Positions 1-64,000 are shown, counted from the first letter of the stretch. The stretch: DNA of 64,000 nucleotides from Phormidesmis priestleyi BC1401 (GCF_001650195.1 NZ_LXYR01000017.1:1-64000), one strand, 5' to 3'. Notes: a model not told the origin generated them from the sequence alone. Program-made: numbers and translations.

Positions 1-136
1 CCACCTCAATTCCTCGCTCTGCCATCATTTCTTCCAAATCCCGGTAGCTCAGAGGATAGCGGCAATACCACCGCACATTCAACACGATGATTTCGGGCAA
101 GAAGTGCCGCCATTTGAACAGAGAGTCAGTCGTCAT
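1..136 (-). CDS. IS6-family transposase, N-terminal 45 residues (partial)
   Basis: DDE transposase of the IS6 (IS240/IS26-like) family, cut by the window edge. The visible 45 residues carry the family's N-terminal helix-turn-helix region: FKWRHFLPEII, then VRWYCRYPLSYRDLEEMMAERG, typical for this family. The start is the ATG at 136. The catalytic DDE region lies outside the window, so it cannot be said whether the copy is intact. It belongs to the mobile element ending at 194. Confidence 0.8.
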   Translation of the reverse strand, partial: MTTDSLFKWRHFLPEIIVLNVRWYCRYPLSYRDLEEMMAERGIEV

Positions 137-194
137 TTAGAGCAAGGCTAGAAAAAATTAAGCTTCCCTACCTTACTATTTTTGCGACACAACC
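1..194 (-). mobile_element. IS6-family insertion sequence, truncated by window edge
   Basis: The left end of the window holds the 5' end of a transposase gene read on the minus strand. About 40 bp upstream of its start is a likely terminal inverted repeat: on the minus strand it begins at position 194 with GGTTGTGTCGCAAAAATAG, which resembles the GGxTxTGTxGCAAA ends of IS6/IS26/IS240 elements. The element boundary is therefore placed at 194. The other end and any 8-bp target duplication lie outside the window. It sits about 100 bp beyond the 3' end of rpsJ. Confidence 0.75.
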
Positions 195-291
195 GGAGAT
201 GGTTCAAATAAAGTTCATCAACGCAAAATGCAGGGAAACAACTAAATGATCCCTGCATTGAATCCACGCGGATTTGTAGCGTGAAGGGCGC

Positions 292-609
292 TTACAGCTT
301 CACTTCAATATCAACGCCTGCTGGTAAGTCGAGCTTCATCAAAGCATCAATCGTTTTAGACGAAGGCTGATAGATGTCGATGATGCGGTGATGAGTGCGG
401 GTCTCAAAGTGCTCACGAGAGTCTTTGTCTACGTGAGGTGAGCGCAACAAACAATAGATGCGACGACGAGTTGGGAGAGGAATTGGACCAACTGCTGTAG
501 CGTTCGTGCGATTGGCGGTTTCTACAATCTTCTCGCAAGAGGTGTCTAGAAGACGGCGGTCAAATGCTTTCAGACGAATCCGAATTTTTTGCTGCTGAAT
601 CGTTGCCAT
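292..609 (-). CDS. rpsJ: 30S ribosomal protein S10
   Basis: Small-subunit ribosomal protein S10, also the NusE partner in transcription antitermination. The 105-residue product matches the usual S10 length and has family hallmarks such as IRIRLKAFD near the N-terminus, [20 protein letters not shown] in the middle and the ending [11 protein letters not shown]. It is the last gene of the rpsL-rpsG-fusA-tuf-rpsJ cluster on the minus strand, 115 bp after tuf. The order tuf-rpsJ at the end of the str operon is common in cyanobacteria. Nothing unusual is seen in the protein. Confidence 0.98.
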
Positions 610-724
610 GGGTAACTCTTTAAGTTGTCTAGGTTCTAAATTAAACGCTTAAGTCAATAAACAGGAGCTATCAGCAGCTTCGCTAGATTGCTGACCGCCG
701 ATAGCTTACTACAGTTCGTTGGAA

Positions 725-1954
725 CTATTTGAGGATCTTGGCGACGACTCCTGCACCTACCGTTCGACCACCTTCACGGATTGCGAAACGCATTCCCTGC
801 TCAATGGCGATCGGGTTGATCAGCTCAACAGTCATTTTGATGCGATCGCCCGGCATAACCATCTCAGCCTCACTACCATCGTCAGAAGTGAAGTTGCTGA
901 TGGTGCCCGTCACGTCGGTTGTCCGCACGTAGAACTGAGGGCGGTAGCCAGGGAAGAAAGGCGTGTGACGACCGCCTTCTTCTTTCTTGAGAATGTACAC
1001 TTCAGACTCAAACTGAGTGTGAGGCGTAATCGAACCCGGTTTAGCAATGACCATGCCGCGCTCGATGTCTTCTTTCTTGAGACCGCGAAGCAGGATACCA
1101 GCGTTGTCTCCCGCTAGCCCTTGATCAAGACTCTTTTTGAACATCTCAATCCCGGTTACGGTCGTCTTTTGGGTGTTTCTGATACCCACAAGCTCGACTT
1201 CATCCTGCACCTTGACCGTGCCGCGTTCAATTCGCCCAGTCGCGACCGTACCGCGACCCGTGATCGAGAAGACATCTTCCACTGCCATTAGAAAAGGCTT
1301 GTCTACTTCCCGCTCAGGAGTGGGGATGTAAGCGTCAACATGATCCATGAGCTGGTAGATCGCATCGACCCACTCATTTTCACCTCGTTTCGCCTTGGGG
1401 TTTGCAGTCATGAATTCCAACGCTTGCAGGGCAGAACCTGCCACGATCGGAACGTCATCACCCGGAAAATCGTAGGAACTGAGAAGCTCACGCACCTCTA
1501 GCTCAACGAGTTCTAGAAGTTCTTCATCATCTACCATGTCTTTCTTATTTAAGAAGACCACCAGATGAGGAACGCCCACCTGTTTCGCTAACAAGATGTG
1601 CTCGCGAGTTTGGGGCATCGGACCGTCAGCAGCAGACACGACGAGAATACCACCGTCCATCTGAGCGGCACCCGTGATCATATTTTTCACATAGTCAGCG
1701 TGACCCGGACAGTCTACGTGAGCGTAGTGACGTTCGGCTGTCTCATATTCAACGTGAGCGGTATTGATCGTAATCCCTCTCGCCTTCTCTTCAGGAGCAG
1801 CGTCGATCTCGTCATACTTCTTCCCGGTTGCTTGACCCAATGCCGATAGAGTCATCGTGATTGCAGCCGTCAATGTAGTTTTACCATGGTCAACGTGACC
1901 AACAGTGCCGATGTTAACGTGGGGCTTCGTCCGTTCAAACTTTGCGCGTGCCAT
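725..1954 (-). CDS. tuf: Elongation factor Tu
   Basis: GTPase that delivers aminoacyl-tRNA to the ribosome. The 409-residue product is the usual cyanobacterial/plastid length. P-loop GHVDHGKT is at residues 19-26, the DCPGH switch II motif near 80, and NKKD for guanine specificity near 136. Domains II and III follow, with a normal C-terminal ending VVAKILK. It starts 22 bp after the fusA stop codon, so the two are almost certainly co-transcribed. Only one tuf copy is visible in the window. Confidence 0.99.
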
Positions 1955-1976
1955 GTGTTATTGTTCCTCTTTCTGA

Positions 1977-4067
<2,091 letters not shown>

Positions 4068-4139
4068 AGCTACCTCCTTAGTCTCTGTCGCATAGATGGG
4101 TTGAGAAGCGCAATCGCTCCTATTAAGATTTTATGCTTT

Positions 4140-4610
4140 TTAATAGCGGTAGTGTGCGAAGGCTTTGTTGGCTTCTGCCATCCGGTGGGTTTCCTCACGC
4201 TTGCGAATCGCGCTTCCGGTTTCGTTAGCTGCATCCATTAGCTCATTAGCGAGTCTAGCAGACATGGTTCGACCAGGACGCTGACGTGAAAATTGAATCA
4301 GCCAACGTAGAGCAAGAGCAATTCCACGATCGGGACGCACTTCCATCGGCACTTGATAGGTAGCACCACCAACCCGACGCGCTTTGACTTCCACTAAAGG
4401 CGTTGCATTCCGAACGGCTCGCTCAAAAACTTCAAGGGGTTCGGTCCCTGTCCGTTCTTTGATAGTTTCAAAGGCATCATAAATAATGCGAGAAGCCAAG
4501 GATTTTTTGCCACTTCTCATGATTCTTCGCATCATCATGCTGACGAGTCGAGAGTTATGAACGGGGTCGGGCGGAACCAGACGCTTTTTGACGACAACGC
4601 GACGAGACAT
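4140..4610 (-). CDS. rpsG: 30S ribosomal protein S7
   Basis: Primary binding protein of the 3' domain of 16S rRNA. The 156-residue product is normal for S7, starting [16 protein letters not shown] and including GGATYQVP and [10 protein letters not shown]. It ends KAFAHYRY. It is the second gene of the str operon, 72 bp ahead of fusA and 229 bp after rpsL. The larger gap after rpsL contains no recognisable gene. Confidence 0.98.
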
Positions 4611-4839
4611 AGTGAGCCTTCTAGAGAGAAATTAGGGATTTACTTTGGTTGTAACCTTTTCAGGGTAACAGAACATGGGTAAAAGTCAGAGCGCGCGAAC
4701 AACTCCGAGAAAGTGTAGAAAGAACTCTCTGCAAAGCTATTCTCTGGACAATGACTACCAACCGATTAGAGCTAGATGAAGCCGGAAATTAGACAGGAGA
4801 CTGTAAATCTCAAGCAAAAGCTTAACCATTCATAAAGTC

Positions 4840-5220
4840 TTATGAAGCTTTCTTAGGACGCTTTGCACCGTACTTAGAGCGTCCCTGCTTGCGGTCTTTC
4901 ACACCAGCGGTGTCAAGAGTTCCGCGAATAATGTGGTAACGAACACCGGGGAGGTCTTTCACCCGACCGCCACGAATCATCACAACAGAGTGCTCTTGAA
5001 GGTTGTGACCAATACCAGGAATGTAAGCCGTAACTTCAAAACCAGATGTTAGCCGAACCCGCGCAACTTTGCGCAAGGCAGAGTTGGGCTTTTTAGGAGT
5101 CGTCGTGTAGACTCTCGTGCAGACACCACGACGCTGCGGGCAACTCTTGAGAGCCGGGGATTTGGTCTTCTTTTGCGCTTTACTGCGCTCGTCACGAATG
5201 AGTTGCTGGATTGTGGGCAT
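4840..5220 (-). CDS. rpsL: 30S ribosomal protein S12
   Basis: Decoding-centre ribosomal protein. The start is set at the ATG at 5220, giving [12 protein letters not shown] and 126 residues. A longer reading of 11 more residues from 5253 is possible, but no family member has that extension. The [11 protein letters not shown] segment carries the usual lysine at the streptomycin-sensitive position, and [13 protein letters not shown] is also normal. It is the first gene of the str operon. The promoter should lie in 5221-5364, between rpsL and the upstream Fe-S carrier gene on the same strand. Confidence 0.98.
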
Positions 5221-5364
5221 TTTATAGCGTGTGCAGTCTTTTGACTGTTCCAACTTTCAACAGTTATCGAGTATACCAATCTGGCAGTGCCTCTGTCAAA
5301 CAATTTTTATAATTGCAAGTAGACAAAGAACAGAGGTGTTTGAATCCCTAGGAAATAACCCCAT

Positions 5365-5697
5365 CTATGCCCCTGAGATCGAGAACGAATTCCCGCAGTC
5401 GCAGCTTTTGACAGCGTTGGGATTATGAAAGCGAAAGCTTCCTCCCATTAGATCCTCTGAATAGTCTAGCGTCAAACCTTGAAGATGAGACAGACTATTT
5501 GCATCGATCGCAACTTGAACGCCGTTGCAGTCACAAATTTGGTCGTCTGGCTGTAATCGTTCGTCAAATTTTGTCAGGTAAGATAGCCCAGAGCAGCCCA
5601 CAGGTTGAATGCCCAAACGGAAAAAGACCTGTGAGTTTTGTTGTCTTAATTTGAGGCGAAGAATTTCTTCAACCGCCGAGTGACTTAGATGAATCAT
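5365..5697 (-). CDS. A-type iron-sulfur cluster carrier (IscA/SufA/HesB family)
   Basis: Small 110-residue scaffold/carrier protein of the HesB/IscA family. It should receive Fe-S clusters and pass them to apo-proteins in the cytoplasm. The three conserved cysteines are present: C35 in GCSG, and C99 and C101 in the C-terminal CDCG motif. The C-terminal tail after CDCG is short (NSFSISGA). It lies upstream of rpsL on the same strand, with 144 bp between them, so it could be transcribed separately. The sequence does not decide whether it is the IscA-like or SufA-like paralogue. Confidence 0.85.
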   Translation of the reverse strand: MIHLSHSAVEEILRLKLRQQNSQVFFRLGIQPVGCSGLSYLTKFDERLQPDDQICDCNGVQVAIDANSLSHLQGLTLDYSEDLMGGSFRFHNPNAVKSCDCGNSFSISGA

Positions 5698-5768
5698 ACG
5701 GTCGAGCGTTTAGCACAATTGATGCCGATTGTATCGTGCAACGCCTCGATCAAACACTATTAAGAATT

Positions 5769-5798
5769 GTGAGACAGCCCGAAAAGCGACTGCCTCAC
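5769..5798 (-). terminator. Weak hairpin downstream of the cupin gene
   Basis: GTGAGaCAG at 5769-5777 pairs with CTGcCTCAC at 5790-5798, leaving one internal mismatch and a 12-nt loop. It lies 3' of the minus-strand cupin gene. There is no clear T-tract on either side, so a terminator role is only a possibility. Confidence 0.3.
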
Positions 5799-5832
5799 TT
5801 AACAACGACGTTAAATTTATGAATTCGCTAAG

Positions 5833-6237
5833 TTAATTGCTAGAACCCGCACGAGAGTAGTCATCTTGGAAGCGGATGATGTCATCTTCACCCAGATACT
5901 CACCGTTTTGGACTTCGATGAGTATGAGAGGAATCACACCAGGGTTTTCTAAGCGATGAGCCGTACATTGAGGAACGTAAGTTGATTGATTGCTGCTGAG
6001 TACGAGGTCTTCCTCGCCACAGGTGACTTTAGCCGTTCCTGAAACCACGATCCAATGCTCACTGCGATGGTGGTGCATTTGTAGGCTGAGACGGTGCCCT
6101 GGTCTCACCTCAATGCGCTTGATTTTATACCCCTGCCCTTCTTCAAGAGTAGTGAATGAACCCCAAGGGCGAAGTTCGGTCGCTGCGGCTCCTTTGAGCG
6201 GAGATGTCGATAGGGTCAATGTTGGAGTTTGCATCAT
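5833..6237 (-). CDS. Mannose-6-phosphate isomerase type II-like cupin
   Basis: Single-domain cupin related to the C-terminal isomerase domain of bifunctional mannose-1-phosphate guanylyltransferase/mannose-6-phosphate isomerases. It would interconvert mannose-6-P and fructose-6-P for GDP-mannose and polysaccharide precursors. Visible marks are RPWGSFTTLEEGQGYKIKRI, the metal-binding cupin motif with HHHRSEHW, and VPQCTAHRLENPG. The start is placed at the ATG at 6237, giving 134 residues. A longer reading to 6378 adds 47 residues without family resemblance. No guanylyltransferase domain is attached, which is common for stand-alone cyanobacterial members. Confidence 0.82.
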   Translation of the reverse strand: MMQTPTLTLSTSPLKGAAATELRPWGSFTTLEEGQGYKIKRIEVRPGHRLSLQMHHHRSEHWIVVSGTAKVTCGEEDLVLSSNQSTYVPQCTAHRLENPGVIPLILIEVQNGEYLGEDDIIRFQDDYSRAGSSN

Positions 6238-6480
6238 TTCTTGTTGAGCCACCGTTTCCTCTTCTTTATCACACTGAGTTAAGTAATGGTCAGACTGCAC
6301 GATCGCGGGATTTAGAAGTTCCCACTTCGCACGATTATCTAAAATCTGCAACTTGGAACAACCGATCAAGACTAACAAAGAGTTTTCAACGACACCACTC
6401 AGAATGGGGTAACTCAGAAGAATTTCACTAACTCTTCATCGGAGCAATCTGAAGCGTGAGGCAGACTTAAGTTTGCGTTG

Positions 6481-8316
6481 CTATGGATTTGGCTGGAGAA
6501 AAACACCGATGCCATTGTAGACACGGGCAGAACTGCGAGAGGGACGATCGAGAATTTGTCCCCCTAAATAGAGAGTTGTTGAGCTTCCACCGTCTAGGTT
6601 TAGAGCGTTAACTGCGCCTAACCGACTCATGATTTGCGCCATTTCTGCCAAGGTTGCCCCCTTCCCGCCGATGCGATTGTGAGCAGTCACCATTAGGATT
6701 GTGCCATCGGCGGTTTGCCCGATCGCGCTACGAGCCGCTAGTTCTTGAATAAAAGCAGCACTAAATTGTTCGGCTTTCGCATCTAGAACAATTTGACCGT
6801 TTTGAATCAAAAGCGGTCCCGCGCCGACGATATTGGGGTAGAGATTGAGATCAGACGGAGATGTAGTGCTTTCAAGCTGAAGCGATGTGCCGATCGAGAG
6901 AGACGTAGCGATCGCAGAGTTGGAACGGATAACCAGCAAATATCCATTAGAAGGAATTGAGAAGAGACTTCCAGGGGCTGCCCCGAACCGTCGCTCTGTC
7001 ACCAAATTGTTCTGCACAGTGAGTAGAACTTCGTTTTGCGACAGCGTGGCATAAGCTGATCCCCAAGCAGAGGTATAGCGAGCTACACCTGGTTGAGCAT
7101 AGCCACTATTTAACGCCGTTAGAAGAAGTTGCTGTCCGGTGGATGTCACGATCGTTTCTTGCAGCGTTAAGCGATCGACCCTAACTTCTCCCTGGTCGTT
7201 CCAGGCGAACACGCCTCGGTTAAGAATTGGACTAGATAACCACTCGCCATTACGACGAATCGCCCCTAAAGGTAGCTGATTTTTGCGATTGAAGAATCCG
7301 CCGTTGATAGCAGCGCTTGCCTGAGACTGTCGAGCCGTTTGAATCAAAGGTGCGATGCTAGGAACGGTGGCTGGGTTAGGAAGAATCGGTCGCAGCCGTA
7401 GCCCAGGCTGACGAGGATTTGCCTCCAACCAAACGACCGGAAATTGAGCCGTCCCGGATGTTAGGTAACGTTGTCGCCAGCGTAGCCCTGGTGCCCAGAG
7501 AATGTCACGATCGACCAAATAATCGGGTCGAATATCAAGAACAATCCGATTGGGGTTAGACAAGGTTGAAATTCGAGGACGTAAAGCGATCGGGATGCCG
7601 ATGCGGAGGATGGTTCGATCTGCGATCGTCTCGATTCTAAGGGACTTGATTTGCTTCCCTGGCTTGGCTTTAAAGCTCTGCACCAAGGCTGGATCAGTTC
7701 GGGCATCCAGGGTAATGATCAGTTCTTGGCTTTGAGGATCGACCTGATAGGGAGCGGGACGATCGAGGTCAATGATCAGCCGTTCTCCATTCAACTGCTG
7801 CCCCTGTCGAATTCCTAGAACTTTTGCAGATGGGGTAGAAATTTGCAGCGTGTTGCCTTGAGACTGAATTTGCCACCCTAGCTGTTGAGCGAGATTTGTG
7901 ATGTCAAGATAGCGAACAGGAGCCGCTAACCGAGTGGAAAGGGGAAGCGTTGCGGAGGCAAACCAGTCGATCGGTTGGTTCGTCACAGTTGAGGTGTTGA
8001 GCAATTGCGCTCCAAATAGCTGCACGAGAGCGGCATCACTCACCCCAATGCGAATCATTCCGGCAGTCTGCCACTGGCTCCAAGGTAGGGTAAAAACGCG
8101 ACCGTTGAGAGTGATTTGACTGGTCTGCTGACTAGGTGGAGCCTGGGCAACGGGAGTTAGAGGGGCTTCAGTTTTAGGAGGAGTGGCGATCGCTTGAACG
8201 CTGATCAGTCCCACGATCGAGGTGACTGAGATTGGAGTGAGAATTTTTATGAAACGATGCCAGCTTGAACGGGAATCTGACGATCGAGACGAGCTAAGAG
8301 TTTGAGATTTGACCAC
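6481..8316 (-). CDS. Secreted phosphodiester glycosidase-family (NAGPA) protein
   Basis: Predicted exported 611-residue protein. A GTG start at 8316 is followed by a hydrophobic segment at about residues 25-45, consistent with a signal peptide or anchor. Residues 70-270 look like copper-amine-oxidase-N/AMIN-like cell-wall-associated beta domains. The C-terminal half has the phosphodiester-glycosidase (NAGPA, DUF2233) pattern: AAINGGFFNRKNQLPLGAIR, then VTAHNRIGGKGATLAEMAQ and NALNLDGGSSTTLY. Family members hydrolyse N-acetylglucosamine phosphodiesters, so a role at the cell envelope is inferred. The substrate is unknown. It is transcribed alone on the minus strand, divergent from glutamate synthase. 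Confidence 0.8.
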   Translation of the reverse strand: MVKSQTLSSSRSSDSRSSWHRFIKILTPISVTSIVGLISVQAIATPPKTEAPLTPVAQAPPSQQTSQITLNGRVFTLPWSQWQTAGMIRIGVSDAALVQLFGAQLLNTSTVTNQPIDWFASATLPLSTRLAAPVRYLDITNLAQQLGWQIQSQGNTLQISTPSAKVLGIRQGQQLNGERLIIDLDRPAPYQVDPQSQELIITLDARTDPALVQSFKAKPGKQIKSLRIETIADRTILRIGIPIALRPRISTLSNPNRIVLDIRPDYLVDRDILWAPGLRWRQRYLTSGTAQFPVVWLEANPRQPGLRLRPILPNPATVPSIAPLIQTARQSQASAAINGGFFNRKNQLPLGAIRRNGEWLSSPILNRGVFAWNDQGEVRVDRLTLQETIVTSTGQQLLLTALNSGYAQPGVARYTSAWGSAYATLSQNEVLLTVQNNLVTERRFGAAPGSLFSIPSNGYLLVIRSNSAIATSLSIGTSLQLESTTSPSDLNLYPNIVGAGPLLIQNGQIVLDAKAEQFSAAFIQELAARSAIGQTADGTILMVTAHNRIGGKGATLAEMAQIMSRLGAVNALNLDGGSSTTLYLGGQILDRPSRSSARVYNGIGVFLQPNP

Positions 8317-8877
8317 AAATTTTTAATGACTTCAAGCAAGTGTCTAAAGGCGATGACTGAGCAAGAGCGAAATTTGTTCGCAGCGTATTTTACTGGTGGT
8401 TCTAGAACTTTTGACGTTGGCGATCGAGGTCTATCAAGAAACACTGACTTTACGATTGAGGCGGCTCTGAAAATGCCCCTACTTTGAATAAATCTGAGTA
8501 GGATAGATCTATGCAACGCTGGATGCTATGAAGTGTTCCTAGTACTGGTCGCAGACTTGGAGAGATAAAAATCAGCAGTATGAGCAGTTGATAGAGATTG
8601 TCAGAGAAGCAAACTTTTTATACTATGCCTTACTCAACGCTTTTTAGAGCAGCACTTAGCCAGGGTTGAGTCTTCACATAGCAGAGCGATCGCCCTGTCC
8701 AGATTGCAGGCTTTAAGCGGTAATTTACACAGAAGCTGCGACATCAGCAGAACAGCCGAGTTCTGCTAAGCTTTTGTCTAAATTAAACGACCAGCAGACT
8801 TGACTAACAAAAATCTTTACTCGATTGTGTGATCTATGTCGGTTGTGTTTATAGTTTCTTCATAAAGTTTCTAACAG
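8317..8877. other. Divergent intergenic region upstream of glutamate synthase
   Basis: A 561-bp stretch separates two divergent genes and should hold both promoters. A HIP1 octamer (GCGATCGC) is at 8686-8693. I found no convincing NtcA site (GTA-N8-TAC) by eye. A 44-codon plus-strand ORF from 8353 has no clear ribosome-binding site and is not called. No RNA gene or terminator is recognised. Confidence 0.5.
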
Positions 8878-11800
8878 ATGACCGATCGGCAGCCGATGCC
8901 AAAAGCGGGCAGACATGACCCGATCGCACTACAGTCCGTTTTTCCTAGACCCATTCTCATGTTGGCAATGAATGAAATGAGCGATTCCATGATCAAAGCA
9001 AGCGTACGTTTAGACAGTCAGCTCCCTCAAGAGACCGATGCTGGGTATCCAGGGCAACCTTGGCTTGTGGAGGAGCGAGATGCTTGTGGAGTGGGCTTCA
9101 TTGCCGATCAGCAAGGAAGGGAGAGCCATGATTTGATCGTGAAAGCGCTGTCTGCACTGACCTGCTTAGAGCATCGGGGTGGCTGTAGCGCTGACCAAGA
9201 CTCTGGAGACGGAGCAGGCTTGATGACGGCGATCCCGTGGGAGATTCTTGGCGAGTGGGCAGATTCTAGTGGGCTTCAATCCCTGCAAACTGCACAGACT
9301 GGCGTGGGCATGGTCTTTTTGCCTCAGAATTCTGCTGCTGCCGCTACAGCGCGAAAGATTTCAGAACAGGTTTTAGCGGAAGAAGGGCTGACCGTTTTGG
9401 GGTGGCGAGTGGTTCCCGTAAAGCCGAATTTGTTAGGAATTCAGGCGCGAGAGAACCAGCCACAAATCGAGCAGATTTTGGTGCAGTCAGAGCAGCTTCA
9501 GGGCGAAGATTTAGAGCGGCGGCTCTATCTGGCTCGCAAACGGATCTTGAGAGCGCTGTCTGAGAATAGCGATCGAGCGCTGGCAGAGTTTTATGTATGT
9601 TCATTCTCAAATCGCACGATCGTCTATAAAGGCATGGTGCGATCGGCGGTTCTAGGCGAATTCTATGAAGATCTCAAAAATTCTACCTATAAGAGCACGT
9701 TCGCGGTTTATCACCGTCGCTTTAGCACTAACACTTTGCCAAAATGGCCGCTTGCACAGCCAATGCGATTATTGGGGCACAACGGCGAAATCAATACGCT
9801 ACTCGGCAACGTCAACTGGATGAGAGCGCGAGAAGCAGACATCACTCACGCGAATTGGGGCGATCGCATTTCAGAGCTAACGCCCAGTGTGAATTCGGAC
9901 AACAGCGACTCGGCAAACTTAGATAACGTCATGGAGCTGTTGGTGCGCTCTGGACGCAGCCCGATGGAAGCGCTAATGATTATGGTGCCAGAGGCGTATA
10001 AAAATCAGCCTGATCTGACAGACCACCCAGAAATCGTTGATTTTTACGAGTATTACAGTGGCATTCAAGAGCCTTGGGATGGTCCGGCTTTGCTGGTGTT
10101 TAGTGATGGCAAGCGAGTTGGGGCGACGCTCGATCGCAATGGTCTGCGTCCCGCTCGCTATACCATCACGCGCGATGGCTATCTGATCGTGGCATCTGAA
10201 GCGGGAGTGGTGGATGTTCCTGAATCTGAGATTCTCGAAAAAGGTCGTCTCGGTCCCGGACAGATGATTGCCTTTGATCTGGAGACTCATGAAGTCTTGA
10301 AAAACTGGGAGATAAAGCAGCGCGTCGCCTCGGCTCACCCTTATGGCGAGTGGCTGCGGCAAAATCGTCGTGACCTGCAAACCCAGCCTGCGGCTGAAGC
10401 GCCTGTGATGGACGCTCAAGCACTGTTAGGCTATCAGACTGCGTTTGGCTACACTTCTGAAGACGTGGAGATGATCATTCAGGAGATGGCGGCACAGGGC
10501 AAAGAGCCGACCTTTTGTATGGGAGATGATATTCCATTAGCGGTGCTGTCAGAAAAGCCTCACCTGCTCTACGACTATTTCAAGCAGCGATTTGCTCAGG
10601 TGACGAATCCGGCGATCGACCCCCTGCGGGAAAAGCTGGTAATGTCGCTTACTATGCAGCTTGGAGAGCGAGGAAACCTGCTAGAAGCCAAGCCTGAATA
10701 TGCAAGAATGCTGAAGCTAGAATCCCCGATTCTAGACGAGGGAGACTTAGACCAGGTGCGGAACTCTGGGTTTGAGGCGGCAGATCTCTCGACGCTATTT
10801 GAGATCGCGGCGGGACCTGAAGGACTCAGACGGGCAGTCACTGATCTGTGTCAAAAGGCCATAGAGGCAGTTCGGGCTGGGAAGAAGATTTTGATTTTGA
10901 GCGATCGTCTCGATGCGACGGGCAAATTCAGCAATCTCAGCACCGATCACAGCTACATCCCGCCTCTGCTTGCTGTGGGAGCTGTTCATCATCATCTGAT
11001 CCGTCAGGGATTGCGGATGAAGGCTTCGATCGTCGTCGATACTGCCCAAGCGTGGAGCACTCATCATTTCGCCTGCTTGATTGGCTATGGCGCGAGTGCG
11101 GTGTGTCCTTATCTAGCGTTGGAAACCGTTCGTCAGTGGTGGGGCGATTCTAGAACCAAGAGCCTGATGGAGCGGGGCAAGATCAAAGCGGCAAGCTTGG
11201 CTGCGGTTCAGGCAAATTTCCGTAGAGCAGTCGAAGATGGGTTGTTGAAGATTCTCTCAAAGATGGGGATTTCGCTATTAGCCAGCTATCAAGGCGCGCA
11301 GATTTTTGAAGCGATCGGAATCGGGGCTGACTTGCTCAATCTCGGTTTTTATGGAACGGCTTCTCGGTTAGGCGGCTTGACGGTGACTGAACTCGCACAA
11401 GAAGTTCTATCGTTCCACTGCCGCGCTTTTCCTGAACTCGTGGGCAAAAAACTGGAAAACTATGGGTTTGTGCAATACCGTCCGGGTGGCGAGTACCACA
11501 TGAATAGCCCCGAAATGGCGAAGCACCTGCACAAAGCTGTCGCAACCAAAAGTTTTGACCACTACGAGCTTTATCAAAAACATCTGCAAGGTCGCCCTCT
11601 AACTGCACTGCGAGATTTACTCGATTTTAAGAGCGATCGTCCCTCAATTCCGCTTGAGGAGGTTGAAGCGGTCACCGAGATCGTCAAACGATTCTGCACA
11701 GGTGGAATGTCGCTCGGTGCGCTCTCACGAGAGGCGCATGAAGTCTTGGCGATCGCTATGAATCGCATCGGTGGTAAATCCAACTCCGGTGAAGGTGGCG

Positions 11801-13635
11801 AAGATCCCGTCCGATTCAACGTCCTTAAAGATGTCGATGACAAAGGACTTTCTCCTCTGCTGCCTCACTTAAAAGGCTTGCGAAATGGCGATACCGTCAG
11901 TTCTGCGATCAAACAAGTTGCCTCTGGTCGATTTGGAGTGACCCCAGAATATTTGATGAGCGCCAAGCAGATTGAAATCAAGATTGCTCAAGGTGCCAAG
12001 CCGGGTGAAGGTGGACAGTTACCGGGTCCGAAAGTCAGCCCTTATATTGCGATGCTGCGGCGATCGAAGCCCGGAGTGACGCTGATTTCGCCACCGCCCC
12101 ATCACGACATTTACTCGATTGAAGATCTGTCACAGCTCATTTTTGATCTGCATCAAATTAACCCAGTGGCGCAAGTCTCGGTGAAATTGGTGGCAGAAGT
12201 GGGTATTGGCACGATCGCTGCCGGAGTCGCCAAAGCCAATGCTGACATCATTCAAATCTCCGGTCACGATGGTGGCACGGGGGCATCTCCTCTGAGTTCG
12301 ATCAAACATGCGGGTAGCCCGTGGGAGTTGGGCTTGACCGAGGTGCATCGTGTGCTGATGGAAAACCAACTGCGCGATCGAGTTCTGCTGCGGGTTGATG
12401 GAGGCATCAAGACGGGCTGGGACATCATCATGGCGGCACTGATGGGCGGCGAAGAATATGGATTTGGCTCGATTGCGATGATTGCCGAAGGCTGCATCAT
12501 GGCGCGAATCTGCCATACCAACAATTGTCCGGTCGGCGTAACAAGCCAAAAAGAAGAACTACGGAAACGCTTTCCGGGCACGCCTGAGCATGTGGTTAAC
12601 TTCTTCTACTTTATCGCCGAAGAAGTGCGATCGCTCTTAGCTCGTTTGGGATACCACACGCTCAACGAGATTATCGGTCGCTCAGATTTGCTGAAGGTGC
12701 GCGAATCGGTACACATCACCAAAACCAAGAGCCTGAATCTGAATTGTTTGACTCAGCTTCCTGACACTCGCCAAAATCGTGACTGGCTAAAGCATGAATC
12801 AGTTCACAGCAACGGCGTTGTGCTAGATGATGAACTGCTGAGTGATGCTGACATTCAAGCGGCGATTCAAAATCAGACTCACGCAACCAAAACAATGAAG
12901 GTGGTGAACACCGATCGAACGGTGGGTGCTCGACTGTCGGGAGCGATCGCCAAGCGCTATGGCAATACGGGTTTTGGCGGTCACATTACCCTAAACTTCA
13001 ACGGCAGTGCGGGACAGAGCTTTGGAGCGTTTAACCTTCCGGGGATGACGCTCAATCTAGAAGGTGAGGCGAACGACTATGTAGGTAAAGGGATGCACGG
13101 CGGCGACATTGCCATCAAGCCGACTGCGGAGATTACTTACGATCCCGCTGAAAATGTGATTATTGGTAACACCTGTCTCTATGGGGCAACGGGCGGCAAC
13201 TTGTTCGCTAACGGTCAAGCAGGAGAACGATTTGCCGTTCGCAATTCTCAAGCGCAAGCCGTGGTTGAAGGAGTCGGCGATCACTGCTGCGAATACATGA
13301 CAGGCGGCACGATCGTCGTTCTCGGTCGATCGGGTCGCAATGTGGGGGCAGGCATGACGGGCGGTTTGGCATACTTCTTAGATGAAGATGGCACCTTTCA
13401 GTCGAAGGTCAACCCAGAAATTGTGAAAGTCCAGCGAGTGATCACACCTGCGGGTGAGCAACAGTTAAAAGAGCTGATCGAGGCGCATCGCGATCGTACC
13501 AGCAGCCCAAAAGCAACGGTGATTTTAGAAAACTGGTCAGACTATCTACCCAAGTTTTGGCAAGTGGTGCCGCCGTCTGAGAAAGACACGCCGGAAGCCA
13601 ACCCAGAAGTTAGTAAGGTGTCTGTTTCGGTATAG
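8878..13635 (+). CDS. gltS: Ferredoxin-dependent glutamate synthase
   Basis: Transfers the amide of glutamine to 2-oxoglutarate; with glutamine synthetase it forms the GS-GOGAT cycle. The catalytic nucleophile C70 lies in ERDACGVGF, which becomes the N-terminus after propeptide removal. An internal start at 8968 would give a shorter 39-residue propeptide and may be the true start, because the ATG at 8878 lacks a ribosome-binding site. Domains in order are class II amidotransferase, central domain, FMN-binding synthase domain with the 3Fe-4S cysteines ([16 protein letters not shown]), and the C-terminal beta-helix with GATGGNL and MTGG repeats. The length and the C-terminal PPSEKD region resemble the cyanobacterial ferredoxin enzyme (glsF/gltS) more than NADH-type GltB. 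No small subunit gene is nearby, which fits this. Confidence 0.88.
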
Positions 13636-13637
13636 CT

Positions 13638-13773
13638 GTAGAGACGTTTGGGTGGAACGTCTCGCCGATTGATTTTGCCATGACTCGTGATCTCTCGCTT
13701 ACGTTGATTTATGGAGGCGACAGATTACGCGTTTGCCCGATGGCGTGGAGGCGTTCCACCGATACGTCTCTAC
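13638..13773. repeat. MITE-like element with 26-bp terminal inverted repeats
   Basis: The left arm 13638-13663 (GTAGAGACGTTTGGGTGGAA then CGTCTC) is itself a hairpin: GAGACGTT, 7-nt loop, AACGTCTC. The right arm 13748-13773 is an imperfect inverted copy (GAGGCGTTCCACCGATACGT then CTCTAC). Together they bound a 136-bp unit just after the gltS stop codon. A related single hairpin is at 20743-20765. Either arm could also act as a transcription terminator between the convergent genes. Confidence 0.65.
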
Positions 13774-13799
13774 GGGATTTTGCAATGATTGATGGGTCG

Positions 13800-15503
13800 C
13801 TAACTTTTGGAAACTGACTCCTTTAATTGCCAAGATTTGTCTGGAGACAGGTTCAGTACCCGCGCGTGATAGTTGGCTAAGGACGATTGATGTCCCACAC
13901 TCAAAAACGTGGTGTCGAGCGTCTGCAACTGCTGATACAGCCGTTCTTCATTATCAGCATCGAGGGCGCTAGTGGCTTCGTCCAAAATGGCGTAGCTCGG
14001 TTTGTTGAGAAAAAGCCGCGCAAAGGTGAGTCGCTGTTGTTCGCCCAAGGACAAAAGATCTGCCCAATCGTGCTGAGTGTCAAACCCGCCAAATCGTTTC
14101 GCCAGATCTGCCAAGTTCACCCATTCCAGAATGGTTTCTAGCTGATGGTCTTCCACCTCGATCGACCGATTAGGATACACCATTTGTTCGCGCAGCGTCC
14201 CCGCCACCATATAAGGGCGCTGAGGCAAAAAGAGAATCTGATCTGATGCCGGACGCACGATTGTCCCCTCGCCAGCAGTCCACAATCCCGCGATCGCTCT
14301 CAGCAGCGAACTTTTCCCGCAGCCACTCGCTCCCATGACTAGAAGCCCTTGCCCGATTGGGACTTCTACCGATAAATCCTGGATCAAGATGCGCTGATGG
14401 TTGGGCGTTTCCAACGTCAGATGCTCGATCGCCAAGCGGTCAGCTTCTACCGTTTGGATGGTTGAGTCAACCGAGTCGGATTCTGGCGTGACTTCGGTTC
14501 GCTCTAAAAATTCAGCAAACGTGGAGAGTCGATCGATTCCGGCTCCAAAGGTGGTCAATGCTTGAAAGCGGGCAACCACAACATTGAGTGAGAAAAACAC
14601 CCGCACAAAGGCTCCCTGAGCTTCGGTCACTTTGCCGATCTCCATTTCTCCTGCAAAAATGGCAGGAGCCACAACGAGCGCAGGCAAAATAAACGGAATG
14701 AATTCGTAGGCATTTGTCAAAACGTTTAAGTTCAATTCCCAGACGAGCAGCCGTTTAACGTTCTCAAAGACTTCTAAAAATCGGTATTTGACCTGATTTG
14801 ATTCTTGGTCTTCGCCCCGATAGAACGCGATCGCTTCTGCGTTTTCTCGGATTCGCACCAGACTAAATCGAAAGTCGGCTTCTTTTTTAAGCTGTTCAAA
14901 GTTGAGCCGCACCAGCGGTTTACCAAACACCAGCGTGGTGACTAGAGTACCGACGAGCGCGTAGAGCACCAAAAAAATCACGAGCGGTTTAGAAATGCCC
15001 CACAGCACTCCGCTAAACGCAATCACCGAGAGAATCGACTCTACCAACACCAGCAAAAACGTCAGCGACTCTTGCGTAAAGCTGCGAACATCTTCTGCAA
15101 TTCGCTGGTCGGGGTTGTCAATGTCGAGATCAGACGCATTGAGGTAATAATAGGCGCGATGGTCAAAATATTGGTCAACAAAGCGAGTCGTTAGCCAGCG
15201 TCGCCACTGCAAACTGAGACGATCGCGCAAATATCGATAGCCCGCTAGCAGAGGCGCATAAATCACTAATACTGCGACGAAAATAATCACCGTTTGCCAA
15301 AATCGCGGCTCATCTTTTGCAGAAAGCGCTGAAATCAACACGCCTCGCTTATTGTTGAGCACCACACTCAACCCCGTGTAGGCAAGCAAAAACAGCACCA
15401 CTCCCAGCAGTAGCCCTCTCGCTTGCCACTTTTCTTCACTGACCCAATACGATTTGGCGATCGTCCAAAATTGCCGAAGTACGTTCAAATTCAATCGATC
15501 CAT
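13800..15503 (-). CDS. ABC-D type ABC transporter, fused membrane and ATPase domains (SbmA/YddA/PMP70-like)
   Basis: A 567-residue half-transporter with the membrane domain first and the nucleotide-binding domain second. The N-terminal third has transmembrane segments around residues 25-50, 70-95 and 145-190, and the SRXLQWRRWLTTRF-like and YYLNASDLDIDNPDQRI patterns typical of the SbmA/BacA/ABCD group. The ATPase domain has Walker A GASGCGKSS, signature SLGEQQRL and Walker B YAILDEATS, so it looks active. Family members move peptides, vitamin B12 or very-long-chain acyl-CoA; the substrate here is not predictable. It follows the APC-type permease by 12 bp on the minus strand and is probably co-transcribed with it. 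Confidence 0.85.
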   Translation of the reverse strand: MDRLNLNVLRQFWTIAKSYWVSEEKWQARGLLLGVVLFLLAYTGLSVVLNNKRGVLISALSAKDEPRFWQTVIIFVAVLVIYAPLLAGYRYLRDRLSLQWRRWLTTRFVDQYFDHRAYYYLNASDLDIDNPDQRIAEDVRSFTQESLTFLLVLVESILSVIAFSGVLWGISKPLVIFLVLYALVGTLVTTLVFGKPLVRLNFEQLKKEADFRFSLVRIRENAEAIAFYRGEDQESNQVKYRFLEVFENVKRLLVWELNLNVLTNAYEFIPFILPALVVAPAIFAGEMEIGKVTEAQGAFVRVFFSLNVVVARFQALTTFGAGIDRLSTFAEFLERTEVTPESDSVDSTIQTVEADRLAIEHLTLETPNHQRILIQDLSVEVPIGQGLLVMGASGCGKSSLLRAIAGLWTAGEGTIVRPASDQILFLPQRPYMVAGTLREQMVYPNRSIEVEDHQLETILEWVNLADLAKRFGGFDTQHDWADLLSLGEQQRLTFARLFLNKPSYAILDEATSALDADNEERLYQQLQTLDTTFLSVGHQSSLANYHARVLNLSPDKSWQLKESVSKS

Positions 15504-15515
15504 AAAGCAATCCTG

Positions 15516-17444
15516 TTAACCGCCTACATGAATTGTAGGGCGACGATCGGGGTTCTTTTCAGCCAGCCGCAAGACTTCGCGCGTCACTAATGGGATGTCA
15601 CCCTCGCCAAACAGAATGAACCGCAGCAAATATTGAATCGGATTACCCTCCGCCCAGCCAAAATAGATGTGCGGCAATTGACCTGTCTGATCTCGAAGGT
15701 CTAGCAAAATTGCCGCGATCGCGTTCGGAACTGCCGCACTCTTGGTTCGTAAAATTCGATAGCCATCAACCTCAACCCCACAAACTCGCAGGGTGCCACC
15801 AAAGTCAGACGCGTCAGACACCTGCACTTCTAAAAACAAAATTGGGTCTGTCGGTGGAATGTGGTTATCTTCACGCACCTCCTTCTCTTTTAGAAAATAT
15901 TCTCGTTCGTCGCCTGTATTTAATCGATTGGCAATCAGTCGAATAGTATGACAACTCTCTTCGTCAATAAAGCGCCGCGCTGTGTCATCTAACTCGATTT
16001 GGTCAACCCGCAACTCGGTCGATCGCCAGACTCTCGAAACCAGCGACGTAAGCACGATCGCGCTGATGAAAAACGCGGCAATCCGAATCCCTTCAGGTCG
16101 CTCGATAATATTCACAACCGTTGTGTAGATAAAGACGAGCGTAATCGCGCCAAACATCACGACTCCGCGCCGCGATCGCCGATGTCGCGCCGACAATGTG
16201 ACCGCAAACGACGCGGAACTGATCAACACTAAAACGCCCGTTGCATACGCGCCTCCTTGAGCCTCAACATTGGCACGAAACAGAATCGTAATCACAAACG
16301 CAATGGCGGTGTAAACCAATACCAACGGTCGCGTTGCCCGTGCCCAATTAGGAGCCATGCCATAGCGCGGCAAATAGCGCGGCACAATGTTGAGCAATCC
16401 AGCCATCGCCGATGCCCCCGCAAACCACAAAATCGCGATCGTGCTCAGGTCATAAACGGTGCCAAACCCATCCCCCAAATAGAGATGAGCAAGATAAGCA
16501 AGCGCCCGTCCACTCGCTTTTCCCCCCGTTTGAAACTCTGCTGTCGGAATTAGCAACGTGGTGACGAGGCTGGTAGTGAGCAGGAAAAAGCTCATGATGA
16601 GGGCAGCGATCGTCAGCAGTTTGTGCGTATTTTGAATGCGTCCTCTAGGGCGTTCTTCGGTGTCGCTTGGGTGCCCTTTGACGAGCGGCATCACCACCAC
16701 TCCTGTCTCAAAGCCGGACAAGCCCAGCGCCAGCCTCGGAAACAGCAGCATCGACACCCCAACCATTGCGAGAGGATTTTGATGTTCAGTAAAGAGAGCC
16801 GTCTGCCAACTAGTCAGCACCGAAGGCTGTTGCGAAATTTGATAAAACCCTACACCCACAACGACGAAATTTAGTAGTAGATAAATGCTGACTAGCACAA
16901 CAGCCAGCCCGATCGCTTCTCGAAATCCTCTCAGAAAGACGGCTCCCAGCAAAGCCACCAGCAGCAGGGTCATCGCGATCTCTTGACCGTCGAGGAAAGC
17001 AGGTGTGAGCGGGTTTTCGACAATGTGAGCGGTGGCATCGGCTGCCGATAGCGTCATCGTGATAATAAAGTCAGTTGCCACAAACCCCAGCAGACAAAGG
17101 ACAAATAGTTTGCCTTGCCACCACGGCAGGAGATGTTCAAGCATTGCGATCGAGCCTTCCCCGTGCGGACTTTTCTCGGCGACTCGGCGATAGATCGGCA
17201 ATGCGCCAAACAGCGTCAGCAACACCAAGATTAACGTGGCGATCGGAGACAGTGATCCAGCGGCGAGGGCGGCGATCCCCGGTTGATAGCCCAGAGTTGA
17301 GAAATAATCGACTCCAGTCAAACACATCACCTGCCACCAGGAATGCTGGGTGTGTCGTCCTCCTTTTTCAGCGCGATCGTCTTTTAATAACCAATGAGCG
17401 ATGCGTCTGCGATGCTGTTTAGTCGAATGAATGGGTCTAGCCAT
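15516..17444 (-). CDS. APC-superfamily permease (amino-acid/K+ uptake-like)
   Basis: Multi-pass membrane protein of 642 residues, starting at the ATG at 17444. About 12 hydrophobic segments fill residues 50-460, beginning with a [21 protein letters not shown] segment that resembles the first helix of KUP/APC transporters. The C-terminal 170 residues are soluble and contain no domain I recognise with certainty. The cytoplasmic tail ends in [11 protein letters not shown]-like sequence. Such proteins import amino acids or potassium, and the substrate cannot be read from sequence. It is the first gene of a probable two-gene minus-strand unit with the ABC-D transporter. Confidence 0.75.
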
Positions 17445-17519
17445 CAACGCGGCTCCTGTAGGATTGCTATTACTGGTTTAGAAGACAATTGTGTAATCAA
17501 ATCTTTTAGTTAATAAACA

Positions 17520-17531
17520 AATAAATTTATT
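17520..17531. promoter_or_regulatory. AT-rich palindrome upstream of the sulfate-uptake genes
   Basis: AATAAATTTATT is a perfect 12-bp palindrome 40 bp ahead of a strong ribosome-binding site and about 190 bp ahead of sbpA. It lies in an AT-rich promoter-like stretch shared with the divergent permease gene. It could be an operator, for example for a LysR-type sulfur regulator, but no known consensus is matched. Confidence 0.3.
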
Positions 17532-17570
17532 AAGGGCGATCGCGCAACTTCTCTAGGAGGATTGTTACGA

Positions 17571-17657
17571 ATGGATGCTTGGCAAACCCCACATTCCCTA
17601 TCGAAGATTAGTAATTTCTTCTTGCCTTTTGAACAGTCACTCGCTACGATCTATTAG
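17571..17657 (+). CDS. Possible 28-residue leader peptide upstream of sbpA
   Basis: A short ORF begins ATG at 17571, with a near-perfect ribosome-binding site AGGAGG at 17555-17560, and ends TAG at 17657. The product starts MDAWQTPHSLSK and ends FEQSLATIY. It has no cysteine and no methionine after the first residue, so a simple Cys/Met attenuation peptide is not suggested. It sits 53 bp before sbpA in the same direction. The ribosome-binding site is better than that of most genes here, which is the only evidence for translation. Confidence 0.35.
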   Translation: MDAWQTPHSLSKISNFFLPFEQSLATIY

Positions 17658-17710
17658 ACAGCAAGTACGATATTCCTACCAACTAACGGTAGATTGCGGG
17701 AGAGAGAGTT

Positions 17711-18853
17711 ATGAGGCTACGGCAGCACGCTATCAGTTGGTGGAATCTGAATCAGCAACGTTTGAATCGCCCCTATTCTAAGTCAGTGCAGGGGTTTGTG
17801 TCGCTCTTTATTGTAGGCGTGACGTTGAGCGTCGCGATCGCCGCCTGCTCAAACGGTGCTGGAAATAACTCGACGACAGCCACTCCTGGCGGAAGTCCGG
17901 TTGCTCAAAACCAAAAAGATATCGAATTGACGCTTGTTGGCTACGCGATTCCCAAGGCTGCCCATGATGCCATTATTCCTAAATTTGTCGAGCAGTGGAA
18001 AAAAGATCACGGCGGTCAGACTGTTACCTTTCAGCAAAGCTATGGTGGGTCGGGCACTCAAACCCGCGCCATCATCGACGGCTTAGAGGCGGATGTCGCT
18101 CACTTGGCGCTAGCAGGGGACACCAACAAATTGGTCAAAGCTGGGCTGGTGAATGCTGACTGGGATACTAAAGTTCCGAACAACGGCATCGTCGCTAAGA
18201 CGGTTGCGGCGATCACCACGCGTGAGGGCAATCCTAAAAACATCAAGAGTTTTAACGATCTCGCCAGAGATGATGTCAAGTGGGTGACAGCAAATCCCAA
18301 AACCTCTGGGGTAGCTCGATGGAACTTTTTGGCGTTGTGGAATGCGTCGCTCAAATCGGGCGCAAATGAAGCAAAAGCCACAGAGTTTGCCACGAAAGCC
18401 TTTAAGAATGTAGCAGTGCTGACCAAAGACGCTCGTGAAGCGACCGATGCCTTTTCTAAGCAAGGTCAAGGCGATGCGTTGATTAACTACGAGAACGAGA
18501 TTATTTTGGCGAAGAGTAGGGGTGAAAAACTCGAGTACACGGTTCCCGATGTGAATATCTCGATCGACACCCCGGTCTCGATCGTCGATAAGAATGTAGA
18601 TAAGCATGGCACACGAGAAGTCGCTGAGGCGTTTGTGAAGTTCTTATTTACCCCAGAAGCACAGCAAGAGTTTGTCAAGCTAGGATATCGCCCCATTAAT
18701 GCTGCTGCCGCGCAGAAAGAAAACACAGATAAATTCCCGGCAGTGAAGACCTTGGCAACCATTAAAGACTACGGTGGCTGGAACGACTTCCAGAAGAAGT
18801 TTTTTGATGATGGCGGAGTGTTTGACACGATCGAGTCCTCCGTCAACAAATAG
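17711..18853 (+). CDS. sbpA: Sulfate ABC transporter substrate-binding protein
   Basis: Periplasmic sulfate/thiosulfate-binding protein of 380 residues. A hydrophobic export segment at about residues 27-45 ends in the lipobox-like SVAIAAC, so the mature protein is probably a lipoprotein. Family marks include LVGYAIPKAAHDAIIPKF, QSYGGSGTQTRAI, ADVAHLALAGD, the NPKTSGVARWNFLALW segment and ALINYENEIILAK. The ribosome-binding region GGGAGAGAG precedes the ATG. It is followed by cysT and cysW, so the three form a sulfate uptake unit. A hairpin in the sbpA-cysT gap may lower expression of the membrane genes relative to the binding protein. Confidence 0.93.
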   Translation: MRLRQHAISWWNLNQQRLNRPYSKSVQGFVSLFIVGVTLSVAIAACSNGAGNNSTTATPGGSPVAQNQKDIELTLVGYAIPKAAHDAIIPKFVEQWKKDHGGQTVTFQQSYGGSGTQTRAIIDGLEADVAHLALAGDTNKLVKAGLVNADWDTKVPNNGIVAKTVAAITTREGNPKNIKSFNDLARDDVKWVTANPKTSGVARWNFLALWNASLKSGANEAKATEFATKAFKNVAVLTKDAREATDAFSKQGQGDALINYENEIILAKSRGEKLEYTVPDVNISIDTPVSIVDKNVDKHGTREVAEAFVKFLFTPEAQQEFVKLGYRPINAAAAQKENTDKFPAVKTLATIKDYGGWNDFQKKFFDDGGVFDTIESSVNK

Positions 18854-18907
18854 TGCTCCACTTTTTACCTAGCGTGTGAGTCCGATCGCCGATTCTACCG
18901 CTCTATG

Positions 18908-18941
18908 ATTCTAGGGATGTTACAAAAAGCGCCCCTAGAAT
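18908..18941 (+). terminator. Intercistronic hairpin between sbpA and cysT
   Basis: ATTCTAGGG (18908-18916) pairs perfectly with CCCTAGAAT (18933-18941) around a 16-nt loop. There is no long T-tract, so it may be a partial terminator or a 3'-end stabiliser that leaves sbpA mRNA in excess over cysT/cysW. This is inference from position. Confidence 0.4.
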
Positions 18942-18976
18942 TCTATTAACATAGACTGCTCACTCTAACTATTACG

Positions 18977-19840
18977 ATGGTCTCTTCTCCCCAAGTTGAT
19001 GAATTTCAGAAGCCACCCGCCCGGAAATCGCTTCTGACTAGACTGGCTCAAATTCCCTGGACGTGGCGAATCACGATCGGCTACCTGAGCGTCATGCTAT
19101 TTTTGCCGCTTGCCGCGATGTTTCTCAAAGCAAGCACCGAAAGCCCTGCTAATTTTTGGCGCATTGCCACGAGTCCGATCGCTCTGTCAGCGTATGATGT
19201 GACGTTTACGACTGCCCTTGCGGCGGCTTTGTTTAACGGTGTATTTGGCACGCTGATCGCCTGGGTTCTGGTGCGCTATGACTTTCCATTAAAGCGGCTG
19301 TTTGATGCCTCGGTCGATTTGCCGTTTGCCCTGCCAACGTCGGTCGCTGGATTAACGCTGGCGACTATCTACAGCAATAATGGCTGGATCGGCTCGTTAG
19401 TGGCACCGTTTGGAATTAAAATTGCCTTCACTCGGCTGGGGGTTTTTGTCGCGATGACGTTTATCTCGCTGCCGTTTGTGGTGCGAACGGTGCAGCCTGT
19501 CTTGATCGAGATGGACAAAGATATTGAGGAAGCTGCTTGGTCTCTGGGTGCCTCAGAATTTCAAACGTTTCGGCGCGTTGTGTTGCCGCCACTGTTTCCA
19601 TCAATTCTCACAGGTGTTGCGTTGGGGTTCTCTCGTGCAGTCGGAGAGTATGGCTCGACGGTGATTATTGCGTCTAATACACCGTTTAAGGATCTGATCG
19701 CGCCTGTGTTAATTTTTCAGCGATTGGAGCAATATGACTATTCAGGAGCCACCGTGATCGGAGTGGTGTTGCTGCTGATCTCACTGGTGATGCTGCTAGG
19801 AATTAATCTTTTACAAGCTTGGGGCAAACGATATGGCTGA
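18977..19840 (+). CDS. cysT: Sulfate ABC transporter permease CysT
   Basis: Inner-membrane subunit of the sulfate/thiosulfate importer, 287 residues. It has about six transmembrane helices, and the binding-protein-dependent transport EAA loop is visible as EEAAWSLGASEFQTFRRVVLP near residue 190, followed by GxALGFSRAVGEYGSTVIIA. That last motif separates sulfate/molybdate permeases from others. Its last 8 bp overlap the start of cysW, showing translational coupling. Confidence 0.93.
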   Translation: MVSSPQVDEFQKPPARKSLLTRLAQIPWTWRITIGYLSVMLFLPLAAMFLKASTESPANFWRIATSPIALSAYDVTFTTALAAALFNGVFGTLIAWVLVRYDFPLKRLFDASVDLPFALPTSVAGLTLATIYSNNGWIGSLVAPFGIKIAFTRLGVFVAMTFISLPFVVRTVQPVLIEMDKDIEEAAWSLGASEFQTFRRVVLPPLFPSILTGVALGFSRAVGEYGSTVIIASNTPFKDLIAPVLIFQRLEQYDYSGATVIGVVLLLISLVMLLGINLLQAWGKRYG

Positions 19841-20708
19841 TCTGGGTCCATCTTTCAATGCGTCTGTCCCCAAAACGGGGGCGACTGCTTCCACCAAGCC
19901 GCGAAGTTGGGTGCCTGCGATTTTGATTGCGATCGCCGTCCTCTACCTCTCACTCGTCCTCTACATCCCGGCTGCCAATGTGTTTGTACAGGCATTTAGC
20001 AAAGGCGTGGGTCCGTTCTTTAAGACACTGACGCGACCTGACTTTCTGTTTGCAGCCCGTCTGACGCTGCTGATGGCAGTGATTGCGGTGCCGTTGAATG
20101 TTGTGTTTGGGCTGTGTGCAGCATGGGCGATCGCGCGTCGTCGGTTTCCGGGTCGAGCGTTTGTTTTAAGCATTATTGATTTACCGTTCTCGATTTCGCC
20201 TGTCGTCGCTGGCTTGATGATTGTTCTGCTCTATGGGCGGCGCGGCTGGTTTGGCGGCATTCTCGAAGCGGGCAACATCAATATTGTGTTTGCGATTCCG
20301 GGCATGGTTTTGGCGACGGTGTTTGTGAGTATGCCGTTTGTTGCCCGTGAGGTGATTCCCGTCTTAGAAGAGGTCGGAGCTGACCAAGAAGAGGCAGCAA
20401 AGACATTGGGGGCGAATGAGTGGCAGACGTTTTGGCGCGTCACCCTACCGAGCATTCGCTGGGGTCTGCTGTATGGTGTGATTCTCACCAACGCTAGAGC
20501 AATGGGCGAGTTTGGTGCGGTTTCAGTGGTGTCTGGCAACATTGCGGGAAAGACTCAAAGCCTACCGCTATTTGTTGAAGAAACGTATAAGCAGTATGAG
20601 ACAGAGGCGGCTTATTCGGCGGCAGTATTGTTGGCGTTTTTGGCGGTTGTGACTCTGGTATTGAAGGAAATTTTAGAGCGCAAAACTCGGATTAAAGATT
20701 CCAAATAA
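19833..20708 (+). CDS. cysW: Sulfate ABC transporter permease CysW
   Basis: Second membrane subunit of the sulfate importer, 291 residues with about six transmembrane helices. The EAA loop is DQEEAAKTLGANEWQTFWRVTLP at about residue 185, followed by ARAMGEFGAVSVVSGNIAGK. It overlaps cysT by 8 bp. No cysA ATPase gene follows; the next gene is a convergent von Willebrand A protein. The ATPase must therefore be encoded elsewhere or shared with another importer. Confidence 0.93.
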   Translation: MADLGPSFNASVPKTGATASTKPRSWVPAILIAIAVLYLSLVLYIPAANVFVQAFSKGVGPFFKTLTRPDFLFAARLTLLMAVIAVPLNVVFGLCAAWAIARRRFPGRAFVLSIIDLPFSISPVVAGLMIVLLYGRRGWFGGILEAGNINIVFAIPGMVLATVFVSMPFVAREVIPVLEEVGADQEEAAKTLGANEWQTFWRVTLPSIRWGLLYGVILTNARAMGEFGAVSVVSGNIAGKTQSLPLFVEETYKQYETEAAYSAAVLLAFLAVVTLVLKEILERKTRIKDSK

Positions 20709-20742
20709 AAGGGGTTGACTGACAGATTCACCCAATGCTATG

Positions 20743-20765
20743 GAGACGTTCTGGTAGAACGTCTC
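20743..20765. repeat. Dispersed hairpin repeat after cysW
   Basis: GAGACGTT (20743-20750), 7-nt loop, AACGTCTC (20758-20765). Stem and loop length are the same as in the left arm of the element at 13638-13773. It lies between the convergent cysW and von Willebrand A genes and may act as a bidirectional terminator. Confidence 0.65.
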
Positions 20766-20792
20766 ACCAATACCGCCATAACCCAGGATGTG

Positions 20793-22043
20793 TCAAGGCT
20801 CGTTTGATTGCAGCGTTGTCTTAGAAACGATGCGAGTTTTCTTACGATCGCTCTCGGATAATTCTTGCCCTGCCTGAATTTGCGTTGCACTATTCTGCAA
20901 CACGGTTGCCGCTCCTTGATCGCCCATTTGCAGGGCAGTCTTCGCCGCCGTTTGCAGCATCGTCGCCGCCCCTGAGCGATCGCCCTGCTGCAATTTCGCC
21001 TCAGCAATTTGCGTCTGTCGATATTTCGCGAGTGCCAAAATTTGGTTTTGCACATCAGGATTTGGCGCAGGCTGAAACGCGCTTAACGCAGACACCTCGA
21101 TCGGAAACAGTTCAGACAGCAGCCCTTCTTGTCCTAATGCCGGATCGTCATAGCGAATTTGCACCGACGCGATCGTTTGCTTGCCTGCGGGCAATTGACC
21201 GACATACAGATTCGCCAACACAACGCGAGACGAATCGACCATCAGATCGCCCAAGCGCACCGTCACCTGATTGCCATCCTGATCGACCGGAAGTTCGATC
21301 GTATCGGGTGCGACTTGCGCGATCGGCTTTAATTCTGCCAATCGTGCCCCCGGAGTTAGCGACAAAATCAAGTGAGCATTGGTCAAACTGACTGACTGGA
21401 TGCGATCGAACAAACGACTAAACTCGCTCGTCGCCTGATCGGGTTGCTCAATAAAAGACAGCGTTCCGCCCCCCGCGTCTGCGATTTTCTCTAAAACGTT
21501 CTGATTCCAGGCATCGCCAAACCCGAATGTGTTGAGCGTCAAGTTATAGCCTGTTGCCAATTGAGCCAATTTTAGGCAGCGATCGTTGTCGCCGTGCTCA
21601 TTCTCACCGTCTGTTAATAAGAACGCTTGCGAAACAGCGTCCTGTTTGCCCTTCGCGAGTTCCTCAATTCCCACCCGTAACCCTTCATCGATCGACGTGC
21701 CGCCCGATGCTTCTAGCTGCTGAAGCGGAATTCTTAAATTGCTGAGATCGTCAATCACTTGGTTGGGCACCAACACCTTTGCTTTGTGGTTGAAGGTGAC
21801 GATCGAGATGCGATCGCCCGGAGACAGCCGCTCTATAATTCGCTGGGCAGCTTGTTTCACGGTGTTCATGGCTCGACCTTCCATTGAGCCACTCTGATCT
21901 AAAATCAAACACAAATTTAGCGGCACACTGCGCCCCACACCATCGGGGATCGCCGCGATCGCAATAGACACTTGACGCTGGCTGTTGAGTTGCGCTACGT
22001 CAACACCAGCATCACTCAACGCACACTGCAATCCGACTCGCAT
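20793..22043 (-). CDS. von Willebrand factor A domain protein
   Basis: A 416-residue protein with a vWA fold. The metal-ion-dependent adhesion site is complete in appearance: DQSGSM at residues 49-54, GGTSIDEG near 125 and LLTDGENEHGD near 155. No signal peptide or membrane segment is visible at the N-terminus, so it is probably cytoplasmic. The last 90 residues (AKYRQTQIAEAKLQQGDRSG onward) form short helices rich in Ala/Gln that resemble a TPR-like pair. Comparable cyanobacterial proteins are common, but their roles are mostly unknown. It converges with cysW and diverges from the clp operon. Confidence 0.85.
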   Translation of the reverse strand: MRVGLQCALSDAGVDVAQLNSQRQVSIAIAAIPDGVGRSVPLNLCLILDQSGSMEGRAMNTVKQAAQRIIERLSPGDRISIVTFNHKAKVLVPNQVIDDLSNLRIPLQQLEASGGTSIDEGLRVGIEELAKGKQDAVSQAFLLTDGENEHGDNDRCLKLAQLATGYNLTLNTFGFGDAWNQNVLEKIADAGGGTLSFIEQPDQATSEFSRLFDRIQSVSLTNAHLILSLTPGARLAELKPIAQVAPDTIELPVDQDGNQVTVRLGDLMVDSSRVVLANLYVGQLPAGKQTIASVQIRYDDPALGQEGLLSELFPIEVSALSAFQPAPNPDVQNQILALAKYRQTQIAEAKLQQGDRSGAATMLQTAAKTALQMGDQGAATVLQNSATQIQAGQELSESDRKKTRIVSKTTLQSNEP

Positions 22044-22282
22044 ACCGGGAAGCTCCTACTATCTATTAAGCGGGGAAACAAAACCACGACACTCCACAGC
22101 AAACCACAGATCTTTGACATTCGGCGGTTAACTACAGTTCAATCCAGCATTTTCCGCAGCCTCGCTATAAAATTTTTCGGCCGAGTCTCCTGTGATCCCG
22201 TCTCCCTCCTTTCTTCTCCTTCATGAGCGGCTAATCCCGCGCTACTATGGATAAAGCGCCACCGTTGAGGCAACATTACGCA

Positions 22283-22966
22283 ATGGAATCACCCATCAAA
22301 GCTGTTCAGTCTACCAATTATGGCGATGCCTACTATCGCACGCCTCCTCCTGACTTAGCCTCACTGCTGCTGAAAGAGCGCATCGTTTACCTGGGCGGTC
22401 CTCTGCACTCGATCGACGAATATCGCCGAAACCCTGGTCAAGACGTAACTCGGCTGATCATTGCCCAGTTGCTCTACCTCCAGTTTGACGACCCAGAAAA
22501 ACCCATCTTCTTTTATATCAATTCCACAGGCACCTCCTGGGATGGCGAAACGATCGGGTTTGAAACCGAAGCCTTTGCCGTTTGCGACACGTTGAGCTAC
22601 ATCAAGCCTCCCGTTCACACGATTTGCATCGGTCAGGCAATTGGCGCAGCCGCCATGATTCTATCTGCGGGTGCGAAGGGTTCTCGCGCTAGTTTGCCTC
22701 ATGCCACGATCGTGCTCAATCAGCCGCGTTCGGGCGCACGGGGTCAGGCAACCGATATTCAGATTCGGGCAAAAGAAGTCTTAGACAACCGCGCCGCTAT
22801 TTTGGATATCCTCTCGAAGAACACGGGGCAGCCGACCGAGAAGATTGTCAAAGACACCGATCGGACGTTCTATCTGACTCCTCAAGAAGCCAAAGAATAT
22901 GGACTGATTGACATCGTTCTAGAAAGCACCAAACAACTTCCTGTCCCCGTCCCTGCTTTGACTTGA
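22283..22966 (+). CDS. clpR: ClpR, catalytically inactive Clp proteolytic-core subunit
   Basis: ClpP-like fold of 227 residues from the ATG at 22283 (MESPIKAVQ, as in cyanobacterial ClpR); an upstream ATG at 22247 would add 12 residues. Aligned by eye to the third gene of this operon, the triad positions are all replaced: Ser to G121 (GQAIGAAAM), His to N146 (VLNQP) and Asp to T195 (DTDRTFYL). This is the known state of ClpR, which assembles with ClpP3 into a mixed essential protease core in cyanobacteria and plastids. It is the first of three tandem genes with 9- and 24-bp gaps. Confidence 0.9.
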   Translation: MESPIKAVQSTNYGDAYYRTPPPDLASLLLKERIVYLGGPLHSIDEYRRNPGQDVTRLIIAQLLYLQFDDPEKPIFFYINSTGTSWDGETIGFETEAFAVCDTLSYIKPPVHTICIGQAIGAAAMILSAGAKGSRASLPHATIVLNQPRSGARGQATDIQIRAKEVLDNRAAILDILSKNTGQPTEKIVKDTDRTFYLTPQEAKEYGLIDIVLESTKQLPVPVPALT

Positions 22967-22975
22967 TTAGGATTT

Positions 22976-23605
22976 ATGCAAGTTCCCTATCGCATTCCGG
23001 GCAGTCAGCAAGTGCAGTGGGTCGATCTCTATACCCGCATGAGCTTCGAGCGAATTGTCTTTCTCGATGAAGAAATCAACGACAACTTCGCTAACTTCAT
23101 CGTCGCCCTACTGCTCTCCCTCAATTCTGAAGACTCGACGAAGCCGATCTTCTTATACATCAACTCTCCCGGTGAGCAATCGGCGCAGCGGACTGGGGGA
23201 ATGGTTGCCAGCATGGCAATCTACGACACAATGCAGTACATCAAATCTCCTGTTCACACCATCTGTCTAGGACAGGCAGGCGGCACTGCTGCGATGCTGC
23301 TCTCGTCGGGTGCCAAGGGTTCTCGATTGAGCTTGCCGAGTGCAGAAATCGTGCTGGCTCCGCAATACAACCGAACGAGCGGACAGGCAAGCGATATCGA
23401 AATCGATGCTAAGAAAGTCGTCTCCGATCGCGCTATGTTTGTAGAAATTTTGGCAAATAACACGGGGCAAACGCCTGAGAAAATTCTCAAAGATCTCGAT
23501 CGTCGCTTATATTTCACCCCAACGACCGCTCAGGAATATGGCTTCATCGATCGGGTGCTTGACCCCAAAAATCTGCCAGCCCCTGTTCAATCACGCTTGA
23601 CTTAA
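22976..23605 (+). CDS. Second inactive ClpP-like subunit
   Basis: A 209-residue ClpP-fold protein, closer to ClpP3 than to ClpR at its N-terminus (VPYRIPGSQQVQWVDLYTRM). All three catalytic positions are lost: Ser to G103 (GQAGGTAAM), His to A128 (VLAPQ) and Asp to R177 (DRRLYF). A short insertion, EQSAQRTGG, follows the SPG loop, where ClpP3 has GSVTAG. The reading frame is intact and has an AGGATTT ribosome-binding region 9 bp after clpR, so it looks selected rather than decaying. It may be a third ring subunit analogous to plastid ClpR diversification; this is inference. Confidence 0.88.
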   Translation: MQVPYRIPGSQQVQWVDLYTRMSFERIVFLDEEINDNFANFIVALLLSLNSEDSTKPIFLYINSPGEQSAQRTGGMVASMAIYDTMQYIKSPVHTICLGQAGGTAAMLLSSGAKGSRLSLPSAEIVLAPQYNRTSGQASDIEIDAKKVVSDRAMFVEILANNTGQTPEKILKDLDRRLYFTPTTAQEYGFIDRVLDPKNLPAPVQSRLT

Positions 23606-23629
23606 ACCCTTTATCCCCCTACTTGTCTT

Positions 23630-24226
23630 ATGCCAATTGGTACTCCCAAAGTTCCTTACCGTCTTCCGGGTAGCTCCTATGAGCAGTGGATTGATATCTA
23701 TCAACGCCTCAGCCTAGAGCGGATTATTTTTCTGAGTCAAGAAGTTGATGACAACATTGCCAACGCGATCGTTGCCTCAATGTTGTATCTCGACTCTGAA
23801 GATCCTGGTAAGCCGATTTCACTCTACATCAACTCGCCGGGTGGCTCCGTCACTGCTGGGATGGCGATTTATGATACGATGCAGCACATCAAATCTGATG
23901 TTGTGACGATCTGTGTCGGTCTTGCAGCATCAATGGGTGCGTTTCTCTTAGCCGCCGGGACGAAGGGAAAACGGTTTGCGCTACCTCACGCGCGAATTAT
24001 GATTCACCAGCCTTTAGGTGGCACTGGGCGCAGCCAAGCGAGTGATATTGCGATCGAGGCAAAAGAGATTCTCCGCATCCGCACTCAGCTAAATCAAATC
24101 CTGTCCGATCGCAGTGGACAACCGCTCACCAAGATCGAGAAAGATACTGATCGTGACTACTTCTTGTCTGCTCAAGAGTCGAAAGAGTATGGTCTAATCG
24201 ACAAAGTGATTGAGTTGGTCAATTAG
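23630..24226 (+). CDS. clpP: ATP-dependent Clp protease proteolytic subunit ClpP3
   Basis: Serine protease subunit of 198 residues with an intact triad: S101 in [10 protein letters not shown]126 in MIHQP and D176 in DTDRDYFLS. The N-terminus [14 protein letters not shown] is typical of cyanobacterial ClpP3, the active partner of ClpR. It closes the three-gene operon and is followed by a strong terminator at 24325. No clpX or clpC lies nearby, so the ATPase partner must be encoded elsewhere. Confidence 0.94.
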
Positions 24227-24324
24227 TGAGTACGCAATGCTCAGATCTTAGAATCCAGAGATGTGACTGCGGTTAGTGTCTGGTCGGCATCCCAATTCTA
24301 GGTAAGTTACTCCTTGTTTTAAGT

Positions 24325-24354
24325 GGCAGAATTTTAAAGCAGTTCTGCCTTTTT
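24325..24354 (+). terminator. Rho-independent terminator of the clp operon
   Basis: GGCAGAA (24325-24331) pairs with TTCTGCC (24343-24349) around an 11-nt loop and is followed by TTTTT (24350-24354). It lies 100 bp after the clpP3 stop and 10 bp before the next gene on the same strand, so it separates the two units. Confidence 0.85.
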
Positions 24355-24363
24355 CATCCTTAA

Positions 24364-25035
24364 ATGAACACTGCAGACTGCTATCGATTGTTGGGACTGA
24401 GAACGGGCGCGTCGTATGAGGAAGTCAAAGCCTCCTACCGTCGTTTGGCGCGTCAACTTCACCCAGATGTCAACCCCGGCAATCAGCAAGCAAAAGAACA
24501 ATTTATTCGGGTTTCAGAGGCATATCGGTTTTTGCTCAGTGTTGTGAGTCCTTTAGGAATCAGCGATGCGGTAGCTCAGCCTGCACAGAGTCAGCCGCCA
24601 GACGTTGCAAAGCCAAAAGTCACCATTACTCGCAAAGAGAATTCTTCCGAGAAGCCGAAGGTTACGGTGATTCGCAAAGAATCCTCCAAAGCAAGCCCAA
24701 TCAAATCTGACCCCAACCTTTCTTTTGTCGATCAACAGCTCAAGCAAGCCTCTTACGAGCAGCTACAGCAACTACTGCGAGAAAAACGGTTCCCAAGAGC
24801 GATCGCCCTAATCGAAGGGTTGGCGCAGCGGTTCCTCAGTGATCCTGAGATTCGTCAATGGCAAGCGATCGTCTATCAAAGCTGGGGGCGGCAACTGATT
24901 CACGAAAAGCAGTTTGAGAAAGCACGGCTCTATCTCAAAAAAGCGCTTCGCACTGATCCCCACAATCGATCGCTGTGGAGTGAAGTAGAGCGAGACTTTC
25001 ACCGTTTGGAGCAGATGATTTATCAACGAAAATAA
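24364..25035 (+). CDS. J-domain protein with a C-terminal TPR-like region
   Basis: A 223-residue DnaJ-like co-chaperone. The J domain is at residues 3-60, with HPD at 33-35, so it should stimulate an Hsp70 ATPase. A basic linker at about 75-115 holds a repeated motif (KPKVTITRKE and KPKVTVIRKE). The C-terminal half, with LREKRFPRAIALIEGLAQRF and EKQFEKARLYLKKALRTDP, looks like two or three TPR helices that may bind a client. The Gly/Phe and zinc-finger regions of full DnaJ are absent, making it a class C J-protein. It starts right after the clp terminator, but a functional link with the Clp core is only suggested by position. Confidence 0.85.
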   Translation: MNTADCYRLLGLRTGASYEEVKASYRRLARQLHPDVNPGNQQAKEQFIRVSEAYRFLLSVVSPLGISDAVAQPAQSQPPDVAKPKVTITRKENSSEKPKVTVIRKESSKASPIKSDPNLSFVDQQLKQASYEQLQQLLREKRFPRAIALIEGLAQRFLSDPEIRQWQAIVYQSWGRQLIHEKQFEKARLYLKKALRTDPHNRSLWSEVERDFHRLEQMIYQRK

Positions 25036-25287
25036 CGTTGAAGGGTAATCACGCATAAGTGAATTCACTGCGCTAGAGGACTTGTTTCTTGAAGAGGGTG
25101 TTTTTCTATTGGTGTTTTGGTATAGTTTAACTAATAGATAAATAGTTACTCAGTAGAAACTGATGAAGTTTAACCTTCGTTAGCTTCCTGAGAACGTAAA
25201 TTAATTTTCCGCTGCACCCGAAGCTTTAAACCATCTGCTTTAGTCCGTAGAGTTCTAGATTTAAACGACCATATAGCCAAATCCTGA

Positions 25288-25815
25288 ATGGCATACAGGT
25301 ATGTGCTTTTAGAACGCACAGTCCGCCAAAAGTATGCTTATCCACTTGAAAGCTACGGGGTTTTCCGAGTGATTGCTGTCTCACCTCGTTCTACCAGGCA
25401 TAACTGGAACACAGTTAGCTTTGCATCGACTCTTTACTTGATTCCGATCCTCGATTTGCTTTTAGCAAAAGTTCCTAGCCGATGGAAGGCTGAGATCAGG
25501 TTGGGTCTGCAAGAGGCTTTAGTCAATGCCGCCAAACACGGCAACAACTTAGACCCCTGCAAAAAAGTCTTGGTTCACTTTTCGACGGCATCGGATCACT
25601 ACTGGTGGGTGATTACTGACCAGGGTTCTGGGTTTGAGCCTTGTTGCCACGATGAATCGGTCGATCGTCATCTTCCTTGTGACCAGCATGAATGTGGACG
25701 TGGGCTTTACATTCTTCATCAGGTGTTTGACGAAGTTGAGTGGAATAGCCAGGGCACAGAACTGAGGCTCTGCAAACAAGTCAGGACACCAGCGAGATTA
25801 CCTCTGGTACTTTAG
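25288..25815 (+). CDS. Anti-sigma factor-type ATPase (RsbW/SpoIIAB-like HATPase)
   Basis: A 175-residue protein with a GHKL ATPase fold. The N-box is in LGLQEALVNAAKHGNN (about residues 72-87), the G1 box is ITDQGSGFEP near 112, and the G2 region is ECGRGLYILHQVFDEVEW. This pattern marks RsbW-type serine kinases, which bind sigma factors or phosphorylate anti-sigma antagonists. No cognate antagonist or sigma gene is adjacent. The 50-residue N-terminal part is not part of the kinase fold and is rich in aromatic residues; it has no assigned role. The gene appears monocistronic, with a 250-bp AT-rich upstream gap. Confidence 0.85.
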   Translation: MAYRYVLLERTVRQKYAYPLESYGVFRVIAVSPRSTRHNWNTVSFASTLYLIPILDLLLAKVPSRWKAEIRLGLQEALVNAAKHGNNLDPCKKVLVHFSTASDHYWWVITDQGSGFEPCCHDESVDRHLPCDQHECGRGLYILHQVFDEVEWNSQGTELRLCKQVRTPARLPLVL

Positions 25816-25871
25816 TACCAATCCCTAGTTTTTGTCAATCTCAAAACTGGGAAGGTCCTATTTTACAACTT

Positions 25872-26798
25872 TCAAGAAGACTGCTCTACGATCGCTCCCT
25901 GTAGGTCAATCTGCAATAATTTGACCTGCACCTCGACTCCTTGACCCGTCCAGGCGATGTGCATTGATGCTTTGACCGCTTCCGCACTAGCTGGACTTGC
26001 CAACGCTAGAAGAGTTGGACCTGCTCCGCTAATCACTATTCCGTGAGCGCCTGCTGTGAGTGCAGCCGATCGGACTTCTTCATATCCTCGGATTAAAGAC
26101 TGACGGTAGGGTTGATGAATCCGATCTTGTAGGGCAGCTTTAAGCCAGTTGGCGCGTCCCGTCTCTAATCCACGGAGCAATAAGCCTAAGTGAGAGGCAT
26201 TAAAAATCGAGTCAGCGCGACTGTATCCGGCTGGCAAAACTCGCCGTGCTTCTGCGGTGGAAAGCTCGAAATTGGGGATCGCTACGATCGGAATAATCGA
26301 GTGATCCCAGGGAATATCACAAATCTCCCAGTCGCGATCAATGCCCGATGCAGCAAGGCAACAGCCGCCGACCAGAGCCGGAACCACGTTGTCGGGATGC
26401 CCTTCGATCGCGATCGCCAACTGCATAATGTCTTCTTGACTGAGCGGCGATCCCGCTAGCGCATTGGCACCGACCAAGCCCCCGACGATCGCCGTTGCCG
26501 AGCTTCCCAATCCTCGCGCCAAGGGCACATTCATTGTGATCTCAATTTGCACCGATGGCGGAGTCTTGTCTAAATGCTCATAGAGCTTGATAAAGGATTG
26601 ATAGACTAGATTGCTGGCATCAGTGGAAACTCGATCGGCTTCGGCTCCTGTAGCAACAATCTGCACAGATTCTTGACCAGACACCGAAAATCGAAACTGG
26701 TTATAAAGCGTAAGTGCGGCACCCAAGCAATCAAAACCAGACCCGATATTCGCAGTCGTCGCCGGGACTTTAACCCTAACTATAGAAGTGAAAGACAT
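25872..26798 (-). CDS. thrB: Homoserine kinase
   Basis: GHMP-family kinase that phosphorylates L-homoserine in threonine synthesis. The start is taken at the ATG at 26798 (308 residues). Key marks are VPATTANIGSGFDCLGAAL at the N-terminus, the ATP-binding loop PLARGLGSSATAIVGG, GHPDNVVPALVGGCCL, and the C-terminal AHGIVISGAGPTLLALAS. The length is normal. It is on the minus strand and converges with the anti-sigma-type gene. thrA/thrC are not in the window. Confidence 0.93.
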   Translation of the reverse strand: MSFTSIVRVKVPATTANIGSGFDCLGAALTLYNQFRFSVSGQESVQIVATGAEADRVSTDASNLVYQSFIKLYEHLDKTPPSVQIEITMNVPLARGLGSSATAIVGGLVGANALAGSPLSQEDIMQLAIAIEGHPDNVVPALVGGCCLAASGIDRDWEICDIPWDHSIIPIVAIPNFELSTAEARRVLPAGYSRADSIFNASHLGLLLRGLETGRANWLKAALQDRIHQPYRQSLIRGYEEVRSAALTAGAHGIVISGAGPTLLALASPASAEAVKASMHIAWTGQGVEVQVKLLQIDLQGAIVEQSS

Positions 26799-26875
26799 TT
26801 GCAACCTGAGAGAGTGAATCTGTTTAAAATCGTGAACTAAACAACCTGTGAAACTTGCGATCGTTTTCTGCCCAA

Positions 26876-26961
26876 GGAGAAGGGAGCTAATAATTCTTGT
26901 TCCCTCTCCTTGGGGAGAGGGCTAGGGTGAGGGCGAGAAGTGGCACCTTAATAAATCTACG
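26876..26961. repeat. Dispersed palindromic repeat, copy 1
   Basis: An 86-bp stretch (begins GGAGAAGGGAGCTA, contains CCCTCTCCTTGGGGAGAGGG, ends CACCTTAATAAATCTACG) is repeated almost exactly at 55899-55983, with one indel region and a few mismatches. The inner CCCTCTCC/GGAGAGGG pair forms a strong hairpin. It lies between two minus-strand genes, upstream of thrB. The near identity of two copies 29 kb apart indicates a recently spread or gene-converted repeat family. Confidence 0.85.
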
Positions 26962-26997
26962 ATCCTTAGAGAAAATGCTCGATCGAGTTTAGTTCGT

Positions 26998-27402
26998 TTA
27001 AGGGGTTGGATTTTTCCGGCGTTCTTCAATATCTTCTAACGTGCGGATGATCAGCCGTTTTGCCTGAAGCTGCCAGCCCAGCTTTTGAACATTGAACGCG
27101 ATCGCGCCTCCGACGATCGTGGCGATAAAATCGAGAGGTTGGAAGGACGAAATACCAAACAATAAGCCTAACCCAGCGATGCCCCAAAAAGGGAGTGCTA
27201 CTGTCTGACGCTGCGTTTCAACCAATTTGCGAATGGGATCGGTGGGCATCTCGGCTAGTAGGGTTTCTTTAACTTCCTGCTGCTCTCTGGCGTTGACCGA
27301 TAAGCCGATCTTTTGCCGCAGTTTTTCGATTTTGCGGGCATCGGTGCTGTATTGAGTTAGCTCATCTTCTGCCATTAAAACCAGCCGTTCACTTTGTCCC
27401 AT
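26998..27402 (-). CDS. Conserved cyanobacterial small membrane protein, unknown function
   Basis: A 134-residue protein with a charged N-terminal half (residues 1-60) that looks helical. Two adjacent hydrophobic segments (about 72-90 and 92-110) follow, containing LPFWGIAGLGLLFGISS and LDFIATIVGGAIAFNV. The tail is basic: RLIIRTLEDIEERRKN. This shape suggests a hairpin membrane protein with both ends in the cytoplasm. I do not recognise a named family. The start codon is ATG. Confidence 0.65.
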   Translation of the reverse strand: MGQSERLVLMAEDELTQYSTDARKIEKLRQKIGLSVNAREQQEVKETLLAEMPTDPIRKLVETQRQTVALPFWGIAGLGLLFGISSFQPLDFIATIVGGAIAFNVQKLGWQLQAKRLIIRTLEDIEERRKNPTP

Positions 27403-27515
27403 CCGTTTGACCTCAATTCCAGTGATCTCTATTGTTCATCAAAATCTGACCGATTTAAAATCTTATGATCCCCCTTGATTGCGATCAGTAGAATTGAAAC
27501 TTTAAACCGCAGCTT

Positions 27516-28721
27516 ATGACAGCCACTCAACCATCGATACACCCGGATCATCCACAGACAAATTGGGCGCAATATTGGTCACTTGATCCGACGATCAAGT
27601 TTCTCAACCACGGCTCGTTTGGGGCGTGCCCGCTGCCTGTGATGAAGTTGCAGCAAGAACTTCGTCAGCGCATTGAGCGGCAACCTCTGCAATTTTTTGG
27701 GCGAGATCTAGAGGAGTTGCTCGATCGAGCGAGAACCGAGCTAGCAGCATTTGTGGGTGCAGATGCGGAGGATCTTGCGTTCGTGCCCAATGCGACAACG
27801 GGAATCAACACCGTTTTGCGGTCTCTAAAATTTGATCCTGGAGACGAACTGCTGACGACCAATCAGGAATATAACGCTTGTCGAAATGCGTTGAATTTTG
27901 TGGCAGAACGATCGGGCGCGAAAATTGTCGTTGCAGAAGTTCCTTATCCGATCGAGTCCTCTGAGCAAGCGATCGAGCCAATTTTGCAAGCCGTCTCCTC
28001 AAAGACTCGACTGGCACTGCTCGATCACATTACAAGTCAAACCGGATTGGTGTTTCCGATCGCGAAGATTATTCACGCGCTGACTCAGCAGAACATCGAC
28101 ACCTTGATTGATGGTGCCCACGCGCCCGGAATGGTGGCGATCGACTTGGCAACGATCGGGGCGACTTACTACACGGGCAACTGTCATAAGTGGCTCTGTG
28201 CCCCAAAAGGAGCGGCATTCTTGTATGTGAGACGAGACAAACAGCCTGAGATTCGCCCGTTAACCATCAGTCACGGAGCCAACTCGCCGCGCCGCGATCG
28301 CTCTCGATTTCGACTAGAGTTTGACTGGACAGGAACTGACGATCCCACGGCATATTTGTGCGTCCCGGAAGCGATTCGATTTATGGGATCGCGGTTGTCG
28401 GGAGGCTGGGCTGAGTTGATGAGTCACAATCACGAGAACGCGATCGCTGCCAGAAATATTCTTTGCGAAATTCTGAAGGTTGCGCCACCTTGCCCCGATG
28501 AGATGATCGGCTCTCTGGCAACGGTGCCTCTATCAGACGGTTCTTGTGTTGAGTTGCAGGATGCGCTGCTAGAGAAATTTGGGATTGAAGTCCCGATCGT
28601 GCCTTACCCTGCTGCGCCTAAGCGATTAGTCCGCCTCTCTGCCCAGATTTACAACACATTAGATCAATACGAGAAGTTGGGACGGGCGATCGTAGAACTT
28701 TCCACCAAAAGATTGAATTAG
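27516..28721 (+). CDS. Class V aminotransferase-fold PLP enzyme (isopenicillin N epimerase-like)
   Basis: Fold-type I PLP-dependent enzyme, 401 residues. Near the N-terminus is FLNHGSFGACP, typical of the CefD/EgtE-like branch. PLP-contacting residues are visible in PNATTGINTVL and LIDGAHAPGM (the Asp that pairs with the pyridine nitrogen), and the Schiff-base lysine is in TGNCHKWLCAPKG. The branch includes isopenicillin N epimerases, hercynylcysteine sulfoxide lyases and cysteine desulfurase-like enzymes; no penicillin or ergothioneine genes are nearby. The exact substrate is open. It is transcribed alone on the plus strand. Confidence 0.85.
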   Translation: MTATQPSIHPDHPQTNWAQYWSLDPTIKFLNHGSFGACPLPVMKLQQELRQRIERQPLQFFGRDLEELLDRARTELAAFVGADAEDLAFVPNATTGINTVLRSLKFDPGDELLTTNQEYNACRNALNFVAERSGAKIVVAEVPYPIESSEQAIEPILQAVSSKTRLALLDHITSQTGLVFPIAKIIHALTQQNIDTLIDGAHAPGMVAIDLATIGATYYTGNCHKWLCAPKGAAFLYVRRDKQPEIRPLTISHGANSPRRDRSRFRLEFDWTGTDDPTAYLCVPEAIRFMGSRLSGGWAELMSHNHENAIAARNILCEILKVAPPCPDEMIGSLATVPLSDGSCVELQDALLEKFGIEVPIVPYPAAPKRLVRLSAQIYNTLDQYEKLGRAIVELSTKRLN

Positions 28722-28909
28722 TCAAAACACCTTCGCAGCAGTCTCCTCAAGATTACAGATCTTTCTTGTGTAGGCGTAATAAAAAAATTCGCAATCTCTA
28801 TCAAGAGAGTGTTGCTAAGGTTGGGCATCTTAGGTTTTGCAGCCCCTCCGCGAGTGAAATTTTCCTCTGTTTGGGTGTTTGCTTATTCCTGCTACCTGGA
28901 CACCTCCTC

Positions 28910-29095
28910 ATGCTTTCAAATCTGCTCAAATTCGATTTTCCGCTGTGGCAATATCTCAATCAACCTGTAGGTGAGCTGACTTACCCACTGGTTCTCAACC
29001 CGCGTCGCTTCAGTTTTCTCTATCGAATAGAGCTTTTAGAGCGGTGTCTAGAAAAGAGCTTAGAGTCAAAAGAGCGGCGTGATGAACGCTTATAG
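28910..29095 (+). CDS. Small hypothetical protein (about 61 aa)
   Basis: From the ATG at 28910 the product is 61 residues, beginning MLSNLLKFDFPLWQYLNQPV, with a charged tail RCLEKSLESKERRDERL. The frame is open further upstream to 28766, but that part is low-complexity and unlike a protein. No good ribosome-binding site is seen. A strong terminator follows at 29129, which supports a transcript ending here. No family is recognised. Confidence 0.4.
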   Translation: MLSNLLKFDFPLWQYLNQPVGELTYPLVLNPRRFSFLYRIELLERCLEKSLESKERRDERL

Positions 29096-29128
29096 AAATC
29101 ACGAGTTCCCTTTTGCTAAAACAAAGCC

Positions 29129-29165
29129 GACGATCGCTCCGCCACAACAGGAGCGATCGTCTTTT
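29129..29165 (+). terminator. Strong Rho-independent terminator
   Basis: GACGATCGCTCC (29129-29140) pairs perfectly with GGAGCGATCGTC (29150-29161) around a 9-nt loop, then TTTT (29162-29165). The 12-bp GC-rich stem is among the strongest in the window. It ends whatever is transcribed from 28910 or the PLP gene, ahead of trpS. Confidence 0.9.
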
Positions 29166-29267
29166 CGTATCCTGAATGCTTTGAGAATCGAGTTCAGAGG
29201 GTTAGATTGCAGGTGATAATGGGTAGGCTGAAACCTTTTTCTCGATCGAGACGACCCAAAATCACCT

Positions 29268-30278
29268 ATGACCAGGCAGCGAGTTCTTTCGGGCATTCAA
29301 ACGACGGGCTATCTTCACCTCGGCAATTATCTAGGAGCCATTCGCAATTGGGTCGAAGGGCAGAGTCACTATGACAATTACTTCTTTCTGGCAGATCTTC
29401 ATGCGATTACGGTGCCTCATGACCCAAAAACCCTCGCAGCAGATACTTACACGATCGCAGCGCTCTATCTTGCCTGTGGGCTAGACCTGCAACATTCAAC
29501 TATCTTCGTGCAGTCCCAGGTTCCTGCACACACTGAGTTTGCCTGGTTGTTAAGCTGCATCACACCGCTCAACTGGCTAGAAGACATGATCCAGTTTAAA
29601 GAGAAAGCGGTGAAGCAGGGGCAAGAGGTTGGGACCGGATTGCTCACTTACCCGGTGTTGATGGCATCTGATATTTTGCTTTATGAACCCGATAAAGTGC
29701 CCGTCGGCGAAGACCAGAAACAGCATTTAGAACTGACTCGCGATTTGGTCGATCGCTTCAACTACAAGTTTGGTACGCCTGAAAAGCCTGTTCTCAAACG
29801 TCCCGATCCACTCATTCGGGCAGAGGGAGCGCGGGTAATGAGCCTCACCGATGGCACTCGAAAAATGTCTAAATCAGATCCGTCTGAACTGAGTCGAATC
29901 AATTTACTAGACCCGCCAGACGTGATTCAAAACAAGATTAAGCGCTGCAAAACTGATCCGATTCGAGGGCTTGTGTTTGGCGATCCCGATCGTCCAGAGT
30001 GCAATAATTTGCTCACGCTCTACATGATTTTGTCGAATCAGACCAAAGAAGCAGTCGCCGCAGAATGTCAGGACATGGGCTGGGGACAGTTTAAACCACT
30101 GTTGACTGAAGCGATGATCAGTGCATTGCAGCCAATCCAGGAGAAATATCAAGCCATCATGGATGACCGCAGCTATTTAGAGTCGGTGCTGCGAGACGGG
30201 CGTGAAAAAGCCTCGGCGATCGCCAACAAAACCCTCGCTAAAGCAAAGAAAGCAATGGGATATGCTTTGCCTCTTTAG
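29268..30278 (+). CDS. trpS: Tryptophanyl-tRNA synthetase
   Basis: Class Ic aminoacyl-tRNA synthetase that charges tRNA-Trp. The 336 residues are the usual bacterial length. The HIGH-equivalent YLHLGNYLG lies at about residues 15-23, with SGIQTTG just before it. The KMSKS loop is RKMSKSDPS near 200. Tryptophan-binding residues are in the DILLYEPDKVPVGEDQKQH segment. The start is ATG. The gene appears to stand alone, after the terminator at 29129. Confidence 0.96.
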   Translation: MTRQRVLSGIQTTGYLHLGNYLGAIRNWVEGQSHYDNYFFLADLHAITVPHDPKTLAADTYTIAALYLACGLDLQHSTIFVQSQVPAHTEFAWLLSCITPLNWLEDMIQFKEKAVKQGQEVGTGLLTYPVLMASDILLYEPDKVPVGEDQKQHLELTRDLVDRFNYKFGTPEKPVLKRPDPLIRAEGARVMSLTDGTRKMSKSDPSELSRINLLDPPDVIQNKIKRCKTDPIRGLVFGDPDRPECNNLLTLYMILSNQTKEAVAAECQDMGWGQFKPLLTEAMISALQPIQEKYQAIMDDRSYLESVLRDGREKASAIANKTLAKAKKAMGYALPL

Positions 30279-30413
30279 AACGGTAAAAATTCAGACCATT
30301 TGCTGATGATAAATCTTAGATTAGTCGAGATACATGAGTGTGTGGCACTGAATTTTAAGCTCCTGTAAACTGCGGGGATCAGCTTCAGATTTCGAGTCAC
30401 CCACTGATACTTT

Positions 30414-31370
30414 ATGCCTAAAGCTTTACCTCGATCGCCCATGTCCTACCCTTCGCGTCCGCTTCCATCCTTCCGTCTTGCTGCTCAGTCTGGCGAATTT
30501 TTAGTTACGGCTGAAGTGACTCCTCCCAAAGGGGGCAACCCGGCTCATATGCTAGAGATGGCGCAACTTCTGAAGGGGCGAGTCCATGCGGTGAATATCA
30601 CAGATGGCAGTCGGGCAGTGATGCGAATGTGTTCGCTCGTGTCGTCAGCGCTGCTAATGCAGCAAGGAATCGAGCCAATTTGTCAGGTGGCGTGTCGCGA
30701 TCGCAACAGCATCAGCCTCCAAGCCGATCTGCTCGGTGCCCATGCGCTCGGAATCCGCAACATTTTGGCGCTCACAGGCGACCCCGTAAAAGCAGGCGAT
30801 CACATTGATGCAAAAGCCGTCTTTGAACTTGAGTCGGTGCGGTTGCTACAACTGATCGCCAAACTCAATCTGGGCACTGATTGGAACGACCAGCCTTTGA
30901 CCGATGGAGAAACGACCCTATTTATGGGAGCGGCGGTTGACCCTCAATGCGGCAGTTGGTCAGGATTACAGCGTCGATTTGAGCGCAAGGTCGAGGCGGG
31001 TGCTCAGTTTTTTCAGAGTCAGTTGATCTCAGACTTCGATCGCTTAGAAAAATTCATGGATCAGCTTGGCTCTCCCGCTGCAAAGCCTATTCTGGCAGGG
31101 ATTTTTCTACTCAAATCTGCAAAAAATGCCCGATTCATCAATCGCTGTGTGCCTGGAGTCCACATTCCCGATTCCACCATCGATCGCTTAGAACGCGCTG
31201 CTGATCCCCTTCAAGAAGGAGTGACGATTGCAGCAGAACAGGTGCAACTCGCTCGTCAACTCTGCCAAGGCGTACACCTGATGGCAGTCAAACGAGAAGA
31301 TCTGATTCCACAAATTCTCGACCTAGCCGGGATTGCACCCTTAAGTAAGGTGATTCCCGTAACCGTGTGA
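30414..31370 (+). CDS. Methylenetetrahydrofolate reductase-family protein
   Basis: A 318-residue TIM-barrel protein related to MetF, the FAD enzyme making 5-methyl-tetrahydrofolate for methionine synthesis. Visible marks are FLVTAEVTPPKGGNPA (with the catalytic-type Glu), HAVNITDGSRAVMRM, PICQVACRDRN and ILALTGDPVKAGDH, all conserved in the family. The C-terminal ILAGIFLLKSAKNARFINRCVPGVHIPD is also typical. It is about the length of bacterial MetF. The electron donor is not predictable; some family members in this branch work with ferredoxin-linked partners. An alternative start exists at the second Met (residue 9). Confidence 0.82.
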   Translation: MPKALPRSPMSYPSRPLPSFRLAAQSGEFLVTAEVTPPKGGNPAHMLEMAQLLKGRVHAVNITDGSRAVMRMCSLVSSALLMQQGIEPICQVACRDRNSISLQADLLGAHALGIRNILALTGDPVKAGDHIDAKAVFELESVRLLQLIAKLNLGTDWNDQPLTDGETTLFMGAAVDPQCGSWSGLQRRFERKVEAGAQFFQSQLISDFDRLEKFMDQLGSPAAKPILAGIFLLKSAKNARFINRCVPGVHIPDSTIDRLERAADPLQEGVTIAAEQVQLARQLCQGVHLMAVKREDLIPQILDLAGIAPLSKVIPVTV

Positions 31371-31442
31371 GTGGCTGATTTTTAGGGTTCGGGCTACGAT
31401 CGTAAAATATAAATCGTTGCCCTATTCTGAAAAGAACTGCCG

Positions 31443-32744
31443 ATGACCGAAGCCCCCATCACTCACAATCCGTTTATTGTCGGTAGACCTGTTCCACCAG
31501 ACCATTTTGCGGGGCGCACCTCCGCGATCGAGACCGCGTTTGACCAGATTCTCAGCCGCAGCAATCTTGCTATCTGGGGTGGTCCGGGCATTGGCAGATC
31601 GTCTTTTTTAGAGCTACTTGCCTCTCCAAAAGCGTGGCAACTGAGAGGACATGACCCTTCCAGCGCGGTGATCGTCTTGCTGAGTTGCCTGAGCATCACG
31701 CCGTTTAGCGCCGTTAAATTCTGGCGCGAAATCATGCTGCTCACCAAAGATGCGTTAGACAAGGAGCCAGACCTTCAGGCAGAAGTTAGTCAATTTTTAG
31801 ATCAGGGCAACACCACGAAAGATGGACTGCGATCGCTGCTGCGATATTTAGGAAAACAAGACAAGTTTCTCGTGTTGCTGGTCGATGATTATGATGCGGC
31901 TCTGCGTCCTCAAGAGGGCTATAGCGACAACGATATTGCCGTCTTCTTGAGCGACTGCCGAAATATTGCATCTCATTCTAAAGAGCGGCAGTTTCTCTCG
32001 ATGGTCGTGACTTCACTGCGACGACTCAACGAACTCGGACCCAAATTAAAACCCGATGGCTCCCCGTGGTATAATCATTATCTATTTCAGCCGCTCAAGC
32101 CGTTTACCGAGACCGAAGTGGCGACGCTGCTGGGCAGTATGCCGATGACTCCTGCCCTGCGAGATGGCATTCGAGAAATTGCGGGCGGAAATCCGGCTCT
32201 GCTGCAAAATGCAGGTCATCTGCTCTACCGCGAACTGCGAACGGGTCATGTTCCTAACGCTGAGGCATTTGCTCAAGACTTTCAGCAAGCTACAATTCAC
32301 TATTTTGAAGACATTTGGAATCTGGCAACCCAAGTTGAGCAAATCCTGATGATGATGCTTGCCCTCTGTGAGTTAAGAGGTCACCTTCTCAAGAAACGCT
32401 ATGATTTAGGAGACATCGATCTAGTCTTTAGCCAGAAAGAGCGCGAGCTAAACGACCTAGAAGAACGAGGCGTAGTCATATCTCGTGTGCAAGACGGTAA
32501 AAAACTGTATCGATTTGCGTCATCCATGATGGAGTGGTGGGTTGTCAAAGAGATTGAAAACAGCACCGAGGAGACGCTTCAAGAACGGCAGAAAGGATTC
32601 CTTAATCTAATGAGTCACAAACAAGCAGAGAATGTTACAAAAGCAATTCGCTGGTTGTGGCAGCATAAAGAAGAGGTGCCTCCCGTCCTAGAGTGGTTGG
32701 GGAAAGTGTCGGCAGCATTGCCGAAGGGATTGATTCAGGGTTAA
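31443..32744 (+). CDS. Orc1/Cdc6-STAND-like AAA ATPase with atypical Walker A
   Basis: A 433-residue P-loop protein. It opens with NPFIVGRPVPP and FAGRTSAIETAF, like AAA/STAND proteins of the ORC-like group. Walker A is GGPGIGRSS (residues 46-54): the invariant lysine is replaced by R52, from codon AGA. Walker B is present as FLVLLVDDYDA. The region after residue 290 looks like a winged-helix domain with a long helical tail. The substitution suggests it binds ATP weakly or acts as a regulatory partner; this is inference. It is paired 27 bp upstream of a related ATPase with a normal P-loop. Confidence 0.75.
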   Translation: MTEAPITHNPFIVGRPVPPDHFAGRTSAIETAFDQILSRSNLAIWGGPGIGRSSFLELLASPKAWQLRGHDPSSAVIVLLSCLSITPFSAVKFWREIMLLTKDALDKEPDLQAEVSQFLDQGNTTKDGLRSLLRYLGKQDKFLVLLVDDYDAALRPQEGYSDNDIAVFLSDCRNIASHSKERQFLSMVVTSLRRLNELGPKLKPDGSPWYNHYLFQPLKPFTETEVATLLGSMPMTPALRDGIREIAGGNPALLQNAGHLLYRELRTGHVPNAEAFAQDFQQATIHYFEDIWNLATQVEQILMMMLALCELRGHLLKKRYDLGDIDLVFSQKERELNDLEERGVVISRVQDGKKLYRFASSMMEWWVVKEIENSTEETLQERQKGFLNLMSHKQAENVTKAIRWLWQHKEEVPPVLEWLGKVSAALPKGLIQG

Positions 32745-32771
32745 TCTAACCAAATAGCTGACTATACATTT

Positions 32772-34700
32772 ATGAATTTTCCGATCGCTCGGAGAAATCC
32801 TTACATCATTGGTCGCCCGATCACAGAGGCGAATCTATTTTTTGGTCGTGAGAGCCTGTTTCAATTTGTGGCAGACAATCTCCACAAGGGTTCTCAAGTG
32901 ATTTTGCTGCACGGTCAACGCCGCATTGGCAAGTCGTCAGTTCTGGCGCAGATTCCTAATTTCGTTGACCTAGAGAACTTCACCTTTGTTCCGCTATCTT
33001 TAGAAGGAGATAGCCAAAAACCGCTGGGCGAAGTCTTACACGAATTGGCGCGAGATTCCTTAGAACACTTTGGCTTGATTGGCTCGATCGTGCTTCCCTC
33101 GATTTCAGAGTTAGAACACGACCCGAAAATCTTTGTCGATCGCTTTCTTTTACAGTTGCGCCACGCGCTCAAGACTCAAAATCTCGTGCTGTTACTTGAT
33201 GAATTTGACGCGTTTTACAGCCTCAAAGTTGCCGCCGGACACCTCTTTCAATACCTCCAGTCAGAGGTTTATCACCATCCCGATCTCTACATTATTCCAG
33301 TCGTCGGGCGACAGCTCAACGACTTACCCGAACTGGTAAGCCTGTTTCGCGAGGCACCTAATCAAGAAGTTGGGCTGCTCGATCGTCGCAGTGCAGAACG
33401 GCTGATCACGATGCCTGCCGAGGGTTTGCTGGACTATAGCCAAGACGCGATCAACGCGATTTTAGAACTCTCAGCAGGGCATCCCTACTTTACGCAAGTG
33501 GTGTGTTTTGCCGTGTTTTCTCACGCCAGAGAAGAGGATCGCTGGCAGGTGACTCGCGCCGATGTTGAGAGCATTGTCGAAAAAGCGATCGAACTCGGTG
33601 AAGGCGGGTTAGCCTGGTTTTGGGACGGATTGCCGATTCCAGAGCGAGTCGTGTTCTCAGCCGCCGCAGAAGTTCCTGAAGCAAAACTCATCTCTGATCA
33701 GCTTGCCGATGCCGACCTTCTAAACTTCACTCAAGAAGAACCGTTAGCCTCGCTGCGCGATCGCGGAGTCATTCTCACGCCACCTCTCCACGAGGCAGTC
33801 TTCAACCTGGTTGACTGGAAGTTTTTGCAATCGGTGGGGTCAAAATCGCGACCGACCGGAACCACTATTCCTCCTAGAGTTTCGACCTTTAGAGTAACGA
33901 TCGAGCTAGTGAGACGGTGGCTAGTCAGACGACACGCCCTACAGCACGAAGTTTGGGAATTAGAGCGGCTCACCCCCGAAGTCGATCGGCTGTATCAAGA
34001 GATTAGAAGAGCGCGTCCGTTTGGCGTGACCCTCAGCATTATCAGTCGGCTCACTCCGATTTTAGCGGCAAACCCCAACCACTTTGGGGCACTGTTTGAG
34101 ATGGCAGAGTGCTTGATGGAGATTCGTAACTTTAGTCATGCGGTGAAATATTACGATCGTGCCTATCGGGTTGACCCAGTGAGAGCAAAAGACGGCTTTC
34201 TTCAGGCACTGTGGGACTATGGCGACGAACTGCGAGAAGAAGGACATTTAAAGGAAGCTAGAGGGACGCTGGAGCAAGCCCTGGAAATCGTGCCTGATAG
34301 TCCAGAAATTCATGAGGTGTTAGAGGAGATTCGCAAAGAAGAAAAATATAGCGACTATCTCCTCCCCCCACCGAGCTTTGTCGTCAGCTCTCGTGAGTTT
34401 TTAGCAGAAGAAGTGCCGGAAATTGCTTCGACGAGTGACTTAACTGCTCTAGAAGAAAAGTTTAGCGACGTATGGGAACTGGTCGAAGATAAAGCTCCGT
34501 CTGACGTGAAGGATCGTGCTCTAGAGCGATTGGATGAACTCAAAGAAATTTTCACAACTCAAGAACTCAATCTCACCACGATGGCTTACGTGCAGCAATG
34601 GTTTATGAAGCACGTTCCTGCACCCCTCAATGAAGCCGTGAGTCACTTTTTAGAAGAAATCATCTCTAAAGTGATCAAGGAAAAAACAAACTCTAAATAA
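32772..34700 (+). CDS. AAA/STAND ATPase with TPR repeats
   Basis: A 642-residue P-loop ATPase related to the preceding gene: both open with a NP-[FY]-I-[IV]-GRP motif. Walker A is canonical, GQRRIGKSS with K54, and Walker B is LVLLLDEFDAF. The GHPYFTQVVC segment near 237 resembles the sensor/arginine region of ORC-like AAA proteins. Residues about 420-530 contain at least two TPR units (FGALFEMAECLMEIRNFSHA and LREEGHLKEARGTLEQALEI). The last 100 residues are acidic and helical. Such proteins often sense or assemble nucleic-acid or signalling complexes. It is followed after 105 bp by the SNF2 helicase gene. Confidence 0.78.
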   Translation: MNFPIARRNPYIIGRPITEANLFFGRESLFQFVADNLHKGSQVILLHGQRRIGKSSVLAQIPNFVDLENFTFVPLSLEGDSQKPLGEVLHELARDSLEHFGLIGSIVLPSISELEHDPKIFVDRFLLQLRHALKTQNLVLLLDEFDAFYSLKVAAGHLFQYLQSEVYHHPDLYIIPVVGRQLNDLPELVSLFREAPNQEVGLLDRRSAERLITMPAEGLLDYSQDAINAILELSAGHPYFTQVVCFAVFSHAREEDRWQVTRADVESIVEKAIELGEGGLAWFWDGLPIPERVVFSAAAEVPEAKLISDQLADADLLNFTQEEPLASLRDRGVILTPPLHEAVFNLVDWKFLQSVGSKSRPTGTTIPPRVSTFRVTIELVRRWLVRRHALQHEVWELERLTPEVDRLYQEIRRARPFGVTLSIISRLTPILAANPNHFGALFEMAECLMEIRNFSHAVKYYDRAYRVDPVRAKDGFLQALWDYGDELREEGHLKEARGTLEQALEIVPDSPEIHEVLEEIRKEEKYSDYLLPPPSFVVSSREFLAEEVPEIASTSDLTALEEKFSDVWELVEDKAPSDVKDRALERLDELKEIFTTQELNLTTMAYVQQWFMKHVPAPLNEAVSHFLEEIISKVIKEKTNSK

Positions 34701-34805
34701 TCAATTTGCTCATCAACAGACGATCGGCTCTTTTTATCTTCTTAGAATGGGTTGCATTCACCTGCAAACCGCTATAGATTCAAATCAAGCTTGTGAGAAT
34801 TAGTG

Positions 34806-37800
34806 ATGAGAATTCTTCACGGAACTTGGATTCCTCAAACTGAGGATGGGTTTATTCAAAACGGCGCATTCTATGTGTGGGTTGAGACAACTGAGATTCA
34901 TTCGTCAAATCGTGCTGAGATGGTTCATCCTCGTCATCTCGCTGGAGAAGAATTGGTCGCGTTTTTGACGGAAGAATTGGGGATAAAATCGCAGTCTCCG
35001 CAGCCGTTAAAAACAAACATTTCACCCAAATATTTTTTGTTGCCCAGTTCTGATAATCAGCCGCTACCGTCGATCGAGCTAGCGCGATATTTAGAAACCG
35101 ATTTGCCAGAAACGTTTACTTTTCAATATTGGCAAGTTGAGTGTTATCAAACAACGGCGTGGGTGAAAACGGGCGATCGTCCTGAGCGAGTCAATAACGC
35201 GATTAAGTTTCTCAATGATCTGCATTTCTTGGCATTGCATCACTTGACAGACGTGCAGTTGGGAGCGGATTTACTGTTTTGGTATTACTACACCCGATCG
35301 CTGAAGCAGGTGATTTTGAAAGATCACTATATTCCGGCGTTGCGGTTGCGATCGCTGCCTCCAGAAGAGAAGGCTCCTGCGAAAGGAAACCGCAAATCGG
35401 CGGCTTATCAGCAGGCTGTGCCCAAAATTGAAATTCATCCCGCCTGGGAAATCGTTTCTGAGCAATATGAAACTGACCTTCAGCGCTTTGTTGAGTCGAT
35501 GCCGTCTGCCTGTGTTGCTGGGTTTGCAGCTCCACAAAAAACGCCAGAGTTTTACGACAAAGAGCGGTTGCTGCGGCATTTCTCAGAGTGTTTGTTGACT
35601 GAAATTGTGGTCTGCACACCATCGACAACTGCGTTCGACCTCAAAATCACAGATTCTTTAGTCGATAGCTGTCTGCATCGCTGGCGCAAAAAGCGGTCTG
35701 ACGATTTAGAGGTCTATCAACAGTGGCAGACGTGGCGCGATCGGATTCGTCGCACTCAATCCGCAACTGAGTTCTATCTGTGCTTTCAGCTTCAAGCGCC
35801 CGAAAAACCCGAAGAAGCGTGGCAATTAGAATTTCAGATTGCTGCAAAAAACGATCCGTCTTCACGGCTACCGCTGTTGGAGTATTGGCAAACTCGTCCG
35901 AAACAAAAGGAAGAATTGCAGAAACAGTTTGGCGAAAATTTTGAACAAAACTTGCTGTTAAATTTAGGCTACGCGGCGCGGATTTATCCCAATCTTTGGG
36001 CGGGTTTAGAGACCGATCAGCCGACGGAAATTTTCTTAACATTAAGCGATGCGTTTGACTTTCTCAAAGAGTCAGCCTGGGTGTTAGAAGAGGCAGGCTA
36101 TAAAGTCGTCGTTCCTGCCTGGTGGACTCCGAAAGGTCGGAAACGTGCCAAAGTTCGACTGACAGCGCAGAGCGGACGCAAACCCTCTGGCAAAAATAAG
36201 CGCTATTTTTCATTCGATACTCTCGTTGAATATCAGTATGAGTTAGCGATCGGAGATCAGCCCGTCAGCGAACAGGAATGGCAACAGTTAGTCAACGCTA
36301 AAACTCCGCTCGTAAAATTCCGGGGGCAATGGATCGAGCTTGACCAAAACAAAATGCAGCAAATGCTAGAGTTTTGGAAAAATCATCAGCAAGAACATCC
36401 AGAAATGTCACTGCTGGATTTCATGAAAATGAGAGCCAACGCTGATGAAAGTATGGAGGTTGACGTTGATCACGATCGACAGCTCTCCGAGATGATGGCA
36501 AAGCTGAATGATAAAAGTCAGCTAGAACCTGTATCTGATTTAACCGGATTTCAAGGAACGCTGCGAGAATACCAAAAGCGAGGCGTTTCGTGGCTGCGCT
36601 ATTTAGAAGAGTTGGGGCTGAGTGGCTGTCTGGCAGATGATATGGGAATGGGAAAATCAGTACAAGTGATCGCTCGATTGGTACAGGAACGAGAACACGC
36701 TGATAATCAGACCGTCTTACCGACATTATTGATTGCGCCCACGTCGGTCGTCGGCAACTGGCAAAAAGAAATCGAAAAATTTGCACCGCAGTTACGATCG
36801 CTGATTCATCACGGCAGTCAACGCCTCCAAGATACTAAAGAATTCAAATCGATTGTTCAAAATTATGATGTGGTGATCACGTCGTTTACGCTAGTGCGTA
36901 AAGATGAAAAGATGCTGTCGAGTGTCGATTGGCAACGCCTAGTCGTCGATGAAGCACAGAATATCAAGAACCCAAAAGCGGCACAGACGAAAGCGATCGC
37001 TAAACTCCCAGCACATTATCGTCTCGCGCTCACCGGAACGCCCGTTGAAAACCGATTATTAGATCTCTGGTCAATCTTCAACTTCCTCAACCCTGGCTAT
37101 TTAGGAAAGGAAGCGCAGTTTCGTAAATCGTTTGAGATTCCGATTCAAAAAAACAGCGATCGAACTCAATCTGCAACCCTTAAAAAGTTGGTCGAGCCCT
37201 TTATTCTGCGACGAGTCAAAACCGATCCAGCAATCATTTCAGACTTGCCTGATAAAGTTGAACAGAAACTCTACTGCAATCTGACCAAAGAACAAGCCTC
37301 ACTCTATGAAGCGATTGTCAAAGATGTCGACCAACAAATCCAAAACACTGAAGGAATTCAGCGCAAAGGATTGATTTTGGCAACGCTGCTGAAACTCAAA
37401 CAGATTTGCAACCATCCGAGACAATTTCTGCAAGACGATAGCGATTTCACACCGCAGCGATCACACAAGCTCGATCGCTTAACTGAAATGATTAAAGAAG
37501 CCATTGATGAAGGAGAAAGTTTGCTGGTGTTTACGCAATTTACAGACATTGGAGACGCACTAGAAAAATATTGTCGACACACGCTTCACACTAACACTTA
37601 CTATCTGCACGGCGGAACGAATCGCAACAAACGCGAACGGATGATTGCTGAATTTCAAGATCCTGAAACGGAGCCGTCAATCTTTATTTTATCGCTCAAA
37701 GCAGGCGGAGTCGGCATCACGCTCACCAAAGCCAATCACGTTTTTCACTTCGATCGCTGGTGGAACCCCGCAGTCGAAGACCAAGCTACCGATCGAGCAT

Positions 37801-38003
37801 TTCGGATTGGGCAAAAAAAGAATGTTTTCGTCCACAAGTTCGTCGCGATCGGGACTCTGGAAGAACGCATCGATCAAATGATTGAAGATAAGAAAAAACT
37901 GGCTGGCTCGATCGTCGGATCTGATGAGTCGTGGCTGACCGAGTTAGATAACGACGCATTTAAACAACTGATCGCGCTGAATCGAAGTGCCGTAATGGAG
38001 TAA
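34806..38003 (+). CDS. SNF2-family DNA helicase/translocase
   Basis: A 1065-residue Swi2/Snf2-type ATPase from the ATG at 34806 (a GTG one codon earlier is also possible). The first 570 residues form the N-terminal region seen in bacterial SNF2 proteins, with no separate motif read here. The helicase core follows: motif I DDMGMGKS near 616, the DEAQ box VVDEAQNIKNP near 715, LTGTPVENRL, then HELICc with LSLKAGGVGITLTKA and QATDRAFRIGQ. Such proteins translocate on duplex DNA and remodel DNA-protein complexes. The next gene, 5 bp away, is a SWIM protein, a common bacterial pairing. Confidence 0.93.
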   Translation: MRILHGTWIPQTEDGFIQNGAFYVWVETTEIHSSNRAEMVHPRHLAGEELVAFLTEELGIKSQSPQPLKTNISPKYFLLPSSDNQPLPSIELARYLETDLPETFTFQYWQVECYQTTAWVKTGDRPERVNNAIKFLNDLHFLALHHLTDVQLGADLLFWYYYTRSLKQVILKDHYIPALRLRSLPPEEKAPAKGNRKSAAYQQAVPKIEIHPAWEIVSEQYETDLQRFVESMPSACVAGFAAPQKTPEFYDKERLLRHFSECLLTEIVVCTPSTTAFDLKITDSLVDSCLHRWRKKRSDDLEVYQQWQTWRDRIRRTQSATEFYLCFQLQAPEKPEEAWQLEFQIAAKNDPSSRLPLLEYWQTRPKQKEELQKQFGENFEQNLLLNLGYAARIYPNLWAGLETDQPTEIFLTLSDAFDFLKESAWVLEEAGYKVVVPAWWTPKGRKRAKVRLTAQSGRKPSGKNKRYFSFDTLVEYQYELAIGDQPVSEQEWQQLVNAKTPLVKFRGQWIELDQNKMQQMLEFWKNHQQEHPEMSLLDFMKMRANADESMEVDVDHDRQLSEMMAKLNDKSQLEPVSDLTGFQGTLREYQKRGVSWLRYLEELGLSGCLADDMGMGKSVQVIARLVQEREHADNQTVLPTLLIAPTSVVGNWQKEIEKFAPQLRSLIHHGSQRLQDTKEFKSIVQNYDVVITSFTLVRKDEKMLSSVDWQRLVVDEAQNIKNPKAAQTKAIAKLPAHYRLALTGTPVENRLLDLWSIFNFLNPGYLGKEAQFRKSFEIPIQKNSDRTQSATLKKLVEPFILRRVKTDPAIISDLPDKVEQKLYCNLTKEQASLYEAIVKDVDQQIQNTEGIQRKGLILATLLKLKQICNHPRQFLQDDSDFTPQRSHKLDRLTEMIKEAIDEGESLLVFTQFTDIGDALEKYCRHTLHTNTYYLHGGTNRNKRERMIAEFQDPETEPSIFILSLKAGGVGITLTKANHVFHFDRWWNPAVEDQATDRAFRIGQKKNVFVHKFVAIGTLEERIDQMIEDKKKLAGSIVGSDESWLTELDNDAFKQLIALNRSAVME

Positions 38004-38008
38004 CTGCA

Positions 38009-38845
38009 ATGGCTCAGTTTAGTCGAACCTGGTGGGGAAGACGATTTATTGCCGCGCTGGAAGAATTCACCGATCCGGGGCGATTAAGTCGAGGTCGATC
38101 GTATGCCAATGGCGGCAGAATCAAAAGTTTTGAGATCAAAGAAGGCGTTGCAACCGCGCAGGTTCGCGGTTCGGTAAATCCTTATTTTGGCGTTTATAAA
38201 GAACCGCTCTACACTACAGTGATCGAGATTAAGTCAATCAGTGCAGCAAATTGGTCAGCCGCGATCGCGTATGTGGCATCTAAAGCAGGATTCATCTCTA
38301 AACTTCTGCTCAACGAGATGCCCGACAATATTGAAGATGCCTTTTCAACGCTAGGACTGCACCTATTGCCGCACCAACGATCAGACTTCAAAACCCGTTG
38401 TTCGTGTCCCGACTCTAGCAACCCCTGTAAACACATTGCAGGAGTCTATTATTTGCTGGCGGCGAAGCTCGATCGTGACCCGTTTTTGCTGTTTGAACTG
38501 CGAGGACTTTCAAGAACTGATCTGCACGCCGAATTAGCTAAATCCCCGTTAGGAATGGCGCTTTCTCAAGAGTTGGCGGCTGAACAATCAACGCCTACTC
38601 CGGTGGAATCGTACTACACCAAGCTGGATACGATCGCCGCATCTGATGTGAGCCTTAAAGACTTTTGGCAGGGAAGTAAGCGATTGCCTGCGGCGATCCA
38701 GCCTGAAACCCAGAATAGCGTCTCTGCCATCGTGATCAAAAAACAGGGCGACTTTCCGGCTTTTTGGCACAAAGACAGTTCGTTCATCGCCACAATGGAA
38801 GAGCTATATCAGCGAGTCAAAACCAAAAATCGCGAGATCCTATAG
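38009..38845 (+). CDS. SWIM zinc-finger protein
   Basis: A 278-residue protein with a SWIM-type zinc finger, CxCx6CxH: C131, C133, C140 and H142 in CSCPDSSNPCKH. SWIM domains bind DNA or proteins. The start codon lies 5 bp after the SNF2 stop, so co-expression is almost certain. The N-terminal FSRTWWGRRFIAALEEF is a recurrent opening of these SNF2-linked SWIM proteins. The last 29 bp overlap the 3' end of the convergent phosphatase-like gene. Confidence 0.9.
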   Translation: MAQFSRTWWGRRFIAALEEFTDPGRLSRGRSYANGGRIKSFEIKEGVATAQVRGSVNPYFGVYKEPLYTTVIEIKSISAANWSAAIAYVASKAGFISKLLLNEMPDNIEDAFSTLGLHLLPHQRSDFKTRCSCPDSSNPCKHIAGVYYLLAAKLDRDPFLLFELRGLSRTDLHAELAKSPLGMALSQELAAEQSTPTPVESYYTKLDTIAASDVSLKDFWQGSKRLPAAIQPETQNSVSAIVIKKQGDFPAFWHKDSSFIATMEELYQRVKTKNREIL

Positions 38846-39326
38846 CGTTTGGGTCATCAAATTGAAAGATCGGACTATAGTCGTAAATCGCTCGTTGAAT
38901 AAATTCTTGCCACGTCTCATTTGGAATCCAAATTTTATGTAAATCTGATTTTGCTTGCTGATCATCCCAGCGATCGTACAAGCGATGATAGAGATACATG
39001 AAAACAGAAACCCTCATATTCTTAGCGCAGTGAATAAAAATAGGTATTTCAGTGTTTTCCATCACGATTGGAAAAAATTGGTCGAGGTGTCCAAACGTCG
39101 GCTTTGTCCAAGCCACGGGAATATGGGTGTACTGAAGTCCTAGCGATTCCACAATTTCCCTCTCGTGAGGAATCGCATTCGTCGAGTTAGGAGGCGCTAG
39201 ATTCACAATGACTTGATAGCCCGCTTCTTTGATCGCTGCGAACTGTTCCTCAGTTGGCTGTCCTGCGGTGGCGACGTAATCCGACAACTTCAGAAAGTTG
39301 TAAATCGCTTCGATTCCTTCAGCCAT
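38817..39326 (-). CDS. Tyrosine-phosphatase-like protein (DSP/beta-lactamase-hydrolase-like family)
   Basis: A small 169-residue protein from the ATG at 39326. The N-terminal half, with YVATAGQPTEEQFAAIKEAGY and VNLAPP, is characteristic of the DUF442/dual-specificity-like phosphatase family. The catalytic signature reads HCAKNMR (C100 to R105): four residues lie between Cys and Arg where the classical loop has five. The spacing may be a family variant, or activity may be altered. It converges with the SWIM gene, overlapping it by 29 bp, and starts just after the pspA stop, so it is probably transcribed with pspA. Confidence 0.78.
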   Translation of the reverse strand: MAEGIEAIYNFLKLSDYVATAGQPTEEQFAAIKEAGYQVIVNLAPPNSTNAIPHEREIVESLGLQYTHIPVAWTKPTFGHLDQFFPIVMENTEIPIFIHCAKNMRVSVFMYLYHRLYDRWDDQQAKSDLHKIWIPNETWQEFIQRAIYDYSPIFQFDDPNAIGSRDFWF

Positions 39327-39332
39327 AACCAA

Positions 39333-40061
39333 TCAATTGCCGCGAATCTGCGATCGCAACTTCTCCAATTCAGGATCGACTTCTGGCAGTTGAGCAGGAC
39401 TACCCGCCGTAAGCTGATTTTTCATTGAGGCTAACTCTGCGTCAATGTCATCGGCTTCGCCTAGCGACTCAAATCGTTTCTCTAAATCATCAGTGCCTAG
39501 TTCGGCGATCGCTTCTGACTGTGCCTCTAGCTGCAACACTTTTTCTTCCATCCGCTCAAACGCACTCATCGCGCTACCCGTGCCCACATTGCTCAACATT
39601 TCATTAAGCTGCTGAGACGCTTTCGCAGACCGAGCGCGAGCAATATAGAGGTCTTTTTTGGTCTTCGCTTCTGAGATTTTGCTCTCCAGCTTCATCATGT
39701 TTTGCTTAAGCTGAGTGACGATCGTTCGCTGCTGAGTTAACTGCGCGTCCATCGCGTCTGCCGTCTCTTGATAAGATTTGCGACGGGTCAATGCCTCTCT
39801 CGCCAACGGTTCGTCGCCTTTTTGCAGCGCCAATTGAGCGCGACGATACCATTCTTCCGACATTGACTTTGCCTGAGAACACTGCCGCTCTGTGCGTTTT
39901 TGCGTCGCGATCGCTTGAGCCACCGCCTGCCGAAGATGAATCAGGTCCTCCTGCATGTCCAGCACAGCCTGCTCCAGAATCTTTTCTGGGTCTTCTGCCT
40001 GACCTACCAGGTGGTTAATGTTTGCACGAATCGCTCGCCAAATTCGGTCAAAAAGTCCCAT
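39333..40061 (-). CDS. PspA/IM30 (Vipp1) family membrane-remodelling protein
   Basis: A 242-residue coiled-coil protein of the ESCRT-III-related PspA/Vipp1 family. The amphipathic N-terminal helix is MGLFDRIWRAIRANINHL, followed by long helices with EDPEKILEQAVLDMQEDL. Members maintain membrane integrity; the Vipp1 branch is needed for thylakoids. The C-terminal end after residue 220 (LPEVDPELEKLRSQIRGN) is shorter than the extension of classical Vipp1, so PspA versus Vipp1 cannot be decided. Its stop codon is 6 bp from the start of the phosphatase-like gene. Confidence 0.88.
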   Translation of the reverse strand: MGLFDRIWRAIRANINHLVGQAEDPEKILEQAVLDMQEDLIHLRQAVAQAIATQKRTERQCSQAKSMSEEWYRRAQLALQKGDEPLAREALTRRKSYQETADAMDAQLTQQRTIVTQLKQNMMKLESKISEAKTKKDLYIARARSAKASQQLNEMLSNVGTGSAMSAFERMEEKVLQLEAQSEAIAELGTDDLEKRFESLGEADDIDAELASMKNQLTAGSPAQLPEVDPELEKLRSQIRGN

Positions 40062-40134
40062 CGCTGATCTCCGGTAATGCGGCTTTCGCTAATTACCCTC
40101 AATAGTACCGTACCTTTTCGGCTGCGATTTCCTA

Positions 40135-41421
40135 CTATTTACTGACTTCTGCGGGAATTCCCTGATTTTGTAGCTCCTGAACTTTTGCCTTTGCCTCTGC
40201 CTCGCTGCGATAGCTCCCCGATCGCACAAAGCCCCCTTCTGGCGTGTTCACAAACTCAGCGCCCGGATTGCTCTGCTGAATTTTGTCATAAGTTCGATCG
40301 CTGTCATAAGGTGTGTCAACATGCCAAGTGCGAGGCTGGGGCGCAGCCGTCGGGGCAGGGGCACGCTCGATCGGTGCCAGAGGTCGAGCGATCGGAACCG
40401 TTGGAAGAGATAAAGGGGCAGGGGCACGACGAATCGTCGGCGCTGGCAGGTTGTTCGATCGAGAATAGCTAGGAGTCACTGGAGCCAGGTTTGGTCTGGC
40501 GATCGGAGCAGGCTGCACGGGAGCGTTTCTCGAACTGGGATCTACAGGACTTGAGGGCACAGCGGGACTAGCCTGACTCGCGTTAGGTGAAGCACTCGGT
40601 GATGGCGAAGCCGATACCTTGGGTGAAGGCTTGCTGTTTTGGGGCAACCCACTGGTGGGGCGAGTCTTCAACGTGTTTAGATTGCCTAACCCCAAATCCA
40701 CAAATTCTTGAGCGTCGAGCGGGGGCGAGTTAGAAATGTCTCCCTGGGCACCTGGGGCAGACGTTGGAACTGGGCTAGGGATCACTTCTCGACGGGCAAA
40801 GATTTGTCCCAACCCGCTCAGACTTGAGGGGTTCATAATCACATAGCCAAACATTGCGCTCGACAGCAGCAGCATCAACATCGACCCGACCCCAAGCGGA
40901 GTCAGCAGACTTTCTAAAAAGCCGCGCTCGACTTGGACATGAGCCTCTTCTCTCGCCAAACTTCGCAGCAGTTCTTCAGACGACTCTAAATAGTCATCAG
41001 GGGGTGTTGAAGAATCTGCCAGTCTGAGATCGCGCTCAACATCAGGCAATGAGTAAATTAAAGATCCATCTGTCTTTAAATCAGCATGGGGCGGAATCAC
41101 TGCCAAATCCGAAGACAAATCTGGCTCGATCACAGGCGCATCGCCCCGTAGCGGAATCGACTCCGCCGAGAGAACGGGCGGCACTGACATTGGATTTGCT
41201 CGGTCTGTGGCAGAAGCGGTGCTGGCGATCACCATCAAATCAAGGTTAGGAGCCTGCTTTCTCTTTAGCCCATCAACGGGAGGAACGGAATGCCCTGCTT
41301 TTTGCCGTCGATAGCGTGCCAACTCTTCATCGAGCCGAGTGTCAAGGCAGCCTAACGCTCGTTGCAGCTTGGGGTGAAGGGGGATGTGAGTGGAAGGCTC
41401 GATCGACGGGCTGTGACGCAT
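40135..41421 (-). CDS. SPOR-domain membrane protein
   Basis: A 428-residue single-pass protein. A cytoplasmic N-terminal part (about 170 residues) is followed by one transmembrane segment with LGVGSMLMLLLSSAMFGYVI. A long Pro/Ser-rich linker (about 220-360) comes next, then a C-terminal SPOR-like domain with TWHVDTPYDSDRTYDKIQQ and GGFVRSGSYRSEAEAKAKVQ. SPOR domains bind denuded peptidoglycan at division sites. A role in cell envelope or division is inferred. It is transcribed on the minus strand, upstream of pspA by 73 bp. Confidence 0.8.
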   Translation of the reverse strand: MRHSPSIEPSTHIPLHPKLQRALGCLDTRLDEELARYRRQKAGHSVPPVDGLKRKQAPNLDLMVIASTASATDRANPMSVPPVLSAESIPLRGDAPVIEPDLSSDLAVIPPHADLKTDGSLIYSLPDVERDLRLADSSTPPDDYLESSEELLRSLAREEAHVQVERGFLESLLTPLGVGSMLMLLLSSAMFGYVIMNPSSLSGLGQIFARREVIPSPVPTSAPGAQGDISNSPPLDAQEFVDLGLGNLNTLKTRPTSGLPQNSKPSPKVSASPSPSASPNASQASPAVPSSPVDPSSRNAPVQPAPIARPNLAPVTPSYSRSNNLPAPTIRRAPAPLSLPTVPIARPLAPIERAPAPTAAPQPRTWHVDTPYDSDRTYDKIQQSNPGAEFVNTPEGGFVRSGSYRSEAEAKAKVQELQNQGIPAEVSK

Positions 41422-41670
41422 TTTTTGACTCCTACCGTTTGAAATCGATGATTAGACTGCTTGCCAAAATCCTGAAATTTCTCACAGGCGCTAATCTAGA
41501 GAGACGACTTTGAGAATCCGCGCTCTCAGTGTAATTCACACGGCTCAAAGTGAATCACAAACCTCGATCGAGTTTGGCAGTTTTCTCCCCATTTCGCCAA
41601 AATTGAGCGGAATCGTCTCAGCCGACCTGAAGAATTTAGTATCGTCCACTCCTTTGACCTGCTGTCTCTT

Positions 41671-42225
41671 ATGTCTTTTCAACGCTTACAGGGAGTTCTA
41701 AGCTCTCTAGAAAATCAATATCGACCTCCTGAAGAAACGCAGCTTCAGCAGGTTTTAAGGCACTGGTCTGACGTGGTTGGGGTGGCGATAGCAGCGCAAA
41801 CTCGCCCTGTAACGGTGCAGCGTGAGGTGTTAAAGGTGGCTACGGCAAATGCAGGATGGGCACAAAATCTAGTGTTTGAGCGACGACGCATTCTAGAAAC
41901 GCTCAATGCTTTGTTGACAGCCCCATTGTCTGACATCCAGTTTTCAACGACGCAGTGGCATAGCCCAGACAATCGTCGGGCGCTAGACGACGCAGAGCGA
42001 TCGCAACTCTGGACAAACCATCCCAGCCGCGTCGAAGAGTTCCCAATCCCAAAGGCAAATCCACAAGACACGGCTGATTCTGAAGCGGCGTTCCACTATT
42101 GGACGATCGTGATGCAGTCACGCAGTCAACATTTGCCACTCTGCCCTCAGTGTGAGTGCCCAACTCCACTAGGAGAGATTCAGCGTTGGTCATTTTGTGC
42201 AGTGTGTGCCGCAAAACAGTGGTAG
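41671..42225 (+). CDS. dciA: DciA-family (DUF721) protein with C-terminal zinc ribbon
   Basis: A 184-residue protein. Residues about 15-95 match DUF721/DciA, the widespread bacterial loader of the replicative helicase DnaB (LQQVLRHWSDVVGVAIAAQT and LKVATANAGWAQNL). The C-terminal 30 residues carry C158, C161, C163, C176 and C179 in LCPQCECPTP and SFCAVC, which looks like a zinc ribbon. Zinc ribbons are not part of the minimal DciA fold. The start is ATG at 41671; an upstream open stretch is not part of it. A 665-bp gene-poor stretch follows. Confidence 0.82.
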   Translation: MSFQRLQGVLSSLENQYRPPEETQLQQVLRHWSDVVGVAIAAQTRPVTVQREVLKVATANAGWAQNLVFERRRILETLNALLTAPLSDIQFSTTQWHSPDNRRALDDAERSQLWTNHPSRVEEFPIPKANPQDTADSEAAFHYWTIVMQSRSQHLPLCPQCECPTPLGEIQRWSFCAVCAAKQW

Positions 42226-42890
42226 GAGAAATATTTGTGAATCTTAACCTTGGGAGGAGATTTAGAACAAATCTTAGTGTTTTTCAAATCCTAGCAATTA
42301 ACTCCCTACTTTTAAGGTTTTGTAAACCGCCTAGATAGTGAATAATATCCTGCCTTGCGATCCAAGATTTTTTAATCTCGAAGCTTACACGGATGTTTGA
42401 GAATACTGGGTTCCTTAATATGTCTTAAGCAAGAAGATTGTCCTTGAAGATTAGATTTATTCTCTAGTCTATGAGCCAACTATTTAATCAATCAGGCGTG
42501 GGCATCTTTTGATGTTTAGCTTGATCCCTGACCATTTTTAATTGAAATCAAGTCGGTTTCGCTGTGAATTTTGCATAGGACAGGTAACTTTACATAGTTC
42601 CTAGCTCGAATCTAAAGACAATATAAATATCTTTCTCACCCTGAAAGTTCTGGAACATTGACCCCATCAAGAATTCGACTTTTTTAAGTCTCTGATCCCC
42701 AAAATTTTGAGATTCATAATAGGAACACAGACCTATCTCTTAGCCCTAAATTTGAATTATGACCATAAAGCCGTTGAGATAAATTAAATTTTGCAGCTAG
42801 TCTTACCCAAATCTCAGATTTTAGCAATAGCTTTCTTTTCTAAAAGATCGTGACAAATTCTTAACAACACAACTTATTAAAAGCCTAATT
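42226..42890. other. 665-bp AT-rich region without a recognised gene
   Basis: Between the dciA stop and the small cysteine protein is a long AT-rich stretch with several short palindromes (for example CAAAATTTTG near 42710). No ORF here has a credible ribosome-binding site or family resemblance. It may hold a long 5' leader or a regulated promoter for the gene at 42891. No tRNA or hairpin terminator is recognised. Confidence 0.5.
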
Positions 42891-43181
42891 ATGAAACCTT
42901 CTAATTCCTCAGCTTCTGTTTGTCGGCATTGCAGATATTATGTGCCAGAAGGACGACGTGGCGGAGCCTGTGGTCAGCTTAATGATGTCCTTGTTCAGGG
43001 GCACTGGAAGGCATGTTCTCTGATGTCGCCCGTGTTTACACCCAACTGGCAGCTTGAACGAATCATGACTCTACAGAGTGAACCGACAGAAAAGCTGTCG
43101 GTTTCGATCGCCAAGCATGACGAGCTGCGGCGTGAACCTCAAAGAGAGGGTGCAGTCACGACGCTAGAAAAGACAGCTTAG
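42891..43181 (+). CDS. Small four-cysteine cyanobacterial protein, unknown function
   Basis: A 96-residue protein with four cysteines in the first half: CRHC, then ACGQL and KACSL. The pattern VCRHCRYYVPEGRRGGACGQ suggests a small metal-binding (zinc) module, while the C-terminal half is polar and charged. I believe proteins of this pattern recur in cyanobacteria, but I know of no characterised role. It has no clear ribosome-binding site, a very long upstream gap, and a strong bidirectional terminator just downstream at 43205. Confidence 0.7.
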   Translation: MKPSNSSASVCRHCRYYVPEGRRGGACGQLNDVLVQGHWKACSLMSPVFTPNWQLERIMTLQSEPTEKLSVSIAKHDELRREPQREGAVTTLEKTA

Positions 43182-43204
43182 TCTAGCTTTATGGCTTCTC
43201 ATAA

Positions 43205-43234
43205 AACGCACCTTGACTCAGAGGTGCGTTCTTT
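43205..43234. terminator. Bidirectional terminator between convergent genes
   Basis: AACGCACCT (43205-43213) pairs perfectly with AGGTGCGTT (43222-43230) around an 8-nt loop. TTCTTT runs on the plus side, and the minus side reads TTTTATGAG. It ends both the small four-cysteine gene and the men operon on the other strand. Confidence 0.85.
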
Positions 43235-43252
43235 GTGTGGAGAGAACGATCG

Positions 43253-44086
43253 CTAAGGCAACCAGGGATATTTGCGAAAATCAGGGCTGCGTTTTTCTAA
43301 AAATGCTTGTTTGCCTTCAGATCCTTCCTCAGTCATGTAGTAGAGCAGGGTAGCGTTTCCGGCGAGTTCTTGTAGCCCTGCTTGACCATCGCAGTCGGCG
43401 TTGAAAGCAGCTTTGAGGCAGCGAATCGCGATCGGGCTTTTCTCTAAAATTTCGCCTGCCCACTGAACGCCCTCGGCTTCAAGTTGCTCGATCGGCACCA
43501 CACAATTCACTAAACCCATTTCTAGCGCCTGGTCTGCGGTGTATTGGCGGCAGAGATACCAAATTTCCCGCGCTTTTTTCTGTCCGACAATTCGCGCCAT
43601 GTAGCTCGCGCCAAATCCACCGTCAAAACTGCCGACTTTGGGTCCGGTTTGCCCAAAAATGGCGTTGTCGGCGGCGATCGTCAAATCACACAGCATATGA
43701 AGAACGTGCCCACCACCGATCGCGTATCCGGCAACCAAGGCGATTATGACTTTGGGCATCGATCGGATCAAACGCTGCAAATCGAGAACGTTTAATCGTG
43801 GCGTTCCTGCTTCGTCCACATAGCCACCGTGACCCCGCACACTTTGATCGCCCCCCGCACAAAACGCATATTTGCCATCGGTGTGAGGTCCGGCTCCGGT
43901 AAGAAAAATTACCCCAATTCGGCTGTCTTCACGAGCGTTGCTAAAGGCATCGTAGAGTTCGACTACGGTTTTGGGACGGAAGGCATTGCGCTTGTGGGGA
44001 CGGTTGATGGTGATTTTAGCAATGCCGTCCGTTTTGTGATAGAGGATGTCTTCGTAGGGTTTGACGAGATGCCATTCGACGGTCAT
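43253..44086 (-). CDS. menB: 1,4-dihydroxy-2-naphthoyl-CoA synthase
   Basis: Crotonase-fold enzyme that closes the naphthoate ring in phylloquinone synthesis. The 277 residues are normal length. Visible marks are [23 protein letters not shown] (oxyanion-hole region), [15 protein letters not shown], and [18 protein letters not shown] with the catalytic aspartate segment. The C-terminal [16 protein letters not shown] is the MenB-type ending. It is the last gene of the minus-strand P450-menF-Uma2-menD-menB unit, 12 bp after menD. Confidence 0.96.
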
Positions 44087-44098
44087 AAAAACTGGGGA

Positions 44099-45829
44099 TT
44101 AAGGACTAATTGATCGGGCAAAGCTGCCTAACTGATTGTGCCGCCATTGAGCATCGGCAGCGCGATCGGTCTGCAATTCTAATACGCGGATGCCCTGATC
44201 TGGGAGAGGATTGAGACGATCGACAAGCTGATTCCAAGTGCAAATCTGCTCATACTCTACGCTGTAGGTTTGGCAGAGATGAGCGAAATTGATGTTTTGC
44301 GGCGTAGCGAAGAATTCTTCAAACGGGGGATTGAATTGAGCGATCGGCAGCATTCCAAAAATTCCGCCGCCGTTGTTGTTGATCAGCACGATCGTCAGAT
44401 GTCCGATAAAGTGGTTGCGAAGGAGGAATCCGTTGGTGTCGTGCAGGAGGGCGAGATCTCCTGTCAACATGACACTGCTTTGATGATGGGCGACTCCTAG
44501 CGCAGTTGAAAGGGTGCCATCAATGCCGTTTGTGCCGCGATTGAAAAAAGGCTGGACGGCAGAATCTCCGGGCTTCCAGAAAAACTCGACATCTCGCACA
44601 GGCATGCTGTTGGAAATAAAGAGCGGCGTTCTGGTGGACAAACACTGGGACAGCAACCAGGCAGCTTTGCCTTCAAAAAGAGTCTCTTCGATCGTCATCG
44701 TTTGGTCGATCGCGTGTCTGATTTTTGAGTCGGCGGTTTGCCAAAGTTCTAAATAAGGGCTGGGCGATCGGGCTTCAGCAGACAGATTTTCTGCAAACGA
44801 TTCGACAGATGTTTGGAGATGGGTCGTCCTGCCGTGAAGCGGATCGAGGTTGCGATCGCTCGGATCGATCACCCATTGTCTCGGTTGAACTTGAGTTAAC
44901 CACTGCCGCAATTCTCGACTCGTAGGCATTTCTCCGACCCGAATCACGAAATCGGGAGCCAGCTTTTCTACCAGAGTACGGTTTCTTAAAATCAGATCAT
45001 AGGTCGAAATTAAACAGGGATTGAGACTCGCGTAGTTGCGGAGGGGCGACAATCCTTCTGCTAAAACGGGCATTTGTAGCGATGTTGAGAGATGGGCGAT
45101 CGCTCGACAATATCGCTCTGGTGATTTGGGTTGGGCACATCCTGCGACGATGATGCCGCGTGAGAACGGAGGTAGCGGAGGACATGAAGACTGAGCAAGC
45201 GAAGGAACGATCGGATGAACGTGACCGAAGAAGGTTTCTACATCGAAGTCCGCTTCGAGAGACTGAGACTCGGACTGGGGAATTGGGACAAGCGGATCGC
45301 GAAACGGGATGTTGAGATGAACGACTCCGGGACTTAAGCCTAGCGATCGCTGCCAAAATCGGATCAGCGTCTGACGTAAATATGCCAGCATGGGCAGATC
45401 GATCGAGGGCAATGCCAACTCTGCGTAAGCTTTGGGATAAGAGCCAAAAAGTTTTTGTTGATCGATCGTTTGTCCGGCGTTGCAGTCTCGCAGTTCGGGA
45501 GGACGATCGGCGGTCAGCACCAGTAAAGGAACGCGGCTTTCACTCGCTTCGATAATAGCGGGATAGAAATTTGCGCCAGCCGTGCCAGACGTGCAGATTA
45601 ACGCCACAGGGTTGTGAGTGCGTCGCGCCAGACCGAGGGCAAAAAACGCTGCCGATCGCTCATCTAAAACCGGAATCGCCTCAATCTTGGGATGTTGAGC
45701 AAAGGCGATCGCCAACGGTGCCGATCGAGAGCCAGGACAAATCACAGCCGTGGTCAAGCCGAGACGCTGAAGGGTTTCTGTCAGGACAGATGCCCAGACA
45801 GTATTGGTGTTGCGGAAGTCGATCGACAT
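44099..45829 (-). CDS. menD: SEPHCHC synthase (2-succinyl-5-enolpyruvyl-6-hydroxy-3-cyclohexene-1-carboxylate synthase)
   Basis: Thiamine-diphosphate enzyme that adds 2-oxoglutarate-derived succinyl semialdehyde to isochorismate. It has 576 residues. N-terminal marks are VICPGSRSAPLAIAFAQHP and ALGLARRTHNPVALICTSGT. The catalytic region includes LTADRPPELRDCNAGQTIDQ and, at the ThDP site, LTGDLALLHDTNGF and NNNGGGIFGMLP. It starts 9 bp after the Uma2 gene and ends 12 bp before menB, so it is co-transcribed. Confidence 0.96.
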   Translation of the reverse strand: MSIDFRNTNTVWASVLTETLQRLGLTTAVICPGSRSAPLAIAFAQHPKIEAIPVLDERSAAFFALGLARRTHNPVALICTSGTAGANFYPAIIEASESRVPLLVLTADRPPELRDCNAGQTIDQQKLFGSYPKAYAELALPSIDLPMLAYLRQTLIRFWQRSLGLSPGVVHLNIPFRDPLVPIPQSESQSLEADFDVETFFGHVHPIVPSLAQSSCPPLPPFSRGIIVAGCAQPKSPERYCRAIAHLSTSLQMPVLAEGLSPLRNYASLNPCLISTYDLILRNRTLVEKLAPDFVIRVGEMPTSRELRQWLTQVQPRQWVIDPSDRNLDPLHGRTTHLQTSVESFAENLSAEARSPSPYLELWQTADSKIRHAIDQTMTIEETLFEGKAAWLLSQCLSTRTPLFISNSMPVRDVEFFWKPGDSAVQPFFNRGTNGIDGTLSTALGVAHHQSSVMLTGDLALLHDTNGFLLRNHFIGHLTIVLINNNGGGIFGMLPIAQFNPPFEEFFATPQNINFAHLCQTYSVEYEQICTWNQLVDRLNPLPDQGIRVLELQTDRAADAQWRHNQLGSFARSISP

Positions 45830-45838
45830 TCGGGAAAA

Positions 45839-46621
45839 TTAAGCTTCTGGATCAATTCCTTGCGCCCGGAGTTGGGCAACAAGACGTTCTGTGCGCTGAC
45901 GCTCTTGCTCAAGTTGGGATTCAGCTTGCTCAAGCTGATGCTCAGACTGCTCAAGCTGTCGCTGAGTCTGGGCGGCGGTTTCGTGTCCGGTCAAAAGCAA
46001 GGTTCCCTGATCGTCCCACCAGCGCAGCCAGGGAAGTTCGAGATTTTGATATTGACCTTGCCAGATGCCTAGCTCGACTCCTAATTGAGAAATGGGGTAG
46101 TGTCCGCGATCGTTGGTCGGCACCGGGAGATATTGGTTTTCGACCAGGTGAAAGACTTCGACGCTGGCTTTGCTGACTTCGTAAATGCCATAAAAGGCGG
46201 GACGAATCACCTGTTCATACACCCAAAATTTGCCCGTCCAGGGAGTCTTGTCTCGCTCTTGCGATCCGTCACCTGAGACAAACTCTAGTACGATCAGCGG
46301 CACGATAAATTCTTGCCACAGCACATAAGAACGGCGAAACTCCCCATTAAGGGTGGGCGGCACATTGGCAACATAAAACCAATCTGGGGCTTCTGCGCCT
46401 CGTTCGGGAGGATCAGTCATCCGCCAATAAATGCCGCTATCTTGACCGATGCAATATTGCCCGTCTGAGTGGCGCTGTTGAAGAATTGGCTCGATCGAGT
46501 CAGTCAACACAACACTTTGCGGGTGTTCTAGAAAGTTTTTCACAAAAGTGCCGTCTGATTCGGGAAGCTGCGTGTGGTCAGGCAGTTTTGTGTAGGTCGG
46601 TAAATCTGCAAAAGAGGTCAT
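45839..46621 (-). CDS. Uma2-family (DUF820) putative nuclease
   Basis: A 260-residue protein of the Uma2/DUF820 PD-(D/E)XK-fold group, very abundant and expanded in cyanobacteria. The core includes DSGIYWRMTDPPERGAEAPD and FIVPLIVLEFVSGDGSQERD, where the Glu/Asp metal-ligand pattern is expected. A C-terminal Gln/Glu-rich coiled coil (QRQLEQSEHQLEQAESQLEQ) extends the core. No substrate or role is known for most members. It is placed between menF and menD with 40 and 9-bp gaps, and no quinone-related function is visible. Confidence 0.8.
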   Translation of the reverse strand: MTSFADLPTYTKLPDHTQLPESDGTFVKNFLEHPQSVVLTDSIEPILQQRHSDGQYCIGQDSGIYWRMTDPPERGAEAPDWFYVANVPPTLNGEFRRSYVLWQEFIVPLIVLEFVSGDGSQERDKTPWTGKFWVYEQVIRPAFYGIYEVSKASVEVFHLVENQYLPVPTNDRGHYPISQLGVELGIWQGQYQNLELPWLRWWDDQGTLLLTGHETAAQTQRQLEQSEHQLEQAESQLEQERQRTERLVAQLRAQGIDPEA

Positions 46622-46661
46622 AGCACAGCACTCGCGTCTCTCTATTAGTGTAGCCGCTTGG

Positions 46662-48077
46662 CTAGACCAGTGCGGCTAAAAGCGCCTGTAGCTTGAGTTG
46701 AACTTCGGTCAATTCTTTATCGGGATTGGAACCTGCGACGATTCCCGCCCCGGCAAAGAGTCGAGCGTGACAGCCATCGAGCACCGCAGACCGAATGCCG
46801 ACCGCAAATTCGCCGTTGCCCTGGTGATCGACCCACCCGATCGGAGCCGCATACAGCGATCGCTCAAACTGCTCATAGTGACGAATCTGCTCACAGGCAA
46901 GATCTCTAGGCGCACCTGCCACTGCTGGAGTCGGGTGCAGTTTGGCAACTACATCCAGCAAGTGAACGTGAGGGGGAACGGTGGCGCGAATCGGAGTGTG
47001 TAAGTGTTGAATATTGGGAAGTTGCAGCAGACGAGCCGCCGATCGCTGTGTCTCTAACCCCAACTCTGCTAAATGGCGAGTGATGAAATCAATTACGACT
47101 TGATGTTCGTGGGTTTCTTTTTGACTCGACAGCAGGCGATCGGCGAGTTGAGCATCGTCGATCGGGGTTTTGCCGCGAGGGGCTGACCCTGCTAGCGCAT
47201 CCGTTTCTAGCTGATGATGATGAATGCTTACTAATCGTTCGGGACTTGCCCCGATAAAAGTCTGTCCGTGACAATTGTTAGTTGAAAAAATATAGCAGTT
47301 TGAATAGAGATTGCGTAAATGATTGAGGGATAAAACTAAGTTAAACGGAATGGGCGAAGTCACGTCCAACGCGTGAGCTAAAACGATTTTATGAAAGTGA
47401 TTATTTTGAATCGATTCTAAAGCAGATGAGACGGATTTCTTAAAGTGATTGGTATGAGAAACATCTTGTTTTTTGAGAAAACTTGGAGGATCGATCGCGA
47501 AATCAATGACGTTATACTTCACGGCTCGAATCGCCTGGAACCCTTGCCATATTTGACGAGATGCCTGTTCTGGGTCGAGGGTCTGATCGAGAATGACATT
47601 CGCCACGATCGTGCCACGATTCGCCTGACGAGACACCTGCCAACGCGGGAGAAAAACCGACGCAGATGGAAAAGATAGGTTCTCGTGAAGGGGCTGATCA
47701 AAGAATGAGAAACTACAGAAAAAATGTGCCCCAGAAAACGGGTTTTCTGAGTCTCCAAATTGAATCACATTCGTTGAAGCATTGCGGATAAATTCTTTTG
47801 CTTCAACAAATCGATTTTTGCCCCCAGTTTTAAGCTCGATCGCCGTATCGATCGCCAACATTGCTTCTTGCTGACCGCTTTTCTCAAAATAAAAGTGACC
47901 CTGATTAGGGTTAACCAATGTCTGAAGGACTGCCAATAGATCGACGGGTTCTATGTCTAACGAAATGCTGACAATTTGAGGAGATTTACAGCGATTCGCT
48001 CTTTTGCAAGTCGATAGGAATTGAGCGATCGCGGTTTGATTTTGAGCACGATCGAGCCGATAAGGGGTAATAGTCAT
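46662..48077 (-). CDS. menF: Isochorismate synthase
   Basis: Chorismate-utilising enzyme that converts chorismate to isochorismate, the entry to phylloquinone synthesis. The 471 residues include the chorismate-binding C-terminal half with GASPERL, DALAGSAPRGKTP, LHPTPAVAGAPRDLA and the end FAGAGIVAGSNPDKE. No lyase extension is visible, so it is a stand-alone MenF. The start is ATG. It is the second gene of the P450-menF-Uma2-menD-menB unit. Confidence 0.94.
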   Translation of the reverse strand: MTITPYRLDRAQNQTAIAQFLSTCKRANRCKSPQIVSISLDIEPVDLLAVLQTLVNPNQGHFYFEKSGQQEAMLAIDTAIELKTGGKNRFVEAKEFIRNASTNVIQFGDSENPFSGAHFFCSFSFFDQPLHENLSFPSASVFLPRWQVSRQANRGTIVANVILDQTLDPEQASRQIWQGFQAIRAVKYNVIDFAIDPPSFLKKQDVSHTNHFKKSVSSALESIQNNHFHKIVLAHALDVTSPIPFNLVLSLNHLRNLYSNCYIFSTNNCHGQTFIGASPERLVSIHHHQLETDALAGSAPRGKTPIDDAQLADRLLSSQKETHEHQVVIDFITRHLAELGLETQRSAARLLQLPNIQHLHTPIRATVPPHVHLLDVVAKLHPTPAVAGAPRDLACEQIRHYEQFERSLYAAPIGWVDHQGNGEFAVGIRSAVLDGCHARLFAGAGIVAGSNPDKELTEVQLKLQALLAALV

Positions 48078-48099
48078 GCGGATATCAATAAAACCATCT

Positions 48100-49488
48100 C
48101 TACGCTGATTCTAATGGCTGAAGGCTTGGAGTCTCGATCGAGCGTTGCCCTGTCACTTCTAACCGAAAATCGTCGGGCGGAACAAACGTGATGCCGCGCC
48201 GCACCGGACGCACCGGATGATCGTAGTTAGTTTGAAACGCATAGCTCGATAAAACGGTCGCCAACACGAGCTTCATTTCAAACAGCGAGAGCGCCATGCC
48301 GACACAGCTTCGACTGCCGCCGCCAAACGGCAAAAACTCAGATGGCGAGAACTTTTGAGCGATAAAGCGCTCTGGGTTAAACCGCTCTGGCTCTGCGTAA
48401 GTGTCGGCTCGATGGTGCGCCAAATAAATGCAGGGCACCAAAATCGCCCCCGGCTCAAATTCATAGCCCTCAATCTGAACGGTTTGTTTGACTCTTCGCG
48501 GCTGAGAGATCAGGGCGATCGGATACACGCGCAGGGCTTCTTTGCAAACGGCGGTCAGATAAGGCAACTGAGACAGCGCCGTCGGATCGGGGTTTTCGCC
48601 TAAAGTTTGAATCTCGGTGAGCAAGCGATCGAGACAGTCGGGATGGCGATGAATCCAGTAAAATGCCCAGGCTAACCCCGACGCAGTGGTTTCGTGTCCG
48701 AGCAGCAATAAGGTCATCAACTGATCGCGCAGTTCGACATCGCTCATCGATTCGCCCTGATCATCGGTGGCGGTCATCAACACTGAAAGGATATCAGTTC
48801 GACCCGCTAGAGATTGAGAACGGCGATCGTGAATTTCGTTATAAATCAGCGCGTCAATCTCCTGCTGTTGAGCCAAAAAGCCGCCCCACGGACTCCAGCG
48901 CCCCAAGTTTTGCTGAAGCATTGGAAAGAAGAACTGCGTTGAGTAAAGCGGTGACGTAATGGCTTCGAGTAGATGACTCAGCAACTGTTTGAGGCGTTCA
49001 TACCGCGCTCCGGGCACCATGCCAAACACAACCTGCAAAATTACCTGAAGCGAGATTTCTGACATCTCTTCGCGAATGGTCAGCGATCGCCCGATTTGCC
49101 AGTCTGACATCTGTTGTCGAGTCAGGTCACAGATAACGCGCCCCTGACCATAAAGCTGTTCTCGATGCAGCGCAGGCATGAGCAACTGTCGCTGTCGCTG
49201 ATGGCGGTGTCCTTCTTGCATGATCACCGACTGATCGCCCACTAACGGACGAAAAATGTGAGTCACTTTACCAAACTCAAACGAGTCTGCCAGCGTCGTA
49301 AAGATCGCCTGAATCGAGTCAGGATTGCTGAAGAAGACGACAGGTGGAGAATTAACCCCCAACACCCGCAGCGTAAACGTGTCCCCATATTGTTGGGCAC
49401 AGCGATCGAGGAAGTTAATCGGTTGAGCCACGATCGCAAGGGTTTGCAGCAGCGACGGCAACCGAGATCCAGCAGGCAGTTTCATCAA
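48100..49488 (-). CDS. Cytochrome P450 heading the men operon
   Basis: A 462-residue heme monooxygenase. The heme-ligand loop is FLPFGGGSRSCVGMA (Cys near residue 395). The K-helix ExxR is in KEALRVYP and the I-helix oxygen-binding motif is LLLGHETTASGLAW. The long-chain CYP110/CYP4-like sequence style suggests fatty-acid or isoprenoid-type substrates, but the substrate is unknown. There is no fused reductase, so electrons would come from ferredoxin. The stop codon is 22 bp before menF on the same strand, making it the first gene of a men unit. Divergent promoters with menA lie in 49489-49661. Confidence 0.92.
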   Translation of the reverse strand: MMKLPAGSRLPSLLQTLAIVAQPINFLDRCAQQYGDTFTLRVLGVNSPPVVFFSNPDSIQAIFTTLADSFEFGKVTHIFRPLVGDQSVIMQEGHRHQRQRQLLMPALHREQLYGQGRVICDLTRQQMSDWQIGRSLTIREEMSEISLQVILQVVFGMVPGARYERLKQLLSHLLEAITSPLYSTQFFFPMLQQNLGRWSPWGGFLAQQQEIDALIYNEIHDRRSQSLAGRTDILSVLMTATDDQGESMSDVELRDQLMTLLLLGHETTASGLAWAFYWIHRHPDCLDRLLTEIQTLGENPDPTALSQLPYLTAVCKEALRVYPIALISQPRRVKQTVQIEGYEFEPGAILVPCIYLAHHRADTYAEPERFNPERFIAQKFSPSEFLPFGGGSRSCVGMALSLFEMKLVLATVLSSYAFQTNYDHPVRPVRRGITFVPPDDFRLEVTGQRSIETPSLQPLESA

Positions 49489-49661
49489 GGCATTTCTATC
49501 GAGCGTCTGTGATCTAGTCTAGAAGCAAAGGATAAGGGATGAGTCCTCCTTGCTTCCGTAGATGTAACGTTTCTATAACACCTCTCCAATGCCTCAACCC
49601 AAATGGGAGACTAAGAAATACAGCATGATTCAGTCTTCTGGCAGCTAGAGGAGTTTTGTGG

Positions 49662-50570
49662 ATGACGACCAGGACGATCGAGCGGGCGAGTAAAAAACTC
49701 TGGTTTGCCGCCATTAAGCCACCGATGTATAGCGTAGCAATCATGCCGATTTGGGTCGGTTCAGCCGTTGCATTTGCTGAAACCAGTCGGTTTGATACAT
49801 CAATTTTCTTCACGTTTTTGGTCTCTGCCATTTTGATTTTGGCTTGGGAGAATTTCAGTAATGACGTGTTTGACTCAGAAACTGGGGTCGATGTCAATAA
49901 GAAGAATTCTCTCGTGAATATGACGGGCAATAAGTCCCTGATTTTTTGGATCAGTAATCTTTGTCTCGCGGCAGGACTGTTGGGCATCAGCACGATCGCC
50001 GCAAGGCAGCAAGATTTCACCGTGATTGGGCTAATTCTGCTGTGCTGTGGCATCGGCTATATCTATCAAGGTCCGCCGTTTCGCCTCAGCTATAAAGGGC
50101 TTGGAGAAATCCTCTGCTTTTTTGCGTTTGGTCCATTGGCGTTTGCGGCGACCTATTACAGTCAGACAAAAGCCTGGTCGAATACAAGTTTGGCAGCGTC
50201 GATCGTGGTCGGCATTGCCACTAGCCTGATTTTGTTTTGCTCTCACTTCAATCAGGTGAAAGATGATGCCGCGATCGGCAAAAAATCTCCAGTTGTGCGG
50301 TTAGGAACGAAGAGATCGGCACAGCTTTTGCCATGGGTCTGCGGCAGTCTCTATGTGCTGACCACTCTTTTTGTGATGCTGCACATTTTCCCGGTTTGGA
50401 CGTTGATGATCTTCCTGAGTGTGCCCGTCGCCCGAAAGCTTTGCAAATTCATCGGGTCGCAGCATGATCAACCTCACAAACTCACCTTCTGCCGCCTGAT
50501 TGCGGTCGAACTCCATTTCTGGAGCGGATTGCTTTTAGGGTTAGGGTTCATGTTGGCGCAACTGGTTTAG
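49662..50570 (+). CDS. menA: 1,4-dihydroxy-2-naphthoate phytyltransferase (prenyltransferase)
   Basis: UbiA-family membrane prenyltransferase that attaches the phytyl chain to dihydroxynaphthoate. From the ATG at 49662 (ribosome-binding site AGAGGAG 8 bp upstream) the product is 302 residues with about eight transmembrane helices. The first Asp-rich motif is NDVFDSETGVD and the second is KDDAAIGKKSP, both required for diphosphate binding. The gene is divergent from the P450-menF unit and followed 2 bp later by menC. Confidence 0.94.
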   Translation: MTTRTIERASKKLWFAAIKPPMYSVAIMPIWVGSAVAFAETSRFDTSIFFTFLVSAILILAWENFSNDVFDSETGVDVNKKNSLVNMTGNKSLIFWISNLCLAAGLLGISTIAARQQDFTVIGLILLCCGIGYIYQGPPFRLSYKGLGEILCFFAFGPLAFAATYYSQTKAWSNTSLAASIVVGIATSLILFCSHFNQVKDDAAIGKKSPVVRLGTKRSAQLLPWVCGSLYVLTTLFVMLHIFPVWTLMIFLSVPVARKLCKFIGSQHDQPHKLTFCRLIAVELHFWSGLLLGLGFMLAQLV

Positions 50571-50572
50571 CA

Positions 50573-51481
50573 ATGCGATTTGAGTATCGTCCTTATCGTC
50601 GATCGTTTCGACAGCCGTTGCAGACCAGTCATGGAATCTGGACGGTGCGAGAAGGAATCATTTTGCGTCTCATTGATGATGCTGGATGCGTTGGCTTTGG
50701 TGAGATTTCGCCGCTGGCTTGGTTTGGTTCAGAAACGTTTGAGGACGCGATCGAGTTCTGTCAGCAGTTGCCTAATGAGATCGACGGTGAGACGATCGCC
50801 ACCATTCCGACTCATTTATCAGCGTGTCAATTTGGGTTTGAATCTGCACAAGAAATGTTAGCGACAGAATTCACTCAATCATCTGCATTGACTCACAGCG
50901 CTCTTTTGCCAACTGGACACGCTGCCCTGAATGGCTGGAAAGACCTTTGGGAGCAAGGATATCGCACCTTTAAATGGAAGATTGGCGTTGCTGACATTGA
51001 GGATGAAATTCAAATCTTCAATCACCTCGTCCAAATACTCCCGGCTGAAGCGTTTTTGAGATTAGATGCCAATGCTGGACTGACGGTCTCACAGGCTGAA
51101 AGATGGCTGCAACGCTGCGATTCAATTAGCAACCCGATCCTGGAATTTTTAGAGCAACCGCTTGCAGTCAGCCAATTTGAGCAGATGCAAACACTGAGCC
51201 AAATCTACTCAACGCCATTGGCGATCGACGAATCAGTTGCCACTTTAAATCAGTTGCGCGAATGCTATCAACAAGGCTGGCGAGGAATTTTCGTGATCAA
51301 ACCTGCGATCGTGGGATCTCCGTCGCAATTACGCAAGTTTTGCCAAGAAACCGCGATCGATGCCGTCTTTTCATCGGTGTTTGAAACCGCGATCGGGCAG
51401 CAAGCCGGACTGCGATTAGCCGCAGAATTGTCGCTCAAACATCGCGCGGTTGGATATGGCACCTCTCACTGGTTTGATTAA
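50573..51481 (+). CDS. menC: o-succinylbenzoate synthase
   Basis: Enolase-superfamily enzyme that dehydrates SHCHC to o-succinylbenzoate. The 302 residues contain the barrel residues: KWKIG (catalytic-type lysine), RLDANAG (Asp ligand), EFLEQPL (Glu ligand), IDES (Asp ligand) and FVIKPAI (second lysine). All expected positions are present, so it should be active. It starts 2 bp after menA and ends 20 bp before menE. Confidence 0.93.
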   Translation: MRFEYRPYRRSFRQPLQTSHGIWTVREGIILRLIDDAGCVGFGEISPLAWFGSETFEDAIEFCQQLPNEIDGETIATIPTHLSACQFGFESAQEMLATEFTQSSALTHSALLPTGHAALNGWKDLWEQGYRTFKWKIGVADIEDEIQIFNHLVQILPAEAFLRLDANAGLTVSQAERWLQRCDSISNPILEFLEQPLAVSQFEQMQTLSQIYSTPLAIDESVATLNQLRECYQQGWRGIFVIKPAIVGSPSQLRKFCQETAIDAVFSSVFETAIGQQAGLRLAAELSLKHRAVGYGTSHWFD

Positions 51482-51501
51482 ATGGAGGAGGGCGATCGAC
51501 G

Positions 51502-52869
51502 ATGGCACCTTTGATTCAGCATCGACGACAAGAAAATTGGTTGATCGGTTACAGCAGTCAAGACCTCACCGACTTAGCAGAGCAGCGATATCAGGCACTC
51601 AAACGCTATGCAACGCCTCCGACTATTTTGTTAGCCGAACGGAACCCGATCGAGTTTCTTGCGGGATTCATCGCGGCGTGTTCGGCAAACTGCTCGATTT
51701 TTTTAGGCAACCCCGATTGGGTCGATGCTGAATGGCAGCAAGTGTTTAAGTTAGTTACGCCAGATTTAATTTGGGGAGACGTTCCAGAGAAAGTTTTACC
51801 AGAATCACCTGTCATCCTTCACGCTTCGCCTCTGATTATGATTCCGACTGGCGGCACGTCGGGTCAGATTCGATTTGTGATGCACACCTGGGAGACGTTA
51901 ACCGCATCTGTGCAAGGGTTTCGACAATATTTTGGAGTCGATCGCGTCCATTCTTTTTGCGTGTTGCCTCTCTATCATGTGAGTGGCTTGATGCAATTTA
52001 TGCGATCGTTTCTCTCAGACGGGCAATTAGCAATTCTCCCTTGGAAAGCGCTAGAAGCTGGAGAAACACAGTCCATCAATCCCCGCAACTTCTTTCTCTC
52101 CCTCGTTCCTACCCAACTTCAGAAACTGTTACCTCAACGTCAAACTGTTTCCTGGCTGTCCCAATTTGAAACGATTTTTTTGGGCGGTGCGCCTGCCTGG
52201 TCAGATTTGCTGGATGAAGCCCGATCGTGTCGACTTCCGATCGCGCCTACTTACGGCATGACCGAAACTGCTTCCCAGATTGTCACCCTCAAACCAAAGG
52301 ATTTTCTAGCCGCAAAAGTCGGCTCTGGTCAAGTCTTGCCCCACGCTCAAATCACCATTACAAGCGAGATAGGCGAACCGTTAGCGATCGGCAAAACCGG
52401 AAAAATCACGATTCAATCCGACTCATTGATGTTGGGCTACTATCCCAATTTTTTGCAGCAACCCATTTATCAACCTGATGATTTGGGATTTTTTGACTCG
52501 CAGGGCTTTTTGCAAATCGTCGGACGCGACAGCAACAAGATTATTACCGGAGGCGAAAACGTCTTTCCGGCAGAAGTTGAGGCGGCAATTATGGCAACCA
52601 AACTCGTCAAAGATGTCTGCGTGTTGGGCATCTGCGATCGTACTTGGGGGCAAGCCATCACTGCCGTCTATGTCCCTCAAAATCCAGACGTTTCTGACCA
52701 AACATTAATCGCATCCCTTGAGAAAACTCTCAGCAAAGTCAAGCGTCCCAAATATTGGATCTCACTCGAAAACCTGCCTCGAAATTCTCAAGGGAAAATC
52801 AATCAGCCACAGCTCAGGCAAATTATCGCAGCGAAGACTGACACGCCGATGATTCTTGCCAAAGCTTGA
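51502..52869 (+). CDS. menE: o-succinylbenzoate-CoA ligase
   Basis: Acyl-adenylate-forming enzyme that activates o-succinylbenzoate with CoA. The 455 residues include the P-loop-like MIPTGGTSGQIRFV, the APTYGMTETAS motif and the C-terminal NSQGKINQ with the catalytic lysine. A strong ribosome-binding site GGAGGAGG precedes the ATG. It completes the plus-strand menA-C-E unit. The last 47 bp overlap the convergent gene at 52823-53233, so the C-terminal codons are shared between strands. Confidence 0.93.
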   Translation: MAPLIQHRRQENWLIGYSSQDLTDLAEQRYQALKRYATPPTILLAERNPIEFLAGFIAACSANCSIFLGNPDWVDAEWQQVFKLVTPDLIWGDVPEKVLPESPVILHASPLIMIPTGGTSGQIRFVMHTWETLTASVQGFRQYFGVDRVHSFCVLPLYHVSGLMQFMRSFLSDGQLAILPWKALEAGETQSINPRNFFLSLVPTQLQKLLPQRQTVSWLSQFETIFLGGAPAWSDLLDEARSCRLPIAPTYGMTETASQIVTLKPKDFLAAKVGSGQVLPHAQITITSEIGEPLAIGKTGKITIQSDSLMLGYYPNFLQQPIYQPDDLGFFDSQGFLQIVGRDSNKIITGGENVFPAEVEAAIMATKLVKDVCVLGICDRTWGQAITAVYVPQNPDVSDQTLIASLEKTLSKVKRPKYWISLENLPRNSQGKINQPQLRQIIAAKTDTPMILAKA

Positions 52870-53233
52870 ACACAATAAATTCCGCCCGTTCGCACAGCGT
52901 TCCGGGAAGCGCGTCGCCCAGTTCGGCTAAAAAGATGCCCTCCTCACTGCTCGTAGTTTGCGCGATCCAGGTTCCTCGCAGGCTGACCTCGATCGAGTCT
53001 GCATCACATTGACAAAGCGCGATCGTGTCGTTGAGCGATCGCTGCACCACTGCATCCAGCAGGTTCCAAGCCTGCAAATTTGCAGACAGCAAGAAAGTTG
53101 CAGTGCCCGGTTCGACAATCAGCCGTTGCCCGACTCGCATTGCCAACACAACCCGCAGCATCACCAGCTCTTCGAGAGAGTGGTTGACCCGCTCGATCGT
53201 GATTCCCGTTTCGGTATAGGTAAACTTCAGCAT
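52823..53233 (-). CDS. Conserved cyanobacterial protein of unknown function (alr0857-like)
   Basis: A 136-residue protein beginning MLKFTYTETGITIERVN. It includes LVMLRVVLAMRVGQRLIVEPG and LGDALPGTLCERAEFIV. A ribosome-binding region (AGAGGAGC) precedes the ATG. I think it matches a cyanobacterial family annotated alr0857, but I cannot check this. The predicted leader at 53299-53530 lies just upstream, so its expression may be controlled by that RNA. The 3' end overlaps menE on the other strand by 47 bp. Confidence 0.7.
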   Translation of the reverse strand: MLKFTYTETGITIERVNHSLEELVMLRVVLAMRVGQRLIVEPGTATFLLSANLQAWNLLDAVVQRSLNDTIALCQCDADSIEVSLRGTWIAQTTSSEEGIFLAELGDALPGTLCERAEFIVFKLWQESSACQSSLR

Positions 53234-53298
53234 TCCTGGTTGCTCCTCTGTTCCAGGGTTTACAGCGTTTCAAGGGTTTACAAAATGAATCGACAACT

Positions 53299-53333
53299 AA
53301 AAACCTCCGCTTCTAATCAGTGTGAAGCGGAGG
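53299..53333 (-). terminator. Intrinsic terminator on the minus strand
   Basis: On the minus strand, CCTCCGCTTC (53333-53324) and GAAGCGGAGG (53313-53304) form a perfect 10-bp stem with a 10-nt loop. It is followed directly by TTTTTAG (53303 downward). It lies 70 bp upstream of the minus-strand gene ending at 52823, so it can end a small RNA or act as the terminator of an attenuated leader. Confidence 0.85.
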
Positions 53334-53530
53334 CTAGAAAACTACTTGAGCGTTTTCTGACTAGACCGGGACAGGAACGCGCCTGACCCTCCCGCTTCGG
53401 AGTGATGGGTGCTGACTACTTGGGATAATCTCTGAGAACGTGCCCACAAACAGCAAAACTACGACTCTGCCCGCCCCGCAGGAGTGGTCGCCGACACGGT
53501 ACCCCAGCCAGAACGATGTAAATAAGAGCC
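53299..53530 (-). ncRNA. Candidate structured leader or small RNA
   Basis: A GC-richer stretch with no ORF on the minus strand ends in the terminator at 53299-53333. Inside it are further hairpins: GGGaCAGG/CCTGaCCC (53368-53375 and 53382-53389) and ACTCTGC/GCAGgAGT (53464-53485 with a bulge). It is compatible with a riboswitch/attenuator for the gene at 52823-53233 or with a separate sRNA. No promoter is evident and no known RNA family (tmRNA, RNase P, SRP, cobalamin riboswitch) was recognised by eye. Boundaries are approximate. Confidence 0.45.
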
Positions 53531-53633
53531 GTAGAGATTTCATTGCAGAAGATTTAGAGGACTTAACTTGCGGTCTACAGCCAACATACTACACTTGTAA
53601 TATAAAAGTGTCCAGCTACTTTGGAGGAAGACC

Positions 53634-53966
53634 ATGCACACCTTAACTCGCACCACCACCACCGACATGGAAGTCACCAGCATTCGTCTGGAACGAGAGT
53701 TAAAGGAACAGTTAAAATCGCTTTCGGGCAATCAGGGCTATCAGGCATTGATTCGAGATATTCTTTGGAACTATGTTCAGCAAAAATCGGGTGACTATAC
53801 GCCGACCATCGCTGCGTCTGATTTTCGAGCCACGATCGCTGCAACCGCTCAACAAGAAGAACATTGCGCCCTGACGGGAACGGTGATTCGATCGGGCGAC
53901 GCAATGATGCTAGGGTTCACCGCCGAAGGAAATCTAATTCCGCTCAGTCTAGGCAGTCTGTCATGA
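53634..53966 (+). CDS. Small ribbon-helix-helix-type DNA-binding protein
   Basis: A 110-residue protein whose N-terminal part, MEVTSIRLERELKEQLKSLS plus YQALIRDILWNYVQQ, follows the ribbon-helix-helix (CopG/MetJ-like) pattern. The C-terminal half (ALTGTVIRSGDAMMLGFTAE) has no recognised role. It has a strong ribosome-binding site, TTTGGAGGAAG. A -35/-10-like pair (TTGCGG at 53568, TACACT at 53590) lies upstream. No toxin gene follows, so it is not called an antitoxin. Confidence 0.7.
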   Translation: MHTLTRTTTTDMEVTSIRLERELKEQLKSLSGNQGYQALIRDILWNYVQQKSGDYTPTIAASDFRATIAATAQQEEHCALTGTVIRSGDAMMLGFTAEGNLIPLSLGSLS

Positions 53967-53973
53967 GATGAGC

Positions 53974-54016
53974 GTTTTGAGTTTTGAATCAATACATCAA
54001 ATTCAAAACTCAAAAC
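53974..54016. repeat. Perfect 16-bp inverted repeat
   Basis: GTTTTGAGTTTTGAAT (53974-53989) is followed after 11 nt by its exact inverse ATTCAAAACTCAAAAC (54001-54016). It sits between the small DNA-binding protein gene and the tRNA and may act as a terminator for the first. A looser relative of this TTGAGTTTTGAGT motif is found after chlL at 63541-63615. Confidence 0.75.
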
Positions 54017-54053
54017 AACTCAAAGCTTTGCTATGATGGTGAAGCAGAAAAAC

Positions 54054-54135
54054 GCGGATGTGGCGGAATTGGTAGACGCGCCAGATTTAGGTTCTGGTTT
54101 CGCAAGAAGTGAAGGTTCAAGTCCTTTCATCCGCA
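54054..54135 (+). tRNA. trnL-UAG: tRNA-Leu(UAG)
   Basis: Class II tRNA. The acceptor stem GCGGATG (54054-54060) pairs with CATCCGC (54128-54134) and ends with discriminator A. The anticodon stem CCAGA/TCTGG encloses the loop TTTAGGT, anticodon UAG, reading CUA/G leucine. The long variable arm (TTTCGCAAGAAG) is typical for leucine tRNA, and the T-loop GTTCAAGTC is present. The CCA end is not encoded. Confidence 0.97.
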
Positions 54136-54296
54136 TAAAGTTAGTCCAAAGGCATTTTGTAAGCTGCCCTTACTCAAGATCGCAAGCTTAATTACAATCA
54201 GCCTCTCGCTTGGGGTTAATTTCACTCGTCCGATAGATTTCAAACTGTCACAAATCTGAGAATTTGAGGAGGTAGTAAAAGCCTTCAGAAAAAGCC

Positions 54297-55172
54297 ATGC
54301 TGGGGATCAACGAAATTAAAACGGTCGCACTGCTAGGGTTGCTGAGTGGTGTGCTGGTGTTGGGCGGATATTATTTAATCGGCAACGAACAGGGTCTTTA
54401 TTTGGGGTTGGCGTTTGCTGCCATGACGAGCATCGGCTCCTGGTATTACTCTGATAAAGCCGCCCTCGCCGCCTATGCAGCCCAACCGATCGAGCGAGAT
54501 GAAGCTCCTGAACTATTCGACATGGTAGCTAAGTTAAGCCAATGCGCAGGTATCCCCATGCCAAAGCTGTTTTTTGTGCCTACCAAGTCGCCCAATGCCT
54601 TTGCGACCGGACGCGACCCCGACCATGCGGCGGTTGCGGTTACTCAGGGGATTGTAGACTTGCTGACTCCTGAAGAGTTAGAAGGGGTTTTAGCTCACGA
54701 ACTGACCCACGTTAAAAATCGCGATACGCTGACTCAGGCGGTTGTAGGCACGATCGCAGGTGCCATTACATTTCTCGGACGAATACTAACGTTTGGAGCG
54801 TTGTATGGTCCGGTTTATCGCGACGATCGGCGCGGCACAAATCCGTTTGGTCTACTCTTTCTGATCGTTCTTGCTCCCCTGTCCGCCGCCATCATTCAAT
54901 TAGCCATTTCTCGAACTCGTGAGTTTTCAGCCGATCAGGGTTCGGCGCAAATCACGCACAATCCGCAGGCGTTAGCGAGTGCGTTGCGAAAATTAGAAGA
55001 AGTCGGTCATCAGATTCCAATGAATGGTAATCCGGCAATGTCACCTTTGCTGATCGTTAATCCATTACCTGCCGGAGGGTTGCAGTCTCTGTTTCGCACT
55101 CATCCATCCACCGAAGAACGAATTCGTCGTCTGTTAGAAATGGCACAGCAGCAATCTCCGGTAGCTGCTTAA
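54297..55172 (+). CDS. HtpX-like M48 membrane metalloprotease
   Basis: A 291-residue zinc protease. The zinc-binding HELTH is at residues 134-138 and the third ligand is in the SRTREFSADQGSA segment near 213. Transmembrane segments at about 8-45 and 145-200 place it in the membrane, as in HtpX, which degrades misfolded membrane proteins. The TKSPNAFATGRDPDHAAVAV segment is characteristic of the family. The start is ATG. It lies about 90 bp ahead of a rhomboid protease gene. Confidence 0.92.
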   Translation: MLGINEIKTVALLGLLSGVLVLGGYYLIGNEQGLYLGLAFAAMTSIGSWYYSDKAALAAYAAQPIERDEAPELFDMVAKLSQCAGIPMPKLFFVPTKSPNAFATGRDPDHAAVAVTQGIVDLLTPEELEGVLAHELTHVKNRDTLTQAVVGTIAGAITFLGRILTFGALYGPVYRDDRRGTNPFGLLFLIVLAPLSAAIIQLAISRTREFSADQGSAQITHNPQALASALRKLEEVGHQIPMNGNPAMSPLLIVNPLPAGGLQSLFRTHPSTEERIRRLLEMAQQQSPVAA

Positions 55173-55259
55173 ATCATCTGCTCGAATTGGGCAATTTGAA
55201 TGAATCGAAAAGACTATGCTAGAAAGGAATGAATCTCCCTATTTTGGAGTCGTTTCCTC

Positions 55260-55841
55260 ATGCGCCGCACCGATCCAAACGATCCAAGCTCTATTGCTCG
55301 TGAAATTAAAACTCATGTGGTCGTATTGGGTGGAATTGTAGGGCTGCTCTGGCTGATTGAAATTGTTGATGTCTTCCTGGGCGGCAGACTCAATTTTTAT
55401 GGCATCATTCCTCGCACCAGCATTGGGCTACGGGGGATTTTGTTTGCACCTTTTTTGCACGCCAACTTTGCCCACTTGATTAGCAACACCATCCCGTTTG
55501 TGACGCTGGGGTGGTTTGTGATGCTGCGCGAAACGAGTGACTTTTTTCTAGTTTCGACGATCGTCGCCCTCGCGAGTGGCATCGGAGTCTGGATATTTGG
55601 CGCTCCGGGGGTGCACCTGGGCGCAAGTGGCGTGATTTTTGGCTACTTTGGCTTTCTGCTGTCACGCGCTTATTTTGAACGCAGTGCTTTAGCGGTTGCC
55701 CTATCTCTAGCCGTTGCTCTCCTGTATGGTGGACTGATTTGGGGAGTGTTGCCCTCCCACGTCGGCATCTCCTGGGAGGGGCATCTCTTTGGTTTTGTGG
55801 GAGGCATCTTAGCCGCAAAGTGGCTGTCAAAGAGACGCTAA
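55260..55841 (+). CDS. Rhomboid intramembrane serine protease
   Basis: A 193-residue protein with about six membrane helices. The catalytic serine S123 is in GASGVIFG and the catalytic histidine H175 is in GHLFGFVGG; the first-helix HANFAHLISN motif is present. The dyad is intact, so it should be active. It sits beside another membrane protease gene (HtpX-like), suggesting shared membrane protein quality control. A strong repeat-hairpin element follows. Confidence 0.92.
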   Translation: MRRTDPNDPSSIAREIKTHVVVLGGIVGLLWLIEIVDVFLGGRLNFYGIIPRTSIGLRGILFAPFLHANFAHLISNTIPFVTLGWFVMLRETSDFFLVSTIVALASGIGVWIFGAPGVHLGASGVIFGYFGFLLSRAYFERSALAVALSLAVALLYGGLIWGVLPSHVGISWEGHLFGFVGGILAAKWLSKRR

Positions 55842-55871
55842 GGAACGTGGATTAAATAAACTGTAGAACTT

Positions 55872-55983
55872 GCCCTCATCCCCAACCCTTCTCCTTGGGG
55901 AGAAGGGAGCTAGAATCCTTGTTCCCTCTCCTTGGGGAGAGGGCTAGGGTGAGGGCGAGAAGTGGCACCTTAATAAATCCACG
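55872..55983. repeat. Dispersed palindromic repeat, copy 2
   Basis: A 112-bp element between the convergent rhomboid and trpE genes. It opens GCCCTCA and its palindromic part closes TGAGGGC at 55954. It contains two strong hairpins: CTTCTCC/GGAGAAG at 55889-55905 and CCCTCTCC/GGAGAGGG around 55924-55943. The part from 55899 on matches 26876-26961 almost exactly, including the non-palindromic tail CACCTTAATAAAT. It may act as a bidirectional terminator. Confidence 0.85.
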
Positions 55984-55995
55984 TTTCTGAGAGGA

Positions 55996-57531
55996 TTACT
56001 CGGTTAAACACCGGATGGCTTCTAGTAAGCCTCTCGCTTTATTGAGGGTTTCCTCATACTCCTTTTCGGGTTCAGAATCGGCAACCAATCCGGCTCCGGC
56101 TTGAACGCTGACGGTGTGTTTGCCGTTGCCTTGTGATCGTACTACCATCGTGCGAATGGCGATCGCGGTATTCAACTGCCCCTCAAAGTCATAGTAGCCA
56201 TACGCCCCAGAGTAGACTCCTCGACGACACGATTCTAAGTCATGAATAATTTGCATCGCCCGAATCTTGGGTGCCCCGCTCACCGTTCCAGCCGGAAAGG
56301 AGGCTTTTAGCAAGTCCCAAGCGGTTTTGGTGGGGGCAAGTTCGCCGATGACGTTGCTGACGATGTGCATCACATGAGAGTAGCGCTCAATCACCATCAG
56401 TTCGTCTACTTTGACGGTGCCGTTGACGCAGACTCGCCCCAGGTCATTGCGTCCGAGATCTACGAGCATGACGTGTTCGGCGACTTCTTTCGGGTCTTGC
56501 AGCAGGTCGTGCGCCAAAGCGTCATCTTCTTGAAGCGTTTTGCCCCGACGACGCGTTCCAGCGATCGGGCGCACCGTCGCAATTTTGGGCGCACCTGGCT
56601 CCAGCCGTTCTGCCTTGACCATCACCTCTGGGCTAGAGCCGATAATCTGCCAGTCGCCAAAGTTAAAATATGCCATGTAGGGCGACGGATTGATTAGTCG
56701 CAGCGATCGATACAACCCAAACGGGTCGCCGCCATACTCTGCCGAGAGGCGTTGAGAAATGACGACTTGAAAAATATCCCCCGCTTTGATGTGGGCTTTT
56801 GCCGTTTCAACGTTGGTGCAAAACTCTTCTTTAGTCGTGTTGCTAGTGAGCGACGTGATCTGATCGCGATTCCCCGATTCTGGAGAGTTCCAGGATAACA
56901 GGGTGGCTTGCTCAGACAGGGGAGATTGAAGCTTATGGACGAGTTGAGTAACGCGATCGCAGGCTTGCTGATATGCCTCTAGTGGATCGACGTTTGGATC
57001 TCGCAGATCGGCGTAAGCAACTGCCCAAATTTTGCGTTTCACCTGGTCAAAGATCAATACCTGATCGACCTGCATCCACAAACCGTCAGGGAGATCCGCC
57101 TGAGTTGCCGGATAAATTGGGACGCGCGGCTCAATCCAGTTAATCAATTCATAGCCCCAAAAGCCAAACAGTCCGCCAATTCCTGGCGGTAGCTGAGGCA
57201 GCTTGACAGGCTGAAAGGGCGTAATACATTGGGATAATGTCTCAAACGGGTCGCCTTCAAACACTTTCTGAGAGCCGTCTCGATGCGTTTGAGTCGTTTT
57301 GTTGCCTCTCGCCTCTAAAATCCAAAGCGGGTCACAGCCCAAAAAGCTATAGCGAGCAAGCGTCTCTCCCCCTTCAACCGACTCTAACAAAAAGCTATAG
57401 GGTTGCCCTGCACACACCCGATACCAGGCAGAGACAGGCGTGTCTAAATCGGCAACCCATTCCTGATAGACCGGGATGAAGTTACCCTGCTGAACGAGTT
57501 GTGAAAATTGAGAAAAGTCTGGGAAAATCAT
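55996..57531 (-). CDS. trpE: Anthranilate synthase component I
   Basis: Chorismate-using enzyme that makes anthranilate for tryptophan. The 511 residues include the feedback site motif SFLLESVEGGETLARYSFLG near 47, KAHIKAGDIFQVVISQR, the chorismate-binding ATVRPIAGTRRRGKT, and SFPAGTVSGAPKIRAMQIIH. There is no fused glutamine amidotransferase. It lies downstream of psaD on the same strand (about 130 bp), a neighbourhood I recall from other cyanobacteria. The start is ATG. Confidence 0.95.
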   Translation of the reverse strand: MIFPDFSQFSQLVQQGNFIPVYQEWVADLDTPVSAWYRVCAGQPYSFLLESVEGGETLARYSFLGCDPLWILEARGNKTTQTHRDGSQKVFEGDPFETLSQCITPFQPVKLPQLPPGIGGLFGFWGYELINWIEPRVPIYPATQADLPDGLWMQVDQVLIFDQVKRKIWAVAYADLRDPNVDPLEAYQQACDRVTQLVHKLQSPLSEQATLLSWNSPESGNRDQITSLTSNTTKEEFCTNVETAKAHIKAGDIFQVVISQRLSAEYGGDPFGLYRSLRLINPSPYMAYFNFGDWQIIGSSPEVMVKAERLEPGAPKIATVRPIAGTRRRGKTLQEDDALAHDLLQDPKEVAEHVMLVDLGRNDLGRVCVNGTVKVDELMVIERYSHVMHIVSNVIGELAPTKTAWDLLKASFPAGTVSGAPKIRAMQIIHDLESCRRGVYSGAYGYYDFEGQLNTAIAIRTMVVRSQGNGKHTVSVQAGAGLVADSEPEKEYEETLNKARGLLEAIRCLTE

Positions 57532-57660
57532 GTTCTCAATTGTACAAGGAGAGAGAAGGTCAGGAAATCCAAAAATTCAGGAGCCAAACATCAGGCACGA
57601 ATGACTGAAATTTGACTCCTGAACGATCGTAAAAATTAGACAGAAATCGTAACCCTCAGA

Positions 57661-58086
57661 CTAAGGATCAAAGGCTTTGCGACTGCTGAACTTAATTTTA
57701 GCGGCATCTGGGTTAGAGCCAATATTGCGCGGAACGCTATTGACCGCTACCCGACCAGGATTGACCTTTTCGGGGAACACACCATCAGCCGGGTGAAGAT
57801 ATTGAATCTCGCCGTTAGGAAAGACTCGGTAGATCTTGTAGTTGGTGATTTTGAACTTGGCACGAAGCTGTTGACCGCCTAACGCGATCGCCTGTTCCTT
57901 GCGAGCAAGATACAGGAGGTTATCGCCTTCGCGCATCTTGGCAGCGCCGCCAGTGGGCATTTCAAACACCTGTTCTTTTGGACTAGTCCAGGTGATTGCG
58001 TACTTCTCTTCTACTAAGGCTTTGGTCAACAGTCCACCTGTACTGCCACCAAACAAAGGAGCCTGTCCAGTAAGAGTGTCTGACAT
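57661..58086 (-). CDS. psaD: Photosystem I subunit II
   Basis: Stromal/cytoplasmic-side subunit of photosystem I that docks ferredoxin. The 141 residues are normal for cyanobacterial PsaD, with [46 protein letters not shown] and [11 protein letters not shown]. It is divergent from sipA across 106 bp, which may contain an RpaB-type site at 58150-58167. The downstream gene in the same direction is trpE. Confidence 0.98.
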
Positions 58087-58149
58087 AAGTGTCTCGCTCT
58101 AAACGTTTTAGGCATCCTATCACCGAGGGTTTACCTCACGAACCGAACT

Positions 58150-58167
58150 GTTACAGTTGTTCGCAAT
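58150..58167. promoter_or_regulatory. HLR1-like (RpaB) motif between psaD and sipA
   Basis: GTTACAGT TG TTCGCAAT at 58150-58167 resembles the HLR1 site, two (G/T)TTACA(T/A)(T/A) repeats separated by 2 bp. The first half matches except for one base and the second half is degraded. psaD is a known RpaB target in other cyanobacteria, so this is plausible. It is a by-eye match only. Confidence 0.4.
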
Positions 58168-58192
58168 TGACGACTGCGATTAAGATTGACAG

Positions 58193-58405
58193 ATGCCTAA
58201 AGAATTTGCGATCGGTTCCAAAGTCCGCGTGGTTGCACTGCCGCCCTATGTGAAAACGGCTGACCCGATGCCGATGTTGCGCCCTCCCGACGTGATTCAC
58301 ATTGGCGAAGAAGGAATTGTGCTCGATCGTCGTCCCGGTGGCTATTGGGGCGTGCGGTTTGCTAAAGGCTCATTCCTGCTCGATGACGAATATTTAGAGA
58401 GTTAA
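58193..58405 (+). CDS. sipA: SipA (DUF3148), NblS-interacting regulator
   Basis: A 70-residue SH3-like small protein. The sequence FAIGSKVRVVALPPYVKTAD, PMPMLRPPDVIHIGEEGIVL and RRPGGYWGVRFAKGSFLLD matches the cyanobacterial SipA family, known to bind the ATP domain of the kinase NblS/Hik33 and modulate stress signalling to RpaB. It is divergent from psaD. Its stop codon overlaps the stop of the convergent histidine kinase gene (58402-58405). Confidence 0.88.
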   Translation: MPKEFAIGSKVRVVALPPYVKTADPMPMLRPPDVIHIGEEGIVLDRRPGGYWGVRFAKGSFLLDDEYLES

Positions 58406-59748
58406 GCAACAGGCAGCAAAATCTCAAACTCTGTGCTGGTTGGCTCCTGGGTACCCGTGCCACAAGCATGAATGCGAGAAAACACCCTGAACTTTCCGCC
58501 GTGTCTGGCAGTGATGATGCGATAGCTAGTCGTGAGGCTGGTTTCTTTGGCAAAAGGCTGATCATTCGCAAACGCCTCAATTAGTTGGTGTTGAGTCTCT
58601 GATGTGATGCCACCATTGTCAGAGATGCGAATCGAAACCCAACGAGTGTCACTCTCGCGTAATGTACACAGATCCGTTGTAACCGTAATGCGAGGACGAA
58701 TCTTAGAGGAACGATCGCGCGTTGACTCCGAGCTAAGACGATCGCCGACTGCCTGATTGAGCAACCCATCGATCGAGCGGCTGAGAAGGTTCATAAACAC
58801 CTGACTCAGTTGCCCAACAAAGCAGGGAACAGGCGGCAGTTGACCGTAGTGTTTAACAATCTCAATCTCGCTGCTCATGCGGCTCTTGAGCAGCAGCAGC
58901 ACGCCGTTGAGACACTCATTCAAATCGGCGGGTTTGGGATACACTTCGTCGATGTGACAGAAGTTTTGGAGACCGTTGACCAGCTTAGATAAGCGTTCTG
59001 CACCCGTTTTGATGCTGTCTAGGGTTTTTGGGAGATCGTCGCGCAGATAGTCAAGCTCGATCGCGTTCTGAATGTGGGCGATTTCAGGAGTCGGCTGCGG
59101 TAGAGCTTTTTGGTAAGCAGCCACCAGTGCTAATAGATTTTGACTATAGTCAGACACATGACTGAGGTTGCCCCAGATAAAACTGACTGGATCTAAAATC
59201 TCGTGAGCGACTCCATCGACCAAACGCCCCAAGCTTGCCATTTTCTCACTTTGCAGCATTTGCAACTGAAGCCGCTCATATCTCACCTGCGTCTCAATGC
59301 CGCGAATCTGCCAGTAAGCGATGTTGAGCGTGTGAACGTCGAGCAGGTGATAACCTGACGAATGTTGAACCACGATCGGGTCTGCCAAACATTCGGGCGA
59401 TCGTTGCAATGCCTGCTGTGCCGCGCTCAAAATGGATGTGGTGTTTGCCAACATCAGCCAAGATTTGGGCGCATAGCTTGACAAAACCTGCAGCGGCAGA
59501 CTTAGAAATAACTCCACGCCGTGAGGACGCAGCAAATACTCCAGCAATTGCTGCCGCGAAATCATGCCGACAAACCGCTCTTGCTCGACGAATATCACTC
59601 CCGGCAGCAGAGGATGTTGCTCAAACACCCGCGCCATTTCAATTCCTAAGCAGCTCAAATCTGCCTGAAACTGATAGAGAGGCAGCTCTTGCAGGGTAGA
59701 TTCAAGGGTTAACGCTTGAGTGCTTCCTTCTAAGAGAATGGGCGGCAT
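58402..59748 (-). CDS. Histidine kinase-like protein with degenerate ATP-binding boxes
   Basis: A 448-residue protein from the ATG at 59748 (a GTG start at 59787 is also possible). The N-terminal 140 residues include a CBS-like module (PGVIFVEQERFVGMISRQQL). The HisKA helix with the phospho-acceptor histidine is GRLVDGVAHEILDPVSF. In the catalytic part the G1 box reads ISDNGG, but the Gly-rich G2 lid is replaced by KETSLTTSY, and in the N-box the second conserved Asn is Arg (NLLSRSID). It therefore looks like a pseudokinase, or one needing a partner. It converges with sipA, overlapping by 4 bp. Confidence 0.75.
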   Translation of the reverse strand: MPPILLEGSTQALTLESTLQELPLYQFQADLSCLGIEMARVFEQHPLLPGVIFVEQERFVGMISRQQLLEYLLRPHGVELFLSLPLQVLSSYAPKSWLMLANTTSILSAAQQALQRSPECLADPIVVQHSSGYHLLDVHTLNIAYWQIRGIETQVRYERLQLQMLQSEKMASLGRLVDGVAHEILDPVSFIWGNLSHVSDYSQNLLALVAAYQKALPQPTPEIAHIQNAIELDYLRDDLPKTLDSIKTGAERLSKLVNGLQNFCHIDEVYPKPADLNECLNGVLLLLKSRMSSEIEIVKHYGQLPPVPCFVGQLSQVFMNLLSRSIDGLLNQAVGDRLSSESTRDRSSKIRPRITVTTDLCTLRESDTRWVSIRISDNGGITSETQHQLIEAFANDQPFAKETSLTTSYRIITARHGGKFRVFSRIHACGTGTQEPTSTEFEILLPVA

Positions 59749-59932
59749 CAGGCTCAAGTGAGCGTCATTGACGGGTTTGGAAAACACAAAGGCACTTGTC
59801 TAGATTGCAATTGTCAGACTTTAGATTGCCCAAATTTGCCCGTGTTTGCTCATAATACAGAGAGGTTTCGGGCTTTAGGTCTCAAAGCTATCCCTGACTC
59901 CTGTTTCCTGTTCCCTGTTCCCTGTCCCTCGA

Positions 59933-61558
59933 ATGAAATTACTTTCTTTTCTACTCCAGTCTTCGCGCGGCATGGTGGCGATCGCGATTCTCACAGGGTT
60001 TATTAGTGGGGGCAGCAGTGCGGCTCTGATTGCGCTGGCGAGTCGAGCCATTGGAGGGGGTGCGGTAAGCGCGATCGCAGGCATCTTTATCACGCTAGCG
60101 GTGGTCTCGTTGGTGACGAGTGTGATCTCGCAGGTGGCGCTGGTGCAGTTGTCGCAGAATGCAGTTTTTAATTTGCGATTGGGGCTAAGTCGGCAAATTC
60201 TCTCTTCAGAGTTGAGCCATTTAGAACAGTTGGGTAGCGCTCGCACTCTAGCGACGCTGACTGAGGATGTGAATGCGGTTGCCAGTGCAGTCGCCCTTTT
60301 TCCTTATTTGTGTATTGATTTGGCGACGATCGTCGGGTCGTTTGCCTATATCTGCTGGCTCTCGTGGCAAGGATTTGCAATGGTGATGGGACTGTTTGCG
60401 TTAGCCGTAATCACCACGCAGTTGCTGCTCAAACGGGGTTATCAATTTCTAAGGCTGGCTCGTGACGATCAAGACCAGTTGTTTAAGCACTTTCGCACCA
60501 TCACCGACGGCATTAAAGAACTCAAGCTGCACTACGATCGTCGCCAAGCCTTCTTATCCGATGACCTGGAAGCCGCTTCTGCCCGGTATCGTCGCCACAA
60601 TGTCAGTGCGTTGATTTTGTTTTCGATGGCGAGTAGCTGGGGTCGGCTGATCTTTTTCTTTGCGATCGGGTTTGTGCTGTTTGCGTTGCCTCAAGTGTTG
60701 GCTGTCCCGTTGCAGACGCTTTCGGGTTACGTCCTGATTTTCACTTATGCAACGTTGCCCTTAGAGAAACTCGTCGCAAAGTTGCCTGTGCTGAGTCAAG
60801 CGAGTGTCTCTCTCGAAAAAATTGACCTATTGGGGTTGTCGCTTCGCAGTCGATCGGAGTCTAGCAGCGTTCCGGCGGCGATCGATCCTCACTGGCAGCG
60901 CTTAGAGTTTCGAGACGTTGCCCATCACTATTACAGACCGGGAGAAGAGAGTAATTTTGTTTTAGGTCCGATTAATCTTGCCTTTCGTCCAGGCGAATTG
61001 GTGTTTATTGTCGGAGGGAATGGCAGTGGCAAGTCTACGCTGTCGAAGCTGATGACGGGACTTTACATTCCTGATGCGGGTGAAATTTGGTTAGACGGAC
61101 AGATGATTACATCAGAAAATCGAGAATGGTATCGGCAACACTTTTCTGCGATTTACGCCGATTTCTATTTGTTCGATCGGCTTCTCGGCATCAACAATCC
61201 AGATTTGGATTCTCAGGCTCAGGCGTATCTCAAACAACTGCACCTCGATCATAAAGTCACCATTACCAACGGCAGACTTTCGACTACAGAACTTTCTCAA
61301 GGACAGCGCAAACGGTTAAGTCTTCTCACCGCCTATTTAGAAGACCGTCCCATTTATTTATTTGACGAATGGGCATCTGATCAAGATCCCGCGTTTCGAG
61401 AGCTTTTTTACACTGAGTTTTTGCCGAAACTAAAACACCAGGGAAAAACCATTTTTGTGATTAGTCACGACGATCATTATTTTCACGTTGCCGATCGGAT
61501 GATCAAACTCGACTATGGTGCGATCGAATATGACAAGTCAGCCCTCGATCGGCAGTAA
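59933..61558 (+). CDS. Cyclic-peptide-type ABC exporter (SyrD/PvdE-like)
   Basis: A 541-residue half-transporter. The N-terminal half has about six membrane helices. The nucleotide-binding domain has Walker A GGNGSGKST, the signature LSQGQRKRL and Walker B IYLFDEWASDQDP. The FDEWAxDQDP form is typical of the cyclic peptide export family next to nonribosomal peptide clusters. No peptide synthetase is in the window, so the cargo is unknown. It starts about 145 bp upstream of any other plus-strand gene and seems monocistronic. Confidence 0.87.
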   Translation: MKLLSFLLQSSRGMVAIAILTGFISGGSSAALIALASRAIGGGAVSAIAGIFITLAVVSLVTSVISQVALVQLSQNAVFNLRLGLSRQILSSELSHLEQLGSARTLATLTEDVNAVASAVALFPYLCIDLATIVGSFAYICWLSWQGFAMVMGLFALAVITTQLLLKRGYQFLRLARDDQDQLFKHFRTITDGIKELKLHYDRRQAFLSDDLEAASARYRRHNVSALILFSMASSWGRLIFFFAIGFVLFALPQVLAVPLQTLSGYVLIFTYATLPLEKLVAKLPVLSQASVSLEKIDLLGLSLRSRSESSSVPAAIDPHWQRLEFRDVAHHYYRPGEESNFVLGPINLAFRPGELVFIVGGNGSGKSTLSKLMTGLYIPDAGEIWLDGQMITSENREWYRQHFSAIYADFYLFDRLLGINNPDLDSQAQAYLKQLHLDHKVTITNGRLSTTELSQGQRKRLSLLTAYLEDRPIYLFDEWASDQDPAFRELFYTEFLPKLKHQGKTIFVISHDDHYFHVADRMIKLDYGAIEYDKSALDRQ

Positions 61559-61655
61559 ACTTTGTCAGATTGAATTGAACCTTCTCGATCGAGCCGCTGT
61601 CTAATCTTCAAAGCTACTCAGTTGGCTTGTTGACACTCTAGGAATCTCAATCTCC

Positions 61656-62078
61656 ATGAAAAAACTTTCTCTATTACTACCCGGCGCGATCGCGCTATTG
61701 CTCTCGGCGGCTCCTGTTTTGGTGGCTCATGCTCAGTCGACACCGACTGCACCGACGAGTCAGAGAATGCAGAAGCAGAATCGACTCAATTTGACCGACG
61801 CTCAAAAAGCGAGCCTCAAGACCATTCGCGACAGCACTCGCCAGCAAGTTGAAGGCGTTCTCACCTCTGAGCAGCGAGCAAAACTTCAAGCCGATCGCGG
61901 TCAAGGCATGAAGCGGGGTCAAAACTGGAAGTCTCTCAATTTGACCGACGACCAAAAAGCCAGAATCAAGGCGATCAGACAAGCGTCTCGTGCTCAAATG
62001 GATGGCGTGTTGACTCCAGAGCAGCGCAGCCAAATGCAGCAATACAAGAGCCAGCGCCGCGCTAAACCCGCTCAATAG
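61656..62078 (+). CDS. Small secreted protein with duplicated Spy/CpxP-like repeats
   Basis: A 140-residue protein with a signal peptide (MKKLSLLLPGAIALLLSAAP, cleavage near AHA). Two similar repeats follow: LNLTDAQKASLKTIRDSTRQ with GVLTSEQRAKLQ, and LNLTDDQKARIKAIRQASRA with GVLTPEQRSQMQ. The LTxxQ pattern is that of the Spy/CpxP-like periplasmic chaperones, so an envelope-stress role is inferred. A strong terminator follows at 62103. Confidence 0.82.
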   Translation: MKKLSLLLPGAIALLLSAAPVLVAHAQSTPTAPTSQRMQKQNRLNLTDAQKASLKTIRDSTRQQVEGVLTSEQRAKLQADRGQGMKRGQNWKSLNLTDDQKARIKAIRQASRAQMDGVLTPEQRSQMQQYKSQRRAKPAQ

Positions 62079-62102
62079 CAGACAAACTCTATAAACTCTT
62101 TA

Positions 62103-62126
62103 GGCACCTCGAAAGGTGCCTTTTTT
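62103..62126 (+). terminator. Rho-independent terminator
   Basis: GGCACCT (62103-62109), tetraloop CGAA, AGGTGCC (62114-62120), then TTTTTT (62121-62126). It is a textbook stem-loop plus T-tract 25 bp after the Spy-like gene. Confidence 0.93.
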
Positions 62127-62673
62127 GTTGGGAGAAGTGTCTCACTCGAAAAGTTTCACCATTCTTAATAAAGAAGTTGGTTGGCTCGATCGCTGCTCCT
62201 TCTCTCCAACCTAACCACCCAGCAAATCGAGGGTCAATCGCTATCAATCTCTAGAATCCACTGCTTTTAAACAGATTCGATCGAGAATTCAAGCCGATCG
62301 AACCCCTTGGTTCAGGAGATTGAACACTAAATACGAGGACTCGCACAGAATTGAAGTTCTATCTTGGTTTGTCTATTGTTCTTATTTTTATAAAAACTGG
62401 ACTATAAAAGCTTCTAAACACCTTCAATTTCAGTTGATAGCGATTCTGGCTACCTCAACCTGCTTTAGCTACTTATCTCAATTTTTCTCATCGTTTTACT
62501 ACCCAACTCATTTAAAACACCTCTTCCAATCGTCTGCAACATGGTCAATAATGCAGTCAGAGACGAGAGACATAGGGCTGGCTTCGATCGGAAGTCATAG
62601 AAACCAAGGCTGATCGCCTGTTTTAAGCTCCCAACGCTCACCCCTTTTGAGAAAAGATTAGGAGAAACAATTA
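62127..62673. other. 547-bp AT-rich region upstream of chlL
   Basis: No gene is called between the terminator and chlL. A TATAAA-like box occurs near 62403 in AT-rich sequence, which could be part of the chlL promoter. An open frame at 62320-62613 is dominated by Phe, Tyr and Ser, has a TTG start and no ribosome-binding site, and is not supported. Confidence 0.5.
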
Positions 62674-63534
62674 GTGAAACTTGCAGTTTACGGAAAAGGT
62701 GGAATCGGTAAATCGACCACCAGTTGCAACATCTCCGTTGCCCTGGCGCGGCGCGGTAAAAAGGTTCTGCAAATCGGCTGTGACCCCAAGCACGACAGCA
62801 CATTTACCCTCACGGGCTTCCTGATTCCGACGATTATCGACACGCTGCAAGAAAAAGACTATCACTACGAAGATGTCTGGCCCGAAGACGTGATCTACAA
62901 GGGCTATGGTGGTGTTGACTGCGTAGAAGCAGGCGGACCTCCGGCTGGGGCAGGCTGCGGCGGCTATGTCGTGGGCGAAACCGTCAAGCTGCTCAAAGAA
63001 CTGAATGCCTTCGACGAATATGACGTGATTCTATTCGACGTGTTGGGCGACGTAGTGTGCGGTGGGTTTGCTGCCCCGCTCAACTATGCTGACTATTGCC
63101 TAATCGTCACAGACAACGGCTTTGATGCCCTGTTTGCCGCCAATCGGATTGCTGCCTCCGTGCGTGAAAAAGCCCGGACTCACCCGCTCCGTTTAGCAGG
63201 TCTGATCGGCAACCGCACCTCTAAGCGCGACTTGATCGATAAATATATCGATACCGTGCCGATGCCTGTGTTAGAAGTGCTGCCTCTGATTGAAGACATC
63301 CGCGTCTCTCGTGTCAAAGGCAAAACCCTGTTTGAGATGGCAGAAACAGATCCGTCATTGAACTACGTCTGCGATTACTATCTCAACATTGCAGACCAGA
63401 TTTTAGCGAATCCCGAAGGAGTTGTGCCCAACGACTCGCCCGATCGTGAGTTGTTCTCGCTGTTGTCTGATTTCTATCTCAACCCGACACCTCCCAAAGC
63501 TGAGGGCGAAAAAGTCGATCTGATGATGGTCTAA
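62674..63534 (+). CDS. chlL: Light-independent protochlorophyllide reductase iron protein
   Basis: NifH-like ATPase (286 residues) that delivers electrons to ChlN/ChlB for dark chlorophyll synthesis. It begins with GTG at 62674, 10 bp after an AGGAG ribosome-binding site. Walker A is GKGGIGKST (residues 8-16). The two cysteines that share a 4Fe-4S cluster between subunits are C95 (AGCGGY) and C129 (VVCGG). Length and sequence are normal. The next gene is a DUF5331-type protein rather than chlN directly. Confidence 0.97.
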
Positions 63535-63540
63535 AGAGAG

Positions 63541-63615
63541 TTGTGAGTTTCGAGGGTTGAGTGCTGAGTTGTTAGAAGATAGTTTAGAACTCAAAATTCA
63601 GCCCTTAACACTCAG
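63541..63615. repeat. Imperfect inverted repeat after chlL
   Basis: GTGAGTTTCGAGGGTTGAGT and CTGAGTT on the left are partly inverted as AACTCA, CAGCCC and CACTCA on the right. It is looser than the perfect 16-bp repeat at 53974-54016 but uses the same TTGAGTT words. It lies in the chlL to DUF5331 gap. Confidence 0.5.
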
Positions 63616-63622
63616 GTAACTT

Positions 63623-64000
63623 GTGAATATTGAGAACCTCCGTCAATCGCTTAAAGACAAGTGGCTAGACTATTATCGAGACAACCGCCCCTGGCTAGCT
63701 CGTCTAGCGGTCTGGGTCAACTGCAACGGGCAGAGACGACCCTCTTCGAGCTTTATTTTGGCAACCCTTTCTGTCTTAGAGCCAGAATTGACTGTCATTC
63801 TGCCTTTAGTCGTCGATCTCAACAGCAGCCCCGATCGCATCGTAATCGCGTTGGGTCTAAACTTTAACCCCGATCGTGCCCTCGACTCACTTAACAAAAT
63901 CGATGAAGAGGTCAAACTGCTCCCCGCCGGGTCTAAACCAGTGATTCCTGGCTCTGCCAGCCGCGTCTATGCCAAACGAGACGAAGACTGTGGAGGGTCA
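63623..64000 (+). CDS. DUF5331-type protein, N-terminal 126 codons (partial)
   Basis: An open frame starts at the GTG at 63623 and runs to the window end without a stop. The product begins VNIENLRQSLKDKWLDYYRD, then RRPSSSFILATLSVLEPELT and DRIVIALGLNFNPD. I recognise this pattern as DUF5331, found between chlL and chlN in several cyanobacteria. Its function is not established. The first methionine is far in, so ATG-only searches miss it. chlN is expected just outside the window. Confidence 0.75.
   Translation, partial: MNIENLRQSLKDKWLDYYRDNRPWLARLAVWVNCNGQRRPSSSFILATLSVLEPELTVILPLVVDLNSSPDRIVIALGLNFNPDRALDSLNKIDEEVKLLPAGSKPVIPGSASRVYAKRDEDCGGS

Follow-up and report, generated by a model that had tools for sequence, protein, structure and literature searches.

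Among the described systems, those closest to the locus analysed here include families of STAND NTPases encoded in pairs. The Npun2340/2341 family was assigned to the MNS clade of STAND NTPases (Leipe et al., 2004, as cited in PMC8195603), and its name suggests two neighbouring genes of Nostoc punctiforme, as in the ATPase pair described below; the two are likened by the description of a cyanobacterial P-loop STAND core. The nSTAND2 two-gene system also consists of two adjacent STAND NTPase genes, one of which has variable fusions (PMC8195603, Fig. 6C), and its inactive partner carries GT4 or HEPN (PMC8195603). Avs and NLR-like STAND sensors share with the present pair the NBD-helical-winged-helix core, the helical repeats and the swapping of effectors.

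A different kind of gene pair is formed by an SNF2 translocase followed by a SWIM zinc-finger protein. YwqA-YwqB of Bacillus subtilis is such a pair, and the pairing of SWIM with SNF2 was reportedly described in 2002. The YwqA translocase has been placed among the enzymes that act on stalled RNA polymerase (PMC7385302), and a literature search on SNF2-SWIM function and on sll1366 returned no functional paper on this pair.

The window (the whole stretch of 64,000 nucleotides from Phormidesmis priestleyi BC1401) contains one pair of each kind in succession. Here, ATPase1 and ATPase2 refer to the two STAND-like proteins, and SNF2 and SWIM to the translocase and its partner. The overall reading that we favour, and consider probable, is an NLR-like two-subunit ATPase switch abutting an unrelated SNF2-SWIM pair, so that a tempting four-gene system is struck off and a firmer unit, the ATPase pair, takes its place. 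ATPase1-ATPase2 is of the general kind described by Kaur et al., in a different arrangement. Compared with the nSTAND2 system, the variable domain lies at the C-terminus of ATPase2, whose motifs are intact, and a partner with eroded motifs bearing the variable domain was not found here. Unlike the Avs and NLR-like sensors, the system has two ATPase chains and, in the window clade, carries its variable portion at the C-terminus; PADLOC returned no Avs match to the pair.

Gene content of the locus

Four same-strand ORFs were confirmed at the positions given in Table 1, separated by gaps of 27, 102-105 and 5 bp; for SNF2, a GTG start at 34803 gives 1066 aa and an ATG start at 34806 gives 1065 aa. 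Coordinates, gaps and Pfam domains thus uphold the four head-to-tail genes of the first-pass annotation. ATPase1 and ATPase2 gave weak AAA_16/nSTAND1 matches in Pfam, together with TPR in ATPase2, and both are regarded as real genes because their dN/dS against a congener is about 0.07 and 0.11, respectively.

SNF2 carries a DUF3670 region and is followed by the SWIM protein, as in the Sll1366-like pairs of bacteria. Its best-scoring NCBIfam families are SCO1167 and sll1366, but it differs in falling below both equivalog cut-offs (277.5 bits against a curated score of 550 for sll1366, NF058636). The SWIM finger, C-x-C-x6-C-x-H (CSCPDSSNPCKH), was located at about residues 126-148 of the SWIM protein. 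The first-pass annotation had called SNF2+SWIM pairs common, and this holds: in 14 of the approximately 18 loci fetched around SNF2 and SWIM, the two genes are directly adjacent on one strand. The pair is a widespread DNA translocase with a zinc-finger partner and probably acts on DNA or on stalled polymerases.

Table 1. Features of the locus and its flanks, in window coordinates
Feature	Coordinates	Strand	Evidence and remarks
trpS	29268..30278	+	tRNA-synt_1b 1.5e-77; housekeeping flank marking the ATPase-pair locus, outside the system
MTHFR	30414..31370	+	MTHFR 3.3e-52; immediately 5' of ATPase1 in the family, outside the system
ATPase1, 433 aa	31443..32744	+	AAA_16 2.9e-5; STAND/archaeal-type, helical and winged-helix regions
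ATPase1 Walker A GGPGIGRS	31578..31601	+	Alignment, codon check
ATPase2, 642 aa	32772..34700	+	STAND ATPase at about residues 1-390, TPR at about 420-520, then variable C-terminus
ATPase2 C-terminal helical tail, about 85 aa	34440..34694	+	Site of domain exchange among relatives
Junction of the two units	34672..34802	.	End of synteny with the congener
SNF2-family translocase	34803..38003	+	SNF2-rel_dom 7.5e-77, DUF3670 2.3e-45, Helicase_C 3e-20
SWIM zinc-finger protein, 278 aa	38009..38845	+	PF04434 4.6e-6; SNF2 partner

Independent inheritance of the two pairs

The genome nearest to the window is that of a congener (G001, matching Phormidesmis priestleyi ULC007). The order trpS-MTHFR-ATPase1-ATPase2 is the same in both, with identities of 93, 92, 88 and 84%, respectively, and trpS is found 5' of the ATPase pair in several other genera as well. 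The DNA match between the two genomes stops at 34671, in the final codons of ATPase2 (last 30 bp), and 3' of ATPase2 the congener has an unrelated gene on the opposite strand. Its SNF2 and SWIM genes, 65 and 63% identical to those of the window, lie on a different contig from its ATPase pair, and the right flank of the window corresponds to two further contigs. The NG86 dS against the congener is 0.83-0.92 for trpS, MTHFR, ATPase1 and ATPase2, and 3.4 (saturated) for SNF2; for SWIM it was not computable. In the SNF2 and SWIM trees, P. priestleyi BC1401 groups with members of another family (f24; local support 0.92 and 0.89) and not with the congener. The divergent dS and this grouping suggest that the SNF2-SWIM copies of the two genomes are most simply xenologues or long-separated paralogues.

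Across 242 genomes of the class, ATPase1 was found in 20; 17 of these, and no other genome, also gave strong ATPase2 matches. The window-type SWIM protein, separated from its paralogue at about 52% identity by a cut-off placed by eye, was found in 91; it served as the proxy for the SNF2 pair because the SNF2 search covered 23 genomes only. Co-occurrence of ATPase1 with SWIM was at chance (8 of 20 genomes against 7.5 expected, p=0.81). When 77 named loci were collected with an ATPase1 profile and flanks of up to 9 kb were examined, ATPase2 adjoined ATPase1 on the same strand in 71, the others being mostly cut contigs, fragments or fused ORFs, and SNF2 or SWIM was near ATPase1 in none. The pairwise distance matrices of ATPase1 and ATPase2 are correlated at r 0.91 (16 genomes); in the same eight genomes that also have SNF2, r is 0.94 for ATPase1-ATPase2 and 0.33 for ATPase1-SNF2. 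The two pairs are inherited independently, a conclusion held with high confidence, and their adjacency here is not more than chance.

A true four-gene system, with SNF2-SWIM as a translocase guided by ATPases that detect damage or the DNA of invaders, had been put forward in the first-pass annotation. Its genes do share one strand with short gaps, and scans of the ATPase2-SNF2 gap, which performed at chance level, revealed neither a promoter nor a terminator, so the four genes might be co-transcribed in this species. The sole exception, a loose one, is the relative G142, where about 4 kb containing genes on the opposite strand separates the two units; in all the other relatives examined the ATPases stand apart from SNF2 and SWIM. 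SNF2 also resembles the ZorD, DpdE and DrmD defence helicases, whose PADLOC models it matches through its helicase region, but it stays far below the corresponding NCBIfam cut-offs, and a Zorya, DISARM or Dpd identity was rejected as a shared helicase domain only. With the synteny break, chance co-occurrence, empty neighbourhoods, weakly correlated distances and differing dS all against it, the four-gene module was rejected and is extremely improbable. It is also very improbable that the junction is an assembly artefact joining two loci: the genome is a draft of 213 contigs and the join is seen in this genome only, but the gap is ordinary and the genes are intact on either side.

The STAND ATPase pair and its exchangeable domains

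The predicted models of ATPase1 and ATPase2 have good pLDDT values (87 and 84, respectively). The best PDB match of both is the archaeal ATPase 2qen (Z 22.5 and 19.8, respectively), followed by 2fna, ORC/Cdc6, the plant NLR RPP1 and CED-4, the best matches spanning about 300-330 residues; the ATPase2 model matches Avs3 (8dgc) at Z 13.6. The tandem ORC/STAND-like ATPases named in the earlier annotation are therefore borne out. ATPase1-ATPase2 is very probably a pair of STAND ATPases, and the fold alone, taken from predicted models, is no proof of function. At a threshold of 0.01, the nSTAND2 profile (PF20702) gave no match to the window proteins, and several relatives match it at 4e-14 to 2e-7. 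An hhalign comparison of ATPase1 with ATPase2 aligned insertion columns and was excluded from the evidence.

Walker A (GQRRIGKSS) and Walker B (LLLDEFD) are conserved in ATPase2. The Walker motifs of ATPase1 are conserved in its family, and the near-invariant Walker A lysine is replaced by arginine (AGA) in this genome; the GRS variant also occurs in two other genera. The near-invariant G-x-P motif reads GNP at residues 249-251 of ATPase1 and GHP at 236-238 of ATPase2.

ATPase1 is the constant partner, without an added domain, and the C-terminus of ATPase2 is exchanged among relatives. The helical tail of the window clade is shared with seven other genomes compared and also exists elsewhere as stand-alone proteins of 140-147 aa. 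In other genomes its place is taken by Pkinase (one genome), FGE-sulfatase (one), Peripla_BP_6 (two, including G142) or a second ATPase1-like domain (two); L081/L082 are examples of ATPase2 joined to such an ATPase1-like copy. Among the 77 loci, further tails are kinase, GAF, SH3_3 and nSTAND1. The largest tail cluster of these loci comprises 56 proteins, often as two consecutive ATPase2 genes, and all three that were scanned carry Peripla_BP_6. In 45 of the 56, a transmembrane-like segment occurs in the linker at residues 380-760, a layout which suggests a cytosolic ATPase whose ligand-binding domain lies on the other side of the membrane. A literature search found no description of this arrangement, which is weak evidence of novelty. 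The helical tail has no second copy in this genome, and its interpretation as an EAD-like adaptor with partners in the same genome was rejected on that ground.

Tandem pairs were also recognized at greater distance. ATPase2-like genes of about 25-30% identity again have a smaller same-strand ATPase 5' of them. In a sample of 20 loci drawn from the ATPase2 list regardless of neighbours, the small-then-large order was present in 16, three of which have either a small intervening ORF or a large gene that is split; of the remaining four, two are ordered differently, one is a fragment and one lacks a partner. In all 14 cases checked, several transmembrane-like segments occur in the N-terminal region of the larger ATPase. 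TIR_2 is found on the smaller ATPase of one of these distant cyanobacterial pairs, and just under the cut-off on that of another (L091); in three others the smaller ATPase bears Trypsin_2. At L099, one chain of 1120 aa combines TIR with both ATPase domains, and this locus has flanking genes in common with the two-gene L091. Although it comes from distant relatives, the L099 fusion provides the strongest indication that the two ATPases act jointly.

Proposed mechanism and competing functions

A lineage-specific rearrangement would have put two independent two-gene units side by side. ATPase2 would be the receptor-like subunit and would use its exchangeable C-terminal domain either to sense a ligand or as a docking site for an output protein; binding of the signal would drive an ADP/ATP switch in the nucleotide-binding and winged-helix core, and ATPase2 and ATPase1 would co-assemble into the active complex, as the domain-level fusions in relatives suggest. 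Since the C-terminus in the window is a small soluble helical tail, this ATPase2 is a probable cytosolic adaptor. The lysine-to-arginine change in ATPase1 might, as a guess, suit a partner whose own hydrolysis can be low. The window pair contains no recognisable effector or ligand domain, and signalling is therefore argued from the relatives; that the pair acts as a signalling switch is reasonably likely.

Concerning what such a switch would serve, it is quite possible, short of probable, that the pair is a housekeeping regulator of stress, nutrient or developmental sensing that reads small molecules, often through a periplasmic-binding domain. Consistent with this are the Peripla_BP_6 domain of the most populous C-terminal cluster, most members of which have a transmembrane-like linker segment, the vertical inheritance next to trpS-MTHFR in the family, and strong purifying selection on the pair. 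Patchy presence (20 of 242 genomes) and domain swapping argue against it, however, and so do the TIR, trypsin and FGE-sulfatase fusions, which are typical of conflict systems (PMC8195603). Those TIR and trypsin effectors of the distant pairs, together with a STAND fold near NLR and CED-4, point instead to an anti-invader role, as an anti-phage or cell-suicide NLR-like system of cyanobacteria; STAND-FGS and two-gene STAND systems have been predicted to counter invaders (PMC8195603). Such a role is rather unlikely for the window pair, which lacks an effector and gave no match to PADLOC models for ATPase1 and weak TPR-model matches for ATPase2 (E 0.002-0.008). Moreover, Peripla_BP sensing is unlike known defence, and the check for a defence island suggested by the earlier annotation turned up the stable trpS-MTHFR housekeeping locus in the family and no such island.

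A wider proposal is advanced only tentatively and as a whole: a little-described, widespread cyanobacterial class of dual-STAND receptors, in which a constant soluble ATPase is joined by an ATPase with an exchangeable sensor, periplasmic across a membrane anchor in many species, with TIR or protease effectors in distant members, as an analogue of paired NLRs. If these are paired receptors, they would offer a bacterial parallel to the paired NLRs of plants and couple the sensing of ligands outside the cytoplasm to STAND switches. Among the loci recovered, paired STAND ATPases with swapped sensors occur mainly in filamentous and colonial cyanobacteria.

Variation in the paired STAND ATPases

In ATPase1 of the window, codon 52 (AGA, window 31596-31598) encodes arginine in place of the Walker A lysine; this lysine is present in the ATPase1 of the congener, the nearest genome, and the GRS variant of the motif also occurs at the homologous loci L165 and L175. 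ATPase2 relatives with a Peripla_BP_6 domain and a transmembrane-like segment were found at L079, L080 and L133-L199, where they often lie two in tandem downstream of ATPase1. At L099 (2223-5585), a TIR domain and two STAND ATPase domains are encoded as a single 1120-aa chain, and flanking genes are common to this fusion locus and the distant two-gene ATPase pair L091.

Stand-alone tail-domain proteins

The C-terminal helical tail domain of ATPase2 also exists as separate proteins of 140-147 aa (L101:5004-5426, L102:5334-5768 and L103:5318-5761), which carry at the N-terminus a G-x-Q-[ILV]-A-[IM]-G-like motif with a possible resemblance to RHIM/amyloid signalling motifs.

The SNF2-SWIM pair and its surroundings

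An SNF2-SWIM pair (L047) is located on a 93 kb contig of a four-contig genome (G210:C4), and this contig may be a plasmid, which is consistent with mobility of the pair. In another genome, G148, SNF2 and ATPase1 both persist as decayed fragments on separate contigs (L061, L062).

Genes 3' of SWIM in the window
Gene	Position	Strand	Remark
DSP-phosphatase-like	38817-39332	minus	overlaps SWIM 3' end by 29 bp
PspA/IM30	39333-40061	minus	next after DSP-phosphatase-like gene
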